This document shows, one piece after another, positions 1 through 64,000 of a DNA stretch of 64,000 bases (its first letter is position 1; every line of letters begins with the position of its first letter). Source of the DNA: Caulobacter ginsengisoli (lineage in GTDB: Bacteria; Pseudomonadota; Alphaproteobacteria; Caulobacterales; Caulobacteraceae); assembly GCF_030814835.1 (NCBI RefSeq), contig NZ_JAUSVS010000001.1:563001-627000 (forward strand), read 5' to 3'. The position numbers and the translations under genes are program-made. The notes below the pieces were generated by a model. The model saw nothing but the letters and a program-made list of their open reading frames with translations, made no database searches and was not told the DNA's origin.

Positions 1-859
1 TGTTGGTCAGGGTCTCACGCTGGGCATGGCTGTAGGGCAGATACCAGCCGTCGTGGATATTGCCGCCCGAGGCCCGGCGGACCTGGTCGGACGTGTACCA
101 TTCGTCCGTGGCCGAGCGGCGGGTCGCGCGGCCCTTGCTGTCGAGGACCGGGTTCTTGTCCTTGTCGACCACCACGTTGAACCAGGGACAGAACACCCCC
201 GGATCGGCCGTCGCGAACAGCTTGCCCGGGTTGTTCATCTCGAAGCCGACATAGAATTGCGAGACACCCGTGCGCTGGGTCACCGGGCACAGGCTGGGCC
301 CGGCGTGATAGCCCCAGTCACCCCAGTCGAAGCCCTCCGGCAGCCAGACCCGGCCGGTCCGGCTGATGATGCCATAGTGGAAGCCGTTGTCCTGCCCGCC
401 GCGGAGGGTGTCGAGCGAGCGGGAATCGGAGTTCTCGGCGCCGTTGCCGGCCGCCCGGATGCGGTAGGCGTCAAAGTGCACGATCATGCCTTCCAGCCCG
501 TTGGGACGCTTGCCCTGCACCTTGTGACGGATGCCGGTCGCCGTTTCGAAGTTCGGCGGCGAATAGTCGCCAAGCTCGGCGCGCGAGGGCCGATCGCCAT
601 CGGCGTCGGCGTCGGGGTCGGGGCCGGCCACGAAATTGTCGCAGGCGCCGGCCCAGACGAACTCATTGCCGCCCAGGGCGTACCAGAGGGCGACGCCCTG
701 GACGTTCTGGCCGTTGGCCTGGCCGATCACCCCAAAGCGCTGGCCCGCTTCGATCTGGCGGGTGCGGGGCGAGGCCGAGGAGGGCGCATCGCGCCGGACG
801 TTGAGTTTCAGGCGGGCGGTGACCGCCCCGGCCGATCCGGTGATCGTGACCATGCTCAT
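1..859 (-). CDS. SH3-domain N-acetylmuramoyl-L-alanine amidase-like protein (partial, 3' end outside window)
   Basis: The reading frame is open from an ATG at 859 to the left edge, about 286 codons, with no stop, so the C-terminus is missing. The first ~75 residues look like a bacterial SH3 wall-binding domain (variable segments ending in LWYALGGNEFVWAG). A peptidoglycan amidase (Amidase_2-like) core follows: GMIVHFDAYR gives a candidate zinc histidine, GFHYGIISRTGRVW fits the central strand, and GYHAGPS resembles the HAG motif carrying the second zinc histidine. The predicted job is to cleave the lactyl-amide bond between muramic acid and the stem peptide. No signal peptide is visible. The start overlaps the stop of the upstream membrane protein as ATGA, suggesting translational coupling. 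The domain call is by motif only, and the third zinc ligand was not identified. Confidence 0.72.
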   Translation of the reverse strand, partial: MSMVTITGSAGAVTARLKLNVRRDAPSSASPRTRQIEAGQRFGVIGQANGQNVQGVALWYALGGNEFVWAGACDNFVAGPDPDADADGDRPSRAELGDYSPPNFETATGIRHKVQGKRPNGLEGMIVHFDAYRIRAAGNGAENSDSRSLDTLRGGQDNGFHYGIISRTGRVWLPEGFDWGDWGYHAGPSLCPVTQRTGVSQFYVGFEMNNPGKLFATADPGVFCPWFNVVVDKDKNPVLDSKGRATRRSATDEWYTSDQVRRASGGNIHDGWYLPYSHAQRETLTN

Positions 860-1722
860 CCAGCTCCATCGGTGGGGGCCGCCGGAGTGGCGGCGGGGGA
901 GGGCAGAGCCTTGGCCGCCAGATAGCCGACGTGGCTGATGCCCATCAGCCAGATGAACCGCTCGCTCAGCGGCGGCAGGGTGGCGGTGAAGGTGGGCTCG
1001 CCGGCGGCCGGCGCATGCAAGGGCCCAAGATGGCCCGCGTAGAAGAACGACCATAGCGCCGCGGCGTAGACGCCCAGCAGCAGCAGGGTGATCAGAAACT
1101 GCTGGATCTTGCTGAGATCGGCCGTGGCCGCATCGCCCACCTGTTCGCCGCGGAACATGTCCATCCATTGGGCGTCGGACGCGCTGGACCAGCCCACGAT
1201 CGAACCGGAGACGACCGCTTGGCCGTCGCTGCGCCCCGTGGCGGCGGCGACATCGTCGGCGGCGGCCTGTCCGGCGGCATCCCCGGATGGGGCGTCCGAC
1301 GGCGACTTCAGGGTCAGCAGGGCCGGCGAAGCCACCAGGGTGCCGGCCGAAATGCCCATCGCCGCCAGCAGCTCGGCGGGCAGGTCGATGTTCAGGGGGT
1401 CCTTCACGCCCAAGCGGATCAGGGCGGCGACCAGGGTGACCAGCGCGGAGATGACGATCACCGTCCAGCCGGCCGCCTGGAACCGGGACAGGCTGACCCG
1501 GTTGCGGGAATCGATGAACAGCCCGGCGGGCCGTCCGCGAATGGCGATGCTGGCCAAGGCCATGAACAGCATGACCAGGCCCACGGTCTTGATCCAGGCC
1601 CAGGCGATCTCGGGCCCGCTCGGATTGAAGCGCATCCAGTTGACCCAGACTATCGCCGCCAGCACCGCCAGCCCAAGCGCTCCGCAGGTCGCCACGCGCC
1701 TCTGGTATCGTTTCTTGTCCAT
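856..1722 (-). CDS. Multi-pass membrane protein of unknown function
   Basis: This is a 288-residue protein with about six hydrophobic helices: four in the first ~140 residues (for example LGLAVLAAIVWVNW and TVIVISALVTLVAALI) and two near the end (FLITLLLLGVYAAALW and a segment starting FIWLMGISHVGYL). Between them lies a soluble Ala/Asp-rich stretch of about 90 residues. I do not recognise the family. The ATG at 1722 is preceded by a strong GGGGAGGG ribosome-binding site, so the in-frame ATG 63 bases upstream is less likely. Its stop overlaps the start of the amidase-like gene (ATGA), so the two probably form one operon. The membrane protein might anchor, export or regulate the hydrolase, but that is inference from the coupling alone. 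Confidence 0.7.
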   Translation of the reverse strand: MDKKRYQRRVATCGALGLAVLAAIVWVNWMRFNPSGPEIAWAWIKTVGLVMLFMALASIAIRGRPAGLFIDSRNRVSLSRFQAAGWTVIVISALVTLVAALIRLGVKDPLNIDLPAELLAAMGISAGTLVASPALLTLKSPSDAPSGDAAGQAAADDVAAATGRSDGQAVVSGSIVGWSSASDAQWMDMFRGEQVGDAATADLSKIQQFLITLLLLGVYAAALWSFFYAGHLGPLHAPAAGEPTFTATLPPLSERFIWLMGISHVGYLAAKALPSPAATPAAPTDGAG

Positions 1723-1810
1723 CACGCCCTCCCCGGACAGCGTCCTCTGATTGAAATGCCTTGGTGACGTTATCAGAGATCGCATCCTAGGCCAGTGGCG
1801 CGGGCCGCGG

Positions 1811-1826
1811 CGTGATCGGGATCACG
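1811..1826. promoter_or_regulatory. CRP/FNR-family-like palindrome (GTGA-N6-TCAC)
   Basis: The sequence CGTGATCGGGATCACG has two perfect 7-base arms around a 2-base centre and fits the CRP-like GTGA-N6-TCAC pattern. It lies about 90 bases upstream of the membrane protein/amidase operon start and about 120 bases upstream of tRNA-Leu. Binding is a guess from shape only. Confidence 0.35.
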
Positions 1827-1948
1827 GACCCCCCGATCGCCGGGCGTATCCGCCGCCGCCGAGAATGGCCGTCGCACCGGCCGTCTCTATATTTACTGAG
1901 CCCTTCCCATCGCCCATTCATTTTGCTACCCCCCGCGCCTCACCACGA

Positions 1949-2033
1949 GCGGTCGTGGCGGAATTGGTAGACGCGCAGCGTTGAGGTCGCTGTGGGGCAA
2001 CCCGTGGAAGTTCGAGTCTTCTCGACCGCACCA
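1949..2033 (+). tRNA. tRNA-Leu (anticodon GAG)
   Basis: An 85-base gene that folds as a class II tRNA. The acceptor arm pairs GCGGTCG (1949-1955) with CGACCGC (2023-2029), followed by A and an encoded CCA (2031-2033). The D-arm contains the usual TGGTAGACGC. The anticodon stem CAGCG/CGCTG encloses TTGAGGT, giving anticodon GAG, which reads CUC/CUU. A long variable arm (TGGGGCAACCCGTG) and the T-loop TTCGAGT are present. It is a stand-alone gene between divergent units. Confidence 0.97.
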
Positions 2034-2089
2034 GTGAATCAGGGAACTTAGCGCCAGATCGACGCTCACACTCAGACAGGGAGGCCCCA

Positions 2090-3526
2090 ATGACCCGGGA
2101 ACCAGCCGACCTGACCGAGGATATCCTGAAAAAGCCAGTCCCAGCTCCCGAGGTCGAAGACCTCGAGGACCTGGCGCTTGGCGACGACTACGCCCTCAAT
2201 CCCGACTACGTGGAAATGGTGGTCGACGCCGCCGACCGCGGCGATTCGGAGCGGCTGGGCGAGCTGGTCAGCGCCCTGCGCTCGGAAGACGTCGCCGACC
2301 TGATGGGCTTTCTGACCGCCGACTATCGCGAGCAGGTCATCCCGCATCTGGACCCCGAAGCCCTGGCCGAGGTGCTGTCGGAGCTGGAAACCAGCCTGCG
2401 CGAGGAAATCCTCGAGGCCATGCACCCGGCGACGTTGGCCAAGGCCCTCGAAGAACTGGACAGCGACGACGCCGCCGACCTCGTCGACGACCTGGAGGAC
2501 GACAAGCGCGCCGCCGTGCTGGCCGCCATGGACGAGACCGACCGGGCCGCCATCGAGACCAGCCTGGCCTATGAGGACGAGACCGCCGGCCGCCTGATGC
2601 AGCGGGAAGTGCTGGCGGCGCCGCAGTTCTGGACGGTCGGCCAGGCCATCGACCATGTCCGCACCGCCGGCGACGACATCCCCGAGCTGTTCTTCGACAT
2701 CTATGTGGTCGACCCCGGCTACAAGCCGGTCGGCGCGGTGCCGGTCAGCCATCTGCTGCGGGCCCGGCGCGAGGTCAGCCTGGCCGAGATCATGGAAGAG
2801 GTCAGCGAAATCCCGGTCGACATGGACCAGGAAGAGGTCGCCTACATCTTCGACAAATACCACCTGATCAGCGCTCCCGTCGTCGATCCGGGCGGGCGGC
2901 TGGTCGGCCAGATCACCGTCGACGACATCGTGGGCGTCATCCAGGAAGAGGCCGACGAAGACGTGCTGGCCCTGGCCGGGGTGTCGGATGCCGGCCGCGA
3001 CGCCGGGGTCTTCGACGTGGTGCGCTCGCGCCTGCCCTGGCTGGTGGTCAACCTGGTCACGGAGGCCCTGGCGGTCACCGTCATCGGCGCCTTCCAGGCC
3101 GAGATCACCAAGCTGGCCGTGCTGGCCGTGCTGATGCCCATCGTCGCCTCGCTGGGCGGCAACGCCGGCACCCAGACCCTGGCCGTGGCCGTGCGGGCCC
3201 TGGCCAACAACGAACTGAACGCCGCCAACGCCTTCCGCATCGTCGGGCGGGAGATGTTCGTGGGCCTGCTGAACGGCGGGGCGGTCGGAGCGGTGATGGC
3301 GGTCGCCGTCTGGGTGATCTTCAAGGACGCGACCCTCTGCCTGGTCATCGCCCTGGCCCTGATCATCAACATCTTCGTCGCCTCGGTGGCGGGCATCCTG
3401 GCTCCGCTGACCCTGGAAAAGCTTGGCCGCGACCCGGCGGTGTCCAGTTCGGTGTTCGTCACCTTCGTCACGGATTTCACAGGATTCTTTTCGTTCCTGG
3501 GTCTCGCCGCCCTGATCCTGCTTTAA
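2090..3526 (+). CDS. mgtE: Magnesium transporter MgtE
   Basis: A 478-residue inner-membrane magnesium channel. Residues ~30-160 form the acidic helical MgtE N-domain, with repeated ALEELDSDDAADLVDDLE-type helices. Residues ~165-295 carry two CBS domains that sense cytosolic Mg2+ (LMQREVLAAP through VGQITVDDIV). From ~310 there are five membrane helices, including the signature GGNAGTQTLAVAVRAL and a final FVTDFTGFFSFLGL containing the pore-facing aspartate region. Length and domain order are complete. The ATG at 2090 follows an AGGGAGG ribosome-binding site. It is probably a single-gene unit between tRNA-Leu and the lysozyme gene. Confidence 0.95.
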   Translation: MTREPADLTEDILKKPVPAPEVEDLEDLALGDDYALNPDYVEMVVDAADRGDSERLGELVSALRSEDVADLMGFLTADYREQVIPHLDPEALAEVLSELETSLREEILEAMHPATLAKALEELDSDDAADLVDDLEDDKRAAVLAAMDETDRAAIETSLAYEDETAGRLMQREVLAAPQFWTVGQAIDHVRTAGDDIPELFFDIYVVDPGYKPVGAVPVSHLLRARREVSLAEIMEEVSEIPVDMDQEEVAYIFDKYHLISAPVVDPGGRLVGQITVDDIVGVIQEEADEDVLALAGVSDAGRDAGVFDVVRSRLPWLVVNLVTEALAVTVIGAFQAEITKLAVLAVLMPIVASLGGNAGTQTLAVAVRALANNELNAANAFRIVGREMFVGLLNGGAVGAVMAVAVWVIFKDATLCLVIALALIINIFVASVAGILAPLTLEKLGRDPAVSSSVFVTFVTDFTGFFSFLGLAALILL

Positions 3527-3593
3527 CCGGCCCCTATCTTGCGAACCTGGAGCAGGCGCTCCGGCGTTTGTTTCAAACTGGGTCAGGTAGGGC

Positions 3594-5129
3594 ATGAAAC
3601 CCCGTCATCAGGTCTCCCGCGCAGCGATCGAACTGATCAAGCGCTTCGAGGGTTACCGCCGCAAGGCGGCCCAGTTGGCCGATGGCCGCTGGACGATCGG
3701 CTATGGCCACACCCTGACGGCCCGGGAAGGCGCCGAGGTGTCGGAAAGCGACGCCGAGGCCCTGCTGCTCTACGACATGATCGCCGTCTCGCACGCGGTC
3801 AACGAATGGACCTACACCCCGCTCACCCAGAATCAGTTCGACGCCCTCTGCGCCTTCGCCTTCAACATCGGCGTGGAGAATTTCCGCCGCTCGTCCGCCC
3901 TTCGCCGGGTCAATGAAGGCGCGCTCCTGCAAGCGGCGTGCGCGATGGAGATGTGGCGCAAGGCCGACTTCGAGGGCGAGCGGATCGTCATCGACGCCCT
4001 GGTCCGCCGCCGCTCGGCCGAGAAGACCCTGTTCCTCACTCCGGCCGGCGGCTGGATTCCCGCCCCCTCGCCGGTGCTCAAACCCAAGGTCGACTACGAC
4101 GCGGTCAACGCCGTGCCGCGCCAGGCCCCGACGGCGGTCACCACCGACCTGACCGGCGACAAGGCTGTCGCAAAACGGGACGAGCCCGTGGCGGCCCCGG
4201 CCGCGCCGGTCAGCCCCAGCCTGAGTGAAGCGGCCGCCAGCCGCGTCGAGAGCCAGCTGCAGACCCTGGTTCCGGAAGCCCCTCAAGCCGAGGCTCCGCG
4301 CATCTTCGTCGTGCCCGGCACGCCGCTGGACCCCGAGCCCCTGGCCGGGGCGCCGGTGGAAACCGCGCCGGCGGCCCAGGACGTCGCCGCCCTGGTCGGT
4401 GAGCTGGTGCAACCGGAAGAGCTGGCGCCGTTCCCCGGCCTGCCGGAACTGATGCCGGAAGAGCCCGCCGCGCCCTCGCCGCCGCCGGCCAGCAGCCTGG
4501 ATTTCCCGCCGATTCCGACCGGGGACACCGCGCCGTCGGCTCCGCAGTCGCAGCCCGAGCCGCCGCGCGCCGCCCCGACCCTGACCGTGGTCGGCACTGA
4601 GCGCGCCTTCGCGCTCAGCCCGCCGCCGGAAGACCTGGAGATCGTCGAGCCGGAAGCCGCGCTGGACCCCGAGCCGGCCCCGCTGCCGGTGGCCGCCAAC
4701 GAGTCGGAGCCGGGCCTGTTCGAGACCCCTTTCCCCTCGTTTTCTGGCCCGTCGTTCAACCAATCCTTCGACGCCGAGTACGAGGCGGCCCCGTCGCGGC
4801 CGCTGGTCAACGAGGACTATGTCCGCCGCCTGGTCCAGGAGGATGAACGCGCTTCCATGGCCCTGGAGCTGGACGCTGAATTCCACGACGTCGAGGTCCA
4901 GCCGGGCCGGATCAACGGCCTGCCGTGGCTGGGCGGGGTGCTGGTCGGCATCCTGGGCTTCGGCGGCGGCGTGGTCTGGGCCGTGAAGACCCACGATCCG
5001 GTCATCGGCTATTCCGTCGCCGTGCTGGGAATTCTGATCGGGGGCGTCAGCTCCTGGCAGTGGCTCCGCTCGCTGGGTGTGCTGAACGCCACCGGCGATG
5101 AAGAGGGGGAACCGCAGGATCAAGTCTGA
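3594..5129 (+). CDS. GH24 phage-type lysozyme domain on a membrane-anchored Pro-rich protein
   Basis: A 511-residue protein. Residues 1-~150 are a glycoside hydrolase family 24 (T4-type) muramidase: RFEG with the likely catalytic Glu19, the WTIGYGHT active-site segment (His39/Thr40), and QFDALCAFAFNIG typical of the C-lobe. A Pro/Ala/Glu-rich linker of ~270 residues follows. The last ~80 residues contain two hydrophobic helices (WLGGVLVGILGFGGGVVW and VIGYSVAVLGILIGGVSSW). No N-terminal signal peptide is visible, so how the lysozyme domain reaches the periplasm is unclear; it could be exported in a signal-arrest manner or be tethered through the C-terminal helices. No holin, spanin or other phage genes are adjacent. 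It likely acts in cell-wall remodelling rather than phage lysis. Confidence 0.85.
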   Translation: MKPRHQVSRAAIELIKRFEGYRRKAAQLADGRWTIGYGHTLTAREGAEVSESDAEALLLYDMIAVSHAVNEWTYTPLTQNQFDALCAFAFNIGVENFRRSSALRRVNEGALLQAACAMEMWRKADFEGERIVIDALVRRRSAEKTLFLTPAGGWIPAPSPVLKPKVDYDAVNAVPRQAPTAVTTDLTGDKAVAKRDEPVAAPAAPVSPSLSEAAASRVESQLQTLVPEAPQAEAPRIFVVPGTPLDPEPLAGAPVETAPAAQDVAALVGELVQPEELAPFPGLPELMPEEPAAPSPPPASSLDFPPIPTGDTAPSAPQSQPEPPRAAPTLTVVGTERAFALSPPPEDLEIVEPEAALDPEPAPLPVAANESEPGLFETPFPSFSGPSFNQSFDAEYEAAPSRPLVNEDYVRRLVQEDERASMALELDAEFHDVEVQPGRINGLPWLGGVLVGILGFGGGVVWAVKTHDPVIGYSVAVLGILIGGVSSWQWLRSLGVLNATGDEEGEPQDQV

Positions 5130-5181
5130 TCCGGCGGGAGTAAGCGTAGCGTTGCGTAGAGTTTAGTGAGGGGGCGTAAGG

Positions 5182-5222
5182 ACCACCCGCGGATCGGCAG
5201 ATCGGCGGGTGGTTTTTCTTTT
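5182..5222 (+). terminator. Rho-independent terminator after the lysozyme gene
   Basis: A perfect 9-bp stem, ACCACCCGC (5182-5190) with GCGGGTGGT (5205-5213), is followed by TTTTTCTTTT. It lies 53 bases after the lysozyme stop and ends that transcript before the dehydrogenase gene. Confidence 0.9.
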
Positions 5223-5262
5223 GATGTCCCCACGGCGGCACGGATTTGCTAGCTACTGCCGC

Positions 5263-6429
5263 ATGATCCCAAATTCCGGCCCCTCCATGGATTTCGGCCT
5301 CGGCGAGACCGCCGACGCCATCCGTAAAACCACCGCCCGCTTCGCCGCCGACCGCATCGCGCCGCTGGCCGCCCAGATCGACGAGACCAACCACTTCCCG
5401 CGCGAGCTCTGGCCCGAGATGGGCGACCTGGGCCTGCACGGCATCACCGTCTCGGAAGAGGACGGGGGGCTGGGCCTGGGCTACCTGGAGCATGTCGTGG
5501 CCATGGAGGAGGTCTCCAGAGCCTCCGCCTCGATCGGTCTTTCCTACGGCGCCCACTCCAACCTCTGCGTCAACCAGATCCGGCGTTGGGCCAATGCCGA
5601 ACAGAAGGCCCGCTACCTGCCCAAGCTGATCAGCGGCGAGCATGTCGGCTCGCTGGCAATGAGCGAGGCGGGCTCCGGCTCCGACGTGGTTTCCATGAAG
5701 CTGCGGGCCGACCGCCGGGGCGACCGCTATGTCCTGAACGGGACCAAGTTCTGGATCACCAACGCCCCGCACGCCGACACCCTGGTGGTCTACGCCAAGA
5801 CCACCCCCGACGCCGACAGCCGCGGCATCAGCGCCTTCCTGATCGAGAAGGGCATGAAGGGGTTCAGCGTCTCCAAGAAGCTGGACAAGATGGGCATGCG
5901 CGGCTCCGACACCGCCGAGCTGGTGTTCGAGGACTGCGAAGTCCCGGAAGAGAACATCATGGGCCCCGAGAACGGCGGGGTCGGGGTGCTGATGAGCGGC
6001 CTGGACTATGAGCGGGCGGTGCTGGCCGCCGGGCCGCTGGGCATCATGCAGGCCTGCCTGGACGCGGTGCTGCCCTATGTCCGCGAGCGCAAGCAGTTCG
6101 GCAAGGCGATCGGCAGCTTCCAGCTGATGCAGGGCAAGGTCGCCGACATGTATGTCGCCCTCAACAGCGCCCGCGCCTACGTCTATGCGGTGGCCAGGGC
6201 CTGCGACAACGGCAAGACCACGCGATTCGACGCCGCCGGCGCCATCCTGATGGCCAGCGAGAACGCCGTGAAGACCGCGCTCGAAGCCATCCAGGCCCTG
6301 GGCGGGGCCGGCTACACCAAGGAATGGCCGGTCGAGCGCTATCTGCGCGACGCCAAGCTCTACGACATCGGGGCGGGGACGAATGAGATCCGCCGGTTCC
6401 TGATCGGGCGTGAGTTGGTGGGGGGCTAG
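5263..6429 (+). CDS. ivd: Isovaleryl-CoA dehydrogenase
   Basis: A 388-residue FAD flavoenzyme that oxidises isovaleryl-CoA to 3-methylcrotonyl-CoA in leucine degradation, passing electrons to ETF. Visible acyl-CoA dehydrogenase signatures are [53 protein letters not shown] and [16 protein letters not shown]. The segment [17 protein letters not shown] places the catalytic glutamate where isovaleryl-CoA dehydrogenases have it, rather than near the C-terminus as in most acyl-CoA dehydrogenases. The start was set at 5263; an ATG at 5287 (MDFGLGE) is possible, whereas starts further upstream fall in the terminator. The next leucine-pathway genes resume only at 15517. The stop shares a CTAG with the convergent kelch gene. 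Confidence 0.93.
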
Positions 6430-7397
6430 GGCCGCCGCATCGCCCACACATCGTGGCTGTAGACGAAGCGGATGTCCGGCGGGCTGCCGGTGGAATACTT
6501 GCCGCCGGTGATCCACATCGCGCCGTTCCAGTCCCAGACGGCGACGCCGCCGCGCGGGGTCCAGGGGGCGCTGAGGGCGGTCCAGGTCTTGCCGTCGTCG
6601 CTGACCAGCATCTCGCTGGAAAAGCCGCCGCTACGGTTGGCGCCGACCAGCCACAGCCTGCCGTCGAAGGCGGCGGCCGTGTAGCCGACCGGCTCGGGCG
6701 TGGCGACGCCGTCGGCGACCTTGGTCCAATGGCGAGCGTCATCGCTGACCCAGACGTCGTTCTGGGCCGGCCCGTCGATCTCGCCGCCGCCGATCAGCCA
6801 CAGCCGGTCCTTCAGCACCACCAGATGCGGATTGACCCTGGGGCCCCAGGGCGGCGCCTCGACCTGGGTCCAGGTCAGGCCGTCCGTCGAGCGGAACACC
6901 TCGTTGCGCGAGCGCTGGCCATCGAAGCCGCCGACGATCCAGATCGCCCCCTTGAAGGCCACCGCGCCGTAGAACACGCGGCGGGGCAGGGTGGAACTGG
7001 CTCCCAGGGTCTCCCAGGTCTTGAAGTCGCTGGTGCGCCGGATGGACGGGGTGATGGTGAAGCCCAGATAGTTCCCTTCGATCCGGCCCAGGGCATAGAC
7101 CGCCTCGCCCAACTGCACCTCCTTGAGATAGGCGGTGTTGGTCCCGCTGGCGGGCAGGGCCTCCTTGCGCCAGGCCGTCCCGTCGGCGCTGCTCCAGGTC
7201 CCCGCCGGATGCCGCGCCCAGGCCCGGCCCTGGGCCAGGAAGACGGGGAAGTTGTAGCTGCCTGGAAAGCCGGCGTCGGCGGTGGCCTGGGTCCAGCGAT
7301 AGGGGCTCGGTGCGACGGCGGCGGCCTTGGCCGGTTCAGCAGGGCGGCAGCTAGCGCTCAGGGCCAGCACGGCGGCAAGGGCTAGGGCGCGGATCAT
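6426..7397 (-). CDS. Kelch/galactose-oxidase-type beta-propeller protein, probable lipoprotein
   Basis: A 323-residue exported protein. It begins with a short charged start and hydrophobic stretch ([17 protein letters not shown]). The cysteine suggests lipidation, but the preceding SAS is not an ideal lipobox. The rest consists of repeated blades of the form 'R...S.DGLTWTQV' and 'A.F.G.LWL.GG', for example [20 protein letters not shown] and MWITGGKY, typical of kelch-like propellers. The predicted location is periplasm or outer membrane, as a binding protein of unknown ligand. I chose the ATG at 7397 because the upstream in-frame ATG would precede the signal peptide with unrelated residues. 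It is transcribed towards the dehydrogenase gene, and the two stops overlap at 6426-6429. Confidence 0.72.
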
Positions 7398-7423
7398 GCC
7401 GCAGCTTGGCCCAAACCCCAGAT

Positions 7424-7451
7424 ACACAAAAGCCCCGGCGAAACCGGGGCT
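7424..7451 (-). terminator. Rho-independent terminator of the micropeptide transcript
   Basis: On the minus strand AGCCCCGG and CCGGGGCT (7451-7444 and 7438-7431) form an 8-bp stem with a TTTCG loop, followed directly by TTTTGTG. It lies downstream of the 20-codon reading frame at 7526-7588. Confidence 0.85.
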
Positions 7452-7467
7452 CTCAGGCTTGTCGGTA

Positions 7468-7495
7468 CGCCACGGAGGCCTAGACCTCCGTGGCG
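7468..7495 (-). other. Strong RNA hairpin between micropeptide and terminator
   Basis: An 11-bp perfect stem (CGCCACGGAGG with CCTCCGTGGCG) and 6-base loop lie 30 bases after the micropeptide stop codon. The stem contains both an SD-like GGAGG and an anti-SD-like CCTCC. It could stabilise the transcript or act with the terminator as a tandem structure. The function is not known. Confidence 0.7.
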
Positions 7496-7525
7496 CCCAG
7501 CAATGTCAGCGTTGATGCCGACGGC

Positions 7526-7588
7526 TCAGCTAAGGATATGATCCTCAGCGGAGCGCTCCAGCAACTCCGCGTGATGACATTGAGACAC
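7526..7588 (-). CDS. 20-codon micropeptide with full-length anti-16S ribosome-binding site
   Basis: A GTG start at 7588 gives a peptide beginning MSQCHHAELLE and ending DHILS, then TGA (7528-7526). Seven bases upstream is AGGAGG, within a 15-base stretch complementary to the whole 3' end of 16S rRNA. The frame is followed by a strong hairpin (7468-7495) and a terminator (7424-7451), making a complete small transcription unit of about 200 bases in the 345-base gap between the kelch and methyltransferase genes. Nothing else is visible in that gap apart from a possible promoter. The peptide is hydrophilic with no signal or membrane segment. It may be a leader peptide, a small protein, or a translated regulatory RNA; I do not recognise it. 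Confidence 0.6.
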   Translation of the reverse strand: MSQCHHAELLERSAEDHILS

Positions 7589-7589
7589 T

Positions 7590-7604
7590 GGATCACCTCC
7601 TTTC
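7590..7604 (-). promoter_or_regulatory. Extended Shine-Dalgarno complementary to the 16S rRNA 3' end
   Basis: The plus strand reads GGATCACCTCCTTTC, identical to the conserved 3' end of bacterial 16S rRNA, so the minus-strand transcript carries GAAAGGAGGTGATCC. This is 15 bases of uninterrupted pairing instead of the usual 4-6, correctly spaced before the GTG at 7588. Confidence 0.8.
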
Positions 7605-7628
7605 AGCTGTTTGAAACAGTAACGTCAG

Positions 7629-7658
7629 TGAATATGGGGGTCGGTTAACGAGTCGCAA
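7629..7658 (-). promoter_or_regulatory. Possible promoter for the micropeptide unit
   Basis: On the minus strand TTGCGA (7658-7653) and TATTCA (7634-7629) are separated by 18 bases, about 25 bases before the extended ribosome-binding site. It is a plausible sigma-70-type pair but not a strong match. Confidence 0.3.
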
Positions 7659-7742
7659 AGATATCTCGCGCGCGGCGCGACCGATTGCCTCGAAATCGGG
7701 CCATCTGGCTCACGATTGGCGAAACAGTGTAGCGCTGGCGCC

Positions 7743-8516
7743 ATGCCCAGCTGGGACCCCGCGACTTACGAACGCTACAAGGCCTACCGCGACCGGCCCG
7801 CGCTCGACCTGTTGCTGCGCCTGCCCGCCGACCTGTCGCCGCGTGAAATCTGGGACCTGGGCTGCGGGACCGGCGAGCATGCCGCCCTGCTGGCCCGCCG
7901 CCATCCCGGCGCCAGGGTCCACGGCCTGGACTCCAGTCCGGCCATGCTCGACGAAGCGCGGGCTCGCAACGCCGAAGTGGATTGGCGGCTGGGCGACATT
8001 GCCGGCTTCGCGCCCGATGCGCCGGTCGATCTGATCTTCACCAACGCCGCCCTGCAATGGCTGCCGGACCATGCCGTGTTGTTCCCGCGCCTGGCCGGCC
8101 TGCTGGCCAGCGGCGGCGTCTTCGCCTGCCAGATTCCAATCGCTTATGAGAGCCTGCACCATCAGCTGCTGCGCGAGGTGGCGGAGGAGGGGCCGTGGGC
8201 CGCGCTGACCCGCACGGCGCGGGTGATCCAGCCCACGCCGTCGATGGCGGACTACCATCGCTGGCTCGGCCAGGCCTGCGACGAGATCGACATCTGGAGC
8301 ACGACCTATCTGCACGCCCTGGAAGGCCCCGACCCGGTCATCGACTGGATGGACGGCACGGCCCTGCGGCCCTATCTCGACGTACTGACCGACGAGACCC
8401 TGCGCCAGGCCTTCCTGGACGCTCTCAAGGCCCGGATGGTCGAAGCCTTCCCGCCCGAGCCGGACGGTACGACCCTGTTCCCCTTCGCCCGGCTGTTCAT
8501 GGTCGCCCGCCGCTAG
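7743..8516 (+). CDS. tam: Trans-aconitate 2-methyltransferase family SAM-dependent methyltransferase
   Basis: A 257-residue class I methyltransferase. The start [12 protein letters not shown] is characteristic of the Tam family. The SAM-binding motif I is [15 protein letters not shown] (residues ~36-50), followed by an acidic residue in [11 protein letters not shown] and [12 protein letters not shown] (motif IV region). Tam methylates the spontaneous citrate-pathway by-product trans-aconitate, relieving inhibition of aconitase. I used the ATG at 7743, since it matches the family's N-terminus; an in-frame upstream ATG at 7716 adds residues the family lacks. It is monocistronic, and its stop shares the CTAG at 8513-8516 with the convergent RTX gene. 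Confidence 0.85.
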
Positions 8517-11092
8517 AGAATCCAGCCGCCGCTGGCCAGATGGACATCGCCCGTGATCCTCATCTGGTAGTCCGCGATCCCGTCGCCATCCACGTCGAGC
8601 TTGAGCAGGGTGGTGTTGTTGGCGGACGTGTAGGCCAGGGTCATCTCGCCAGCATGCTTGGTGAAGGCGCCGGTCAGGTGGAAGGCCTGGTCGCCGCTGG
8701 CCGCCAGGTCGGCGTCGATGGCCGACAGGTCCAGTTTGTCGCCCAGGCCGTAGTCGGTGATGTTGTCGGTCTCGATCACCGTCTTCAGCCTGCTCGAGCC
8801 CACGGAGGCCGCCTGGATCACGAAGGTGTCGGCCCCCAGGCCGCCGGTCAGAGTGTCGTTACCCGTCCCGCCGATCAGGGTGTCGGCGCCGGCTCCGCCG
8901 CCCAGGGTGTCGCCGCCGCCACCGCCGTTCAGGATGTTGGCGCCCTCGTTGCCGGCCAGATTGTTGGCCAGGTCGTTGCCGGTTCCGCTGAGGTCGGCCG
9001 CCCCCTGCAGCTGCAGGGTTTCCAGGTTGGCGCCCAGCTTCCAGGTCACCCAGGCGCGGACCACGTCGCTGCCCTCGCTGGCCAGTTCGGTGATGGAGTC
9101 GCCCAGGTCATCGACGATGTAGGTGTCGTTGCCGGTCCCGCCCACCAGAGCGTCGGCCCCGGCGCCGCCGTCCAGAGAGTCGTTGTCCGGGCCGCCAACC
9201 AGGCTGTCATTGCCCGCTCCGCCGGCCAGGGTGTCGGCTCCGTCGCCGCCGGTGAGGCTGTCGATCCCGTCGCCGCCGTCCAGCTTGTCGGCGCCCGCGC
9301 CCCCCGAGAGCGTGTCGTCGCCCAGCCCGCCGATCAGCCTGTCGATGCCATCGCCGCCGTCGAGGGTGTCATTGTCCGAGCCGCCGTCCAGGGCGTCGTC
9401 GCCCGCGCCGCCGGCCAGCACGTCCTTGCCGTCGCCGCCGCTCAGGATGTCGTTGCCGTCGTTGCCGTTGATGGTGTCGTCGCCGTCCAGGCCGTTCAGC
9501 ACGTCCTTGCCGCCCAGGCCGCCCAGGGTGTCGTTGTAGTTCGTGCCGCTGTGGAGGTCGGCGCCGGCCGTGCCTGCATAGGTCTCGCCCTTGGGCGGCG
9601 GCGGGGGCGGTGAAGAGCCACTCGGACCTCCATAGATCAGATAGCCGCCCCCTTCGTTGCCGTTCAGGCCGGGCGCGCCGATGAAGAAGTCGTCATAGCC
9701 GTCGTCATTGATGTCGCCGGCCGCCGTGATGCTGGCGCCGAGATTATGGAGCGCCTTGTGACCGGCCAGGCGATAGCCGTTGGTCCCGTTCAGGGCGGCC
9801 AGATCGACGCTGGCGTTCCAGCCGCCGGTGTGGCCGTAGACCACATAGACCTCGCCCTGGGTGATGATGCCGCCGACCGAGGCGTAGGGCGCCCCGACCG
9901 CGATGTCGTCGATACCGTCGCCATTGACGTCGCCGATCCCGGCCACGACGCCGGTGTAGGAATAGGCTGCCACGCCCGGCAGCTTGAAACCGTTGGTCCC
10001 GTCCAGGGCCGCCAGGTCGATGCTTTCAGGCAAACTGCCCTGGGAGCCGAAGACGACATAGGCGCCGCCGTTCTCCAGCCGCCCGTTGCTGCTTTCCCGC
10101 TGCACCCCGACGATCAGGTCGTCGACGCCATCGCCATTGACATCGCCGGCGGAGGCCAGGGCCCACATCAGGCCGTGGTCGGACGGGCCATCGATCCGCA
10201 CGCCGTGGACGCCATCGGCCAGCGCCGGCATATCCACAGTGGCCGTGGCGGGCGCATGGCCGTCGCCGAAGATCACATAGACCGCACCATTGCTCTGGCG
10301 GCCCAGGGTTTGCTCCCCATAGGCGGCGATCGCGATGTCGGTCAGGCCGTCGCCGTTGAAGTCCAGTCCGGCGACGGGCATGCCGAACTGTTCGTCCTGC
10401 AGCTGCTGGCCGACGAGGCGGAAGCCCGCCACCCCGTTCAGGGCGCCCAGGTCGACGGTGGCCGGGCCCGGGTTGGCATGGCCGAAGACGACATAGGCCG
10501 CGCCGCTGTCGCCATGCAGGTCGTCGACCCGGAAAGCGCCCAGCAGCAGGTCATCGACGCCGTCGCCGTTGACGTCGTGGATGACGCTGACCGAGCTGCC
10601 CACATAGCCGAAGTTCTGCGTCCCATGGATGGCGAAGCCGTTGGTCCCGTCCAGCGAGGCCAGGCTGAAGGTGGGCGACCAGCCGCCGGCCTTGCCGTAG
10701 ATGACATAGACATCGCCCGCCCGGCCCGGACCGGTGTCGCTGACCACCAGGTCGGCCAGGCCATCGCCGTTCAGGTCGCCGCCCGCGACGGCGCGGCCCA
10801 GGTATGTGCTGGCGAATCCGAAGATGGCGAAGCCGTCGGAACCGGACAGGGTGTTGGTGTCGAATATCGCGCCCAGGCCCCCGGCGCGCCCGAAGACGAC
10901 ATAGGCCGCGCCCGTTTCGAAGGCGCCGCGGGACGATCCGGGCGAGGCGATCACGAAGTCGTCGATGCCGTCGCCGTTGATGTCGCCGACGTTCGAGGCG
11001 GCGTTGCCCAGACCGCGGTCGAAGAAGTCGTTCCCCGTGATCTCGGTCGCGGAAACTCCGACAAGCGTGTCGATATCGATGGCGTTGGTCAT
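8513..11092 (-). CDS. FG-GAP beta-propeller plus RTX repeat exoprotein
   Basis: An 859-residue protein. Residues ~15-490 are integrin-alpha-like FG-GAP repeats, each with a calcium-loop such as [16 protein letters not shown] or [13 protein letters not shown]. After a proline-rich hinge (PPPPPPKGE) come about fifteen glycine-rich RTX nonapeptides ([11 protein letters not shown] type), residues ~505-660, and a second short RTX block (~715-755) before a C-terminal tail ending [11 protein letters not shown] proteins with uncleaved C-terminal signals normally leave by type I secretion and fold on binding extracellular calcium. No ABC exporter or membrane-fusion gene is in the window. The ATG at 11092 (MTNAIDID) follows a GGGGGAG ribosome-binding site. 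A role in adhesion or as a surface exoprotein is likely; no catalytic domain was seen. Confidence 0.87.
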
Positions 11093-11100
11093 GGCTGGCT

Positions 11101-11120
11101 CCCCCGGCTGTGTGCGGGGG
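11101..11120 (-). promoter_or_regulatory. Hairpin covering the RTX gene ribosome-binding site
   Basis: CCCCCG and CGGGGG flank an 8-base loop just before the RTX start at 11092. On the transcript the GGGGG of the Shine-Dalgarno is one arm of the stem, so translation could be limited by structure. Confidence 0.4.
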
Positions 11121-11223
11121 AAGCTGTGGCGGGCGCCGGCTGGCGCCAACGCGGCGTTGGCTCAATTTGGGGTTTGCCGGCCGTTCCGGGGCCAAGGCTG
11201 GCTCAGAATGGGTTTAGAGCCCG

Positions 11224-12969
11224 TCAGCCGGGGAGGGCGGCCTTGCGCAGCTCGGTGACCGGCCGGGTCAGCTTGGCCAGGGCTTCGCGGGTGGCGATCT
11301 CGCCGGCGGCGACGCCGGGATCGAAGGCCTTCCAGTCGCGGATGTCGATGCCGTCGACGCTGGGCATGATCAGGAGGTCGGTGGCCTGGCGGGCGGCGGC
11401 CAGGTCCCGGGCGGTGGAGACGGTGGCGGCGCGCATCAGGAGGGCGACGATGGGCGGGCCCTTGCGCCATTCGCCCGACAGGATCCAGCTCAGCCAGTGG
11501 CGCGGCCGGTGCATCTCCTCGGCGTTGATGCTGCGGCCACGCGAGACATCGACCCCCACCACCGGTCCCAGCTGAATGGATCGCATGATGTCGGCCGGGT
11601 AGTTTTTCAGCACCGCCCCGTCGACCAGCACGCTGCCTTCCTCGGTCATCGGCGGCATGACGCCGGGCAGGGCGATGGAGGCTCGCAGCGCCCGGCTGAG
11701 CTTGCCGCGCCGGTGGACCTGCACCGTGCCCGAGGTCAGGTTGGACGAGACGCAGAAGAAGGGCAGCCACAGGTCGGCAATCTCGGTCTCGCTGAAATGC
11801 TCGGTCAGCCGCTCCTTGACCTTGACCCCGTGGGTCATGGCCAGGATCGGGAAGGCGATGTCATCGAGCGGGCTCGACTCGACGAAGGCCTTGCGGATGC
11901 GGCGGTCGATCTCGGCGTCATCCCAGCCCATGGCGACGCTGGCCGCCACGATGGCGCCCATCGAGGCGCCGCCGACGAAGTCGAGGGGAATGCCTGCGGC
12001 CCGCAGCGCCTTGACCGCCCCGATATGGGCATAGGCCCGCGCCCCGCCGCCCGACAGCACCAGCCCCACCGAGCGGCCGGTCAGCACTCGGGCGATACGC
12101 TGCACGTCGGCCAGGTTGTCGCGCCGCAGGTGGAAGAGCCGCGCCGCGCCGGTGGCGTCCAGCCAGGCTTCCGAGCCGCTTGGCCGCGCGCAGTCGCCAG
12201 GCTGCAGCAGGATCAGGTCGACCAGCCGGTGCTGCTGCAGGGCGTCGGCGGCGTGGGTTTCCAGCAGCGGGGGCGGGGGGCGGTCACCCCGGCCGATACG
12301 GAACAGCCGGTCGACCTGGCGCCCGACAATGCCCTTCCACAGGGTCTCGCCCGCCTCGGCGACATAGAGGACGTGGTCGTATTCGGCCTCCAGGTTGGAA
12401 TACCATTCGGTCGGGGCGTTGGCGGCTTCCGAGCCGATCACCTCGACGCTGGAGCCCTGTTCGGCGATGGCCCGGGCGATCTTCATCACCAGCGGCCGGA
12501 TCGCCCCGCCTCGGTCGGCGGCCACGAAGCCGAACACCTTGGGCTCGCCGATCGAGGTCTGGGTGGCCGCCTGGCGGGTGCGCAGGATCATCAGTCGGGC
12601 CAGCTCGTTCATCACCTGCGGGTCGGCGTCGGCGGCGGCGAAGAAGTCCTCGCGGGTCAGGGCCAGCAGTTCGCTGTCGCGCAGGGCCACGACATTGCCG
12701 CTGTGGGGGGTGCCGGCCACCATGGCCATCTCGCCGGCCGGCTCGCCCGGGCGGATCACACCCAGGAAACTGCGCTCGCCGCTCTCGTCGGGGCGGAAGA
12801 CGCCCAGGCGTCCGGCGCTGAGGAAATACAGCTCGTCCGACGGCTCGCCCGGCGAATACAGGGTCGCCCCGCCGGGCAGCGAGAACCAGCGGGCGTCGCC
12901 GCCGATCCGCTCGCGCGCGAACAGACGCCCCAAGGCCGTATCGTCGTCGCTGTTCTGCCCCGTCGCCAC
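11224..12969 (-). CDS. Cyclic-nucleotide-binding domain patatin-like phospholipase (NTE/RssA type)
   Basis: A 581-residue protein. Residues ~15-135 form a cyclic-nucleotide-binding (Crp-like) domain (LYSPGEPSDELYFLSAGRLGVF and GEPAGEMAMVAGTPHSGNVVAL). A linker domain follows, and then a patatin catalytic domain from ~300: oxyanion loop VLSGGGARAYAHIGAV, nucleophile elbow GGASMGAIV with the serine at ~337, and the dyad aspartate in VDGAVLKNYPADI at ~451. Patatins of this type are lipid acyl hydrolases (phospholipase/lysophospholipase). The cNMP domain may tether or regulate it; conservation of the nucleotide-binding arginine was not checked residue by residue. It is divergent from the reb cluster across a 130-base intergenic region. 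Confidence 0.88.
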   Translation of the reverse strand: MATGQNSDDDTALGRLFARERIGGDARWFSLPGGATLYSPGEPSDELYFLSAGRLGVFRPDESGERSFLGVIRPGEPAGEMAMVAGTPHSGNVVALRDSELLALTREDFFAAADADPQVMNELARLMILRTRQAATQTSIGEPKVFGFVAADRGGAIRPLVMKIARAIAEQGSSVEVIGSEAANAPTEWYSNLEAEYDHVLYVAEAGETLWKGIVGRQVDRLFRIGRGDRPPPPLLETHAADALQQHRLVDLILLQPGDCARPSGSEAWLDATGAARLFHLRRDNLADVQRIARVLTGRSVGLVLSGGGARAYAHIGAVKALRAAGIPLDFVGGASMGAIVAASVAMGWDDAEIDRRIRKAFVESSPLDDIAFPILAMTHGVKVKERLTEHFSETEIADLWLPFFCVSSNLTSGTVQVHRRGKLSRALRASIALPGVMPPMTEEGSVLVDGAVLKNYPADIMRSIQLGPVVGVDVSRGRSINAEEMHRPRHWLSWILSGEWRKGPPIVALLMRAATVSTARDLAAARQATDLLIMPSVDGIDIRDWKAFDPGVAAGEIATREALAKLTRPVTELRKAALPG

Positions 12970-13099
12970 AGGAGCAGCCTAGTCCCCCCGCTGAGTCGCG
13001 GCGATGGGGTCTTTACGTCGCGCCGGGCGGTATCCTAGGGTAGAAACGGGGGAAGATGGCGCGGCCAAATTGCTCCCCGAACGCAAACGAGGACAAGCC

Positions 13100-13369
13100 A
13101 TGGCCTTCCCGACCGCCGTCAACGACCAGATCACCGACTCCATCACCCAGGCCAACACCAAGGTGCTGGGAACCGCCCCGGCCATGGCCATGGGCAACCT
13201 CTACCAGGCCACCGCCCAGGCCCTGGCCAACGCCGCCCACAACGCCACCAACAACCAGCAGCAGGCCAACGTCACCGCCCAGGCGGCGACGACCATGGGG
13301 GTGGCGACGCTCTATTCGGTCGACACCGCCTCAACCGGCGTGGCGACCAAAGACATCCTGAGCGGCTGA
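13100..13369 (+). CDS. rebB: RebB-family R-body protein, copy 1
   Basis: An 89-residue RebB family (killing trait, R-body) protein. It shows the family pattern closely: TAVNDQITDSITQANTKVLG, then PAMAMGNLYQ, an NNQQQANVTAQAATT block and LYSVD. RebB-type proteins polymerise into ribbons that roll into refractile bodies (R-bodies), first described in Caedibacter endosymbionts of Paramecium, where pH-triggered unrolling ruptures membranes. The start at 13100 is preceded by GAGGACAAGCC and matches the family's N-terminus. It is the first gene of a tight run of six genes on the plus strand. This copy and the next are the best matches to RebB; the later ones are more divergent. Confidence 0.9.
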   Translation: MAFPTAVNDQITDSITQANTKVLGTAPAMAMGNLYQATAQALANAAHNATNNQQQANVTAQAATTMGVATLYSVDTASTGVATKDILSG

Positions 13370-13379
13370 GGCGCGGATC

Positions 13380-13637
13380 ATGGCCTTTCCGACCGCCGTC
13401 AACAGCCAGATCACCGACGCGGTGACCCAGATCAATGTCCAGGTGCTGGGGGTCTCGCCGGCCACCGCTCTGGGCAGCTACCTGCAGGGCGCGGCCCTGG
13501 CCCTGACCAATGCCGGCCACAACGCCGCCGCCGCCCAGCAGCAGATGAACATCCTCGCGCAGGCCGTTACCACGGCGGGAGTCAATCTGATCTATGCCGC
13601 GCATCCGGCAGTCGGCGCGCCGGTCAGGGGGCTCTGA
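13380..13637 (+). CDS. rebB: RebB-family R-body protein, copy 2
   Basis: An 85-residue paralogue of the preceding gene, sharing the MAFPTAVN start, QITDAVTQINVQVLG, the PATALG core, the AQQQMNILAQAVTT block and a final LIYA. It begins 10 bases after copy 1 stops, with GAGGCGCGG as ribosome-binding site. Multiple non-identical RebB-like proteins in a cluster are usual for R-body loci, where at least two structural subunits are needed to build the ribbon. The C-terminus (VGAPVRGL) differs from copy 1, which may give different contacts in the ribbon. Confidence 0.88.
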   Translation: MAFPTAVNSQITDAVTQINVQVLGVSPATALGSYLQGAALALTNAGHNAAAAQQQMNILAQAVTTAGVNLIYAAHPAVGAPVRGL

Positions 13638-13638
13638 C

Positions 13639-13932
13639 ATGGCCGACGACGCAACCGACTCCGGTGGCACGGTCAACAGCCAGATCGTCGACGCTACCAC
13701 CCTGGTCGACACCCTGGTCACCGGCCTGACCCCGGGGGCCAGCTTCGCGCTGCTCGACGCGGTGATGACCGAGACGATCGGGCTGGCCATGCAGAACGCG
13801 GTCACCCGCCAGCAGTCGGCGGGCCTGGTCACCAGCGCGGCGGTCAGCGCCGCCTGCGCGCGGATCGCCGGCGCCGTGCAGCCGCCGCCGTTGCCGCTGC
13901 CGCCCCAGCCTGCGCCGGAGCCGGGCTCATGA
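13639..13932 (+). CDS. Divergent RebB-like protein with Pro-rich tail, copy 3
   Basis: A 97-residue protein. The motif TVNSQIVDATTLVDTLVTGLTPG aligns with the RebB start region (VNxQITDxxTQxNxxVLGxxP), and MQNAVTRQQSAGLVTSAAV corresponds to the QQQxNxxAQAxTT block. It adds a short N-terminal leader (MADDATDSGG) and a proline-rich tail (QPPPLPLPPQPAPEPGS). It starts one base after the copy 2 stop, so it is translated with its neighbours. It is probably an R-body component or assembly partner rather than the main subunit; the divergence lowers certainty. Confidence 0.72.
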   Translation: MADDATDSGGTVNSQIVDATTLVDTLVTGLTPGASFALLDAVMTETIGLAMQNAVTRQQSAGLVTSAAVSAACARIAGAVQPPPLPLPPQPAPEPGS

Positions 13933-14279
13933 GCGATCCAACCATCGTCGATCCGCAGGTCGTCGACGCCATAAACCAGGTCCAGCAAGCGACCATGGCG
14001 CCCCAGGTCGTGCTGACCTCCGGGGCCGGCAAGGCCTATCAGATGGTCGCCCAGGCCTGCGCCATGGCCGTGCAGGACGCCACCGACGCCCTGCGCAATA
14101 TCAACACCATCTCCGCTACCGCCATTGGCGTGGCCATGGCCCAACTGCTGGAGACGGGCGATCCACGGTACGTCGCGGTCCTGGCGGAAGCCCAGAAGCT
14201 GCTGGTCGACGCCAACGCCAATTTCGCCGCCACCGGCGAGGCGGCGGCCGCAGTCCTCAAGTCATTCCCCAGCGGTTGA
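13929..14279 (+). CDS. Divergent RebB-like protein, copy 4
   Basis: A 116-residue protein overlapping copy 3 by an ATGA. PTIVDPQVVDAINQVQQATM fits the RebB N-terminal pattern, followed by an Ala-rich helix (VAQACAMAVQDATDALRNIN) and TISATAIGVA, like the AQAATTxGV block. A further ~40-residue helical extension follows (VLAEAQKLLVDANANFAATG). Like copy 3 it is more remote from the classical RebB sequence. The tight coupling and the same architecture argue for a shared origin by duplication. Confidence 0.7.
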   Translation: MSDPTIVDPQVVDAINQVQQATMAPQVVLTSGAGKAYQMVAQACAMAVQDATDALRNINTISATAIGVAMAQLLETGDPRYVAVLAEAQKLLVDANANFAATGEAAAAVLKSFPSG

Positions 14280-14286
14280 GGCGGGC

Positions 14287-15300
14287 ATGACGCTGATCAT
14301 CGCCGGCCGGCCGCTCGAACAGGCGGACGGACTTTCAGAGACGGCCCGGACGGTCCTTGGCCTGATCGACGGCGGCGTGAACTGGGTCCAGTGGGCCATT
14401 CAGGCCCCGAACGCCAACTACGCTTTCGCCGATGAGACGGCGCTGGTCCAGGGCGTGCAGGCGGGCCTGCACGGGCGGGACGCCGCCTTTCTGCCCACGC
14501 TCGGCCTGACGGTCGGACCCGGACGGCTGATGACGCTGGGCCTGGCGCAGCTGACGGCGCTGGCCAAGGCCGAGTCCAGCGGCAAGGTCCCCGCGACGGC
14601 CCGCAAGATTCTGGCCGCGGCCGGCCTGCTGACCGCCGCCGACCTGGCCGCCGGGACCGCCTGGCTGGCGGGACAGGGGATCGCCGACGCGGCGGTGTTC
14701 GCCGGCGCCGACCTGACCGACCGCATCGCCCTTGCGGACCTGGCCGCCGCCGACAAGGCCGAGCCCGCGCTGGGCCGGGAAGCCAGCGCCTTCGCCATCG
14801 CCGAGGCCCGCACGCCCGGTGAATTTGCGGACTACCGTCGCCTCTATCTGGCCCTGGCCGCCCGGCCGGGGGCCACTACGCCGGGTGAGCGTCAGGCCCT
14901 GGCCCGGTCCAGCCTGGACCTGCTGCTGCCCTGGATGTTCACCGCCCTCGACACCCCCCGCATCAGCCCGGTGGCCTGGAGCGAGGTTGGCCCGGCGCTG
15001 GAGGACTGGATGCGCCAGGGCCGCCGGCTGGGGTTCCACAGCGCCGCCGCCGGGGCGCGGCAGATCTGCGAGAACACCGCCTTCGCGCCCGATACGAACG
15101 AGGCCGCCGCCTTGATCTCCAGCTACCTCGCCGGGGCCGCCGCCGTCATTTCAACCGGTCCCCTGCCGCCGGCCGCTCTGGGCCAGGATGGCCAGGCGTT
15201 GAGCTTCCGGATCGAGCAGGGCGGCAAGGTCGCCGAGCTCTCGGTCAGCGCGCTGGGAGACCTCGCCCTGGAGAACTTCCAGCCCACGGAGCCTGCCTGA
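14287..15300 (+). CDS. Unknown 337-residue protein of the reb cluster
   Basis: The protein starts at 14287, seven bases after copy 4 ends, with GAGGCGGGC upstream. It is mainly helical and Ala/Leu-rich, without signal peptide or convincing membrane helix; a C-terminal segment (ALSFRIEQGGKVAELSVSAL) looks like beta-strands. I recognise no catalytic motif or family. Position inside the cluster, with overlaps on both sides, suggests a function in R-body assembly, nucleation or regulation, perhaps in the place that rebA/rebC/rebD-type accessory genes take elsewhere. That is inference from context only. Confidence 0.75.
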   Translation: MTLIIAGRPLEQADGLSETARTVLGLIDGGVNWVQWAIQAPNANYAFADETALVQGVQAGLHGRDAAFLPTLGLTVGPGRLMTLGLAQLTALAKAESSGKVPATARKILAAAGLLTAADLAAGTAWLAGQGIADAAVFAGADLTDRIALADLAAADKAEPALGREASAFAIAEARTPGEFADYRRLYLALAARPGATTPGERQALARSSLDLLLPWMFTALDTPRISPVAWSEVGPALEDWMRQGRRLGFHSAAAGARQICENTAFAPDTNEAAALISSYLAGAAAVISTGPLPPAALGQDGQALSFRIEQGGKVAELSVSALGDLALENFQPTEPA

Positions 15301-15461
15301 TGGCCCAGACGCCGAAGAAGGTCGCCACGCCCGCCGACGCCGCGGCCCAGGCCCTGCAGGCCGCCCAGGCCGCGGTCGAGCAGGCCATGCAGGCCGCGCA
15401 GCAGGCAGTGGCGACGGCGGTGCATGGCCCCCAGCCTCCGTCACCGCCGCCCAAGGACTGA
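15300..15461 (+). CDS. Small Ala/Gln-rich helical protein of the reb cluster
   Basis: A 53-residue protein whose ATG at 15300 shares a base with the preceding TGA (TGATG), so coupling is likely. The sequence is a short leader ([13 protein letters not shown]), a single amphipathic Ala/Gln-rich helix with heptad-like spacing ([20 protein letters not shown]) and a Pro-rich tail ending PPPKD. It resembles a coiled-coil or scaffold peptide rather than an enzyme. It is the last gene of the cluster; the next gene begins 55 bases later. The coding potential is supported by overlap and composition only. Confidence 0.6.
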
Positions 15462-15516
15462 CCCCGCCCCAAAGGGCGCTTCCGACCCGGCCCGGGACAG
15501 GCTATTCCCTTCCGTC

Positions 15517-17109
15517 ATGCCCCGCCTTGTCAGCTCGATCGACCCCGCCTCCGAGGCCTTCAAGGCCAATGCCGCCGTCAATACCGCCCTGGCGGAGGAC
15601 CTGCGCGCCAAGGTCGCCCAGGCGGCCCTGGGCGGTCCCGAATCCTCGCGCACCCGCCATGCCGGCCGCGGCAAGCTGCTGCCCCGCGAGCGGGTCGAGC
15701 GGCTGCTGGATCCCGGCTCCCCCTTCCTGGAGGTCGGCCAGCTGGCGGCCAATGGCCTGTATGGCGAGGACATCCCCGGCGCCGGCCTGATCACAGGCAT
15801 CGGCCGGGTCTCGGGCCGCGAGGTGATGATCGTCTGCAACGACGCCACCGTGAAGGGCGGCACCTACTATCCGATGACGGTCAAGAAGCACCTGCGGGCC
15901 CAGGAGATCGCCCTGCAGAACCGCCTGCCGTGCGTCTATCTGGTCGATAGCGGTGGGGCCAACCTGCCGCACCAGGACGAGGTCTTCCCCGACCGCGACC
16001 ATTTCGGCCGCATCTTCTACAACCAGGCCCGGATGAGCGCCGAGGGCATCGCCCAGATCGCCTGCGTGATGGGTAGCTGCACGGCCGGCGGCGCCTATGT
16101 GCCGGCGATGAGCGACGAGACCGTCATTGTCCGCAACCAGGGCACCATTTTCCTGGGCGGGCCGCCGCTGGTGAAGGCCGCCACCGGCGAGATCATCAGC
16201 GCCGAGGAACTGGGCGGCGCCGACACCCATGGCCGGCGCTCAGGCGTGGTCGACCATGTCGCCAACAATGACGAGCACGCGCTGGACATCGTCCGCTCGA
16301 TCGTCGCCAACCTCAACACGGTCAAGGCCGTGGAGATGGATGTCCGCGAGCCCCGGCCGCCGGCTTTCGACCCCTCCGAAATCTACGGCATCGTCCCCCA
16401 GGACGTCCGCGCCCCGTACGACGTGCGCGAGGTCATCGCCCGCATCGTCGACGGCAGCGAGTTCGACGAGTTCAAGGCCCTTTACGGCACGACCCTGATC
16501 TGCGGCTTCGCCCGCATCTGGGGCTACCCGGTCGCCATCCTGGCCAACAACGGGGTGCTGTTCAGCGAGAGCGCGCTCAAAGCAGCCCACTTCATTGAGC
16601 TTGCTTGTAAGAGAAAGATCCCGCTGATCTTCCTGCAGAACATCTCCGGCTTCATGGTCGGCGGCAAATACGAGGCCGGCGGCATCGCCAAGGACGGGGC
16701 CAAGATGGTCACCGCCGTCGCCAGCGCCAACGTCCCCAAGTTCACCGTACTGATCGGCGGCAGCTTCGGGGCCGGCAACTACGGCATGTGCGGCCGGGCC
16801 TACAGCCCGCGTTTCCTGTTCACCTGGCCCAACAGCCGCATCAGCGTCATGGGCGGCGAGCAGGCCGCCGCCGTCCTGGCCACCGTCCACCGCGACGCCG
16901 ACAAATGGACCCCCGAGCAGGAAGAAGCGTTCAAGGCTCCGGTGCGACAGAAATACGAGGACGAAGGCAACCCCTACCACGCCACCGCCCGCCTCTGGGA
17001 CGACGGGGTCATCGACCCGGCCCAGACGCGAGATGTCCTGGGTCTGGCGATTAGCGCCAGCCTCAACGCCCCCATCCCCGACACGCCGTTCGGCGTGTTC
17101 CGCATGTGA
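15517..17109 (+). CDS. liuB: 3-Methylcrotonyl-CoA carboxylase, carboxyltransferase (beta) subunit
   Basis: A 530-residue acetyl-CoA-carboxylase-type carboxyltransferase. It moves CO2 from carboxybiotin to 3-methylcrotonyl-CoA, giving 3-methylglutaconyl-CoA in leucine catabolism. Visible signatures are [20 protein letters not shown] and [19 protein letters not shown] in the N-lobe, and [20 protein letters not shown] and [20 protein letters not shown] in the C-lobe. SGGANLPHQ is typical of the methylcrotonyl rather than the propionyl enzyme. The ATG at 15517 begins the conserved [10 protein letters not shown]. It works with the biotin-bearing subunit at 18899-20893. Confidence 0.93.
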
Positions 17110-17116
17110 GTAACCG

Positions 17117-17956
17117 ATGACCAATCCCATCGCCGATCCCCTGGTCGAAGTCCCCGACACCGAGACCGAGAGCGAACTGGTCACCCTGACCGCCACGGTC
17201 GACGGCGTCGCCACGGTGACCATCAACCGGGCCGCCAAGCGCAACGCCTTCAACGCCGAGGTCATCTCGGCGCTCAGCCAGGTCTTCGAGAGCCTGCAGG
17301 CGGCCGACGGGGTGCGGCTGGTGCTGCTGACCGGAGCGGGGCAGGGGTTCAGCGCCGGGGCCGACCTGGAATGGATGAAGGCCGCCGTCGAATGGAGCGA
17401 GGCCGACAACCGCGAGGACGCCATGGCCCTGGCGGTGATGCTGAACCGCCTCTACGACCTGCCGGCCATGACGGTGGCCCTGGTCAATGGCGCGGCCATG
17501 GGCGGCGGGGCCGGGCTGGTCGCTGCCTGTGACTACGCCGTCGCGGTCGAGAGCGCGCAGTTTGCCTTCTCCGAGGTCAAGCTGGGCCTGACCCCGGCCA
17601 CCATCAGCCCCTATGTCGTGGCCGCTATCGGCCCGCGCCGGGCCCGGGCGCTGTTTGCCACCGGCAAGGTGTTCGACGCCGCCTTCGCCGAGAAGATCGG
17701 GCTGGTCGACGAGGTGGTGGCCGACGCCGCCGGTCTCCAGGCTGTCGCCGACCGCATCGCCGGCGAGATCAGGCTGGCCGCGCCGGGTGCGGTGGCCGAC
17801 GCCAAGCTGCTGGTCGACCATGTCGCCCACAAGAAGATCGACCACGGCCTGATGGAAGAGACCGCCAGGCGCATCGCCAAGCGCCGGGTCTCGCCGGAAG
17901 GCCAGGAGGGCGTGCGCGCCTTCCTGGATCGCAAGAAGCCCGGCTGGGCTGAATAG
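17117..17956 (+). CDS. liuC: Enoyl-CoA hydratase, probable methylglutaconyl-CoA hydratase
   Basis: A 279-residue crotonase-family protein: [12 protein letters not shown] near the start, the oxyanion segment [32 protein letters not shown], and [18 protein letters not shown] with the catalytic glutamate region. Its location between the two methylcrotonyl-CoA carboxylase subunit genes, 7 bases after liuB, points to hydration of 3-methylglutaconyl-CoA to HMG-CoA. A short acidic N-terminal extension (about 20 residues) precedes the fold. Crotonase substrate specificity cannot be read from sequence alone, so the substrate is inferred from context. Confidence 0.87.
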
Positions 17957-17975
17957 GCGAAGAGGGGCGGGGGCC

Positions 17976-18899
17976 ATGATCAGCGAGCTGGAAGCCGCCG
18001 CGGCGGATTCGGTCGGCGGCTTCTTCAGCCGCAAGCCGACCCACGCCCTGCCGCTGGGCACGCCCTGTCCCAACTGCGCCACGCCCCTGGAGGGCCCCTG
18101 GTGCCATGCCTGCGGCCAGAAGGGCGAGGAGTTCCACCGCTCGATCGGCCACCTGATCGCCGAGGCGGTCGAGGGCCTGACCCATTTCGACGGCCGCCTG
18201 TGGCAGACCCTGCCGGACCTGTTCCGCCATCCCGCCCGGCTAACCCGCAGCTACCTGGATGGCCATCGTGCGCCGCAGGTGCCGCCGTTCCGGCTGTTCC
18301 TGATCGTGGTGGTGCTGGTCTTCTTCGCCGGCGGCCTGAACCAGAACACCCAGACCCGCGTGGACATGCCCAAGCCCGGGCAGAAGGTGCTGGTCACACC
18401 GGGCGCCAAGCTCAGCATCCAGCAGGACGATATGGAGGCCGCCAAACGCAGGGGACCCTTCCAGCGTTGGGTGATCGAGCACGGTCAGGCGGCGATGAAG
18501 GATCCCGCCGCCTACGACCGCGCCTTCCATGACTGGTCGCACCGCCTGGCGATCCTGGCCCTGCCGATGGCCGCCGGCTTGCTGGGCCTGCTGTTCATGT
18601 TCCCGCGCCGCCGCTTCTATCTGTTCGACCACCTGATCTTCTCGATGCATTCGCTGTCGTTCATGGGGCTGCTGCTCAGCCTCAGCTCGGCGCTGGCCGC
18701 GGTCATCGGCGGCTGGTCGCAGCTGCTGCTCTGGGCGATCCCGGTGCATCTGTTCTTCCACATGCGGGGGGTCTATGGCAGCGGGGTGGTCGCCACCCTG
18801 GCCCGGATGGTGGCGCTGCTCATCGGCGGCGTGTTCGCCGGCGGAATCATCGTCGTTATCGTCGCCCTGCTGGGCCTGACAGCCATGGGCGCTCATTGA
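17976..18899 (+). CDS. DUF3667 family membrane protein with zinc ribbon
   Basis: A 307-residue protein. A zinc ribbon near residues 30-47 has CPNC and CHAC pairs (GTPCPNCATPLEGPWCHACGQ). FHRSIGHLIAEAVEGLTHFDGRLW and RHPARLTRSYLDGHRAPQVPPFRLFL are characteristic of DUF3667. There are about five membrane helices, the first at VVVLVFFAGG and the rest after residue 180. The function is unknown. It sits in frame within the leucine operon, 19 bases after liuC and overlapping the next start by one base (TGATG at 18897-18901), although it has no obvious metabolic role there. Confidence 0.85.
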   Translation: MISELEAAAADSVGGFFSRKPTHALPLGTPCPNCATPLEGPWCHACGQKGEEFHRSIGHLIAEAVEGLTHFDGRLWQTLPDLFRHPARLTRSYLDGHRAPQVPPFRLFLIVVVLVFFAGGLNQNTQTRVDMPKPGQKVLVTPGAKLSIQQDDMEAAKRRGPFQRWVIEHGQAAMKDPAAYDRAFHDWSHRLAILALPMAAGLLGLLFMFPRRRFYLFDHLIFSMHSLSFMGLLLSLSSALAAVIGGWSQLLLWAIPVHLFFHMRGVYGSGVVATLARMVALLIGGVFAGGIIVVIVALLGLTAMGAH

Positions 18900-20893
18900 T
18901 GATTTCATCCCTGCTGATCGCCAACCGCGGCGAGATCGCCCGCCGGATCATCCGCACCGCCCGCCGGATGGGCGTGCGCACCATCGCCGTCTATTCCGAG
19001 GCCGACGCCGGCGCGCCGCACGTGCAGGAGGCCGACGAGGCCGTGCTGATCGGCCCGTCGCCGGCCCGCGAGAGCTATCTGGTCGCCGACAAGATTCTGG
19101 CCGCCGCCAAGGCGACCGGCGCCGAGGCCATCCATCCCGGCTATGGCTTCCTGTCCGAAAACGCCGCCTTCGCCCGCGCCGTGAAGGCCGCCGGTCTGAT
19201 CTGGGTGGGCCCGCCGCCGGAGGCCATCGAGGCCATGGGCCTGAAGGACGCCGCCAAGAGCCGCATGCAGGCGGCCGGCGTGCCGGTGACCCCCGGCTAT
19301 CTCGGCGAGAACCAAAGCCTGACGCGCCTCCAGTCCGAGGCCGACAAGACCGGCTATCCGGTGCTGATCAAGGCCGTGGCCGGCGGCGGCGGCAAGGGCA
19401 TGCGCAAGGTCGAGGCGGCCGCCGACTTCGCCGCCGCCCTGGCCAGCTGCCAGCGCGAGGCCGCCGCCAGCTTTGGCGACGACAAGGTGCTGATCGAGAA
19501 ATACGTCACCCGCCCGCGCCACATCGAGGTGCAGGTGTTCGGCGACAGCCACGGTAACGCCGTCCACCTGTTCGAGCGCGACTGCTCGCTGCAGCGCCGC
19601 CACCAGAAGGTCATCGAGGAGGCCCCGGCCCCCGGCATGGACGCCGCCACCCGGGCCGCCGTCTGCGACGCCGCGGTCAAGGCTGCCCGCGCCGTGAACT
19701 ACGAGGGCGCCGGCACGGTGGAATTCATCGCCGACGCTTCCGAGGGCCTGCGCGCCGACCGCATCTGGTTCATGGAAATGAACACCCGCCTGCAGGTCGA
19801 GCACCCGGTCACCGAGGCCATCACCGGCCAGGACCTGGTGGAATGGCAGCTGAGGGTGGCGTCGGGCGAGCCGCTGCCGCTGAAGCAGGAAGATCTGTCG
19901 ATCAACGGCTGGGCGATGGAAGCGCGGCTCTATGCGGAGAACCCGGCGACGGGATTCCTGCCCTCGACGGGCCCGCTCGATCACTTCCAGCTACCCGACT
20001 TCGTGCGCGTGGACAGCGCGGTGGAGGAGGGCGGCGAAGTCACCCCCTTCTACGACCCGATGATCGCCAAGCTGATCGCGACCGGTGAGACCCGCGAGGC
20101 GGCGGCCGAGGCGTTGGCTGAGGCCTGCGCCGCGGTCGAGGTCTGGCCGGTCAAGACCAACGCCGCCTTCCTGGCCCGCTGCGCGAGCCATCCCGACTTC
20201 GTGGCCGGCGCCATCGATACCGGTTTCATCGAGGCGCGGCTGGACGACCTCATCGCCGAGGTCGCGCCTTCCAATCGCACCGTGATGACCGCGGCGGCCT
20301 CGTTCGCCATCTCGGCCGACGAGGATGGCTGGCGGGTCCTGCGCGGGCCCTGGAATGATGGACTGTTCAATTTCCGCATGAACGGACCGTCGCTGGGCTG
20401 GATGCCGATCCATCACGCCGGCAAGCGGCTGGACATCTCTCTGGAAGGCACGGCTTACGACGGCTCCGCGCCCAAGCATTCGGGTCTGTGGGTCCACTAT
20501 GCCGGCGAGACCTCCATGGCCTATGGCATGGCCGCCTGCGTGGCGTTCCTGGAGGACGACGAGCCCAATCCGGTGCTCGGCGTGGATGAAAACCTGAAGG
20601 TGGTGTTCCAGCAGGGCGCGGCCCTGGAGTTCCGCCGCAGCGCGGTGCTCGACGAGGCGGGCAGCGCCTCCGACGGCTCGATCCGCTCGCCCATGCCCGG
20701 CAAGATCGTCTCGGTCTCGGTCAAGGTCGGCGACAAGGTCACCAAGGGCCAGCCGCTGCTGGTGCTGGAGGCCATGAAGATGGAGCACGCCATGACCGCC
20801 CCGTTCGACGGGGTGGTGGCCGAGCTGAACGCCACGCCCGGCGGCCAGGTCAGCGAGGGCGTGGTGCTGGCGAAGCTGGAGCCGAGTTCCTAA
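18899..20893 (+). CDS. liuD: 3-Methylcrotonyl-CoA carboxylase, biotin carboxylase/BCCP (alpha) subunit
   Basis: A 664-residue biotin-dependent subunit. Residues 1-~450 are biotin carboxylase: [20 protein letters not shown], the ATP loop [32 protein letters not shown] and [17 protein letters not shown] middle beta-rich BT-like region follows, and the C-terminal biotinyl domain has LEAMKMEHAM with the lysine to be biotinylated near residue 627. It carboxylates biotin for the beta subunit. The ATG at 18899 overlaps the preceding stop. Order, length and the MCC beta neighbour support methylcrotonyl- rather than propionyl-CoA carboxylase. Confidence 0.92.
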   Translation: MISSLLIANRGEIARRIIRTARRMGVRTIAVYSEADAGAPHVQEADEAVLIGPSPARESYLVADKILAAAKATGAEAIHPGYGFLSENAAFARAVKAAGLIWVGPPPEAIEAMGLKDAAKSRMQAAGVPVTPGYLGENQSLTRLQSEADKTGYPVLIKAVAGGGGKGMRKVEAAADFAAALASCQREAAASFGDDKVLIEKYVTRPRHIEVQVFGDSHGNAVHLFERDCSLQRRHQKVIEEAPAPGMDAATRAAVCDAAVKAARAVNYEGAGTVEFIADASEGLRADRIWFMEMNTRLQVEHPVTEAITGQDLVEWQLRVASGEPLPLKQEDLSINGWAMEARLYAENPATGFLPSTGPLDHFQLPDFVRVDSAVEEGGEVTPFYDPMIAKLIATGETREAAAEALAEACAAVEVWPVKTNAAFLARCASHPDFVAGAIDTGFIEARLDDLIAEVAPSNRTVMTAAASFAISADEDGWRVLRGPWNDGLFNFRMNGPSLGWMPIHHAGKRLDISLEGTAYDGSAPKHSGLWVHYAGETSMAYGMAACVAFLEDDEPNPVLGVDENLKVVFQQGAALEFRRSAVLDEAGSASDGSIRSPMPGKIVSVSVKVGDKVTKGQPLLVLEAMKMEHAMTAPFDGVVAELNATPGGQVSEGVVLAKLEPSS

Positions 20894-20904
20894 ATCCCCG
20901 CCCC

Positions 20905-21312
20905 ATGGCCCTGCATCTGATCAAGCTCTGTGTCGGCGTCGACACCCTGGAGGAACTGCGCGAATGGCGCGCCGAGCGGGACAAGGCCGGCCATAAGCCG
21001 CTGGTCCCCACCCGCCAGACCCCCAAGCGGGCGGCCGAGATCGTCGATGGCGGCTCGCTCTACTGGGTGATCAAGGGCCAGATCATGGTTCGTCAGGCCA
21101 TCCTGGACATCCGCACCCTGGACAGCGGCCCCCAGCCCTGCCGCATCGACCTGGACCCGCTGCTGGTCCCGACCTACCCGCACCCCCGCCGCGCCTTCCA
21201 GGGCTGGCGCTACCTGGACCCCAAGGACGCTCCCGCGGATCTGCCGAACGGGGCGCTGGGGGATATGCCCGAGGATCTGGCGCGGCAGCTGCGGGAACTG
21301 GGGGCCTGGTAG
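20905..21312 (+). CDS. DUF1489 family protein
   Basis: A 135-residue cytosolic protein. The start MALHLIKLCVGVDTLEELREW and the segments LVPTRQTPKRAAEIVDGGSLYWVIKG and FQGWRYL are the conserved blocks of DUF1489, a small alphaproteobacterial family of unknown function. There is no membrane helix or signal peptide. It follows the carboxylase subunit by 11 bases and may be read from the same transcript. Confidence 0.85.
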   Translation: MALHLIKLCVGVDTLEELREWRAERDKAGHKPLVPTRQTPKRAAEIVDGGSLYWVIKGQIMVRQAILDIRTLDSGPQPCRIDLDPLLVPTYPHPRRAFQGWRYLDPKDAPADLPNGALGDMPEDLARQLRELGAW

Positions 21313-21375
21313 GTCCGGTCTGATCCATGTGGGCTGACCGCGCGTATCCGCCTTCCATACAAGGGAGGCACGCCA

Positions 21376-21741
21376 ATGCGCGGATTTCTGATCTTCACCA
21401 CCGTCGTCTACGGCTTCTTCGGACTGGGCCTGCTGGCCATTCCGGCGCCGTTCCTCAGCCCCTACGGCATCTCGGTCGACATGGGCGGCCAGCTGATGTG
21501 CCGCATCCTGGGCGCGGCGCTGCTGGGGTTCGCCTGGGTGTTCTGGAGCGTCCGATCGGCCAAGCGCGAGGGTGCAATGCTCGCCGTCCTGCGGGGCAGC
21601 TTCGTCTACAACGCCATCGATACGGTGGTGCTGCTGATCGCCATGAACCGGGGCGAGTTGGGCGTGCTGTCCTGGGGCCCCATCGGCCTGCACATCGTCA
21701 TGGCGCTGGGCTTTGGCTGGTTTGGTCTGCGCCGGGGCTGA
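21376..21741 (+). CDS. Small four-helix membrane protein of unknown function
   Basis: A 121-residue hydrophobic protein with four predicted helices: FLIFTTVVYGFFGLGLLAI, a segment around MCRILGAALLGFAWVFW, AVLRGSFVYNAIDTVVLLIA, and IGLHIVMALGFGWFGL. A ribosome-binding site (GGGAGGCACGCCA) precedes the ATG at 21376. The family is not recognised with certainty; it resembles small DoxX-like or DUF4345-like inner-membrane proteins only in general layout. Confidence 0.65.
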   Translation: MRGFLIFTTVVYGFFGLGLLAIPAPFLSPYGISVDMGGQLMCRILGAALLGFAWVFWSVRSAKREGAMLAVLRGSFVYNAIDTVVLLIAMNRGELGVLSWGPIGLHIVMALGFGWFGLRRG

Positions 21742-21866
21742 TCGCCCCTGCGACTCCGCGTCTTGTGGACAACCTGTGACTCGAAGTTGACCCTGGGGCT
21801 AGGCGAGGTGTCTCGTCGTCCTGATCGCCACTGAGTCGGCGACCGGATTTGGCCAGGGAGCCATCG

Positions 21867-22703
21867 ATGAATCAGCCGCGCGTTATCGTCGTCGGCAACG
21901 AAAAGGGCGGGGCCGGCAAGTCCACCATCGCCGTCCATCTGGCCACCGCCCTGCTACACGGCAAGGCCAGCGTGGCGGTCATCGACCTGGACCTGCGCCA
22001 GGCGTCGACCAGCCGCTTCTTCGCCAATCGCGCCGCCTGGATCGCCAGCAATCGGGCCGATCTGCCCCAGCCGCTGATCCGCAACACGTCCGAGGACGGG
22101 GTCGCCCTGGCCCTGGCCGACGCCGACACTCAGATGACCGCCTTCGCCAAGGCCTATGCCGCCGCCAAGGCCGACGCCGAGTTCGTGATCATCGACACCC
22201 CCGGGGGCGACACGGTGCTGTCGCGCTCGGCCCACGCCCTGGCCGACCTGATCGTCACCCCGATGAACGACAGCTTCGTCGACTTCGACATGCTGGGCCA
22301 TGTCGATCCGGTGACCCTGGAGCTGCTCAAGCCCAGCCTCTATGCCGAGACCGTCTGGCAGGCCCGCAAGGAGCGCGCCCTGGCCGGCCAACGCCAGGCC
22401 CTGGACTGGCTGGTGCTGCAGAACCGCCTGGGCGGCGTCGAGGCCCGCAACAAGCGCCGGGTCGACCAGCGGCTGCACGCCCTGGCCAAGCGGATCGGCT
22501 TCCGGGTCGGCCCGGGCCTGCGCGACCGGGTCATCTATCGCGAGCTCTTCCCTTACGGCCTGACCATCGCCGACCTCTCGACCGGCGTGCGCCCGGCCCA
22601 GATGTCGCTGGCCCATGTGGCGGCCCGCCAGGAACTGCGTGCGCTGATGCAGGCCACGGGCCTGGGCGCCTGGACCGGCGACGAACTGCTCGCCGCGGAG
22701 TAG
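21867..22703 (+). CDS. mipZ: Division-plane positioning ATPase MipZ
   Basis: A 278-residue ParA/MinD-type ATPase that forms a pole-to-midcell gradient through ParB and inhibits FtsZ, so the Z ring forms at midcell. VIVVGNEKGGAGKSTIAVHL carries the deviant Walker A; AVIDLDLRQASTSRFF, VIIDTPGGD (Walker B) and VTPMNDSFVDFDMLG are MipZ-specific, as are WLVLQNRL and VGPGLRDRVIYRELFPYGLT. The ATG at 21867 follows AGGGAG. The residue pattern matches C. crescentus MipZ as I recall it, and is a strong marker for the Caulobacterales and relatives. Confidence 0.95.
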   Translation: MNQPRVIVVGNEKGGAGKSTIAVHLATALLHGKASVAVIDLDLRQASTSRFFANRAAWIASNRADLPQPLIRNTSEDGVALALADADTQMTAFAKAYAAAKADAEFVIIDTPGGDTVLSRSAHALADLIVTPMNDSFVDFDMLGHVDPVTLELLKPSLYAETVWQARKERALAGQRQALDWLVLQNRLGGVEARNKRRVDQRLHALAKRIGFRVGPGLRDRVIYRELFPYGLTIADLSTGVRPAQMSLAHVAARQELRALMQATGLGAWTGDELLAAE

Positions 22704-22746
22704 CGGCTGGTTGCTCCCGGACCTGAAGGGGCGCTAGGTCTGCCGC

Positions 22747-23169
22747 ATGTATCTGGTGCTCATCGTTGCGGCGGTCTTCGCCTTCCTCGTCTGGCTCGGC
22801 CGGCGGAACGGCAAGCCGCTGCTGCCGCATCGTGGCTGGCGGACGGCCGCTGGCGGCTTCGCGGCCCTGGGCCTGGCCGGCGGCGGCTTTCTGGCCGTGA
22901 CCGGGCGAGTGCTGCCCGGCGCGCTCCTGGCCGCCGCGGCCGCCGCCGTCGCCTTCAGCGCTCGCCGCAACCCGGTCCGCAAGCCCGTCCCCGAGCCTTC
23001 CAGCATCATTGAGGCCCGCGCCATCCTGGGCGTCGGCCCCGGCGCCACCCGCGAGGAGATCCAGGCCGCCTACAACCGCCTGATCCGCATGGCCCACCCC
23101 GACGTCGGCGGCACCTCAGGCCTGGCGGCTCAGCTCAACGCGGCGCGCGACGCGCTGCTGGGCGGCTAG
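22747..23169 (+). CDS. Membrane-anchored J-domain protein
   Basis: A 140-residue protein with an N-terminal membrane helix (LVLIVAAVFAFLVWLG), a second hydrophobic segment (GGFAALGLAGGGFLAV, then LLAAAAAAVAF) and a C-terminal J domain (residues ~83-140) with the essential HPD in IRMAHPDVGGTSG. J domains stimulate the ATPase of DnaK. This is the TIM14/DjlA-like layout with the J domain at the C-terminus. It lies 43 bases after mipZ and abuts the next gene. Confidence 0.85.
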   Translation: MYLVLIVAAVFAFLVWLGRRNGKPLLPHRGWRTAAGGFAALGLAGGGFLAVTGRVLPGALLAAAAAAVAFSARRNPVRKPVPEPSSIIEARAILGVGPGATREEIQAAYNRLIRMAHPDVGGTSGLAAQLNAARDALLGG

Positions 23170-23577
23170 GTGCGAGCCGCCGCCTGCCATTGTGGTCAAC
23201 TGTCGCTGACCTGCGAGGGTGAGCCGCGCAAGATCTCGCAATGCCACTGCTCCGACTGCCAGCGTCGCACGGGCAGCGTTTTCAGCATCGCCGCCTTCTT
23301 CGACCGCGCGGCCGTGACCGTTAGTGGCGAGGCGGGCGCCTTCACCCGCGACTCGGGCAGCGGCCATCCGGTGACCTTCCGCTTTTGCCCGAAATGCGGT
23401 TCGAACCTCTGGTGGGAGCCGGCCCGTATGCCCGACCGCATCGGCGTGGCCGTGGGCGCCTTCGCCGACCCCGGCTTCCCGCCGCCAGAGCAGTCGGTGT
23501 GGAACCAGGATCGCCACGCCTGGGTCGCCCTGCGCGAGGGCGTGCCGGCCTTCGAGCAGAATCCGCCGCCGCGCTAA
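23170..23577 (+). CDS. GFA (glutathione-dependent formaldehyde-activating, Mss4-like fold) family protein
   Basis: A 135-residue zinc protein. The start is a GTG immediately after the preceding TAG (23167-23169). Zinc ligands appear as CHCGQLSLTCEG, QCHCSDCQRRTGSVF and FRFCPKCGSNLWW, the hallmark cysteines of the GFA family. Family members include the glutathione-dependent formaldehyde-activating enzyme and many of unknown substrate, so no activity is assigned. The stop overlaps that of the convergent hydrolase by four bases (CTAA at 23574-23577). Confidence 0.88.
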   Translation: MRAAACHCGQLSLTCEGEPRKISQCHCSDCQRRTGSVFSIAAFFDRAAVTVSGEAGAFTRDSGSGHPVTFRFCPKCGSNLWWEPARMPDRIGVAVGAFADPGFPPPEQSVWNQDRHAWVALREGVPAFEQNPPPR

Positions 23578-24659
23578 GGCTGCTTGGGCCCCACATCCCT
23601 CAGCAGCGTCACGAACACCTTCCCCGGCTCCTCGATCGGCATCAGATGGGCCGAGTTCTCGAACCAGGTCGCGCCCTTGGCCGGCGCCTTGAGCCGGGCC
23701 AGCCAGGCCTCGGCGATGGACGATGGCGTTGTCCAGTCATGGCGGCCCAGGAAGAAGTAGACGGGCACATCCACCTTGCGGACCGACTGGAAGCTGATGT
23801 CGGTCATCTGCGGCAGCATGCGGGTGATGGTCAGCAGGCTGCCGGCGTCGAAGGCCTTGCGGTCGCTGTCGACATAGTCCGGCGAGATGCGCAGGGTGCG
23901 GAAATAGGCGTCGGCGTTGTCCCGGCCCGCCATCAGCCCGCCGAAGTGGATGTTCCACTCCCGCTCGACTCCGACCCGCTCGATGGTCAGGGGACCGGGT
24001 CCCGGATAGGGGGCCAGGGCCTCCAGATCCTTGATGGCCTTGTCATTCTTGGCCGCCCGGGCCTGGGCCAGGGTCCAGTCGTAGCCAAGCCGTTCGTTCT
24101 CGCGGAAATCGATGATCTGACCGATGCCGACATAGGCCTGGACCAGATCGGGGCGCTGGATGGCCACCGACAGGCCCACGACCGTCCCCCAGCTGTGGCC
24201 GACCACGATGATCTTCTGCTTGCCGTAGCGCGCTTTCAGCAGCTCGATCAGCTCGATGGCGTCATCGACATAGCGCTGCGGGGTCAGGGTGGCCGGGTCG
24301 GGGACCGGGTTGGCGGCGTAGGTCTTGCCGGCGGCCCGCTGGTCCCATTGGACGACGGTGAAATACTCCTCCCAGGGCCGCTGAAAGCTCCAGGACATCG
24401 GCATCTCCGGCGAGCCCGGCCCGCCGTGGATGAAGAGGATGATCGGGTTCCTGCGGTCAGCGCCCCGCACGCTGATCCGCTGATCGATGCCGCCGATCGG
24501 CGCGTTGAAGGCCTCTTGCACCCCGTTCGGGGTTACGATCGCCTGCGCGTCGGTGACGATCTTACGGGCCGGCTCGTAGTCGACCTTGGGTGGCTCCTCG
24601 GCGACCGAGGCGGTGAGGGGAGCGAGGACCAGGGCGAGGGCCAGGAGGAAACGGCGCAT
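23574..24659 (-). CDS. Exported alpha/beta hydrolase, proline iminopeptidase-like (S33)
   Basis: A 361-residue protein with a clear signal peptide (MRRFLLALALVLAPLTASVA). Alpha/beta hydrolase signatures are the oxyanion LFIHGGPGSPEMPMSW, WDQRAAGKTYA and the nucleophile elbow VVGHSWGTVVGL; FFLGRHDWTTP contributes the acid and SAHLMPIEEP the histidine. HGGPG with DQRAAGKT is typical of prolyl iminopeptidases and relatives. Periplasmic location is inferred from the signal peptide. The substrate is unknown. Confidence 0.85.
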   Translation of the reverse strand: MRRFLLALALVLAPLTASVAEEPPKVDYEPARKIVTDAQAIVTPNGVQEAFNAPIGGIDQRISVRGADRRNPIILFIHGGPGSPEMPMSWSFQRPWEEYFTVVQWDQRAAGKTYAANPVPDPATLTPQRYVDDAIELIELLKARYGKQKIIVVGHSWGTVVGLSVAIQRPDLVQAYVGIGQIIDFRENERLGYDWTLAQARAAKNDKAIKDLEALAPYPGPGPLTIERVGVEREWNIHFGGLMAGRDNADAYFRTLRISPDYVDSDRKAFDAGSLLTITRMLPQMTDISFQSVRKVDVPVYFFLGRHDWTTPSSIAEAWLARLKAPAKGATWFENSAHLMPIEEPGKVFVTLLRDVGPKQP

Positions 24660-24749
24660 CAGGGAACTCCGAAGGCTACTGGCCTTTCGATAGTCCCGGC
24701 GGGGACGGTGGGCACGTTAAGTTTCCACCATGTTCAGTAACCCAAAAAT

Positions 24750-24873
24750 CCGCTCATCCCCGCGAAAGCGGGGGCCCAGGCTTTTTGCTGTTGAGGGCGA
24801 TTCTGAAAGGCCGGGGCGGTTGCAAGCCCGCAACGAAAAACACCTGGGTCCCCGCTTTCGCGGGGATGAGCGG
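24750..24873. repeat. REP-like inverted pair, family 1
   Basis: Two 31-base arms (24750-24780 and 24843-24873) in opposite orientation differ at one position. Each arm contains its own hairpin, CCCCGCGAAAGCGGGG, preceded by CCGCTCAT. The pair lies between the stop of the ABC-F gene and the 5' end of the hydrolase gene. The spacing of 62 bases also shows partial symmetry near the arms (CTTTTTG against CGAAAAAC). There is no transposase. It resembles REP/BIME-type elements. Confidence 0.85.
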
Positions 24874-24881
24874 CTGAAAGG

Positions 24882-26774
24882 TTAGCCTGCCACGCCTTCC
24901 AGCGCTTCGGCCGCCGCCATCCACTTAGCCTCGGCCTCGTCCAGGGTTGCCTGGGCCTTCTCGCGCTTCTGGCCCAACTCCGCCGCGCCCTTGGGGTCGC
25001 GGACATAGACGCCGGGGTCGGCCAGTTTCTCGTCGATCTCGGCCAAGGCCTTGGTCGCCCGGGCCAGCACTTCCTCGGCCGCCTGCAGCTTGCGCTTCAG
25101 CGGGCCGGCCATCGCCGCCGGATCGCGGTTGGTCGGCGGCGGTGGCGGGGAGACCGGTTCGGGTTTGGCGGCGGGAGCGGCCTTGACCTGGGTCGGGGCG
25201 CGGGCGGCGACGCGGGCGCGGTCGAGGACGAACCTGGCGTAGTCGTCCATGTCGCCGTTGAACGGCTTCACACTGCCGTCGGCGGCCAGCCACAGGCGGT
25301 CGGCGACCAGCTCCATCAGGCCGCGGTCGTGGGTGATCAGGATCACCGCGCCCTCGTATTCGTTCAGGGCGTCGAGCAGGGCCCGGCGGCTGTCGATGTC
25401 GAGGTGGTTGGTCGGTTCGTCGAGAATCAGCAGGTGCGGGGCGGCCATCGCCACCAGGTTCAAGAGCAGCCGGGCCCGCTCGCCGCCGGAGAGGTTGGCC
25501 ACCGTGGTCTCGGCCTTGTCGTAGCCCAGGCCGAACTGCGCCAGTTTCGAGCGGCGTTGCGCCTCGCTCGACTCGGGCATCTCGCGGCGGATGATTTCCA
25601 GCGGGGTGTCGGTGGGGTCGAGGGCTTCGATCTGGTGCTGGTGGAACCAGCCGACCTTGATCCGCCGGTCGCGGTGCAGGTGACCGGACTCGATGGCCAG
25701 GGCCCCGGCGATCATCTTGGCGAAGGTCGACTTGCCGGCTCCGTTGACGCCCAGCAGGCCAATGCGGTCGTCGATATCGAGCCGCAGATTGAGATGCTTG
25801 AGGATCGGCGGGCCGCCATAGCCGACGGTGGCGTTCTCCAGCCGCACCAGCGGCGGGGCCAGCGGCCGGGGCGGGGAGGGGATGGTGAAGGGGGCGGTGC
25901 GCTCCTCCAGAGTCATGGTCACTGGCGGCAGCTTGGCCAGCATCTTCAGGCGCGACTGGGCCTGGGTCGCCTTGGAGGCCTTGGCCCGGAAGCGGTCGAC
26001 GAAGGCCTGCATATGGGCGCGCTTGGCTTCGATCTTGCCGCGCATGGCCTCGGCCAGGCGGGCCTTCTCGGCCCGCTGCTGTTCGAAACTGTCATAGCCG
26101 CCGGTGTAGAGGTCGAGCTTTCCCTCTCTCACATGCAGGATGTAACCCACGGAGTTATTGAGCAATTCGCGGTCGTGGCTGATGATGATGGCGGTGTGCG
26201 GATACTTCTTCAGCCGCGCCTCGAGCCACAGGGCGCCTTCCAGGTCGAGATAGTTGGTCGGCTCGTCCAGCAGCATCAGGTCGGCCTCGGCGAACAGGGC
26301 CGCCGCCAGGGCCACCCGCATCCGCCAGCCGCCGGAGAATTCGGCCATCGGCCGGGAAAGGTCCTCGTGGCTGAAGCCCAGGCCGGCCAGGATTTCCGAG
26401 GCCCGGGCCGGGGCCGAGTCGGCGTCGATCTCGATCAACCGGGTCCAGATGTCGCCCATGTCCTCGGGCTCGGCGGTTTCCAGCTTGAGCAGCAGCTCGT
26501 GCCGCTCGACATCGGCCTCCAGCACGGTGTCCAGCAGGCTGACCGGGGTGGCCGGATGCTCCTGGGCCACCGAAGTGATCCGGGCCCGCTTGGGGATGCG
26601 GATCTCGCCGCCGCCATTGTGCAGTTCGCCCAGGATCAGCTTGAAAAGCGTGGACTTTCCGATGCCGTTGCGCCCGACCAGACCCACCTTGGCCCCCACG
26701 GGCAGGCTGACGCTGGCTTCATCGAAGAAGCGGCGGCCCCAGGAGTCAAAAGTGAGATTATCGATCTGAAGCAA
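24882..26774 (-). CDS. ABC-F family ATPase (YheS/Uup type)
   Basis: A 630-residue soluble protein with two ABC cassettes. The first has Walker [17 protein letters not shown] and signature [16 protein letters not shown], then [10 protein letters not shown]; the second has [28 protein letters not shown] and [12 protein letters not shown]. An ABC-F linker of ~80 residues lies between them, with [16 protein letters not shown] typical of the P-site tRNA interaction motif. A Pro/Ala-rich segment and a C-terminal coiled coil (about 60 residues) end it. ABC-F proteins act on the ribosome; no membrane domain is present. The start [18 protein letters not shown] resembles YheS more than EttA. Confidence 0.92.
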
Positions 26775-26871
26775 TGTTGCACTGCGGGAGGTTGGCGCGG
26801 AGGGAGCGTGCGGCTATAAGCCCGCAACCTCGAAAACCCAACCACTTCTCACAAGGCTCCAGTCCCAGCCC

Positions 26872-27291
26872 ATGACCGAACGCACCTTCTCGATCCTGAA
26901 ACCCGACGCCACCGAGCGCAATCTGACCGGCGCGGTGAATGCCGTCATCGAGGCCGCCGGCCTGCGCATCGTCGGCCAGCGCCGCATCCATATGTCTCAG
27001 GCCCAGGCCGAGAAGTTCTATGAAGTTCACAAGGAACGCCCCTTCTTCGGCGAACTGGTCGAGTTCATGACCCGCAGCCCGGTCGTGGTGCAGGTGCTGG
27101 AAGGCGACAACGCCGTGGCCCGCTACCGCGAAGTCATGGGCGCCACCAACCCGGCCAACGCCGACGAAGGCACCATCCGCAAGCTGTTCGCCCAGTCGGT
27201 CGGCGAGAACACCGTCCACGGCTCGGACAGCGCCGAGAACGCGGCGATCGAGATCGCCCAGTTCTTCACGGACGCCGACATCGTCGGCTGA
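26872..27291 (+). CDS. ndk: Nucleoside diphosphate kinase
   Basis: A 139-residue enzyme that transfers the gamma-phosphate of ATP to nucleoside diphosphates through a phosphohistidine. The N-terminus [14 protein letters not shown], the middle [19 protein letters not shown] and the active-site [12 protein letters not shown], with the catalytic His near residue 117, are all intact. Length is normal for the family. It is a single-gene unit, with a terminator 21 bases downstream. Confidence 0.97.
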
Positions 27292-27312
27292 TTGCGACAC
27301 CGCAGTGTGGAG

Positions 27313-27343
27313 AAGGCCTGTCCGTCGCGGGGCAGGCCTTTTT
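27313..27343 (+). terminator. Rho-independent terminator of ndk
   Basis: AAGGCCTG (27313-27320) and CAGGCCTT (27333-27340) form an 8-bp stem with a 12-base GC-rich loop and run into TTTTT (27339-27343). Confidence 0.88.
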
Positions 27344-27371
27344 CATGCCCGTCTCCCATCCTCCCGATCTC

Positions 27372-27458
27372 CCTGGCGAAGGCCAGGGTCCAAGCCGAGG
27401 GGCTTGAAAGGGCTTGGGCAGAGTGGCCGCCCGCGCATGGATCCTGGCCTTCGCCAGG
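27372..27458. repeat. REP-like inverted pair, family 2
   Basis: Two arms in opposite orientation (27372-27392 and 27438-27458) share CCTGGCGAAGGCCAGG and the outer TCCA, and differ at one position (G/A). Each arm is itself a hairpin with a GAAG loop. It sits between the ndk terminator and the lipoprotein gene and has no coding content. Confidence 0.8.
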
Positions 27459-27550
27459 ATTTGCCCGGGGGGTGGGTGGGAATCGCCACCGACGCGATTG
27501 ATTTACGACTCCTCCCGAAGATGCGCTCCCGAACGGTCGGGAGAAAAGCT

Positions 27551-28105
27551 ATGCGGCTGCGAATGGCCCTGGTAGGCGTGCTGACTTTGATGGGCGCGGC
27601 TTGCGGCAAGCTCGGCCCCGCGCCGCCGCCGGTGCTTGTGGAAGCCTCTCAGGTCGAGCCACAGATCTACTGGGCCTCGGACCTCAACGGGCGGCGCGTC
27701 TCCATCGACGGCTATATCGGCTTCGACAACGGCCCGGGCGGCCAGGCCATCGCCATCGGCCAGGTGCTGACGACACGACCCAACGGTCAGGGCGATGAGT
27801 TGATGCGCTTCGATCTGGAGACCGGAACCGGCCCCAACCAGCTCAACATGGCTGTGCTGAGCCGGGAGCGGTTCGTCCCCAACGCCCCGGAGACCATCAC
27901 GTTCGACTTGGCCGGCACGACGTTCCAGGACTCGGCCGGCAAGCCCCACCCCCTGCGCGAGAAGGTCCGGGTCACCGGGCGTCTGGTCTATATGGGCGTC
28001 GGGGGGGCGGGCCTGATGGCCGACGACGACTCCCGCTCGCCCACCGGCAAGCGCTTCAAGCCGCGGCTGGTCGACCTGGTGCTGGAGACGCCGCCGGCCG
28101 GCTAG
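27551..28105 (+). CDS. Probable lipoprotein of unknown function
   Basis: A 184-residue protein. The start MRLRMALVGVLTLMGAACGK looks like a short lipoprotein signal, with cysteine at residue 18, although the GAA before it is not an ideal lipobox. A Pro-rich spacer is followed by a beta-rich domain (IYWASDLNGRRVSIDGYIGF, then KVRVTGRLVYMG), possibly an OB-like fold because of the 'G-R-V-S-I-D-G-Y' strand. The ATG at 27551 follows GGGAGAAAAGCT. The stop overlaps that of the convergent histidine kinase in CTAG. Confidence 0.65.
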   Translation: MRLRMALVGVLTLMGAACGKLGPAPPPVLVEASQVEPQIYWASDLNGRRVSIDGYIGFDNGPGGQAIAIGQVLTTRPNGQGDELMRFDLETGTGPNQLNMAVLSRERFVPNAPETITFDLAGTTFQDSAGKPHPLREKVRVTGRLVYMGVGGAGLMADDDSRSPTGKRFKPRLVDLVLETPPAG

Positions 28106-29874
28106 CTGGCCAGGGCCTGGGGCTGAGCCGGCTCCAGGGCCGCCGCCAGGGCGGTCAGAAGTTCGGCGACCCTGATCGGCTTGGCCACGAAATCGGTCAT
28201 GCCGGCCGCGCGATAGCTCTCGACCTGATGGGTCATGGCGTTGGCCGTGAGGGCGATGATCGGCACCGGCCGGCGGCCGCTCGCCGCCTCCTTCGCCCGG
28301 ATGGCCCGGGTCGCGGTCGGACCGTCCATCACCGGCATCTGCACGTCCATCAGGATCGCGTCCCAGTCACCGGCTTCCCAGGCCTCGACGGCGGCCTGGC
28401 CGTTGTCGACGATCACCGGCCAGATTCCCAGCTGGGCCAGCAGGGTCTTGAGCACCATCTGGTTGACCGGATTGTCCTCCGCCGCCAGCACCCGGATATC
28501 CCGCTCTTCCAGACTGGGCGGGGGCGGGCAGACTTCCAGGCCGGGCGCCGAGGCCGCCTCGGCCACCCGCTCCAGCGGCAGTTCGACGGTGAAGGCGCTG
28601 CCCTGGTCCTGAAGGCTTTCGGCCTGGATGGTTCCGCCCATGGCGTGGCAGAGCTCGGCGCAGATCGCCAGTCCCAGGCCTGTGCCGCCGAAACGGCGGG
28701 TGGTCGAGGAATCGGCCTGGACGAACTTGTCGAACAGCCGGGCGATCCCGTTCGGATCCAGACCCAGGCCCGTATCGCTCACCACCATCCGCACGCCGCT
28801 AGTTGTGCGGTCGATCGCCACCTGGACATGGCCGCTGTCGGTGAACTTCACCGCATTGGAGATCAGGTTGTAGAGCACCTGCCGCACCCGGACCGAATCG
28901 CCGCGATAGACGCCGCGCGCCGCCGGCGCGATGACCAGGTTGAACGACAGGCCCTTGGCGTTGGCCATCGCCGTGAAGGCGGCATGGGCGCCATGCGCCA
29001 CGGCTTCCAGATTGAAATCGGCGACCTCGAGCTCAAGCTTGCCGGCCTCGATCTTGGACAGGTCCAGGATATCGTTGAGGATGGCCAGCAGGGTCTCGCC
29101 CGACTGTCCGATCACATCCAGCCGCTGACGCTGGGCTTCGGACAACGGCTCCCGCGCCATGGCCTGGGCCATGCCCAGCACTCCGTTCAGCGGCGTGCGG
29201 ATCTCGTGGCTCATCGTGGCCAGGAAGCTGCTCTTGGCCTGGTTGGCCGCCTGCGCCGCGTCGCGGGCCTGTTCGATCTCATGCATGGCCGCCTTGCGGT
29301 CGGCCAGGGCGCTACGCAGGGCGTCGCTCTCGGCGCTGAGGGTGCGGGTGATCTTGACCAGGACGCCGACATAGAAGGCGCCGCCCACCGCCATGGGGAG
29401 CGCGTCGCGCAGTCCGACCGTGTGACCGAACAGAGGGGCCAGGAAAGGCATGCCCAGCAGTAGCAGGGCCGAGGGGCCGGCCAGGATCAGCGAAGCCGTC
29501 CTCGCCCCCCGGGCCATCAGGGCGGTGTTGAGGACAATGGCCCCGGTGATCAACAGGGCTTCGGAGACGCCCAAAAGGGTCGGATTGCTCAGGAAGACCA
29601 GGGCGACGCTGCTGAACACCACCGAGGTGATGGCAAAGCCCGCATAGACCAGAGGCATGCGGCGCGGGTCTTCCAGATCCGCCAGCGCCCACCGGGAGAG
29701 ACAGGCGTCCAGGAACATGGTCAGCAGGGTCGCGCCCATCCAGAGGGCCGGCCAGACGGTTCCGGTGGTGATCGTCGCCAGGACATAGATCAGCACCACC
29801 TGCAGGACGCGGTTGGTCGCGGTCTGGAACCGCCAGCGCAGCACGCGCTCGATCGACTGCCGGTCTTCGGGCAT
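28102..29874 (-). CDS. Membrane hybrid histidine kinase with receiver domain
   Basis: A 590-residue protein. Residues ~15-185 hold five to six membrane helices with no obvious sensor domain. Then come a coiled-coil linker, a DHp with FLATMSHEIRTPLNGVLGM (phospho-His), a HATPase domain (LYNLISNAVKFT N-box, VSDTGLGLD, GGTGLGLAIC), and a C-terminal receiver with AAEDNPVNQMV, the phospho-Asp in ILMDVQMPVMDG and lysine in FVAKPI. No cognate response regulator is adjacent, so a phosphorelay with an unlinked Hpt/regulator is likely. The input is unknown. Confidence 0.93.
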   Translation of the reverse strand: MPEDRQSIERVLRWRFQTATNRVLQVVLIYVLATITTGTVWPALWMGATLLTMFLDACLSRWALADLEDPRRMPLVYAGFAITSVVFSSVALVFLSNPTLLGVSEALLITGAIVLNTALMARGARTASLILAGPSALLLLGMPFLAPLFGHTVGLRDALPMAVGGAFYVGVLVKITRTLSAESDALRSALADRKAAMHEIEQARDAAQAANQAKSSFLATMSHEIRTPLNGVLGMAQAMAREPLSEAQRQRLDVIGQSGETLLAILNDILDLSKIEAGKLELEVADFNLEAVAHGAHAAFTAMANAKGLSFNLVIAPAARGVYRGDSVRVRQVLYNLISNAVKFTDSGHVQVAIDRTTSGVRMVVSDTGLGLDPNGIARLFDKFVQADSSTTRRFGGTGLGLAICAELCHAMGGTIQAESLQDQGSAFTVELPLERVAEAASAPGLEVCPPPPSLEERDIRVLAAEDNPVNQMVLKTLLAQLGIWPVIVDNGQAAVEAWEAGDWDAILMDVQMPVMDGPTATRAIRAKEAASGRRPVPIIALTANAMTHQVESYRAAGMTDFVAKPIRVAELLTALAAALEPAQPQALAS

Positions 29875-29929
29875 TACAACTCCCCAAGCCTGGATGCTTA
29901 GGCTTGGTCGGTTGCGTTCCGCCTAACGA

Positions 29930-29944
29930 TTAAGGTTGATTTGA
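29930..29944. promoter_or_regulatory. Possible CtrA box (TTAA-N7-TTGA)
   Basis: TTAA, seven bases, then TTGA lie 56-70 bases upstream of the hybrid kinase start. CtrA of Caulobacterales binds TTAA-N7-TTAA; one base differs here. It is only a candidate. Confidence 0.25.
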
Positions 29945-30068
29945 GTAAACCGAACCAGCTGCGTTGTTCTGTCACGTGCGTGGCCAGAATACCCGGATCG
30001 GGTAGCGTATAAGTTCTTTGCAAATCACCGCGAGGTCAAATCGGTGTTCGCCCGAAATGAGAACAGGT

Positions 30069-30637
30069 CTAGCCGCGGACCAGGTCGGCCAGGCATTTTG
30101 CGAACAGTTTGTGTTCCTCCGCCAACACCCGGGCCGTGAGCGCAGCCTCGTCATCTCCCGGCAGGATCGGCGCCCGGGCCTGGCCCAGGATCGGGCCTTC
30201 ATCAACGCCGGAGGTCACAAGATGCACCGTGCAGCCGGCCTCCACGTCACCGGCCGCCAGCGCCCGGCCATGGGTGTCCAGCCCTGGATATTTCGGCAGC
30301 AGCGAAGGGTGGATGTTGATCATCCGTCCAGCCCAGGCCTCGACCAGCCAGGGGGTCAGGATGCGCATGTAGCCGGCCAGGGCGACGTATTCGCAGCCCG
30401 CCGCGCGCAGGGCCGCGTCGATGGCCTTCTCGTGGGCCTCGCGGTCCTTGCCGAACGGCTTGCCGTCGATGGCCAGCGCCGTCACCCCGGCGGCCCGGGC
30501 CTTGTCCAGGCCCGCCGCCTCCGGCTTGTTGGAGACCACCAGCGCGATCTCGAACGGGCAGTCGGGAGCCTCGGCGGCCCGGATCAGGGCCTCCATGTTC
30601 GAGCCCCGCCCCGAGATCAGGACGCCGACCTTGGCCC

Positions 30638-30641
<4 letters not shown>
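30069..30641 (-). CDS. purN: Phosphoribosylglycinamide formyltransferase
   Basis: A 190-residue enzyme that formylates GAR with 10-formyl-THF in purine synthesis. [14 protein letters not shown] near the start binds the phosphate, and [20 protein letters not shown] holds the catalytic His with the downstream [13 protein letters not shown]-type segment (here [16 protein letters not shown]) containing the Asp. Length fits the family. The ATG overlaps the purM stop as ATGA, so the two genes form a coupled purM-purN operon. Confidence 0.95.
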
Positions 30642-31660
<1,019 letters not shown>

Positions 31661-31763
31661 GGGGCTCTCAAGGTGGTTTTTTCGGTCACGGTAGGGCGAC
31701 AATTGCCGCAGCGGGGCTGTTGGCCCTTGCAGACTCGGCCCCGCGCAAGGCTATAGCTAGCCG

Positions 31764-32933
31764 ATGCAGCCTATTACAACCACCGCCGCGCTGGCGGATT
31801 TCTGCAAACAATTGAAGGGCCAGCCCTACGTCGTCGTGGACACCGAGTTCATGCGCGAAACCACGTACTGGCCCAAGCTCTGTTTGATCCAGGTCGCCGC
31901 CCCCAATTGCGAGGCGTGCATCGACCCGCTGGCCGAGGGCATCGACCTGACGCCCCTGCTGGACATCCTGCGCGACGAGACCGTGCAGAAGGTGTTCCAT
32001 GCGGCGCGCCAGGACGTCGAAATCTTCAACAACCTGGGCGCCATGCCCCGGCCGCTGTTCGACACCCAGATCGCCAGCATGGCCGCCGGCTATGGCGAGC
32101 AGATCGCCTATGACGCCCTGGTCCGCCAGATGCTGAAGATCGACCTGGACAAGTCGCACCGCTTCACCGACTGGGCCCGCCGGCCGCTGTCGGATGCGCA
32201 GCTGACCTACGCCCTGGCCGACGTCACCCACCTCTGCACCCTCTACCCGATGCTGCGCGAGCGGCTGGAGAAGGCCGGGCGCCTGGCCTGGGTCGAGGAG
32301 GAGATGGCGGCCCTGACCGACCCGGCCCTCTACGATGTCGATCCGGAGAACGCCTGGAAGCGGCTCAAGCCCCGCAAGCACGCGGCCAAATACCTGGCGG
32401 TGTTCAAGGCCGTCGCCGCCTGGCGCGAGCGCACCGCCCAGCTGCGCGACCAGCCCAGAGGCCGCATCCTCAAGGATGACGCCATGGACGAGCTGGCCAG
32501 CCAGGCGCCGACCGACGCGGCCGCCCTGGATCGCCTGCGCGGGGTGCCCAAGGGCTTCTCGGGGTCCAAGTTCGGCCCCGACCTGCTGGCCGCCATCCGC
32601 GAGGCGCTGAAGAACCCCGAGGCCTACGCCCCGGTCGTCGAACGCGAACGCCCGGCCCACAATCCGGCCGCCGGCGCGGTAGTCGAGCTCTTGAAGGTGC
32701 TGCTCAAGGCCCGCTCGGAAGACGCCGGCGTCGCCTCCAAGCTGATCGCCACCGTCTCGGACCTGGAAAAGATCGCCAACGACGACAACGCCGACGTCGG
32801 CGCCCTGACCGGCTGGCGCAAGGACGCCTTCGGGGCCGATGCGCTGAAGCTCAAGCGCGGCGAGCTGGCCCTGGTGCTGGACGGGACGCGGGTGCGGGTG
32901 GTCGAGGTGCGGCGGGCGCCCAAGGCCGGCTAG
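31764..32933 (+). CDS. rnd: Ribonuclease D
   Basis: A 389-residue 3'-5' exonuclease for tRNA 3' maturation. DEDDy residues are visible: VVVDTEFM (D, E), HAARQDVEIF (D) and YALADVTHL (Y and D). C-terminal HRDC-like helical domains follow (two blocks, one with ILKDDAMDELASQAP). The ATG at 31764 begins MQPITTTAALADFC. A divergent promoter region is shared with purM. Confidence 0.93.
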   Translation: MQPITTTAALADFCKQLKGQPYVVVDTEFMRETTYWPKLCLIQVAAPNCEACIDPLAEGIDLTPLLDILRDETVQKVFHAARQDVEIFNNLGAMPRPLFDTQIASMAAGYGEQIAYDALVRQMLKIDLDKSHRFTDWARRPLSDAQLTYALADVTHLCTLYPMLRERLEKAGRLAWVEEEMAALTDPALYDVDPENAWKRLKPRKHAAKYLAVFKAVAAWRERTAQLRDQPRGRILKDDAMDELASQAPTDAAALDRLRGVPKGFSGSKFGPDLLAAIREALKNPEAYAPVVERERPAHNPAAGAVVELLKVLLKARSEDAGVASKLIATVSDLEKIANDDNADVGALTGWRKDAFGADALKLKRGELALVLDGTRVRVVEVRRAPKAG

Positions 32934-32976
32934 CCCCGTGGGTTGATTCCCCACGCCCATGGTCTAAGCCGTGGGC

Positions 32977-33819
32977 ATGGAAAATCCTCGCACCACCGCC
33001 CTGATCTACGACTTCGACGGCACCCTGGCCCGCGGCAACATGCAGGAGACCAGCTTCATCCCGGCCCTGGGGATGACGCCCAAAGAGTTCTGGAACGACA
33101 CGGTGCGGCCCCGGACCATCGAGTCCGACGGCGACGACATCCTGATGTACATGCAGCTGATGCTGCGCACGGCCAAGCAGGCCGGGCTGACCGTCACCCG
33201 CGAGATGCTGCGCGAACACGGCCGGGACGTGCCGCTGTTCGAGGGCCTGCGGGACATGAGCTGGTTCGAGCGGATCAACGCCTTTGGGGCCAATTATGGC
33301 CTGACCATCAAGCACTACATCCTGTCGAGCGGCCTGCAGGAGATGGTCGAGGGCTGCCCGATCTACCCGGCCTTCGAGCACGTCTTCGCCTCGCACTATG
33401 TCTACAACGCCAAGGGCGAGGCCGAATGGCCGGCGGTGGGCATCAACTACACCACCAAGACCCAGTACCTCTTCCGCATCAACAAGGGGGTCTACAACAA
33501 TTGGGAGCACGAGAAGATCAATCGCTACATACCCGACGAGGAGCGGCCGGTGCCGTTCGAGCGGATGATCTTCGTCGGCGACGGCGACACCGATGTGCCG
33601 ACCATGAAGATGATGCACACCAAGGGCGGCCACTCGATCGCCGTCTACGACCCCAACAACGAGCCCAGTCACCAGACCAAGATCCACCGGCTGATCGCCG
33701 ACGACCGGGTCAACTTCATCGCCGCCGCCGACTACCGCGAGGGCGCGCCGCTGGACCTGATCGTCAAGGGCATCCTGGGCCGCATCGCCATCGCCGAACG
33801 GACCATGCCCCGGGATTGA
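32977..33819 (+). CDS. HAD-superfamily hydrolase
   Basis: A 280-residue protein with the four HAD motifs: LIYDFDGTLARGNM (nucleophile Asp), HYILSSGLQEMVEG (motif II), a conserved lysine probably in the ~220 region, and FVGDGDTDVPTMKMM (motif IV acids). It is a phosphatase-type enzyme; the substrate is unknown. I used the ATG at 32977; a GTG two codons upstream is possible. Its stop lies 9 bases from that of the convergent pYEATS gene. Confidence 0.85.
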   Translation: MENPRTTALIYDFDGTLARGNMQETSFIPALGMTPKEFWNDTVRPRTIESDGDDILMYMQLMLRTAKQAGLTVTREMLREHGRDVPLFEGLRDMSWFERINAFGANYGLTIKHYILSSGLQEMVEGCPIYPAFEHVFASHYVYNAKGEAEWPAVGINYTTKTQYLFRINKGVYNNWEHEKINRYIPDEERPVPFERMIFVGDGDTDVPTMKMMHTKGGHSIAVYDPNNEPSHQTKIHRLIADDRVNFIAAADYREGAPLDLIVKGILGRIAIAERTMPRD

Positions 33820-33828
33820 ACAGGGCGG

Positions 33829-35697
33829 CTAAAGTTCCCGGATGACCTGGGGCGCGTCGGGCAGCAGCGCCAGATCGCATTCCAGCTCGATCCCCTGCGA
33901 TGGGAGCCAGGCGCCAACCGTGAAACCGCCCAGCGCCCGGACGGTCACCGCCGCCTCGTGGCCGCGGAAGGCCACCTTGATCCGACTGGGGCTGAAGGTC
34001 GGGTGCAGGAAGAACTCCACGGCGTCCGAAAAGCTTGGCGGAAGCGTGCGGTCGGCGCGGACGGCCAGTTGGATATCCACCCAGCCTTCCGGTGAGGTTT
34101 CGGTGAAGGCGGCCGTCAGCCTGTAGCCGCCGACCTCGGCGAGGCCGCCGAAGCGGTTTTTGTTAGGGTCGTCAACGACGGTGACGGGGCGCTCGAGCGC
34201 GGGGGCTTCCAGCGACCTGGCGGCGCCGGCGGAGGCCAGGGCGATGCCCGAGCCATCGATCCGATCGGCTGCCACCGTCCCCGAGGCCATCTCCTGCGGC
34301 ATGGTCGCCTTGGGGGGCTCGGTCTGGGCGGCGGCGTTGCTGACGCTGATGCCGGCGGCGTCCACACGGCCTTGGAACAGCAGGCGGGCATAGCGCTCAT
34401 TCATGCTGCCTGTGCTGCGATATGGCGCGATCTGGCCCTGCGCCCGCAGCTTGTTGTCGGCCGCCAGCCAGGAGAAGATCGCCCCGGCGGCGCGTTGCAG
34501 GGGCACGTCGCTGCGCCACTTGTCGAGTTGGGTTTGGGCCAGCTCGGTGAGCGTCGCATCAAAGCCCTTAAGCCCCGCCAGCCCGCCCAGCATCTCGCCC
34601 ATCAGCTGGTTGGTCGCGGCGAAGTAGGGGGCGCCCAGCCGCTGCGCAATGCCCAGGGCCGTCAGCGCGCCACGGGCCGCCTCTTCGCGATCGGAACCCC
34701 TGCCGGCCTGATTGAGATGGTGGCGGGCGAGGATGACATGGGTGTCGGAGGCCCATGGATAGCGCTCGGCGAGCAGTGGGCCCCATTCCGGCGGCTTGGG
34801 ACCGAAGACCTCCGGGAAGCGGATGGTCAGCAGGGTGGCCACCATGGCCGCCCAGGCGTCTTCTTCCAGTCCATCGATGAACCGGGCGATCGAGCCGCCG
34901 CGCAGGACGTCGGCATAGACCGCGGAGGCTTCCTCCGCGACTCCCGCCTGCAGCGCCCGCATCAGGGCCCGGCGTTCCGGATCCAGCGGCGTCACCTGGA
35001 CGGCGATGTCGGCGCTGATCAGCGGCGAAGCCTGGAAGGATACTCGTGTTCCGCCCAGGAAGGCCGGGACCATCATCCGCTCGGTCCGCACGCCCTCCAG
35101 CGCCATGGAAAGCCGTAGCCGGGGATGGCGCTTCAACGCATCGGGGGACGAGGCGATCAGCACGTTCAGCACGCCGGCTTCGAGTTCGACGGTGGGGGCG
35201 CCGTCGGCGTAGGGCGTCCAGCCGCCCAGGTCGGCCATGTCCTCGTCCTGCGACAGTCCAACGGAAAGCATGCGGGATGAGGCCGATTCCGGGCTGCGCG
35301 CCGGCGCCGACCAGACCTCCGACCGCGTAACGGGGGGGGGCGGCGGCGCTTCGGTGGACGCGGGGCGGCCACGCTGCAGGCTCTCGACGGCAGCCTGCAG
35401 ATTCCCGCTCTCGATCCCGGAGAAGGCGGCTACGTCACCGCCTGCCGCCAGGACCGCATAGAGCGGCATGGTCACGGTGTTGGCGACCTCGGGCTTCACC
35501 TCGAAGACGTAGGAACGGGCGCGCAGGCCGACCGGGGCCACCTCGGCGGAATAGAAGCCCGGCTGGATGTCGTCGGTCTCGAAGATCCTGTGGTTGGGGG
35601 TCGCCACCCATTCGGTCAGCACGCCATCGGCGCTCGCGACCGTCACCCGCCCGACTGAGAGGTCTCCTGGAGCTTCGAATGTCAGACGCGTGCTCAT
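33829..35697 (-). CDS. pYEATS-domain protein of a caspase conflict operon
   Basis: A 622-residue protein and the last gene of the operon. The C-terminal ~113 residues match prokaryotic YEATS domains: NRFGGLAEVGGYRLTA, VEFFLHPTFSPSRIKVAF and the final GGFTVGAWLPSQGIELECDL with LPDAPQ. The N-terminal ~95 residues look like a beta-sandwich. The middle (~220-420) is mostly helical, possibly repeats. pYEATS domains are described next to caspase and other effector genes in NTP-dependent prokaryotic conflict systems, where they may bind modified targets. The ATG at 35697 overlaps the caspase stop (ATGA). Assignment rests on a recognisable pattern without alignment. Confidence 0.75.
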   Translation of the reverse strand: MSTRLTFEAPGDLSVGRVTVASADGVLTEWVATPNHRIFETDDIQPGFYSAEVAPVGLRARSYVFEVKPEVANTVTMPLYAVLAAGGDVAAFSGIESGNLQAAVESLQRGRPASTEAPPPPPVTRSEVWSAPARSPESASSRMLSVGLSQDEDMADLGGWTPYADGAPTVELEAGVLNVLIASSPDALKRHPRLRLSMALEGVRTERMMVPAFLGGTRVSFQASPLISADIAVQVTPLDPERRALMRALQAGVAEEASAVYADVLRGGSIARFIDGLEEDAWAAMVATLLTIRFPEVFGPKPPEWGPLLAERYPWASDTHVILARHHLNQAGRGSDREEAARGALTALGIAQRLGAPYFAATNQLMGEMLGGLAGLKGFDATLTELAQTQLDKWRSDVPLQRAAGAIFSWLAADNKLRAQGQIAPYRSTGSMNERYARLLFQGRVDAAGISVSNAAAQTEPPKATMPQEMASGTVAADRIDGSGIALASAGAARSLEAPALERPVTVVDDPNKNRFGGLAEVGGYRLTAAFTETSPEGWVDIQLAVRADRTLPPSFSDAVEFFLHPTFSPSRIKVAFRGHEAAVTVRALGGFTVGAWLPSQGIELECDLALLPDAPQVIREL

Positions 35698-36890
35698 GGG
35701 ATCAGGATCCGCTGGTCGAAAATGGGCATGTCCGGGCTGAACTTGGCCTCGTACGAGATCCCGTTGTCCGCCGCGACCGCCACATGCATGTCCCGGCTGG
35801 CCGGCACCCAGGCCAGCCATTCCGTCTGCGCCCGCAAGGGTCGCTGATCGACGACAGGCGGCGCGCGGTCGGGGCTGGCGAAGATGCTCAGGTCATAGTT
35901 CGAGATGGCCGGGGCCGGGTTGGTGAAAACCACAATCGGCACGATGGGCCGGGCCGGGGCGACGATGGGGAAGGGTCCGGTAGGGAAGGCCGACTGCGTG
36001 GGCTCGAAGGGCAGTTCGTCCTCGCGCCAGTCGGTCCGCAATCCGTGCAGGTAGATGATGTCCTCAATAATGGAGGCCGGTTGAACAACCCATCGCCCGA
36101 GACGGGAGCGAACCGCGGCCCCGTCCAGAGCCAGGCACAGGGTCTGCGTAAACCGACCAAGCCGGAGGTTGGGGTTATCGGCGCAGGGCCCGTCATAGGC
36201 CTTCAGCCCCGCCGAGGTGGCGCTGAGCATGAAGACCTTTTCCCGGGTCAATTGGGGCTGGAACGGGTCGAGGGGCGCGATGAACTGGGCGACCCATTTG
36301 GCTTTCGACAGTTCCAGTTTCGGAGAGAACTCCTGGCAGGCGTCGAGAAAGAAGAAGCCGGCGCTGATTTCGGTCACCTGCTTGAAGGCGTTGGCGGTCT
36401 CGCCGACGTTCAGGAACCCGCCCCAGGGATGCATCTTGCGGGTGTTGATATCCTGCAGGAACAGCAGCGGATCGGTGCCGAGCCGGGCGCCGTGGCCGCA
36501 GGCGTAGAAAAACGCCACATCGCCCGGCCGCTTTTGGAGCTGTCCCAGCCAATCCGCGCCAGCGGCCTCGACATTGGCCACGGTCGGCGGATCGGGCGGC
36601 GCGGCGGGCTCGTTGGCCCAGGCATAAGGCGTCGCGCCGGCGGCGTGCTGCGCCGGCCCGATGAGGACCTCCAATGTCGCCAGCGGAGCGTCGAGGTTGT
36701 CTTTGTTCTCCAGCAGCCAGTCGCACATCCGCTTGGCGCTGTCCGCCGCGCTGGCCAGGTCGGGCACGGCGCGAAGGTCCTTGTTGAAGCCCTTGCCGGG
36801 CTTGGCGTCGGGATAGGTCCCGACTCCGATAACGAAGGCGTGGGTCGCCGGCTTTCCGGGCTGAACAGGACGCTCGAAGATCAGGGTCAT
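35694..36890 (-). CDS. Caspase-like (C14) protease with C-terminal extension
   Basis: A 398-residue protein. The N-terminus HAFVIGVGTYPD is the first strand of the caspase fold. The catalytic dyad is visible: His133 in FFYACGHGARLG and Cys185 in GFFFLDACQEF. Residues ~230-320 are a further helical part with LSATSAGLKAYDGP. A Pro-rich segment follows (~310-320) and a C-terminal beta-rich domain from ~330. It lies 3 bases after the alpha/beta hydrolase stop. Bacterial caspase homologues often act as death effectors in antiphage or conflict systems. The substrate and trigger are unknown. Confidence 0.85.
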   Translation of the reverse strand: MTLIFERPVQPGKPATHAFVIGVGTYPDAKPGKGFNKDLRAVPDLASAADSAKRMCDWLLENKDNLDAPLATLEVLIGPAQHAAGATPYAWANEPAAPPDPPTVANVEAAGADWLGQLQKRPGDVAFFYACGHGARLGTDPLLFLQDINTRKMHPWGGFLNVGETANAFKQVTEISAGFFFLDACQEFSPKLELSKAKWVAQFIAPLDPFQPQLTREKVFMLSATSAGLKAYDGPCADNPNLRLGRFTQTLCLALDGAAVRSRLGRWVVQPASIIEDIIYLHGLRTDWREDELPFEPTQSAFPTGPFPIVAPARPIVPIVVFTNPAPAISNYDLSIFASPDRAPPVVDQRPLRAQTEWLAWVPASRDMHVAVAADNGISYEAKFSPDMPIFDQRILIP

Positions 36891-36893
36891 CGA

Positions 36894-38009
36894 TCAGATC
36901 ACGTGAAGGTCTTGCAGGCGCTTGCGGGCGCGGGCGTAGAACTGCGGGCGCTTGAAGTAGGTGGTGTGGGCTGAGATCAGGCCGGTGACCGAGTCGAACT
37001 GGAAGTCCTGAGCGTTGGCGAACATCGGCGTGGCGCGGAAGCCGAACAGATCGATGGGATCGAAGATGTTGTGCCAGGCTTTCACATTGGCCGGGCCCGG
37101 GGTCGAGGTCGCGCCGGCCGATCGCTTGAAGTCGAACAGGCCCAGTTCCTCGAAGAAGCCAGGCTGCGACCCGACAGTCATCAGCAGGTCCACCGACAGA
37201 TCGGCCGGCAACCCGGCCTGGGCGGGCGAGGACAGCATGTCGTAGAGGATGACCCCGCCCAGGCTGTGACCCAGCAGGACCAGCTTTTCGCCAGACGCCT
37301 TGGCGGCGGTGTGGGCGGCGACGATCTCCTTTCCCACCCGCGCGCGGATGGCGGTTCGGACGCCGTCCTGGGGCGGGCCCTTCAGATAGACGAAGATGTC
37401 GCCCAGGAACCGCCCGACCAGAGGGTTCAGATCGTCGCGGAAGGCGTTGGAAATGCTGGTGGAAACGCTGTTGCGAGCCCGGTCGGCCAGAGCGCTTACC
37501 GCGCCTTTGATCTTGTCCCCGATCGCGCCATAGCCGGCGTTGTCGCCGAACTGGCCAATGTTGAAGATCAGCTCTTCGTCGGTGGCGGAGGCGGCGACCT
37601 GGGGCTGGCCACCGGCGGCGATGGCCTTGGTCACGGCCCTGAACGCCCTGATATCGTCAGCCGTCAGGTCCTCGTTCGAAAGGTCGGCGCGGTCGACCAG
37701 GGTGGCGTAGACCGCGTCCAGGGCCGTGGCTGGGTCAGCGGTGGCCAACTCCGCGATGGCGCCGCCCTCGGGATCGCTGACAGTGAGCGCGCCCAGCGCG
37801 CTGTAGGCCGAAACGCCGGCCGCGCCGGCGAACGAGCCGCCGCCGTTCGACATGGCCGGGACCAGATCGCCCCACCGCGGTGAGCGGATGTTGAGAGGGG
37901 CGCCCTGGAACAAGACCTGCTTGAACAGGGCGTCGCGGTTGCGTTCTTCCTGATCGTAGGCGGGGCCACTCCGCGTCGCCACACCATGAACGAAGACCAT
38001 CTGGACCAT
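36894..38009 (-). CDS. Alpha/beta hydrolase (lipase/esterase-like) of the caspase operon
   Basis: A 371-residue protein and the first gene of the operon. The fold start MVQMVFVHGVATR gives the oxyanion histidine/glycine, Ser249 lies in the LLGHSLGGVILYD nucleophile elbow, an Asp in WHNIFDPIDLFGF (Asp317 or Asp320), and His348 in ISAHTTYF. The N-terminal ~240 residues form a long, mainly helical insert. There is no signal peptide, so it is cytosolic. The ATG at 38009 has AGGGGAC upstream. Linked to the caspase and pYEATS genes, it may process a signalling or effector substrate. Confidence 0.83.
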   Translation of the reverse strand: MVQMVFVHGVATRSGPAYDQEERNRDALFKQVLFQGAPLNIRSPRWGDLVPAMSNGGGSFAGAAGVSAYSALGALTVSDPEGGAIAELATADPATALDAVYATLVDRADLSNEDLTADDIRAFRAVTKAIAAGGQPQVAASATDEELIFNIGQFGDNAGYGAIGDKIKGAVSALADRARNSVSTSISNAFRDDLNPLVGRFLGDIFVYLKGPPQDGVRTAIRARVGKEIVAAHTAAKASGEKLVLLGHSLGGVILYDMLSSPAQAGLPADLSVDLLMTVGSQPGFFEELGLFDFKRSAGATSTPGPANVKAWHNIFDPIDLFGFRATPMFANAQDFQFDSVTGLISAHTTYFKRPQFYARARKRLQDLHVI

Positions 38010-38073
38010 TGGAACGTCCCCTGAAGTGCTGAAAAACTCTGATACCTTCCACCCTGATGCGCAACTGTTGGCT

Positions 38074-38087
38074 GTGACCGCGGTCAC
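38074..38087. promoter_or_regulatory. CRP/FNR-family-like palindrome (GTGA-N6-TCAC) upstream of the caspase operon
   Basis: GTGACCGCGGTCAC is a perfect 14-base palindrome, 65 bases before the operon's first ATG (38009). It fits the CRP-type half-site pair and is flanked by T on the left (TGTGA). It may regulate the conflict operon or the small divergent reading frame at 38124. Confidence 0.45.
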
Positions 38088-38123
38088 GTTCGCGAGCGAG
38101 AGCGGGCGTCGCTCGATGCGCGG

Positions 38124-38306
38124 ATGATGGCCGAGGCTAGTAGATCGGCGGCACGGCGACGGTCAGCTCGCCCAGCAGCGCTTGCCGACGATCCGCTGGG
38201 CGGCGAGCCCGACCTGGTCGAGGTGTCGGTACTGCGCCGCAGAACCGCCCGGGGCCTGGGCGTCAAATGGTTCCTGGAGCAGATACGCCGGGCGGCCGAA
38301 ATCTGA
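38124..38306 (+). CDS. Small reading frame of unknown status
   Basis: A 60-codon Arg-rich frame (MMAEASRSAARRRSARPA to FLEQIRRAAEI) lies in the 299-base gap between the caspase operon and ppx. It has no recognisable domain and no clear ribosome-binding site. The second ATG at 38127 is equally possible. It may be a small protein, a gene remnant, or chance in GC-rich DNA. Confidence 0.25.
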   Translation: MMAEASRSAARRRSARPAALADDPLGGEPDLVEVSVLRRRTARGLGVKWFLEQIRRAAEI

Positions 38307-38308
38307 GG

Positions 38309-39823
38309 TCAGGCGCCGTCGCCGCCCACCCGCAGCTTCACATTCAGGAGGCTGGCCAGCGTCCCGGCCCGCCGCGAGGTCTGGTCGCCGAGCAGCAGGT
38401 CGCTGCGCTGCGGGTCGGTGGTCAGCAGCAGGCGGTCGCCTTCCAGCCTCAGGCGGGTGTTGACCAGCAGGGCCGGGGTGCGGGCCGTCAGGTCGCAGCC
38501 CAGGCGGATGGCGGCGCCTAGGGCCCGGGCCCGGCGGCGGGCGTCGTCGGGGAGCAGGCGGGCGATGGTGGCGGCCTCGGGGATGGTCGAGGCGCTGGTG
38601 TGGCGGGCGAAGGCGGCGACCGACAGGAAGGCCCGCTCGGCGTGGTTCTGGCCGGCGACCGGGGCGCGCAGAACCTGCTCGAAGACCAGGTCGGCGCGAT
38701 GGTCGGGGTGAAGCCGGGCACCCAGGTCCGCCAGGCGGCAGGCGGCGGCGCGCAGCACGCCGTCACGGCCGTCCATCACCGGGGCGAGGGCGTTGAACAC
38801 CGGGGCCAGCCAGGCCTCCAGCATGGGCCCGAGCGCCGCGTCGGCGCCGGTGCGGGCGCTGAGCGCCGCGCAGCCTTCGACCAGCGGGTCCAGAGGGGCG
38901 GTAGAGGCGTCCAGGGCCTCGAACAGCAGGCCTTCGCGCACGCCATAGGCCGACAGTTCGACCTTCTGGATGTCCAGGGCCTGGATCAGCCGCTCCAGCA
39001 CCACGGCGGCGTGGGGCAGGGTCTCGGCCCGCTTCTTGGAGACGCCCTCGACGGTTTCCAGGCTGCGGCGCGACTGGCCGGCGACGAAGCGGCAGGCTTC
39101 CAGCGCCTCGGTCCGGCGGATTTCATACTGATGCACGACCCGCAGCGGATAGCCGGCCATGTGCATGTGGATGAGAGCCAGGTTGCGCCAGGCGCCGCCG
39201 ACCGCGTGGAAGGTGTCGGTGCGCAGGTTGCCAAACCCGGCCAGTCGCTCGTCCACGGCTTTGCGCAGGATGTCGGGGTTGTGCTCGGGGAAGGGCCCGA
39301 AGGCGAAGGGGCCCAGCGGCAGGGTTACCCCCGGTCCGGCGCCGTCCGGTCCGATGGGGGTCAATTCCAGGCTGGCGCCGCCCAGATCGCCGACCAGGCC
39401 GCGCGAGTCCGGCGCCCCGGCCAGCACGCCCAGGGCCGCATAGCGCGCCTCTTCCGCGCCGCTGAGGATGCGCAAGGAGAGGCCCGTCTCGGCCTGCACC
39501 CGCTCGACGAAGTCCTGGCCGTCGGCGGCGTCGCGGACGGCGGCGGTGGCGGCGGTGAAGATCTCTTCCGGATTGGCCGCCTCGATGACCGCCCGGAAGC
39601 GCTTGAGGGCCGCCATGGCCTGGGCGACGCCGTCGGGGGCGAGGCGGCCGGTCTGGCCGATATCGCGGCCCAGGCCCGCCAGCACCTTCTCGTTATAGAC
39701 CGTCCAGATCGAGCGGCCCTCGATGCGATAGAGCACCAGGCGCACCGAGTTGGAGCCCACATCGATGACGGCCGCGTCCAGCGGGACTGGGTTCATCGGG
39801 GGGCTAACGGCGTGGGCCGACAT
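38309..39823 (-). CDS. ppx: Exopolyphosphatase/GppA phosphatase
   Basis: A 504-residue ASKHA-fold phosphatase that shortens polyphosphate or converts pppGpp to ppGpp. [19 protein letters not shown] (phosphate loop 1), the glutamate-containing [13 protein letters not shown] segment, [13 protein letters not shown] (phosphate loop 2) and VGGAWRNLA are visible, followed by a C-terminal helical/HD-like part ([19 protein letters not shown]). The start is either 39823 (20-base overlap with ppk) or MNPVPLD at 39796; no clear ribosome-binding site favours either. It is a ppk partner for polyphosphate turnover. Confidence 0.92.
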
Positions 39824-42020
39824 GGTCGAAGGCTCTGGGCAGATCGAGCACCTTATGCCCCCGGCCCGACAGGCTGGGATTGGTCATGAAATAGTCGTGG
39901 GCCGAGAAGGCGCCGCGGCGGTCCCAGTTGGGATCGCGCCGATAGACGCCCTCGGAATCGAGGTTCCAGCTCTGGGCCTCGTCGTTGAGGTTGGCCACCA
40001 TGATCTGGTCCAGCACCTGCTGGTGCACGGTCGGGTTCTCGATGGGCGTCAGGGCCTCGACGCGGCGGTCCAGGTTGCGGGGCATCCAGTCGGCCGAGGA
40101 GATGAATACCTTGGCGGCGGTGCTGGGCATCGGCTGGCCGTTGGCGAAGGCGCAGATGCGGGTGTGCTCCAGGAAGCGGCCGACGATGCTCTTGACCGCG
40201 ATGTTCTGGGACAGGCCCGGGATGCCCGGGCGCAGGCAGCAGATGCCGCGGATGACCAGGTCGATGCGCACCCCGGCCTGGCTGGCCCGGTAGAGGGCGT
40301 CGATGATCTCGGGATCGACCAGGGCGTTGAGCTTGGCCCAGATCCCAGACGGCTTGCCGGCCCGGGCGTTGTCGGCCTCGGCGGCGATCATGGCCAGCAG
40401 GTCGTGCTTCATGGCCACCGGCGAGAAGCTGAGCTTCTCCAGGTGCTCGGGCTGGGCGTAGCCGGTGATGAAGTTGAACAGGCGCGCGGAGTCGCGGCCC
40501 AGCGTCGGGTCGGTCGTGAACAGCGACAGGTCGGTGTAGATCTTGGCGGTGACCGGATGATAGTTGCCGGTTCCGAAGTGACAGTAGGTGCGCAGGGTCT
40601 CGCCCTCGCGGCGGACCACCAGGCTCAGCTTGGCGTGGGTCTTGTACTCGATGAAGCCGAAGACCACATGGACGCCGGCCCGCTCCAGGTCGCGGGCCCA
40701 TTTCAGGTTGGCCTCTTCGTCGAAGCGCGCCTTGATCTCGACCAGGGCGGTGACGTTCTTGCCGTTCTCGGCCGCCTCGATCAGGGCGGCGACGATGGGG
40801 CTGTCCTTGCTGGTCCGGTAGAGGGTCTGCTTGATGGCCAGCACGTTGGGGTCGTGGGCCGCCTGGCGCAGGAACTGGACCACCACGTCGAAGCTCTCGA
40901 ACGGGTGGTGGACCAGGATGTCCTTCTCGCGGATGGCGGCGAAACAGTCGCCGTTGTGGTCGCGGATGCGCTCGGGAAAGCGCGGCAGGAACAGCGGGAA
41001 CTTCAGGTCGGCGCGGTCGGCGGGGATCAGCTGGTCCATCTGGGCCAGGCCCAGCTTGCCGTCGATCAGGGTGACGTCCTGCGGCTCGGCATGCAGGTTC
41101 TCGATGATGAAGTCGCGCAGGTCGGCCGGCATGGTGGTCTGGATCTTGACCCGCACCACCGAACCCAGCCGGCGCAGCTTCAGCCGGGCCTCGAACTCGC
41201 GGACCAGATCCTCGGCCTCTTCCTCGATTTCTACGTCGCTGTCGCGGATCAGCCGGAACAGGCCCCGGCCCAGGATCTCGCAGTTGGGGAAGATGTGGGG
41301 CAGGAAGAGGATGATCAGGCTTTCCAGCGCCACGATCCGCCGCTCGCCCTTGCGCCGGCCGGTCGCGGGCAGTTCCCAGAACCGCCGCACCTGCTGGGGC
41401 ACCGGGGCCAGGGCGTAAAGCTCGCGGTTGTCGTCGCGGCGCTTCAGCTTCAGGGCCAGCGAAAAGCCCAGGTTCGGAATGAAGGGGAAGGGATGGGCCG
41501 GATCGATGGCCAGGGGGGTCAGCACCGGGAAGACGTGGTTGAGGAAGATGTCCTCGGCCGCCTTGAGGTCGGCTTCGCTGGTGATGTCCTTGGAATCCAG
41601 CAGCTTGATGCCTTCGCCAGCCAGCTCCTGGCGAAGGGTGGCCCAGATCCGCTGCTGGTCCAGCATCAGTTCACCGGCCGCCTCGTTGATCTTTACCAGC
41701 TGTTCGGCGGGGGTCAGGCCGTCCTGGCTGACCACGCGCACGCCCTCGCGGACCTGGCCCTTCAGGCCCGCGACCCGCACCGAATAGAACTCATCCAGGT
41801 TGCTGGCCGAGATCGATACGAACCGCAGCCGCTCCAGCAGCGGGTGGCGGGGGTTCTCGGCCTCCTCGATGACCCGGCGGTTGAAGCTCAGCCAGGAGAT
41901 CTCGCGGTTGAAGAAACGCTCGGGCGATCCGAGCCTGGCCTCGTCCAGGGTCAGGTCGGTCGCCGCGGGCGGGGGCTTGGACGCCACGGGTGGGACGGGG
42001 GCGGTCGCGGCGTCGGTCAT
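39804..42020 (-). CDS. ppk: Polyphosphate kinase 1
   Basis: A 738-residue enzyme that makes polyphosphate from [24 protein letters not shown] is the N-domain start, [20 protein letters not shown] the head, and [19 protein letters not shown] and [15 protein letters not shown] the catalytic core. [18 protein letters not shown] has the phosphohistidine His in [18 protein letters not shown] and RFLEHTRI belong to the C-terminal phospholipase-D-like domain. I chose the ATG at 42020 (MTDAATAP), preceded by AAAGG; in-frame ATGs at 42041 and 42086 add unsupported residues. It is followed by ppx. Confidence 0.95.
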
Positions 42021-42131
42021 CAAGGGCCTTTTGCGCGGCATGGGGGACTTGTGCCCCGGCTGGCGCCGTTCGGGCAAGCCCGGCATGCCCCAAGACTGTG
42101 ACGATTGCGCTAAACCGCCGGCCTTTCAGGC

Positions 42132-42794
42132 TCACGCGTCGTCGAACATGTCGGTGTTGGCCGGCTCGAACAGCTCGCGGGCCAGGGCGCGGTTGACATC
42201 GCGCCGCTCCGCCGCCGAGGCCTCGTCCAGGGCATGGACGACCGCGCGGGCGGCGGCGGCCGAGCGTTCCATGCGGCGCAGCAGATAGGGATAGACGTCG
42301 GCTGCCGGGCGGATGCCGCTGGCCTCGAAGAGGTTCTCCAGCATGGCGGCCAGCACCGCGTCGTCAGGTTCGGCCAGTTCCGCGACCGTCAGGGCGTTGA
42401 GCCGCGAGCGCAGGTCGGGCAGGGCGGCGGGCCAGCTGACGGGGCGCTCGCGGGCGGTGAGCAGCAGGCCGCCCAGGTTCGGGGCCATGTTTATCAGATG
42501 GAACAGGGTCTCGCCGTCCAGCCGGTCGGCGTCCTCGATCAGCAGCGGGCCCGTCAGCGTGTCGAGCGGCTGGCCGTCCCAGGTCTGGGCGCCGGCGCGG
42601 GCCTGCCAGAGGCTGGCCAGATGGCTTTTGCCCGAGCCTTCCGGCCCAACCAGGGCCAGGAGGGCGCCGGGCCAGGCCGGCCAGGCCTCGACGGCGGCCA
42701 GGGCCACCCGGTTGACCGGCGAGGCGGCGAACGGCGCGCGAGCCGGGCCGGCGGTCGCGGGGAGGGGCAGACGTAGCTGGCGGAGGGCGCTCAC
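42132..42794 (-). CDS. hdaA: DnaA-related replication regulator HdaA
   Basis: A 220-residue protein with a GTG start at 42794 (VSALRQLRLPLP). The N-terminal QLRLPL is the clamp-binding motif by which Hda-type proteins associate with DnaN and trigger ATP hydrolysis on DnaA (RIDA). A reduced AAA+ domain follows: LALVGPEGSGKSHLASLW (Walker A), LLIEDADRLDG (Walker B) and SRLNALTVAELAEPDD (sensor region). It lacks the DNA-binding domain of DnaA, as expected for HdaA. Position upstream of ppk agrees with the alphaproteobacterial arrangement. Downstream reading frames on this strand starting further upstream are not credible. Confidence 0.9.
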   Translation of the reverse strand: MSALRQLRLPLPATAGPARAPFAASPVNRVALAAVEAWPAWPGALLALVGPEGSGKSHLASLWQARAGAQTWDGQPLDTLTGPLLIEDADRLDGETLFHLINMAPNLGGLLLTARERPVSWPAALPDLRSRLNALTVAELAEPDDAVLAAMLENLFEASGIRPAADVYPYLLRRMERSAAAARAVVHALDEASAAERRDVNRALARELFEPANTDMFDDA

Positions 42795-42886
42795 GGCCGG
42801 ATGGTTAGCAAAGCCCTGGCGTCGGGTCGATGTGACGGGAGCGCCCGGCCGGGGATAGGCGCAGGTCGCCTGTGGACGATTGTCGT

Positions 42887-43612
42887 TCAGAGGGCCACGG
42901 CGGCGCGCAGACGGGCGGCCAGATCGGCCTCTCGCGCCTCCAGCTCGCCCGTGCGGCCCGCCAGGCCGATCGCCAGCCGCCGGCCATTGGGCGTGGCCGG
43001 CATCAGGGCCCCGATCAGGCCGAAACCCGGGCTCACCCCGTCGCGGGAAAAGGCATAGCCCCGCACCCGCACCTCGTGCAGCCGGGCCAGCAGGGCCGCC
43101 ATGTCGACCCGCGCCTCCAGCCCGGCATATCTTATCCGGCGAACAAGCCGGCGCACCTCGCGGTCGGGCTGGGCGGCCAGCAGCAGCCAGCCCATCCCCG
43201 AACTGGCCAGCGGCCGCAGCTGGCCGGGCGTGACGGCGGTCCGCAGCGGCTCGCCGGAATGGACCAGATGCAGATACTGGGCGTGCAGGTCGGACTGCAC
43301 CGCCAGCACCACCGTCAGCCCGGTTTCGGCATGCAGACGCTGGGCGGCCCCCAGCACCGCGCCGTTGCCGAACAGCTGGTCGCGCACCCACTGGCCCAGC
43401 GCCACGATCCGCATGGTCGGCCCGTAGGTCCGGCTGGAGCGGTCGTATTCGAGATAGCCCATGACGATCAGGCTCTTGAGCAGCGCCGCGGCGCTGGAGG
43501 TCGGATAGCCCAGCAGGCCCACGACCTGGGTCAGACTCAGGGGCCGCCGCTCGCGCTCGAACAGTTCGAGCACGGCGAAGGCGCGCTGGGCGGATTTGAC
43601 GACGGCGGTCAT
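42887..43612 (-). CDS. IclR-family transcriptional regulator
   Basis: A 241-residue regulator. Residues ~5-65 are a winged helix-turn-helix (SAQRAFAVLELFERERRPLS, TQVVGLLGYPTSSAAALLKSL). Residues ~80-240 are an effector-binding IclR domain (TGLTVVLAVQSDLHAQYLH, SSGMGWLLLA). The ATG at 43612 begins MTAVVKSAQRAF; upstream in-frame residues have no support. It is divergent from the CoA-transferase operon and likely controls it by binding the near-palindrome at 43619-43634, immediately upstream of its own start. Confidence 0.87.
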   Translation of the reverse strand: MTAVVKSAQRAFAVLELFERERRPLSLTQVVGLLGYPTSSAAALLKSLIVMGYLEYDRSSRTYGPTMRIVALGQWVRDQLFGNGAVLGAAQRLHAETGLTVVLAVQSDLHAQYLHLVHSGEPLRTAVTPGQLRPLASSGMGWLLLAAQPDREVRRLVRRIRYAGLEARVDMAALLARLHEVRVRGYAFSRDGVSPGFGLIGALMPATPNGRRLAIGLAGRTGELEAREADLAARLRAAVAL

Positions 43613-43618
43613 ACGCAA

Positions 43619-43634
43619 TTCCACATATATGGAA
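43619..43634. promoter_or_regulatory. Candidate IclR operator
   Basis: TTCCACATATATGGAA is a near-perfect 16-base palindrome (one mismatched pair) in the 71-base gap between the divergent iclR-type gene and the CoA-transferase gene. IclR-family sites are typically palindromic with TTCC/GGAA-like arms. Confidence 0.6.
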
Positions 43635-43683
43635 ATGACGCTCAGATCATGCGCCGCCGGGATGTCCGTGACACCTTTGCCGC

Positions 43684-44913
43684 ATGACACAGACCAAGAC
43701 CCTCGCGACCAAGCCGACCGGCCCGCTGGCCGGGATCCGCATCCTGGACCTGACCAGCGTGGTGTTCGGCGCCTACGCCACCCAGCAGCTGGGCGACCTG
43801 GGCGCTGACGTGATCAAGGTGGAGTTTCCAGGCGGCCGGCGCGGCGGGGGCGGGGACATCATGCGCTGGGCCGGAATGACGCCGGAAGGCGCGCCGCCGG
43901 ACCTCGGGCCCATCTTCATGACCATCAACCGCAACAAGCGCTCGGTCCTGCTCGACCTGCGCGTCCCTGAGGACGCCGCGGCGCTGCGGGCCCTGATCCC
44001 GACCTGCGACGTCTTCGTGGCCTCGGTCCGCTACGAGGGGCTGGAGCGGCTGGGCCTGGGCTACGAGGCGGTGCGGGCCCTGAAGGACGACATCATCTAC
44101 GTCCATGGCGCCGGCTACGGTTCCGACGGCCCCTATGCCGGAGAGCCCGCCTATGACGACCTGATCCAGGCCGCCTCGGGGATGGCCGATCTGCTGAACC
44201 GCACCGACGGCCGGCCCGAGCCCCGCTACCTGCCCAGCCTGGTCGCCGACAAGGTCTCGGGCCTGTTCATGGGCCAGGCCATCCTGGCGGCCCTGTTCCA
44301 CCGACAGAAGACCGGCGAGGGCCAGTTCGTCGAGGTGCCGATGTACGAGTGCGTGACCAGCTTCAACCTGGCTGAGCACTTCTTCGGCCATGTCTACGAC
44401 CCGCCGACCGGCCAGTGGAGCTATGTCCGGGTCACCAATCCCGAGCGCAAGCCCTTCACCACCCTCGATGGCCATATCGGGCTGCTGCCCTATACCGGCG
44501 GCCAATGGCAGGCCTTCTTCGAGGCGGCGGGCATGGGCGAGCTTCTGACCAGCGATCCGCGCTTCGCCGACGATCGCTCGCGCGGGCGCCATGCGCGCGA
44601 ACTCTACGCCCTGGTCGAGACCGTCACCCGCACCAAGACCACCGCCGAATGGCTGGCCGTCCTCAAACCGCTGCAGATACCGGTCATTCCGCTCAACCGC
44701 CTGGATGATCTGCCCGCCGACCCGCACCTCACCGCCGTCGGCATGTTCGAGCACTACGAGCACCCCGACGCCGGGCCCTACTGGGGTCTGCGACCGCCCG
44801 TCCACTATTCGGTCACCCCGGCCAATGTCCGCCGTCACGCCCCGCGCATGGGCGAGCACACCGCCGAGGTGCTGGCCGAGGTCGGCCACGCTTCCAGAAC
44901 CGCGCCGGAGTAG
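43684..44913 (+). CDS. CaiB/BaiF (family III) CoA-transferase
   Basis: A 409-residue protein moving CoA between carboxylic acids. GIRILDLTSVVFGAYATQQLGDLGADVIKVE is the family's start; NRNKRSVLLDLR, AGYGSDGPYAGEPAYDDLIQAASGM with the probable catalytic Asp, and GQFVEVPMYECVTSFN follow. It is the first gene of a three-gene catabolic set; the acyl-CoA dehydrogenase follows by 5 bases. Likely substrates are unknown acids used as carbon source; the operon makes and oxidises a CoA ester. Confidence 0.9.
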   Translation: MTQTKTLATKPTGPLAGIRILDLTSVVFGAYATQQLGDLGADVIKVEFPGGRRGGGGDIMRWAGMTPEGAPPDLGPIFMTINRNKRSVLLDLRVPEDAAALRALIPTCDVFVASVRYEGLERLGLGYEAVRALKDDIIYVHGAGYGSDGPYAGEPAYDDLIQAASGMADLLNRTDGRPEPRYLPSLVADKVSGLFMGQAILAALFHRQKTGEGQFVEVPMYECVTSFNLAEHFFGHVYDPPTGQWSYVRVTNPERKPFTTLDGHIGLLPYTGGQWQAFFEAAGMGELLTSDPRFADDRSRGRHARELYALVETVTRTKTTAEWLAVLKPLQIPVIPLNRLDDLPADPHLTAVGMFEHYEHPDAGPYWGLRPPVHYSVTPANVRRHAPRMGEHTAEVLAEVGHASRTAPE

Positions 44914-44918
44914 CCGTG

Positions 44919-46085
44919 ATGGATTTCGACCTTTCCGAAGAACACCGGATGATCCGCGACCTGGCCGAGCGCTTCGTGGCCGACCAGCTGATCCCGCTGG
45001 AGCCGCTGATCCTGGAACGCGAGGCGGCCGGCAAGCCGCCGGGCCTGTCGGCGGCGGAGAAGGCGAAGATCGACAAGGTTTCCCATGAGCTCGGCCTCTG
45101 GGGCCTGGACGCGCCGGAAGACATCGGCGGCGCCGACCTGCCGGCGGTGGCGCTGGTGGGGGTCAACGAGGCGATGGGGCGGACCATCACCCCCTACACC
45201 CTGCCGCCGGACAGCCCCAACCTGCGCATGCTGATGGCGACCTGCACGCCCCGCCAGCGCGAGGCCTATCTGGAGCCCTATGTTCGCGGCGAGACCATCT
45301 CGGCCATGGGCATCTCCGAGCCGGGCGCCGGGGCCGACCCGTCCGGCATGACCACGAAAGCCGAGCGGGACGGCGACGACTGGGTGCTGAACGGCCGCAA
45401 GATCTGGATCAGCCGCGCCGCCGAGGCCGACTTCACCATCGTCATGGCGGTGACCCGCCGCGAGGAGGGCAAGCGGGCGGGGGTCTCGGCCTTCCTGGTC
45501 GACAAGGGAACGCCCGGTTTCAACGTCCTGCGCCGCATTCCGATGATCGGCGGAGCGGCGACCTACGAGATCGCCCTGGAGGATTGCCGGGTCGAGGGCT
45601 GGAAGCTGCTGGGCGAGGAGGGGGCCGGGTTCGCCCCCATGCAGCTTCGCCTGGGCACGCGGCGGGTCGAGATGGCCGCCTGGTCGGTCGGCATGGCCAG
45701 CCGGGCCCTGGACATGATCTGCGACTACGCCCCGCAGCGCTCGACCTTCGGCGCGCGCCTGTCCGAGCGCCAGGCCATCCAGTGGTGGGTCGCCGACGCC
45801 GCCACCCGCATCCATGCCGCCCGGCTGATGACCTATGACTGCGCCTGGAAGCTGGACCAGGGCCGTGACGTCCGCACCGAGACCTCGATGATCAAGGCCT
45901 ACGCCGTCGAGATGGCCTGGGAGGTGGTCGACCACGCCATGCAGGTGTTCGGGGCCATGGGCATGACCCGCGAGCTGCCGCTGCACCTGATGGCCTCGCG
46001 CCTCAGAACCATGCGCATCTATGAAGGGCCCACCGAAGTGCATAAGTGGGTCGTGGCAAGAAACCGCCTGGGCGGACGGCGCTAG
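44919..46085 (+). CDS. Acyl-CoA dehydrogenase
   Basis: A 388-residue acyl-CoA dehydrogenase: MGISEPGAGADPSGMTTKAE (FAD-binding middle), WVLNGRKIWISRAAEADFTI, YAPQRSTFGARLSERQAIQ and the final GPTEVHKWVVARNRLGG. The catalytic glutamate is expected in the RIYEGPTEVH segment. I preferred ATG at 44919; a GTG one codon upstream is possible. It likely oxidises the CoA ester made by the neighbouring transferase. Confidence 0.92.
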   Translation: MDFDLSEEHRMIRDLAERFVADQLIPLEPLILEREAAGKPPGLSAAEKAKIDKVSHELGLWGLDAPEDIGGADLPAVALVGVNEAMGRTITPYTLPPDSPNLRMLMATCTPRQREAYLEPYVRGETISAMGISEPGAGADPSGMTTKAERDGDDWVLNGRKIWISRAAEADFTIVMAVTRREEGKRAGVSAFLVDKGTPGFNVLRRIPMIGGAATYEIALEDCRVEGWKLLGEEGAGFAPMQLRLGTRRVEMAAWSVGMASRALDMICDYAPQRSTFGARLSERQAIQWWVADAATRIHAARLMTYDCAWKLDQGRDVRTETSMIKAYAVEMAWEVVDHAMQVFGAMGMTRELPLHLMASRLRTMRIYEGPTEVHKWVVARNRLGGRR

Positions 46086-46098
46086 GGGAGCGAGAGCG

Positions 46099-46875
46099 AT
46101 GAAGACGCAATACGGCGAGATTTCCGCTGCGCGCGAAGGTCATGTGGCCGTGCTGACCATCGACCGGCCGCCCAACAACCATGTCTCGGTCGACCTGATC
46201 CGCGACCTGGCCGACGCCCTTGAGGATGTCGACGCCGAGATTGAGCTGCGGGCCGTGGTGTTGGCCGCGGCCGGCAAGGTGTTCTGCGGCGGCGCCGACC
46301 TGACCGCCCCCACAGGCCTGCTGAGCGGCAAGGACACCACCCTGGAACTCTACAGTCAGGCCGCCCGGCTGTTCGCCGCGAAGAAGCCCATCGTCGCCGC
46401 CGTCCAGGGCGCCGCCATCGGCGCGGGGCTGGGCCTGGCTGTGATGGCCGACTTCCGCATCGCCGCGCCGGAGGCCCGCTTCGCCTCCAACTTCGTCAAG
46501 CTGGGTTTCCATCCAGGCTTTGGCCTGACCCACAGCCTGCCCAGGCTGATCGGCCAGCAGCGCGCCGCCCTGATGAGCCTCACGGGCCGCCGCCTCAAGG
46601 CCGACGAGGCCCTCGCCTGGGGCCTGGTCGACGCTGTCGAGCCGCTGGAGACCCTTCAAGCCGCCGCGCTGGCCCTCGCCAATGAAATCGCCGGAAACGC
46701 CCCCCTGGCCGTCCAGGCGACCCGCGCCACCCTGCGCGCCGGCCTGGTCGAGGCCATCAAGGCCCAGACCGACCACGAACACGCCCAGCAGGCCATCCTG
46801 CGCAAGACCGCCGACTTCGCCGAAGGCGTGCGGGCGGTCAGCGAGCGGCGGCCGGGGAACTTCACCGGGCGCTAG
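46099..46875 (+). CDS. Enoyl-CoA hydratase/isomerase family protein
   Basis: A 258-residue crotonase-family enzyme: LTIDRPPNNHVSVDLIRDL, VFCGGADLTAP, AAVQGAAIGAGLGLAVMADFRIA and FASNFVKLGFHPGFGLTHSLPR. In family enzymes the second catalytic glutamate lies in 'E.GlG..P'; here the region has KLGFHPG without an evident Glu, so an isomerase or other crotonase reaction is possible. It starts 13 bases after the dehydrogenase and ends in a CTAG shared with the convergent small membrane gene. Confidence 0.88.
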   Translation: MKTQYGEISAAREGHVAVLTIDRPPNNHVSVDLIRDLADALEDVDAEIELRAVVLAAAGKVFCGGADLTAPTGLLSGKDTTLELYSQAARLFAAKKPIVAAVQGAAIGAGLGLAVMADFRIAAPEARFASNFVKLGFHPGFGLTHSLPRLIGQQRAALMSLTGRRLKADEALAWGLVDAVEPLETLQAAALALANEIAGNAPLAVQATRATLRAGLVEAIKAQTDHEHAQQAILRKTADFAEGVRAVSERRPGNFTGR

Positions 46876-47138
46876 TTCTCGGGGTCGAACTCCCGTGAAA
46901 TGGTCACCCTATTATAGGCCCACAGCCGAACCAGCTCCCAGCCGCCCGTGACCGCGCCGCTCAGCAACGACATGACGAGCGCGCCTCCAAGCCCCCATGC
47001 CGCGTCCTCCGGCGTGCGCGGCGTCGTTGCGATATGGAATCCGACCGCCGCGCCCACGGGGAGGGCCAAGAGGCCGAAGCCCTTCCAAAAGGCCGGCCAG
47101 GGCTCCGGTTTTCTCAGGATCTCGCTCAAGCGAACCAC
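46872..47138 (-). CDS. Small two-helix membrane protein
   Basis: An 88-residue protein with two hydrophobic helices (FWKGFGLLALPVGAAVGFHIA and WGLGGALVMSLLSGAVTGGW) and a charged tail (YNRVTISREFDPEN). The start is either GTG at 47138 (13-base overlap with the EcsC gene) or TTG at 47129 (TTGA overlap); no ATG is available nearby in frame. It probably belongs to an operon with the EcsC gene. The family was not recognised. Confidence 0.55.
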   Translation of the reverse strand: MVRLSEILRKPEPWPAFWKGFGLLALPVGAAVGFHIATTPRTPEDAAWGLGGALVMSLLSGAVTGGWELVRLWAYNRVTISREFDPEN

Positions 47139-47854
47139 CGCATCCGATAGGCCCCCTTCGCCGTCTCGGCCAGTTTCTGCATCAGGTTGAAATTGACCAG
47201 CGCCCCGACCGGCGCCCCGACGACGGGGAGCATCTGGGCCAGTTTGGCCAGGTCGATGTGGTCGCGGTACTCCTGCTGGAAGCGGCGCCAGTCGAAGTCC
47301 TCCGGGCCGGCGGGCAGGGCGGCCAAGTTCTTGTCCCAGTTCGCCAGCCGCTCGAGCTGCTCGATCCGCGAGGCGCCGCTGGAGAAGGCCAGCTGGAAGA
47401 TCCACAGCAGGTAGAGCCGCTCACGCCAGTCCTTGGCGTCGTAGCCGTAGAGCGCCGCCGTCTCGACCAGCAGCTTGAACTTCAGCGCCAGCAGGGCCGG
47501 GAAGTCGGCCGCCGAGCCCAGGAAACCCGCCGCGCCGGTCACCCCGCCCTCGGCCGCCGCCGCCGTGCGCCAGGAGGCGGTGGCGGTGGCGATGCTCTGT
47601 TCGCGGTCCTGCAGGCTGGCGCCCTTCAGGGGTTCGGCGGTCAGCCAGTCGGCGCCGGTGACGATGCCGCGGGTCAGGCCCTCGATAGCCTTGGTGATGG
47701 CCGCATGGACCTTCTCGGGAATCAGCCGGTTGACCGTGCCTTGGAAGTGCTTGGCGGCGGCGTCCATCGGGCCGGCCGGCTTGGTCAGCTGGGCCTTCCA
47801 GGCGGCCAGTTCGCGGCGGGCCGCTTCCTCGTATTGCTGGTCTGCGGTGGTCAT
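47126..47854 (-). CDS. EcsC family protein
   Basis: A 242-residue protein of the EcsC family, typified by GAAGFLGSAADFPALLALKFKLLVETAALYGYD and a C-terminal LPVVGAPVGALVNFNLMQKLAETA. The fold is mostly helical with moderate hydrophobicity; a membrane-linked role is suspected, but the function of the family is unknown. I took the ATG at 47854 (MTTADQQYEEAARRELAAW), a common start for EcsC proteins. It overlaps the small membrane gene downstream by 13 bases and is divergent from aspS. Confidence 0.85.
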   Translation of the reverse strand: MTTADQQYEEAARRELAAWKAQLTKPAGPMDAAAKHFQGTVNRLIPEKVHAAITKAIEGLTRGIVTGADWLTAEPLKGASLQDREQSIATATASWRTAAAAEGGVTGAAGFLGSAADFPALLALKFKLLVETAALYGYDAKDWRERLYLLWIFQLAFSSGASRIEQLERLANWDKNLAALPAGPEDFDWRRFQQEYRDHIDLAKLAQMLPVVGAPVGALVNFNLMQKLAETAKGAYRMRWFA

Positions 47855-47951
47855 GCAGCGCATGTAGGAGCGCTCGCCCCGCCTTGACAATCGGGGGTCG
47901 TCATGCGCCCTTCCGCGCCTCGCAAAAACCGCCCCAAAGACGGCTATTTAG

Positions 47952-49730
47952 ATGCACGCCTATCGCTCCAATACCTGCGGCCAGCTCCGCAGCACCGACA
48001 CCGGTTCGACGGTGCGCCTGTCCGGCTGGGTCCATCGCAAGCGCGACTTCGGCGGTCTGCTGTTCGTCGACCTGCGCGACCACTATGGCATGACCCAGCT
48101 GGTCGTCGGTCCGACCACGCCAGGCTTCAACCTGATCGAACGCCTGCGCGCCGAGAGCGTGATCCGTGTGGATGGCGAAGTCGTCGCCCGCTCTCCCGAG
48201 ACCTTCAACCCCAACCTGGCCACTGGCGAGGTTGAGGTGCGGGTCACCAACCTTGAAGTGCTGTCTGAAGCGGCCGAGCTGCCGCTGCCGGTGTTCGGCG
48301 AGCCCGACTATCCCGAGGACATCCGCCTCAAGCACCGCTATCTCGACCTGCGCCGCGAGACCCTGCACAGGAACATCGTCCTGCGCTCCAAGGTCATCGA
48401 CTCGATCCGCAAGCGCATGGTCGGCCAGGGCTTCCTGGAGTACCAGACCCCGATCCTGACGGCCTCCTCACCGGAAGGGGCGCGGGACTTCCTGGTCCCC
48501 TCGCGCCTGCATCCTTCGAAGTTCTACGCGCTGCCCCAGGCGCCCCAGCAGTTCAAGCAGCTGCTGATGGTCTCGGGCTTCGACCGCTATTTCCAGATCG
48601 CCCCCTGTTTCCGCGACGAGGACCTGCGCGCCGACCGCAGCCTGGAATTCTACCAGCTCGACGTCGAGATGAGCTTTGTCACCCAGGAAGACGTGTTCGC
48701 GGCCATCGAGCCGGTGATGCACGGCGTCTTCGAGGAATTCGCCGACGGCAAGGCGGTGACGCCCTATCCGTTCCCGCGCATCCCCTACCGTGACGCCATC
48801 GCCTGGTATGGCTCGGACAAGCCCGACACCCGCAACCCGATCAAGATGAGCGACGTCTCGGAAAGCTTCCGCGGCGGCGGCTTTGGCCTCTTCGCCCGCA
48901 TCCTGGAAGACGCCAAGAACGCGGTCTGGGCCGTGCCGGCGCCGGGCGGCGGTTCGCGCGCCTTCTGCGACCGCATGAACAGCTGGGCGCAGGGCGAGGG
49001 CCAGCCGGGCCTGGGCTATGTGTTCTGGTCCGAAGACCAGGGCGGCTGGGGCGGCCCGATCGCCAAGAACCTGGGCGCCGAACAGGCGCAGGCGCTGATG
49101 AGCGGCCTGGGCCTGGGCCAGGGCGACGCGGCCTTCTTCGTCGCGGGCGATCCGAAGGTCTTCTACAAGTTCGCCGGCCTGGCGCGCACCCGCGTGGGCA
49201 CGGAACTGAAGCTGATCCCCGAGGACCGGTTCGAGTTCTGCTGGATCGTCGACTTCCCGATGTTCGAATGGTCGGACGAGGAGAAGAAGGTCGATTTCAG
49301 CCACAACCCCTTCTCGATGCCGCAGGGCGAGCTGGAGGCGCTGGAGACCCAGGATCCGCTGTCGATCCTGGCCTACCAGTACGACATCGTCTGCAACGGC
49401 TACGAGCTGTGCTCCGGGGCGATCCGGAACCACAAGCCCGAGATCATGCTGAAAGCCTTCGAGATCGCCGGCTACGGCGCCGACGTGGTCGAGAGCCAGT
49501 TCGGCGGCATGCTGAACGCCTTCCGCTATGGCGCTCCGCCGCACGGGGGCCTGGCCCCCGGCATCGACCGCATCGTCATGCTGCTGGCCGGCCAGACCGC
49601 CATCCGCGAGGTCATCGCCTTCCCGCTGAACCAGCAGGGGCAGGATCTGCTGATGAGCGCGCCGTCAGAAGTTTCGGAGAAGCAGCTGAAAGAACTGCAC
49701 ATCCGCCTGGCGCCGCCGATCAAGGTCTGA
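47952..49730 (+). CDS. aspS: Aspartate--tRNA ligase
   Basis: A 592-residue class IIb synthetase. An N-terminal OB-fold binds the anticodon ([26 protein letters not shown]). The catalytic domain has motif 2 [18 protein letters not shown], a bacterial GAD-type insertion (about 280-420), and motif 3 [39 protein letters not shown] is typical. Length and insert are those of bacterial AspRS rather than archaeal-type. The start follows after the upstream divergent gene with no obvious ribosome-binding site. It is an essential housekeeping gene. Confidence 0.96.
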
Positions 49731-49743
49731 GCCCCGGGGAAGC

Positions 49744-50634
49744 CTACTCCCCCGCCACCGTGACGTATTTCGGCGGGGCTGGCGGCCTGGGCGCCTTCGG
49801 GGGCTTGGGTGGCTTGGGGACGCGGACGCCGCTGACGACGATCACCCGACGTCCGCCCGTTTTGCACGGCCGCACCGTGAGGCCCGGGGGCAGGCGGGCG
49901 CCGGCGTCGCCGCAGGCCTCATCAAGCTGGTCCTGAGTGAGGCCGCGAGCGCTGGAGAGATCGGCGCCATCCAGCCGGGTGCGGCTGAGTTCGGCGCCGC
50001 GGAAGTCGGCGCCGGTGAAGATCGCGCCACTGAGGTCGGCGGTGCTCAGGTCGGCGCCGCGGAACGAGACGTTCTGGAACCGGCCGCCGTTCAAATGAGC
50101 CCCGGTCAGTTCGGCGTTGGAGAAGTTCGCCCCGCGCGCGTCCACGCCCATGGCCAGGATATGGGGCATGTCGACGCCGGAGAAGTTGGCGCCGGCCAGG
50201 ATGGCCCCGCTGAAGTCGGCGGCCGGCAGTTCGGCGCCGGTGGCGCTGACCTTGGTGAGGTTGGCGCGGATGAATACCGCCCCCGCACCCTCGACGCCGT
50301 CCATCCGGGCCCCGGTGAAATTGGCCCCGACGAAGCGGGTGCCGAACAGCTCGGCCCCGCGCAGGTCGGCCCGCGACAGGTCCGCGCCGCTGAGGTTGGA
50401 CCCATGGAACACCGCGCCGCGCAGGTCGGCGCCGCTGAGATTGGCCTGGATGAAGTTGGCGCCCATGAAGGTCGCGCCGACCAGCTTGCGGCCCGACAGT
50501 TCGCACTTGGCGCAGGAGCCGCCGAACGAGACCACCTTGGCGATGTCCTTGTCGTCGATCATGGCCTGGGCCTGCCCGCCGAACGCGGCGGTGGTCAGAA
50601 CGGCCAGAATGGCGCCGAGGGCGAAACGCGACAT
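49744..50634 (-). CDS. Exported pentapeptide-repeat protein with CxxC and paired C-terminal cysteines
   Basis: A 296-residue protein: signal peptide MSRFALGAILAVLTTAAFGG, a CAKC pair near residue 41-44, then ~190 residues of pentapeptide repeats (A(D/N)LSGA type, for example FIQANLSGADLRGAVFHGSN), which form a square beta-helix. The tail (LTQDQLDEACGDAGARLPPG) contains a conserved-looking Cys and then a Pro-rich end (PPKPPKAPRPPAPP). The periplasmic location is inferred. Pentapeptide proteins often mediate protein contacts, and some mimic DNA, but export argues against a gyrase role. It is paralogous to the gene at 50748-51236. Confidence 0.85.
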   Translation of the reverse strand: MSRFALGAILAVLTTAAFGGQAQAMIDDKDIAKVVSFGGSCAKCELSGRKLVGATFMGANFIQANLSGADLRGAVFHGSNLSGADLSRADLRGAELFGTRFVGANFTGARMDGVEGAGAVFIRANLTKVSATGAELPAADFSGAILAGANFSGVDMPHILAMGVDARGANFSNAELTGAHLNGGRFQNVSFRGADLSTADLSGAIFTGADFRGAELSRTRLDGADLSSARGLTQDQLDEACGDAGARLPPGLTVRPCKTGGRRVIVVSGVRVPKPPKPPKAPRPPAPPKYVTVAGE

Positions 50635-50732
50635 TGATCATCAGCTCCGGGTAAAGGGTTCTACTGTCCCCGACACGACGATCTGACGCTTTGGCGCGCA
50701 GGGCGCCACTTAATTCGCGGTAATATCAGGGG

Positions 50733-50763
50733 AAACCGCCCGCCGCCCTAGCGGCAGGCGGGA
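50733..50763 (-). terminator. Possible terminator of the second pentapeptide gene
   Basis: On the minus strand a GC-rich hairpin (GCCGC-TAGG-GCGGC extended by GC pairs with one bulge) overlaps the stop codon and is followed by TTTCC. The short U-run makes it uncertain. Confidence 0.35.
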
Positions 50764-51236
50764 ATCCGCAGGCCGGCGGGCAGGGTGGTGGCTTCGTCGC
50801 CGCAGGCCTGGTCGAGCTGGCGTTGGCTAAGGCCCACGGCCCGGTCCATCTCGGCGCCCGAGAAATTCGTCCCGCTGAGGATGGCCCCCCGGAAGTTGGC
50901 GCCCTGCAGGTAGGTTCCCACGAAGCTGGCGTTGGTCAGGTTGGCGCCGACGAAGCTGGACGAGGAGAAGACACTGGCCGAGGCCTCGACGTCACGCAGG
51001 TCGCCGCCGGCGAAGCTGGCCCGGTTGTAGACCCCGGCCGAGAGGTTGGCCTGGCGCAGGCGGGCGCCGGAGAGGTTCAGGCCCTTGAGCGTGCGGCCCT
51101 CGAGGTCGGCCTGGAACAGGTTGCAGCGCGGGCAGCTGGCGCCGGCCTGGACGCGGGCGATCTGGCCGGCGTTCTGGGCCATGGCCGGGCCGCTGAGCGA
51201 GAGCGCGGCGATGGCGGCGAGGGTCAGGCGTTTCAT
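50748..51236 (-). CDS. Short exported pentapeptide-repeat protein
   Basis: A 162-residue protein: signal peptide MKRLTLAAIAALSLSGPAMAQ, then a CPRC pair (GASCPRCNLFQADLEGRT), about 80 residues of pentapeptide repeats (ARLRQANLSAGVYNRASFAG) and the C-terminal LSQRQLDQACGDEATTLPAG ending IPACR. The CxxC block and the QLDxACGD tail are shared with the larger neighbour at 49744-50634, showing duplication. The ATG at 51236 has AAGG upstream. It probably sits in the periplasm; function is unknown. Confidence 0.85.
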   Translation of the reverse strand: MKRLTLAAIAALSLSGPAMAQNAGQIARVQAGASCPRCNLFQADLEGRTLKGLNLSGARLRQANLSAGVYNRASFAGGDLRDVEASASVFSSSSFVGANLTNASFVGTYLQGANFRGAILSGTNFSGAEMDRAVGLSQRQLDQACGDEATTLPAGLRIPACR

Positions 51237-51345
51237 CGGAAGGCGGCCTTCGTCGATTTGGGTCAGGAGTAACCTTACCCAAGCAAACTTAAGGCCAGGT
51301 GAGCGTCGGACCGAGGATAGGCACTCACGCCCAACCCCTACAACT

Positions 51346-51470
51346 CCGTCATCGCCGGGCTTGTCCCGGCGACCCATACACACCGACGATGACGATTGGC
51401 CGCCGGTCTGTCCGCGTTACCCTTGACGCCCGGAGTCTATGGGTGGCCGGGACAAGCCCGGCCATGACGG
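51346..51470. repeat. REP-like inverted pair, family 3
   Basis: Two 33-base arms (51346-51378 and 51438-51470) in opposite orientation differ at two positions. Each is itself a hairpin: CGCCGGG-CTTGT-CCCGGCG in the left arm and GGCCGGG-ACAAG-CCCGGCC in the right; the two differences are compensatory within each hairpin. It lies in the 258-base gap upstream of the second pentapeptide gene and downstream of the NrdJ-like gene, which has no other content that I see. Confidence 0.85.
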
Positions 51471-51494
51471 CTGAAATGTGGAGGGCTGAGGAGA

Positions 51495-53987
51495 CTAGCC
51501 CGTCCGTCCATCCCCCGCCTGCGCCCCACAGGTCTCGCAGACGCCGTGGACCAGGGCCAGGTCCCCGCATGCCGCGCAGACGCCGGCGGCGCGCAGTTCG
51601 CCGGACGGCTCCTCGGCCTTGCGGCCGCCGAAGGGCAGGAAGACCAGGTTGTCGGGCGCCGCGCCGCGCGAGAAGCCCTTGGAGATGAAGTGCGAGGCCG
51701 GCTGCGGCTCGTCGGCCTTGCCCCGGCCCAGGCCATCGGCGTTGAGCTCTTCGCTGTCGGCGTTGGCCAGGTCGTCGCGGCCCAGGTAGCTGACGCCCAG
51801 CTCGCGGAACACATAGTCGAGGATCGAGGTGGCCGAGCGGACGCTGTCATTGCCCGTCACCGGCCCGGCCGGCTCGAACCTGGTGAAGACGAAGGCGTCG
51901 ACGAACTCGTCCAGCGGCACGCCGTACTGCAGGCCGATCGAGATCGCGATGGCGAAGTTGTTCATCAGCGAGCGGAAGGCGGCGCCTTCCTTGTGCATGT
52001 CGATGAAGATCTCGCCGAGCTCGCCGTCGTCGTATTCGCCGGTGTGCAGGTAGACCTTGTGGCCGCCGACGGCCGCCTTCTGGATATAGCCCTTGCGGCG
52101 GTCGGGCAGTTTGCGGCGGCTGCGGTCGCGCTCGACGATCCGCTCGACGATACGTTCCGCCTGCGGCGGCGGATCGACCCGGCGCTGGGCCTCGGCGACT
52201 TCGGGAATGTCCAGACGGAAGAGGGCGGGGGCCGGGGCGCGGCGCAGTTCGACAGCCCGGACGCCCAGGGCGGCGGCCTGGTCGATGGCGGCCAGGGCTT
52301 CCAGGGGCGAGGAAAGGAAGGGCAGGTCGAGCGGTGTGACACCCGGCGCGGCGCAGGCGGTCTCCAGGGCGGCGGCCAAGGCCAGGCGGTCGGCGGGTGC
52401 GGGGGTCTCCCGCAGCAGCAGGCGGGCGGCGTCGTCGAGGCCCGGCAGGGTGTCGAGGCGGCCGTGTCCCAGGATGTGCAGCTCGGCGGCCGTCACGATC
52501 TCCCGGGCGAAACCGGCGAAGCCCAGGGTGTCGAAGGCCGGGTCGGCGAGGGCCTCGGCCGAGACGCCCAGCACGTCGGCCAGGAAGTCGGCCCCGACCA
52601 CGGCGGGCGAGAAGGCGTCCGCCAGGCTGGCGGCCTGGGGCAGGGCCTGCTCGACGGCGGCCAGTTCGTGCGGCGAGAAGCCGACGCCGGCCAGGGCCGC
52701 GGCGTCGAGGCCCGGCGCGTCCTCCAGGGTCTGGCTGCCGAGCGCATGGCGGCGGGCGGAGTCGGGGTCGATCTCCAGGCGCTTGAGGACGCGCAGGGCC
52801 GGCTCGGACAGCACCCTGACGACCGCGCCATCGGCGGTCTCGGCGGCGGTGACCGCCCCGGTCCAGGCGGCGGCCCCCAGCGGCGCGCCGCCCAGGCGCA
52901 GGGAAAGCTCGGCGTCCTCGAAGGGCGACAGCAGGCCCTGGCCGGCGACGGCGGCGGCCTTCCAGAGGGCGGCTACAGCCTTGACGTCATAGGCCGGGCC
53001 GCCGGCCATCATCAGGTCGGCCGTGCCCGCCAGCGTCAGAGCGGGACGCCCGGCCCCTGCGTCGAGCTTCAGGGCCATAGCGACCAGGCTGAGCAGCGGG
53101 GCCAGGGTGTCGCCCGAGAGGCGGCCGTCGAGCAGGCCCATCAGGTCGACGGCGGCGGTGGGGCCGGCGGCGCGGGCGGCCAGGGTCTCGGCGTCGGCGG
53201 GTTTCAGGCAGACGGTGAGGCCGCCGTCGCGCCAGGCCAGTTCGGCCAGGCGGCGGCGCTCGGGGCTGTCGGCGGTTGGCAGCACGGCGATGGCGGTCGG
53301 GGCCGGGGCGGGCAGCAGATCGATGGGCGCCCCGGTGCGGGCGGCGGCTATCCCCAGGCCGATGGCGTCGGAGATCTGGGCGTCGGCAGCGCCGGCCTGG
53401 CGGGCGGCCAGGGCGGCGCGGGCCAGGGCCGGGTTGCCGGCGAGGTCACCGCAGGCGGCGGCGTCGCCCTCGCAGCGGCGGACCGCGTCGCTGACCTGCT
53501 CCAGCCGGCCGGCCAGGGCGCGGGCCCCGGTCTCGGCCAGGTCATGGGCCAGGCGGCGGGCGGCGAAGGCTTCCAGATCCTGGGCCAGGCCTGGGCCGGC
53601 CAGCACGGCGGGCGCCGGGCCTCTGGCGCGCCCGAAGGCGACCAGGCCCTGCAGCATGGCGGCCACCAGCTCGTCACGAAAGGCCAGGGCGTCGGCGGGC
53701 CGGTCGAACAGGCCCCCCAGCCAGCCCAGGGCGCCGATGCGGCGGGCGTAGCGGCCCGGGCCGCCGCCCAGCAGGCCATCCTCCGGGGTTTCGGCCAGCA
53801 GGCCGGGCGGCAGGTCGCCCGCCGGGAGTTCGGGGGGATGCGTCCAGGCCCAGTCCAGCCAGGCCTCGACCCGGGCGTCGGTCCAGCCCTTGGGGGCCAG
53901 CACCCCGGTCAGGGCGGCGGCGGTCTCGACCGTGCGCAGTTCGACCGCCGGCCCGGGGGCCTTGGCCAGTCGCCTCGCAAACCGCAT
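51495..53987 (-). CDS. NrdJ-like protein: TSCPD module of B12-dependent ribonucleotide reductase on a degenerate body
   Basis: An 830-residue protein. From ~620 it matches the C-terminal part of adenosylcobalamin-dependent class II ribonucleotide reductases closely: [74 protein letters not shown], and a terminal zinc-like pair CAACG/CETCG. The first ~600 residues are Ala/Leu-rich, lack recognisable catalytic Cys motifs of the barrel, and match NrdJ only vaguely ([21 protein letters not shown]). It is probably not an active reductase. The ATG at 53987 follows GAAGGAGG. It might regulate or assemble with the true NrdJ, or be a decaying paralogue. Confidence 0.75.
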
Positions 53988-54189
53988 TCGGGACGCCTCC
54001 TTCACCGGCCCGGAAGGTAAAGGTCGCCCCCCGGGCTCGCAATAGATGTTGCGGGGGTGCGACCACAAATCCACAAGATATGGGGTGCGGCGACACACGG
54101 GCGCGGCGGTCGGCTTTGCTGGACTGTGGCAGGGGCGCAAGCTATGGTCCGGCCGTTCTCGCAGCCCTTACCGACACTGGATTCCAAGC

Positions 54190-54591
54190 GTGTTCAAAGC
54201 GATCTTCACCTGGTGGAACGGCGCCACCCTTGGCCAGCGAATCCATATCGGCCGCCGCGGTCGGCTGGTCGGCCAGGACGAGACCGGCAACAAATATTAC
54301 GAAGCCCGCGACGACAAGGACAGCTACGACAAGGGCCGCAAGCGCCGCTGGGTGATCTACAACGGCTATGCCGAGGCCTCGAAGGTCTCGCCCGACTGGC
54401 ACGGCTGGCTGCACTATACGTTCGAGGAGCCGCCGACCATCGCGCCGCTGCTGCGCCGGTCGTGGGAGAAGGATCACCTGCCCAACCTGACCGGCACCGT
54501 CCACGCCTGGCGGCCGAAGGGCTCGATCGCCAAGGGCGGTCAGCGCGATCCGGCGACCGGCGACTATCAGGCCTGGCTGCCGGAGCAGTAG
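54190..54591 (+). CDS. NADH:ubiquinone oxidoreductase NDUFA12-family subunit
   Basis: A 133-residue accessory subunit homologous to mitochondrial NDUFA12 (B17.2). The GTG start at 54190 gives VFKAIFTWWNGATLGQRI; typical segments are GRLVGQDETGNKYYEA, RRWVIYNGYAEASKVSPDWHGWLHY and the Trp-rich HAWRPKG. It probably lies at the matrix-like face of complex I. It is followed after 3 bases by the DUF2155 gene, as in many Alphaproteobacteria. Confidence 0.93.
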   Translation: MFKAIFTWWNGATLGQRIHIGRRGRLVGQDETGNKYYEARDDKDSYDKGRKRRWVIYNGYAEASKVSPDWHGWLHYTFEEPPTIAPLLRRSWEKDHLPNLTGTVHAWRPKGSIAKGGQRDPATGDYQAWLPEQ

Positions 54592-54594
54592 GGC

Positions 54595-55224
54595 GTGCGT
54601 CGCCGATATCAGCTTGTCCTGACCCTGGTCGCTACGCTGGCGGCGGGCAGCGCCGTCCTGGCCCAGAACACGCCACCGGCGCCGGCGCCTGAGAGCCCCG
54701 CGCCCACACCGGCTCCCGTGACGCCCAGCGCGCCGGCCCCGGAAGAAGCGCCGCCCGCGCCGCCAGCCGCCCCCACGCCCAAGGTTGAGGTCGCGCCCAC
54801 CGAGACCGAAAAGCCCGCTGTCATCGACAAGAAGAAACCGGCCGCGGCCAAGCCGGCCGAGCCGCAGAAGCGGGCCCGCTCGCCGGCCGCCATCCTGCAG
54901 GCGCTCGACAAGGTCACCGCCGAGACCTTCCGCTTCGAGGCCCCGGTCGGCCAGCCGATCCGCTACAAGACCCTGGTGATCAACGTCAAAGCCTGCGAGA
55001 CCACGGCCTCCGACGAACTGATCGCCGACTCCTCGGCCTATGTGGAGATCGTCAGCCAGCCCAAGGCCCAGCCCGGCCGGCTGCCGCCGCAGGCCAAGGG
55101 GGTGTTCAAGGGCTGGATGTTCGCCTCCTCGCCGGCCATCAATCCGGTCAAGCACCCGGTCTATGACGTCTGGCTGATTTCCTGCAAAACCGCCGGACCC
55201 GCGCCGTCGCCCGCGAAGCGGTAG
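54595..55224 (+). CDS. DUF2155 family exported protein
   Basis: A 209-residue protein with a signal peptide (GTG start; [18 protein letters not shown]), a Pro/Ala-rich stretch (~25-95) and a DUF2155 domain (~110-200): [31 protein letters not shown] and [23 protein letters not shown]. Periplasmic; function unknown. It overlaps 64 bases with the convergent aat gene. Its partner position after the NDUFA12 gene is conserved in Alphaproteobacteria as I know it. Confidence 0.9.
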
Positions 55225-55811
55225 AAGTCGCTCTCGACCGCCAGCGCTTTTTCCAGTCGCCGCCGATAGTCGGTCCGGCCGATTTCCCGCGCCCCGAACT
55301 GGGTCAGGTGGTCGGTGATGAACTGGGCGTCCAGCAGCACATAGCCGCCGGCCTTCAGCCGGGCGACCAGATGGGCCAGCGCCACCTTGCTGGCGTCGCG
55401 GGCGCGGCTGAACATGCTCTCGCCGAAAAAGGCCCCGCCCAGCGCCACGCCATAGAGGCCGCCGACCAGGGCGCCGCCCTGCCAGCACTCGACCGAATGG
55501 GCCAGGCCCCGCTCATGCAGTTCGCCATAGAGGTGCTGGATGGGCCGGTTGATCCAGGTTTCCGGCCGGCCGGTCACGGCTTCGGCGCAGGCCTCGACCA
55601 CGGCGTCGAAGGCGGTGTCGATCCTGATCTCGAAGGGCCGGGCGCGAATGGTGCGGGCCAGGCGGGTCGGGACGTGGAATTTATCGAGGGGCAGCACGCC
55701 GCGCCGCTCGGGATCGATCAGGAAGACACGCTCGTCGTCCCGCGCGTCGGCCATCGGAAAGACGCCCCGGCGGTAGCAGTCGATCAGGTCCTCGATATCG
55801 AACGGGTTCAC
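55161..55811 (-). CDS. aat: Leucyl/phenylalanyl-tRNA--protein transferase
   Basis: A 216-residue enzyme that attaches Leu or Phe from tRNA to N-terminal Lys/Arg of proteins, marking them for ClpAP (N-end rule). [18 protein letters not shown]-type [32 protein letters not shown] and [17 protein letters not shown] are the family's blocks. The length is normal for Alphaproteobacteria. It is the last gene of an operon with accC and accB upstream; its 3' end overlaps the DUF2155 gene. Confidence 0.95.
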
Positions 55812-55842
55812 CCTGGCTTATCTAGCAGGGTGGCCGCCGATT

Positions 55843-57186
55843 TCATCCCTGGCTCGCGAGCCAGCGCTCCAGCCAGTGGATATCGTAGTCGCCGGCGATG
55901 ATGTCGGGATTGGCCAGCAGGTCCTGGAACAGCGGGATGGTCGTCTCGATGCCGCCCACCACCATCTCGGCCAGGCACCGGCGGGTGCGGGCGATGCATT
56001 CCTCGCGGTCGCGGCCATGGACGATCAGCTTGCCGATCAGGCTGTCGTAGTAGGGCGGGATCGAATAGCCGGCATAGAGGGCCGAATCGAGCCGCACGCC
56101 CAGCCCGCCCGGGGCGTGGAAGTCGGTGACCCTGCCCGGCGAGGGGGTGAAGGTGCGCGGGTTCTCGGCGTTGATCCGGCACTCGATGGCGTGGCCCTCG
56201 AAGACCACTTCCTTCTGGGTGAAGGACAGCGGCAGGCCGGCGGCGATGCGGATCTGCTCGCGAACGAGGTCGATGCCGGTGATGCCCTCGGTGACCGGGT
56301 GCTCGACCTGCAGGCGGGTGTTCATCTCGATGAAGAAGAACTCGCCGTTCTCCCACAGGAACTCGATGGTGCCCACCCCCAGATAGCCGATCTTGCGGAT
56401 GGCCTCGACGACGACATTGCCGATGTCGGCCCGCTCCTTGGCGGTCAGAGCCGGGGAGGGGGCCTCCTCCAGCACCTTCTGGTGGCGGCGCTGCAGAGAG
56501 CAGTCGCGTTCGCCCAGGTGACAGACATTGCCGAAGCTGTCGGCGATGACCTGCAGCTCGATATGGCGCGGCTTCTGGAGGTAGCGCTCCATATAGACCG
56601 CGTCGTCGCCGAACGCCGCCCGGGCTTCCGAGCGGGCGGTGGAGACCGCCTCGGCCAGATCCTCACGGGTCTTGGCGACCTTCATGCCGCGCCCGCCGCC
56701 GCCGGCGGTGGCCTTGATCAGCACCGGAAAGCCGATCTCCTCGGCGGCCGCGAAGGCTTCTTCCTCGGTGGTGACGGCGCCGTCGGAGCCGGGCACCACG
56801 GGGATGCCGGCCTCCTTCACCGCCTGCTTGGCGGTGATCTTGTCGCCCATCATGCGGATGTGCTCGGGCTTGGGCCCGATGAAGGTGAAGCCGTGCCGCC
56901 CGACGATCTCGGCGAAGCGGGCGTTTTCCGACAGGAAGCCGTAGCCGGGGTGGATGGCCTGGGCCCCGGTGATCTCGGCCGCGGCAATGATCGAGGGGAT
57001 GTTCAGATAGCTCTTGGCGGCAGGAGCCGGGCCGATGCAGACGCTCTCGTCGGCCAGCCGCACCCACATGGCCCCGGCGTCGGCCTCGCTGTGCACGGCG
57101 ACCGTGGCGATGCCCATTTCCTTGCAGGCCCGGTGGACCCGAAGGGCGATCTCGCCCCGGTTGGCGATGAGGATCTTTTCAAACAC
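55843..57186 (-). CDS. accC: Acetyl-CoA carboxylase, biotin carboxylase subunit
   Basis: A 447-residue ATP-grasp enzyme that carboxylates biotin on AccB, the first committed step of fatty acid synthesis. [57 protein letters not shown] and [19 protein letters not shown] are conserved. Length and the absence of a fused biotin domain separate it from the methylcrotonyl-CoA subunit at 18899. It starts 7 bases after accB stops. Confidence 0.97.
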
Positions 57187-57193
57187 GCTGCGC

Positions 57194-57721
57194 CTACTCG
57201 ATCACGGCGAGCGGTTCGCCAAATTCGACCGGCTGGCCGTCGACGACCAGCAGCTCGACCACCCTGCCGGCCTTGGGCGAGGGGATCGGGTTCATGGTCT
57301 TCATGGCCTCGATGATCAGCAGGGTCTGGCCGGCGGTGACGGTGTCGCCGACCTTGACGAAGGGCGGCGAACCGGGCTGGGCCTGTAGGTAGACGGTGCC
57401 GACCATCGGCGACTTCACCGCGTCGACCGCAACGGCGGCCGGGGCGGCGGGCGCGGGCGCAGCGGGCGCGGCGGCCACGGGCGCGGGAGCAGCCTGGGGC
57501 GCGTGCATCATCTGCGGCGCGGCGACCATCTGGGTGGGGGCGGCCTGCATGGTGATCTCGCGGGCGACGCGAATCTTCAGGCCGCCGTGCTCGACCTGGA
57601 TCTCGGTCAGGCCGGTGTCGTTGAGGATGTCGGCCAGCTTGCGCACCAGACGGGCGTCGATGGCGCTGGCGGCGCCGCTTGGCGCCACGGCAGTCTCAGC
57701 GGCGGCCTTGGGGTTGGACAT
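57194..57721 (-). CDS. accB: Acetyl-CoA carboxylase biotin carboxyl carrier protein
   Basis: A 175-residue BCCP. The N-terminal helical part ([28 protein letters not shown]) is followed by an Ala/Pro-rich linker and a C-terminal biotinyl domain ([20 protein letters not shown], then [10 protein letters not shown] with the biotinylated Lys). It works with AccC downstream. The start at 57721 fits the family; the aroQ gene lies 40 bases upstream. Confidence 0.96.
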
Positions 57722-57761
57722 GAAAGGATTACCTTAGCTGTTGTCAGACAGGCCGGATCGG

Positions 57762-58202
57762 TCAGGCGCCGATCAGGCCGGCGGCGGCTTCCACCGCCAG
57801 TTCATAGCTTGCCGCCCCAAAGCCGGAAACAACTCCAGTAGCGGCCAGGGATACATAGGTCTTACGACGGAACGTCTCGCGGGCCGCCGGGTTCGACAGA
57901 TGGCATTCGACGATGGGTATACTCAGAGTCTTCAGGGCGTCGAGCAGGGCCACGGAAGTGTGACCATAGCCCGCCGGGTTGAGAATCAGCGCCGACGCCG
58001 ATTCCCGGGCCTCCTGGACCCAGTCGATCAGCTCGCCCTCATGGTTGGACTGGCGAAAGACCAGGGTCAGCCCACGGTCCTTCACCCGCGCCACGCAGCG
58101 GGTCTCGATGTCGGCCAGGGTGTCCCGGCCGTAGATTTCGGGTTCGCGCACCCCCAGGAGATTGAGGTTGGGTCCGCTCAGCACATAGATCGGTTTCGGC
58201 AT
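57762..58202 (-). CDS. aroQ: 3-Dehydroquinate dehydratase, type II
   Basis: A 146-residue enzyme of the shikimate pathway, dehydrating 3-dehydroquinate. [21 protein letters not shown] gives the catalytic loop region (Tyr and Asn), with [33 protein letters not shown] and [12 protein letters not shown] following, containing the active-site His. It heads the aroQ-accB-accC-aat operon, a usual alphaproteobacterial order. It is divergent from thiS across about 65 bases. Confidence 0.97.
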
Positions 58203-58267
58203 TTAGCCCCGCCGTTGTTCGGCGGGTCTTGTATCGTCCGGCGGCCGGGGTCACAAGCTCGGCCGAG

Positions 58268-58468
58268 ATGCGGATTTTTATCAATGGCGAAGAGCGGGCT
58301 TTCGAGGCGCCGCTGACTGTGGCCGGACTGGTCGCGGCCCTGGGCCTGGACGGCCGCAAGCTGGCGGTCGAACGCAACCTCGAAATCGTGCCGAAGTCGA
58401 CCTACGCGGACGTGGCCCTGGCCGAGGGCGACCGGCTGGAGATCGTGACGTTTATCGGCGGGGGCTAG
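58268..58468 (+). CDS. thiS: Sulfur carrier protein ThiS
   Basis: A 66-residue ubiquitin-fold sulfur carrier for thiazole synthesis. The start MRIFINGEERAFEAPLTVA and the end DRLEIVTFIGGG with a terminal Gly-Gly, which is adenylated and thiocarboxylated, match the family. No thiG, thiF or other thiamin gene is near and no TPP riboswitch is seen upstream, so the partner genes lie elsewhere. Its TAG is within a CTAG shared with the convergent winged-helix gene. Confidence 0.93.
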   Translation: MRIFINGEERAFEAPLTVAGLVAALGLDGRKLAVERNLEIVPKSTYADVALAEGDRLEIVTFIGGG

Positions 58469-59034
58469 GGCCAGACCGTTTTGCCATCCAGCCTGACGGT
58501 GGGCTCCTGGCCGTAGACCTCCAATGTCACCCAGTCGTCGGTGACCACAACCTGTGAATGGCTTTCTGAATCGGTATCGTCGAAGCTGACCTCCAGAACG
58601 CCCCCGGGCCCGACCTCGTAAGCAAGCGCCCAGGGCTCGATGGCGACCTGTTGGGTTTTCGTGCTGCCGTTATGGAAGGTGAGGGTCCGCGCATAGGTCC
58701 GCCCCGTTTCCGTGGCCCGCGTGTTCCGCCAGGGCGTATGGACTGTGTACCGCCTCACCTCCGTCGGCGCGTCGCCATAGACGCCGATCAGGTTGCGGCG
58801 CTTCAGCCGCTCGACGGCATTCTGCACGGACCGCTTGGAAAGGCCTGTTCGTTCGGCCAACTCAGCGTGACTGAGGGCGATTCTTCCGCTGCTCTCGGCA
58901 TTGGCCAGCGCCAGATAGACCAGAAAGGCCGATGGGTGACGGTCGTGTCCGACCAGGTCGACCATCAGGGTGTCGATCACGTAACGGTCGAGTTCGATGG
59001 GCGAGGCAGTCATTGCCATAGCATTGGCTGCCAT
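58465..59034 (-). CDS. Winged-helix DNA-binding domain protein
   Basis: A 189-residue protein with an N-terminal helix-turn-helix: ALSHAELAERTGLSKRSVQNAVERLKRRNLI (~40-75), the GntR/replication-protein-like arrangement, and a C-terminal beta-rich half (RRYTVHTPW through YGQEPTVRLDG). It may be a transcriptional regulator. The start is uncertain: ATG at 59034, 59019 or 59013 are in frame and none has a well-placed Shine-Dalgarno. It is divergent from the VOC gene at 59085. Confidence 0.7.
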   Translation of the reverse strand: MAANAMAMTASPIELDRYVIDTLMVDLVGHDRHPSAFLVYLALANAESSGRIALSHAELAERTGLSKRSVQNAVERLKRRNLIGVYGDAPTEVRRYTVHTPWRNTRATETGRTYARTLTFHNGSTKTQQVAIEPWALAYEVGPGGVLEVSFDDTDSESHSQVVVTDDWVTLEVYGQEPTVRLDGKTVWP

Positions 59035-59084
59035 ACTTCCGGTCAGCAAGGGCAGCGCGCTAACAATCACGTCCGGAGGCCAAG

Positions 59085-59450
59085 ATGATCAAGCAGCTGA
59101 AGTTCGTGAGCATTCCCACCCGCGACCAGGACGCGGCTCTGGCCTTCTGGACCGAGAAGATGGGCTTCCGCGTCGCCACCGACCAGCCCATGGGCCCAGG
59201 CCAGCGCTGGATCGAGCTCTCCATCCCGGGCGCCCAGACCGGGATAGTGCTGTTCACGCCCGAGGGGCAGGAGGACCGGGTCGGGACCTTCTTCAACGGC
59301 TCCTTCGCCTGTGACGACGTCGAGTACAGCTACAAGCAGCTCAGCGCCCGGGGGGTGGAGTTCGAGGGGCCGCCGGAGAAGCAGCCCTGGGGAACCTATG
59401 CCAAGTTCAAGGACCCGGACGGCAACAGCTTCGTGCTCTCCAGCCGCTGA
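59085..59450 (+). CDS. VOC family (glyoxalase-like) protein
   Basis: A 121-residue vicinal-oxygen-chelate protein made of two beta-alpha-beta-beta-beta modules: MIKQLKFVSIPTRDQDAALAFW, GTFFNGSFACDDVEYSYKQL and TYAKFKDPDGNSFVLSSR. The last fits the metal-binding 'DPDGN' loop. GGAGG is placed 5 bases before the ATG. Substrate unknown; could be a dioxygenase, glyoxalase or antibiotic-resistance type. Confidence 0.9.
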   Translation: MIKQLKFVSIPTRDQDAALAFWTEKMGFRVATDQPMGPGQRWIELSIPGAQTGIVLFTPEGQEDRVGTFFNGSFACDDVEYSYKQLSARGVEFEGPPEKQPWGTYAKFKDPDGNSFVLSSR

Positions 59451-59469
59451 CGGAGGTTGGAAATAGCGC

Positions 59470-59509
59470 TTGCCGTCCGCGCGGGCTCCCACCTAAATTG
59501 AATTCAATT
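59470..59509 (+). promoter_or_regulatory. Promoter with overlapping palindromic operator of tetR-fabA
   Basis: TTGCCG (59470-59475) and TAAATT (59494-59499) are 18 bases apart. A perfect 14-base palindrome AATTGAATTCAATT (59496-59509) overlaps the -10 region, 17 bases before the TetR start at 59527. It is an obvious candidate for autoregulation by the TetR protein. Confidence 0.6.
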
Positions 59510-59526
59510 CAGAGTCGGAGCCTTCC

Positions 59527-60156
59527 ATGGGCGTCACGAAGATCGGCACGCCCGAGCGCCTGATCCGCGCCGCCCAGGAAGAGCTGGTCCACACCCATGG
59601 CCTGCTGGAGATGCAGGCCGTCGCCAAACGGGCCAAGGTGTCTGTCGGGCTGGCCTACCACCACTTCGGGTCCAAGGCGGGCCTGATCGCCGCCGTGGTG
59701 GAGGCCTTCTACAACCGCCTCGAAGACGCCGCCTTTAGCCCCTCGAAGCTGGTTTCGCCCGACTGGGCGGGCCGGGAGAAGGAGCGGATCGCCGCCTATA
59801 TCTCATTCCACTACGACCACCCGTTCGCGCCGCTGGTCGTCGGGCCGCTGAGCCGCGCCGCCGAGGTGCTGGATGTGGAACAGGCCTTCACCAGGCGCCA
59901 GCTGACCGCCGGCGCCTACAATCTGCGGGCAGGCCAGCGTGACGGGGTTATTCCCCCCGACCTCGATCCGCGCCTGACCATCGCCCTGCTGATCGGGGGC
60001 ATCCGCCAGGCGCTGGTCGGCGCGCTGACGAGCCAGAATCGCCCCGACCGCGTCGAGCTGACCGAGAAGATCTGGGTCTTTGTCGCCGCCGCCCTGCGCC
60101 TGCCGGCGATGCAGGCTGCGGCCGGGGCCCAGGCCAGGAAGGAACTCAATGGCTGA
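59527..60156 (+). CDS. TetR-family regulator coupled to fabA
   Basis: A 209-residue regulator. The N-terminal domain is a TetR helix-turn-helix (RLIRAAQEELVHTHGLLEMQ, AKVSVGLAYHHFGSKAGLI). The rest is a helical ligand-binding domain with a C-terminal (~160-195) helix. The ATG overlaps nothing upstream, while its 3' end overlaps the fabA start by eight bases. Given the gene pair it may control unsaturated fatty acid synthesis, similar in principle to FabR or DesT. No functional evidence exists beyond that. Confidence 0.88.
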   Translation: MGVTKIGTPERLIRAAQEELVHTHGLLEMQAVAKRAKVSVGLAYHHFGSKAGLIAAVVEAFYNRLEDAAFSPSKLVSPDWAGREKERIAAYISFHYDHPFAPLVVGPLSRAAEVLDVEQAFTRRQLTAGAYNLRAGQRDGVIPPDLDPRLTIALLIGGIRQALVGALTSQNRPDRVELTEKIWVFVAAALRLPAMQAAAGAQARKELNG

Positions 60157-60679
60157 CCCCCACGCGTTTCACACCCCCAAGTCCCACTACACAAAGGACG
60201 ACCTGCTGCTCTCCAGCCAGGGCGGCTATTTCGGTCCCGGCAATGCGCAGCTGCCCGCCCCGCCGATGCTGATGATGGACCGGATCACGCAGCTCAGCCT
60301 CGACGGCGGCGAGTTCGGGAAGGGGCACATCGTCGCCGAGCTGGATATCAACCCGGACCTCTGGTTTTTCGCCTGCCATTTCCCGGGCGACCCGGTCATG
60401 CCCGGTTGCCTGGGGCTGGACGCCATGTGGCAGATGCTGGGCTACTGGCTGGGCTGGTCGGGCTCGCCGGGCAAGGGTCGGGCCATTGGGGTGGGGGATG
60501 TCAAGTTTCGCGGCGACGTGACGCCCGCCACCCGTCTCGTGCGCTACGAGGTGAGCCTGCGGCAGGCGCGGCGCGGCCGGCTGGCGCTGGGGGTGGCCAA
60601 CGGCCAGATGTTCGCGGACGACGCCTGCGTCTACCTCGCCACCGATCTGAGGGTCGGGATGATCAGGTCCGAGTCCTGA
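60149..60679 (+). CDS. fabA: 3-Hydroxydecanoyl-[ACP] dehydratase/isomerase
   Basis: A 176-residue hot-dog-fold enzyme. It dehydrates 3-hydroxydecanoyl-ACP and isomerises the trans-2 to cis-3 double bond, the start of unsaturated fatty acid synthesis. PPMLMMDRITQLSLDGGEFGKG, the active-site FACHFPGDPVMPGCLGLDAMW (His), and GWSGSPGKGRAIGVGDVKFRG are typical of FabA. The ATG at 60149 overlaps the TetR gene. FabB, the usual partner, is not adjacent. Confidence 0.95.
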   Translation: MADPHAFHTPKSHYTKDDLLLSSQGGYFGPGNAQLPAPPMLMMDRITQLSLDGGEFGKGHIVAELDINPDLWFFACHFPGDPVMPGCLGLDAMWQMLGYWLGWSGSPGKGRAIGVGDVKFRGDVTPATRLVRYEVSLRQARRGRLALGVANGQMFADDACVYLATDLRVGMIRSES

Positions 60680-60750
60680 GGAGAATGTCTTCCCATATCC
60701 CCGCATAGATTGCACTGTGTCCTCGGCGACGAGGACGGGGGCGATTGCGG

Positions 60751-62625
60751 ATGCGTTGGTGGCTGCTGGCGGGCGTGGGATTGGCGGCGGCCCACGGCGC
60801 TCAGGCCCAGACCGTGGACGAGGTGGTGGTCACCGCCTCGCGGCTGCCGGCGCTGGCCGGTGACACGACGGTCAGGACCCTGCCCATTGCAGGCCAGACG
60901 CCCGGCGCCAGCCTGGGCCAGGTCCTTTCCGGCCAGCCGGACATCTTCGTCCTGCAGCCCGGCGGCCGGGCCGGGGTGGGGTCGATCTATCTAAGGGGGG
61001 CCGATCCCAACTTCACCGTGGTGATGCTGGACGGCATTCCGCTCAACGACGCCACCGACAGCCGTGGCGGGGCGGTGGACGCCTCGGCGCTGGGGATCGG
61101 TGATCTGGAGCGGATCGAGATCGCGCCGGGGGTGCGCTCGGCGGTGCATGGCTCGGGGGCGCTGGCGGGGGTGATCAACCTGATCCTGCCGGCCGGGACC
61201 CAACCGGGCGGCAGGATCGAGGCGGGCGTTGGGAGCGAGGGGGACGGACTGGTGCTGGGCGCCTGGCGCGGACCGGTGGGCGGCTATGCCGGCGGGCTGT
61301 CGGCGCAATGGGAGGATGGCGGCGAGCCGACACCGGGCTCATCGTTCGAGGGCGGCTCGCTGAGCGGCAAGCTGGCGGCCGCGGATGCGGGTCAGGCGGG
61401 GCTGCGGAGTGCGGTGTTCCGCCTCTCGCACACCCAGAGCGAGGGCTTCCCGGACGACAGCGGCGGCGACCGGCTGGCGGTGATCCGCACGCCAGAACGG
61501 CGCGAGGCGGATCAGGGTGTCGGCGGCGTGCGGTTCGGCTGGGCGCTGGGCGGTGGGAGCGACCTGGAGGTCCTGGCCTCGGTCTTCCGCCGCGAGGAGG
61601 ACATCGACAGTCCCGGCGTCGCGCCCGGCCTGCGTGACCCGTTCGGCCTGCCGGCCTCGCAATCCTCGACCCGCTTCACGCGCAGCCGCCTCCAGGCAGT
61701 GTTGCGCGCCGAGCCGGCGGCGAACTGGCGGCTGGCGCTCGGCGCCGAGGCCCAGCGCGAGACGGGGGACAGCCGGGGGACCCTGACGTTCTTCGGCTTT
61801 CCGCTCCCGACCAGCTTCGACCTGGAGCGCGACACCGTCTCGGCCTTCGCCGAGGCCGGCTACCGGAACGGCGGCTGGAGCCTGGACCTGGCGGCCCGCG
61901 CCGACCGGCCCGAGGGGTTCGATACCCGCGCCACGGGTGGCTTGGCCCTGGCCTGGGCCGCGCCGGACGGCGGCTTCACGGCCCGGGCGGCGGTGGGCAG
62001 CGGCTTCAAGGCCCCCAGCTTCTACGCCCTGGCCAACCCCCTGGTCGGCAACCCGGCCCTGCGGCCCGAGACCAGCCAGGGGATCGACCTGGCCCTGGCC
62101 TGGCGGCTGCCCGGCGGCGGGCGGTTCGAGGCCGACGGCTTCTACAGCCGCTATCGCGACCTGATCGACTTCCTCCCGACGCCGTTCCCGCACCTGGAGA
62201 ATGTGGCGGCGGTGGTGTCGCGCGGGGTCACCCTGACCGGCGAGACGCCGCTGGGCGAGACGCTGACCGTCAGGGGCCGGCTGGCCTACATCGAGACCTA
62301 TGACCGCGGCACGGGCGCCCAGCTGCGCGGCCGGCCGCGCTGGCGGGGCGGAGCGGATCTGGACTGGCGGGTAGCGCCGAGCCTGACCGCCGGCCTGACG
62401 CTGGACTATGTCGGCGAGCGGCTGGAGTCCTCGATCCCCACCGCCGACATCGAGCTGGATGGCTATGCGACCCTGGCCGCCCGGCTGACCTGGAAGCCCC
62501 GGGACGATCTGGCCCTGACCGCCTCGGTGGAGAACCTGACCGACACGGACTACCAGACCGGCGCCGGCTTCAGCGGCCCCGGAACCACGGCCCGCCTCAC
62601 GCTGCGGCGGACGTTCGGCGGCTGA
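60751..62625 (+). CDS. TonB-dependent outer-membrane receptor (BtuB-like)
   Basis: A 624-residue receptor with a signal peptide (MRWWLLAGVGLAAAHGAQAQ), a TonB-box-like TVDEVVVTASRLPA, a plug domain (~30-145: QVLSGQPDIFVLQPGG, YLRGADPNFTVVMLDGIPLND, VHGSGALAGVINL) and a ~22-strand barrel ending in a typical aromatic C-terminus (TLRRTFGG). BtuB-like proteins import cobalamin or other scarce nutrients; the substrate here is not known. No cobalamin riboswitch is seen in the 71-base upstream gap. The ATG is at 60751; 29 bases of the end overlap the convergent VTT gene. Confidence 0.9.
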   Translation: MRWWLLAGVGLAAAHGAQAQTVDEVVVTASRLPALAGDTTVRTLPIAGQTPGASLGQVLSGQPDIFVLQPGGRAGVGSIYLRGADPNFTVVMLDGIPLNDATDSRGGAVDASALGIGDLERIEIAPGVRSAVHGSGALAGVINLILPAGTQPGGRIEAGVGSEGDGLVLGAWRGPVGGYAGGLSAQWEDGGEPTPGSSFEGGSLSGKLAAADAGQAGLRSAVFRLSHTQSEGFPDDSGGDRLAVIRTPERREADQGVGGVRFGWALGGGSDLEVLASVFRREEDIDSPGVAPGLRDPFGLPASQSSTRFTRSRLQAVLRAEPAANWRLALGAEAQRETGDSRGTLTFFGFPLPTSFDLERDTVSAFAEAGYRNGGWSLDLAARADRPEGFDTRATGGLALAWAAPDGGFTARAAVGSGFKAPSFYALANPLVGNPALRPETSQGIDLALAWRLPGGGRFEADGFYSRYRDLIDFLPTPFPHLENVAAVVSRGVTLTGETPLGETLTVRGRLAYIETYDRGTGAQLRGRPRWRGGADLDWRVAPSLTAGLTLDYVGERLESSIPTADIELDGYATLAARLTWKPRDDLALTASVENLTDTDYQTGAGFSGPGTTARLTLRRTFGG

Positions 62626-63241
62626 GGCGGACGAGCAGCCAGGCCAGGGTCGGCAGGCCCGCCGCCGCCGCGAAGGCCAGCAGGAACGACCCCTGCGACA
62701 GCGCCGCCGCGCCCACGCCGGCATAGACGGCGGCGACACCGGCATTGGCCAGGCTGGTGACCATCACGAACCGGCCCAGCGGGACGCCCGCCGCGCCGGC
62801 GGCCAGGGTGGTGGCTTCGGCCAGCACCGGCACGGCGCGGGTCAGGGCCAGGGCCGGACCGTCGACCCGACCGGAGAGCCGCATGGCCTTGGCCAGTTCC
62901 GCTTCGCCCAGCAGGCGGCGGGCGAGGGGCCGGCCCGCCTGCGCGCCCAGCCAGTAGCCCAGCAGGCAGCCCAGGGTCATGCCGAGCCAGATCAGCACGC
63001 CGCCGAGCACCCAGCCGAACAGGGCCCCGGCCGCCACGCTGACCAGGCTGGAGGGCGTGGGCAGGATGACGTCCAGGGCCAGCAGGACCACGATCAGCAG
63101 GGCGATCAGCGGCCCGTGGGCCGCCGGGCTGGCGAACACCTCGCCGACCATGCGGGTGATGGTGGCGTCGAACAGCATCCAGGGGACCAGGATGAAGGCC
63201 AGCAGCAGGACGATCGCGATAGTCCAGCGAACGGCCGTCAT
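62597..63241 (-). CDS. TVP38/TMEM64 (VTT-domain) family membrane protein
   Basis: A 214-residue membrane protein of the DedA/VTT superfamily. ILPTPSSLVSVAAGALFGWVL-type segment (LDVILPTPSSLVSVAAGALF) corresponds to the conserved half-helix; AVPVLAEATTLAAGAAGVPL is the second re-entrant element. Five to six membrane helices. DedA-type proteins move undecaprenyl phosphate or other lipids; this subfamily's function is not clear. The ATG at 63241 overlaps the stop of the ferritin-like gene (ATGA), so the two are co-translated. Confidence 0.87.
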   Translation of the reverse strand: MTAVRWTIAIVLLLAFILVPWMLFDATITRMVGEVFASPAAHGPLIALLIVVLLALDVILPTPSSLVSVAAGALFGWVLGGVLIWLGMTLGCLLGYWLGAQAGRPLARRLLGEAELAKAMRLSGRVDGPALALTRAVPVLAEATTLAAGAAGVPLGRFVMVTSLANAGVAAVYAGVGAAALSQGSFLLAFAAAAGLPTLAWLLVRLSRRTSAAA

Positions 63242-64000
63242 TGCGGACCCACATAGAGATAACGCGGCCCGGCGTACTGTCCGGCATTCGGGCCCTTGGT
63301 CAGCTGTTGTTGCAGCAGCTCCTCGGCGGCGTTCTTGAACTCGAACATCACCGCCGTGGCGTCGAACAGCCGGTGCGGCTGGCCGTTGAAGGTCAGATGC
63401 AGGGCGTTGAGCAGCTTGCCGTAGATGATGTCGCATTCGTCGGCCAGCCGCTGGGCCCGCCAGTCGCCGGAGAAGTCGACGAGCTGGGGATTGTCGACCA
63501 TCGGGGTCACGTCGGCCTTGTCGTCGACGGTGATCGGCTGGTTGGGATCGAAGGCGTAGCCCGGCGGGTGCGGGTCGGGGACGATGGTCATCCCCTTGGC
63601 CAGCTCCTCGAAGCGGTAATAGTGGGCCAGCTCATGGCTCATATCGAGCGGCGAGGCGGGCGTGCCCTCGCCCTGGCGCACGATGACCTGGATGGCGGCG
63701 AGCGCGGTGTCGACATCGATGACCTCGATGGCGCCGGGCATGTCGGTGACCTGGCGGGCGCGGTCGCCGGTGAAGATGGCCGGCCCCAGCCGTTTGATCT
63801 CGGCCGCCACGGCTCCGTAGAACTGGCCGATGGTCTGGTATTTCGGGGCGACGGCCGCCAGGGCCATGGGCTTGACCGGAATAGTGATCGGCTGCTCGGG
63901 CTCTTCGATGTTCATGAAGACGTCCTGCACCGTTCCTTGCGAGTAGCGGACGATGCCGACCTCCAGCCCCTTGGGTCCGTCCTCGTAGCCGATGCCCATG
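63238..64000 (-). CDS. Ferritin-like protein (VioB/iminophenylpyruvate dimer synthase type), 5' end outside window
   Basis: About 254 codons are visible; the start is outside, because the first residues (GIGYEDGPKGLEVG) continue the preceding barrel. Fits the ferritin-like domain of VioB/RebD-associated proteins: VFMNIEEPEQPIT, YQTIGQFYGAVAAEIKRLG, then SPLDMSHELAHYYRFEELAKG with His and Glu ligands. The end is YAGPRYLYVGPQ. VioB-like proteins join tryptophan-derived imines, but many distant relatives have other functions. It is coupled to the VTT membrane gene. No other pigment genes are in the window. Confidence 0.7.
   Translation of the reverse strand, partial: MGIGYEDGPKGLEVGIVRYSQGTVQDVFMNIEEPEQPITIPVKPMALAAVAPKYQTIGQFYGAVAAEIKRLGPAIFTGDRARQVTDMPGAIEVIDVDTALAAIQVIVRQGEGTPASPLDMSHELAHYYRFEELAKGMTIVPDPHPPGYAFDPNQPITVDDKADVTPMVDNPQLVDFSGDWRAQRLADECDIIYGKLLNALHLTFNGQPHRLFDATAVMFEFKNAAEELLQQQLTKGPNAGQYAGPRYLYVGPQ

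What the first reader, a model, noticed from the sequence alone, without database searches (positions are those of the whole stretch)
33829..38009. Alpha/beta hydrolase - caspase - pYEATS operon as a candidate conflict system
Three genes are tightly coupled: hydrolase (Ser249, His348) to caspase with a 3-base gap, then caspase (His133, Cys185) to pYEATS by ATGA overlap. Caspase-like proteases and pYEATS domains are both parts of predicted NTP-dependent conflict systems, but here there is no NTPase in the operon. That makes a compact three-component set: a putative target reader (pYEATS), a protease and a lipase/esterase. The operon sits between conserved housekeeping genes (rnd/HAD and ppx), as expected of an accessory insert.
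Basis: partly seen in the sequence, partly recalled or inferred. Interest (0 to 1): 0.85.

Follow-up and report, generated by a model that had tools for sequence, protein, structure and literature searches.

The report
Caspase-lipase system with YEATS appendage
A bacterial chromosome carries an inserted three-gene cassette that looks like a relative of a recently described caspase-triggered anti-virus system, except that the suicide enzyme appears to be a lipase-like hydrolase instead of a DNA-cutting enzyme, and the helper protein carries a domain that in animals and yeast reads chemical marks on proteins.

Summary
In detail: hydrolase, caspase and pYEATS genes lie on the minus strand at 33829-38009 with the stated junctions and residues. 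The ordered trio recurs in Rhizobium, Pseudomonas, Porphyrobacter, Rhodopila and Bordetella; a divergent version recurs in Sinorhizobium, Sandarakinorhabdus, Pseudorhodobacter and a Sphingomonadales genome. In three congeners the site is empty.

The interpretation needs correcting. pYEATS is only the end of a protein with two beta-sandwiches and a TPR-like helical part. That helical part is homologous to the second gene of caspase-X-MBL operons with the architecture of Canu (caspase-nuclease, CanABC; PMC12799240), and the caspase is homologous too. The window is best read as a Canu-like caspase/scaffold module in which an upstream alpha/beta hydrolase stands in place of the MBL pro-nuclease.

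The hydrolase has a long, poorly predicted insertion. Loop sites like those of CanC-like proteins occur there (exploratory, moderate support; the exact place in this copy is unclear), which suggests a pro-lipase unlocked by the caspase. The pYEATS keeps 5 of 7 aligned YEATS2 ligand residues but lacks one half of the aromatic sandwich (L589).

Function is inferred, not shown. Verdict: new variant of a known kind.

The parts
36894..38009 (-). alpha/beta hydrolase (lipase-like), 371 aa; Ser249, Asp320, His348; candidate effector
37365..37853 (-). hydrolase insertion, residues 53-215: mostly low-confidence helices and loops; candidate gate or lid
   Evidence: AlphaFold2 pLDDT below 50 at 53-98 and 133-202
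37518..37544 (-). residues 156-164 with Gly161, one candidate caspase processing site (another is residues 69-75)
   Evidence: aligned Gly kept in 19 of 20 hydrolases; top aligned position for a CanC-loop matrix; the window's own best single match is at residue 69
35694..36890 (-). caspase-family protease, 398 aa; His133/Cys185
33829..35697 (-). CanB-like scaffold protein with C-terminal pYEATS, 622 aa
34987..35697 (-). two N-terminal beta-sandwich domains (residues 1-76 and 142-237)
   Evidence: AlphaFold2 model
34498..34980 (-). TPR-like helical region (residues 240-400), homologous to CanB-like proteins
33832..34161 (-). pYEATS domain (residues 513-622); H565, T567, F568, L589, G590, F592
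32971..33819 (+). flanking HAD phosphatase-like gene (left border of insert)
38309..39823 (-). flanking ppx (right border of insert)

Best explanation
The operon is an accessory defence (abortive-infection type) cassette related to Canu. Shown by sequence: a caspase and a CanB-like scaffold homologous to those of caspase-X-MBL operons, an alpha/beta hydrolase gene upstream where those operons have an MBL gene downstream, and a pYEATS domain on the scaffold. Inferred: caspase and scaffold form a complex that holds the protease in check. A trigger, sensed by the scaffold possibly through pYEATS, activates the caspase. The caspase cuts the hydrolase within its long insertion and opens the active site. 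The freed lipase or phospholipase damages the membrane and the infected cell dies or stops growing.
For: Trio order and tight coupling in L002 and in the 4 full-length homologues among 29 loci. An HMM from six trio caspases finds the four canu-architecture caspases L023-L026 at 74-95 bits. An HMM from the four CanB-like proteins of these loci finds 11 of 13 third-type proteins of hydrolase loci, the window's at 35.4 bits, and nothing but third-type or fused proteins; the reverse HMM finds 1 of the 4 (19.5 bits); hhalign probability 94.9, E 4.5e-8. The MBL partner matches genes annotated Avs1a, and CanAB is reported to activate the MBL pro-nuclease CanC. Of 21 hydrolase loci examined, 19 have the caspase directly downstream and a CanB-like part by at least one profile. 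Of 12 pYEATS+caspase loci with 5' flank, 12 have a hydrolase and none an MBL hit. The insertion is poorly predicted. A matrix of CanC-like loop sites scores above shuffles in it (p 0.006) and not in the core (p 0.91). GC3 is 0.85-0.87 against 0.92-0.94 in neighbours; site empty in three congeners.
Against: No experiment. The cut-site test was exploratory, made after I saw the resemblance. The best matches fall at different places: residue 69 in the window (p 0.134 alone), about window 184 in L027-L030, about 157 in L016, L020 and L084. The top aligned place, 154-160, has z 2.64 and a close second peak at 318-322 (3.27 against 3.05). Only 6 of the 9 CanC-like sites have Gly at the compared position, and the published cut-site logo was not seen. 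KaeCanABC itself was not compared; canu identity of L023-L026 rests on architecture. Two hydrolases (L020, L021) have no caspase; L020 keeps the Gly all the same. PADLOC has no match for hydrolase or third protein, and 9 of 10 neighbour proteins match nothing. The models rest on 5 rows (pLDDT 68.6 and 57.0), and no Foldseek E-value is below 0.001. The lipase substrate is unknown. The AU test does not reject a single clade of lipase-linked caspases (p 0.085), so repeated effector exchange is not shown.
Confidence: 0.55

Rival explanations
1. Same module, but the hydrolase is a constitutively active regulator or makes or removes a lipid/acyl signal, and the caspase itself is the killer. The pYEATS would sense the acyl product.
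For: Kaur 2020 reports that caspase-bearing VMAP proteins always have an alpha/beta hydrolase neighbour. The 12 pYEATS+caspase loci examined all have hydrolases. Two hydrolase loci lack a caspase.
Against: In canu the partner enzyme is a proteolytically activated effector. The insertion carries CanC-like sites above shuffles.
Confidence: 0.22
2. A fragment of a larger NTP-dependent (VMAP/MoxR-vWA type) conflict system that lost its NTPase or acts in trans with one elsewhere in the genome.
For: Hydrolase-caspase pairs are described in VMAP systems, and related hydrolases in GAP1-N1 systems. One MBL locus without a caspase hit (L105) has a MoxR ATPase nearby.
Against: The three genes stand together with no NTPase between them in 6 loci, and the third protein matches CanB-like proteins. 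The flanks of these loci were scanned only in part.
Confidence: 0.1
3. A stress- or plasmid-related programmed-death module not aimed at phages.
For: In the plasmid collection the matching records are predicted conjugative in 7 of 8, 17 of 22 and 8 of 18. One weak PADLOC hit among 10 chromosomal neighbour proteins.
Against: Canu is anti-phage, and its escaper mutations map to the phage helicase gene dda. Some hydrolase or canu-type plasmid loci sit by restriction, TIR, CHAT or S8-ATPase genes.
Confidence: 0.12

Closest known systems
Canu (caspase-nuclease, CanABC; PMC12799240)
   Same: Three-gene operon; caspase directly followed by a beta-sandwich/TPR-like protein; both homologous to those of canu-architecture loci L023-L026; partner enzyme with a long insertion.
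   Different: Partner is an upstream alpha/beta hydrolase, not a downstream MBL nuclease; the CanB-like protein carries a pYEATS.
alpha/beta hydrolase-caspase pairing of VMAP/MoxR-vWA conflict systems (Kaur 2020, PMC7159879)
   Same: Caspase with a neighbouring alpha/beta hydrolase gene, proposed there to operate together.
   Different: No MoxR, vWA, VMAP or GTPase among the three genes; the partner protein is CanB-like. Sequence relation to the VMAP hydrolases was not tested.
pYEATS-containing predicted immune systems (Pfam PF20305; Burroughs and Aravind 2020, recalled, not held)
   Same: pYEATS at the C-terminus of a longer protein; of three other pYEATS proteins scanned, one has YLATT and one SIR2.
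   Different: Here on a CanB-like scaffold next to caspase and hydrolase. Whether that paper already lists this combination could not be checked.
Eukaryotic YEATS readers (YEATS2, Yaf9, Taf14)
   Same: Foldseek probability 0.91-1.00; H565, T567, F568, G590, F592 align with YEATS2 H259, S261, Y262, G283, F285.
   Different: W282 of the aromatic sandwich is Leu589 (aromatic in 26 of 30 pYEATS rows) and E284 is Gly591; Y313 lies outside the alignment.

Membership tests
Canu | caspase gene with conserved His/Cys | tested here: met
Canu | C-terminal Ig-like fold on the caspase | not tested
   reported for KaeCanA; no model of the window caspase was made
Canu | CanB-like partner next to the caspase | tested here: met
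   HMMs 35.4 bits, reverse 19.5 bits for 1 of 4, hhalign 94.9%; against canu-architecture loci, not KaeCanB itself
Canu | MBL-fold nuclease downstream | tested here: not met
   no MBL HMM hit in the window; an alpha/beta hydrolase lies upstream instead
Canu | effector gated by insertions with conserved Gly cut sites | tested here: inconclusive
   insertion and candidate sites present; place in the window ambiguous, cleavage untested
Canu | anti-phage activity | not testable with these tools
   needs phage challenge
VMAP/MoxR-vWA ternary system | MoxR and vWA-type genes in the operon | tested here: not met
   the four flanking genes scanned are rnd, HAD, ppx and ppk
pYEATS (PF20305) | score above the curated cut-off | tested here: met
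   50.3 against 26.9 bits
YEATS acyl-lysine reader | intact aromatic sandwich | tested here: not met
   F568 present, second aromatic replaced by L589
alpha/beta hydrolase (lipase) | Ser-Asp-His on an alpha/beta hydrolase core | tested here: met
   S249, D320, H348 invariant in 12 of 12; Foldseek top match B. subtilis lipase, prob 0.99 but E 0.011; Pfam only sub-threshold; activity untested

The most novel reading that the evidence does not exclude
A caspase-activated pro-lipase: a bacterial death switch in which a YEATS-type domain reads an acyl mark on an infected cell's or phage's protein, releases a caspase held by a CanB-like scaffold, and the caspase cuts a gate out of a phospholipase that dissolves the membrane. 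The same caspase/scaffold chassis would swap nuclease and lipase effectors.
Probability: 0.2. Interest if true: 0.85.

Novelty: new variant of a known kind. Interest (0 to 1): 0.65.

Why it matters
If true, the Canu chassis is modular at both ends: effectors (nuclease or lipase) and sensors (pYEATS or none) vary around a constant caspase and scaffold. It predicts a proteolytically unlocked lipase as an anti-phage effector, extending the pro-enzyme principle from nucleases to membrane enzymes, and gives a tractable setting in which to ask what a prokaryotic YEATS domain reads.

Tried and rejected
Rejected: phage or viral origin (caspase: no match in phage records; hydrolase and third protein: no confirmed relative in viral contigs). 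Rejected: the third protein as a VMAP; nothing here pointed to it and a CanB-like match was found, but VMAP profiles were not run. Boundary repeats as a sign of transposition: only short, degenerate repeats between 33600 and 38500 in the families shown. No sigma-70-like promoter between 37900 and 38400. The first genome-contig scan with the single protein found nothing; the alignment worked. Solved-structure searches: caspase alone gave metacaspase-9 at E 0.14, its profile nothing at 0.01; the hydrolase profile gave an esterase at E 0.0022 and weaker hits. PADLOC on 10 neighbours gave one weak hit. Not examined: 7 of the 18 plasmid records with a hydrolase match, among them the actinobacterial ones; most of the 66 MBL records. 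Rows dropped: near-copies L015, L018 and L086, and the split L017, from the cut-site scores; L015, L017 and L018 from the tree; four MBL proteins without a caspase hit or CanB-like neighbour (L056, L103, L104, L105) from the site matrix; five pYEATS domains (L044, L046, L049, L052, L053) from the 30-row alignment. The second hydrolase family was aligned but not scored for cut sites.
Full report
WHAT IS THERE. On the minus strand three genes run from 38009 to 33829: hydrolase (371 aa), caspase (398 aa, after a 3-base gap) and a 622-aa protein overlapping the caspase stop by ATGA. Pfam confirms pYEATS (50.3 bits, residues 541-610) and caspase (25.4 bits); the hydrolase stays just under its cut-offs. 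PADLOC's caspase model matches the caspase (39.4 bits), and nothing there matches the other two. The window's own genome has one pYEATS match.

ACCESSORY INSERT. The trio lies between a HAD gene (ends 33819) and ppx (38309-39823). Of 31 congeners searched, 9 had a HAD match, the window's own included. Of the other eight, three have HAD and ppx 34, 89 and 133 bp apart (L093, L092, L095); L094 has a 917-bp spacer; in L090, L091 and L096 ppx was not found in the fetched stretch, nor in L097, whose HAD match is weaker. GC3 of the trio is 0.85-0.87 against 0.92-0.94 in four flanking genes. The third protein was found whole in 1 of 75 genomes of the genus, the window's own; a second matched in the pYEATS part only. 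In a class sample 2 of 385 matched, one being the window's own. The hydrolase was found in 4 of 75 of the genus, own included. A hydrolase profile matched 25 of 398 genomes of the phylum, but only three matches (own, G602, G420) spanned nearly the whole profile.

RECURRENCE. The ordered trio with pYEATS is in Rhizobium ruizarguesonis plasmid CP140872 (L002) and in the four full-length homologues among 29 loci of the genome-collection scan (the scan was limited to two peptide patterns): Pseudomonas sp. dw_612, Porphyrobacter sp. TH134, a Rhodopila MAG and Bordetella sp. LUAb4. Their junctions are -4 to +10 bp. A divergent set (other hydrolase with an AHSAGS or GHSAGS motif, other caspase, similarity of the third protein only at its C-terminal pYEATS) has the same order in L006, L034, L035 and L036; L032 is cut by the contig end, and in L004 the caspase is broken up. 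Of 12 pYEATS+caspase loci with 5' flank (window included), 12 have a hydrolase and none an MBL hit. L031 starts inside the caspase and is not counted. In L005 and L037-L055 no hydrolase or caspase was found by these profiles; some of these contigs are short.

THE THIRD PROTEIN. AlphaFold2 (5 rows, pLDDT 68.6) gives two beta-sandwiches (1-76, 142-237), a helical block (240-400), a disordered linker and the pYEATS (513-622). Foldseek matches YEATS2, Yaf9 and Taf14 (probability 0.91-1.00) and a TPR protein (2pl2, 0.99), with no E-value below 0.001.

LINK TO CANU. Plasmid loci found with the caspase include four with caspase, unknown protein and MBL hydrolase in a row (L023-L026). One such MBL protein used as query matches plasmid genes annotated as Avs1a MBL hydrolase. 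This is the architecture described for canu, where CanA (caspase) and CanB form a complex that turns CanC (MBL pro-nuclease) into an active nuclease, and which protects E. coli from T4. I read section 8 in full and other passages; supplements were not available. Of eight further MBL loci fetched, four have caspase, CanB-like part and MBL (L098, L099, L100, L102) and one (L101) a CanB-like fragment. Independent profiles link the window to these loci. The trio-caspase HMM finds L023-L026 at 74-95 bits. The CanB-like HMM finds 11 of 13 third-type proteins of hydrolase loci (window 35.4 bits; L016 and L027 missed). The trio third-protein HMM finds 1 of the 4 CanB-like proteins (19.5 bits). hhalign gives 94.9%.

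EFFECTOR SLOT. Of 21 loci with this hydrolase that I examined, 19 have the caspase next to it and a CanB-like part by at least one profile (fused to the caspase in L019, L083 and L086, cut by the contig end in L085); L020 and L021 have neither. Some of these profiles were built from the same loci, and seven of the 18 plasmid records with a match were not fetched. One canu-type locus has a Tle1-like phospholipase gene directly upstream (L025; PF09994 E 2.3e-71), another a divergent patatin-like gene (L026). On the caspase tree (28 rows) lipase- and MBL-linked caspases interdigitate (3 changes; starred branches force 2), but one lipase clade is not rejected (AU p 0.085) and long branches meet.

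A GATE? The hydrolase model (pLDDT 57.0) is mostly confident at 1-50 and 221-280 and poor at 53-98 and 133-202. The nearest solved folds are a B. subtilis lipase and the Nir2 domain, with E-values above 0.01. In nine CanC-like proteins the insertion carries E-x-[FYL]-[GAS], Gly in 6 of 9. A matrix of these sites scores better in the hydrolase insertion than in shuffles (17 proteins, p 0.006) but not in the core (p 0.91). Single best sites lie at different places: residue 69 in the window (p 0.134), about window 184 in L027-L030, about 157 in L016, L020 and L084. Allowing a slack of 3 residues, the best aligned place is window 154-160 (mean 3.27, z 2.64), with 318-322 close behind (3.05). There 19 of 20 aligned hydrolases keep a glycine, after an aromatic or Leu in 15 of the 19. 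The exception, L021, has no caspase, but L020, also without one, keeps it. The test followed my seeing the resemblance. It is a lead, not a demonstration.

In 30 aligned pYEATS domains the His and Phe of H-x-[TS]-F and the G-x-F are invariant. HMMER aligns them with YEATS2 (E 0.001), where H259, S261, Y262, W282, G283, E284, F285 and Y313 contact the acetyl-lysine peptide and Y262 and W282 form the sandwich (PMC5651844, passages). Of the seven within the alignment the window keeps five (S261 as T567, Y262 as F568) and differs at W282 (L589) and E284 (G591); 26 of 30 rows have an aromatic at the W282 position. Acyl-lysine reading by this copy is therefore uncertain.

PRIOR ART. Kaur 2020 (passages) noted that VMAP caspases always have an alpha/beta-hydrolase neighbour. 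Kaur 2021 (passages) lists alpha/beta hydrolases as effectors acting on membrane lipids. Searches for 'pYEATS' and 'prokaryotic YEATS' returned no paper. Combinations with caspase, hydrolase, YEATS, phospholipase and proenzyme (capped listings, titles and abstract starts seen) showed no description of this trio. The paper that I recall as naming prokaryotic YEATS domains (J Bact 2020) is not held, so an earlier listing there cannot be excluded.

VERDICT. A real, recurrent accessory system: a Canu-like module with a hydrolase partner and a pYEATS-bearing scaffold. Homology, gene order and empty site are shown; complex formation, cleavage, lipase activity, trigger and defence are inferred.

Noticed in passing
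window:38010-38308: About 300 bp between the hydrolase start and the ppx stop; the plus strand there holds a short stretch of open frame that may be a gene remnant (read by eye).
   Followed up: no
L083, L086: In two congeners the caspase and the CanB-like protein are one 729-740 aa fusion downstream of the hydrolase.
   Followed up: partly
L025:4877-5923: A Tle1-like phospholipase gene (PF09994) sits directly upstream of a canu-architecture caspase, a possible double-effector locus.
   Followed up: partly
L047-L050, L052, L053 (Chryseobacterium): Short pYEATS proteins in six Chryseobacterium genomes; the one scanned (L047) has a YLATT three-TM domain.
   Followed up: partly
L016, L017, L025: An S8 peptidase + ATPase gene pair lies near the caspase operons on three plasmids.
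   Followed up: no
L030:4411-7446: RHS-repeat ORF (1011 aa) with a sub-threshold ADP-ribosyltransferase match upstream of the Bordetella trio.
   Followed up: no
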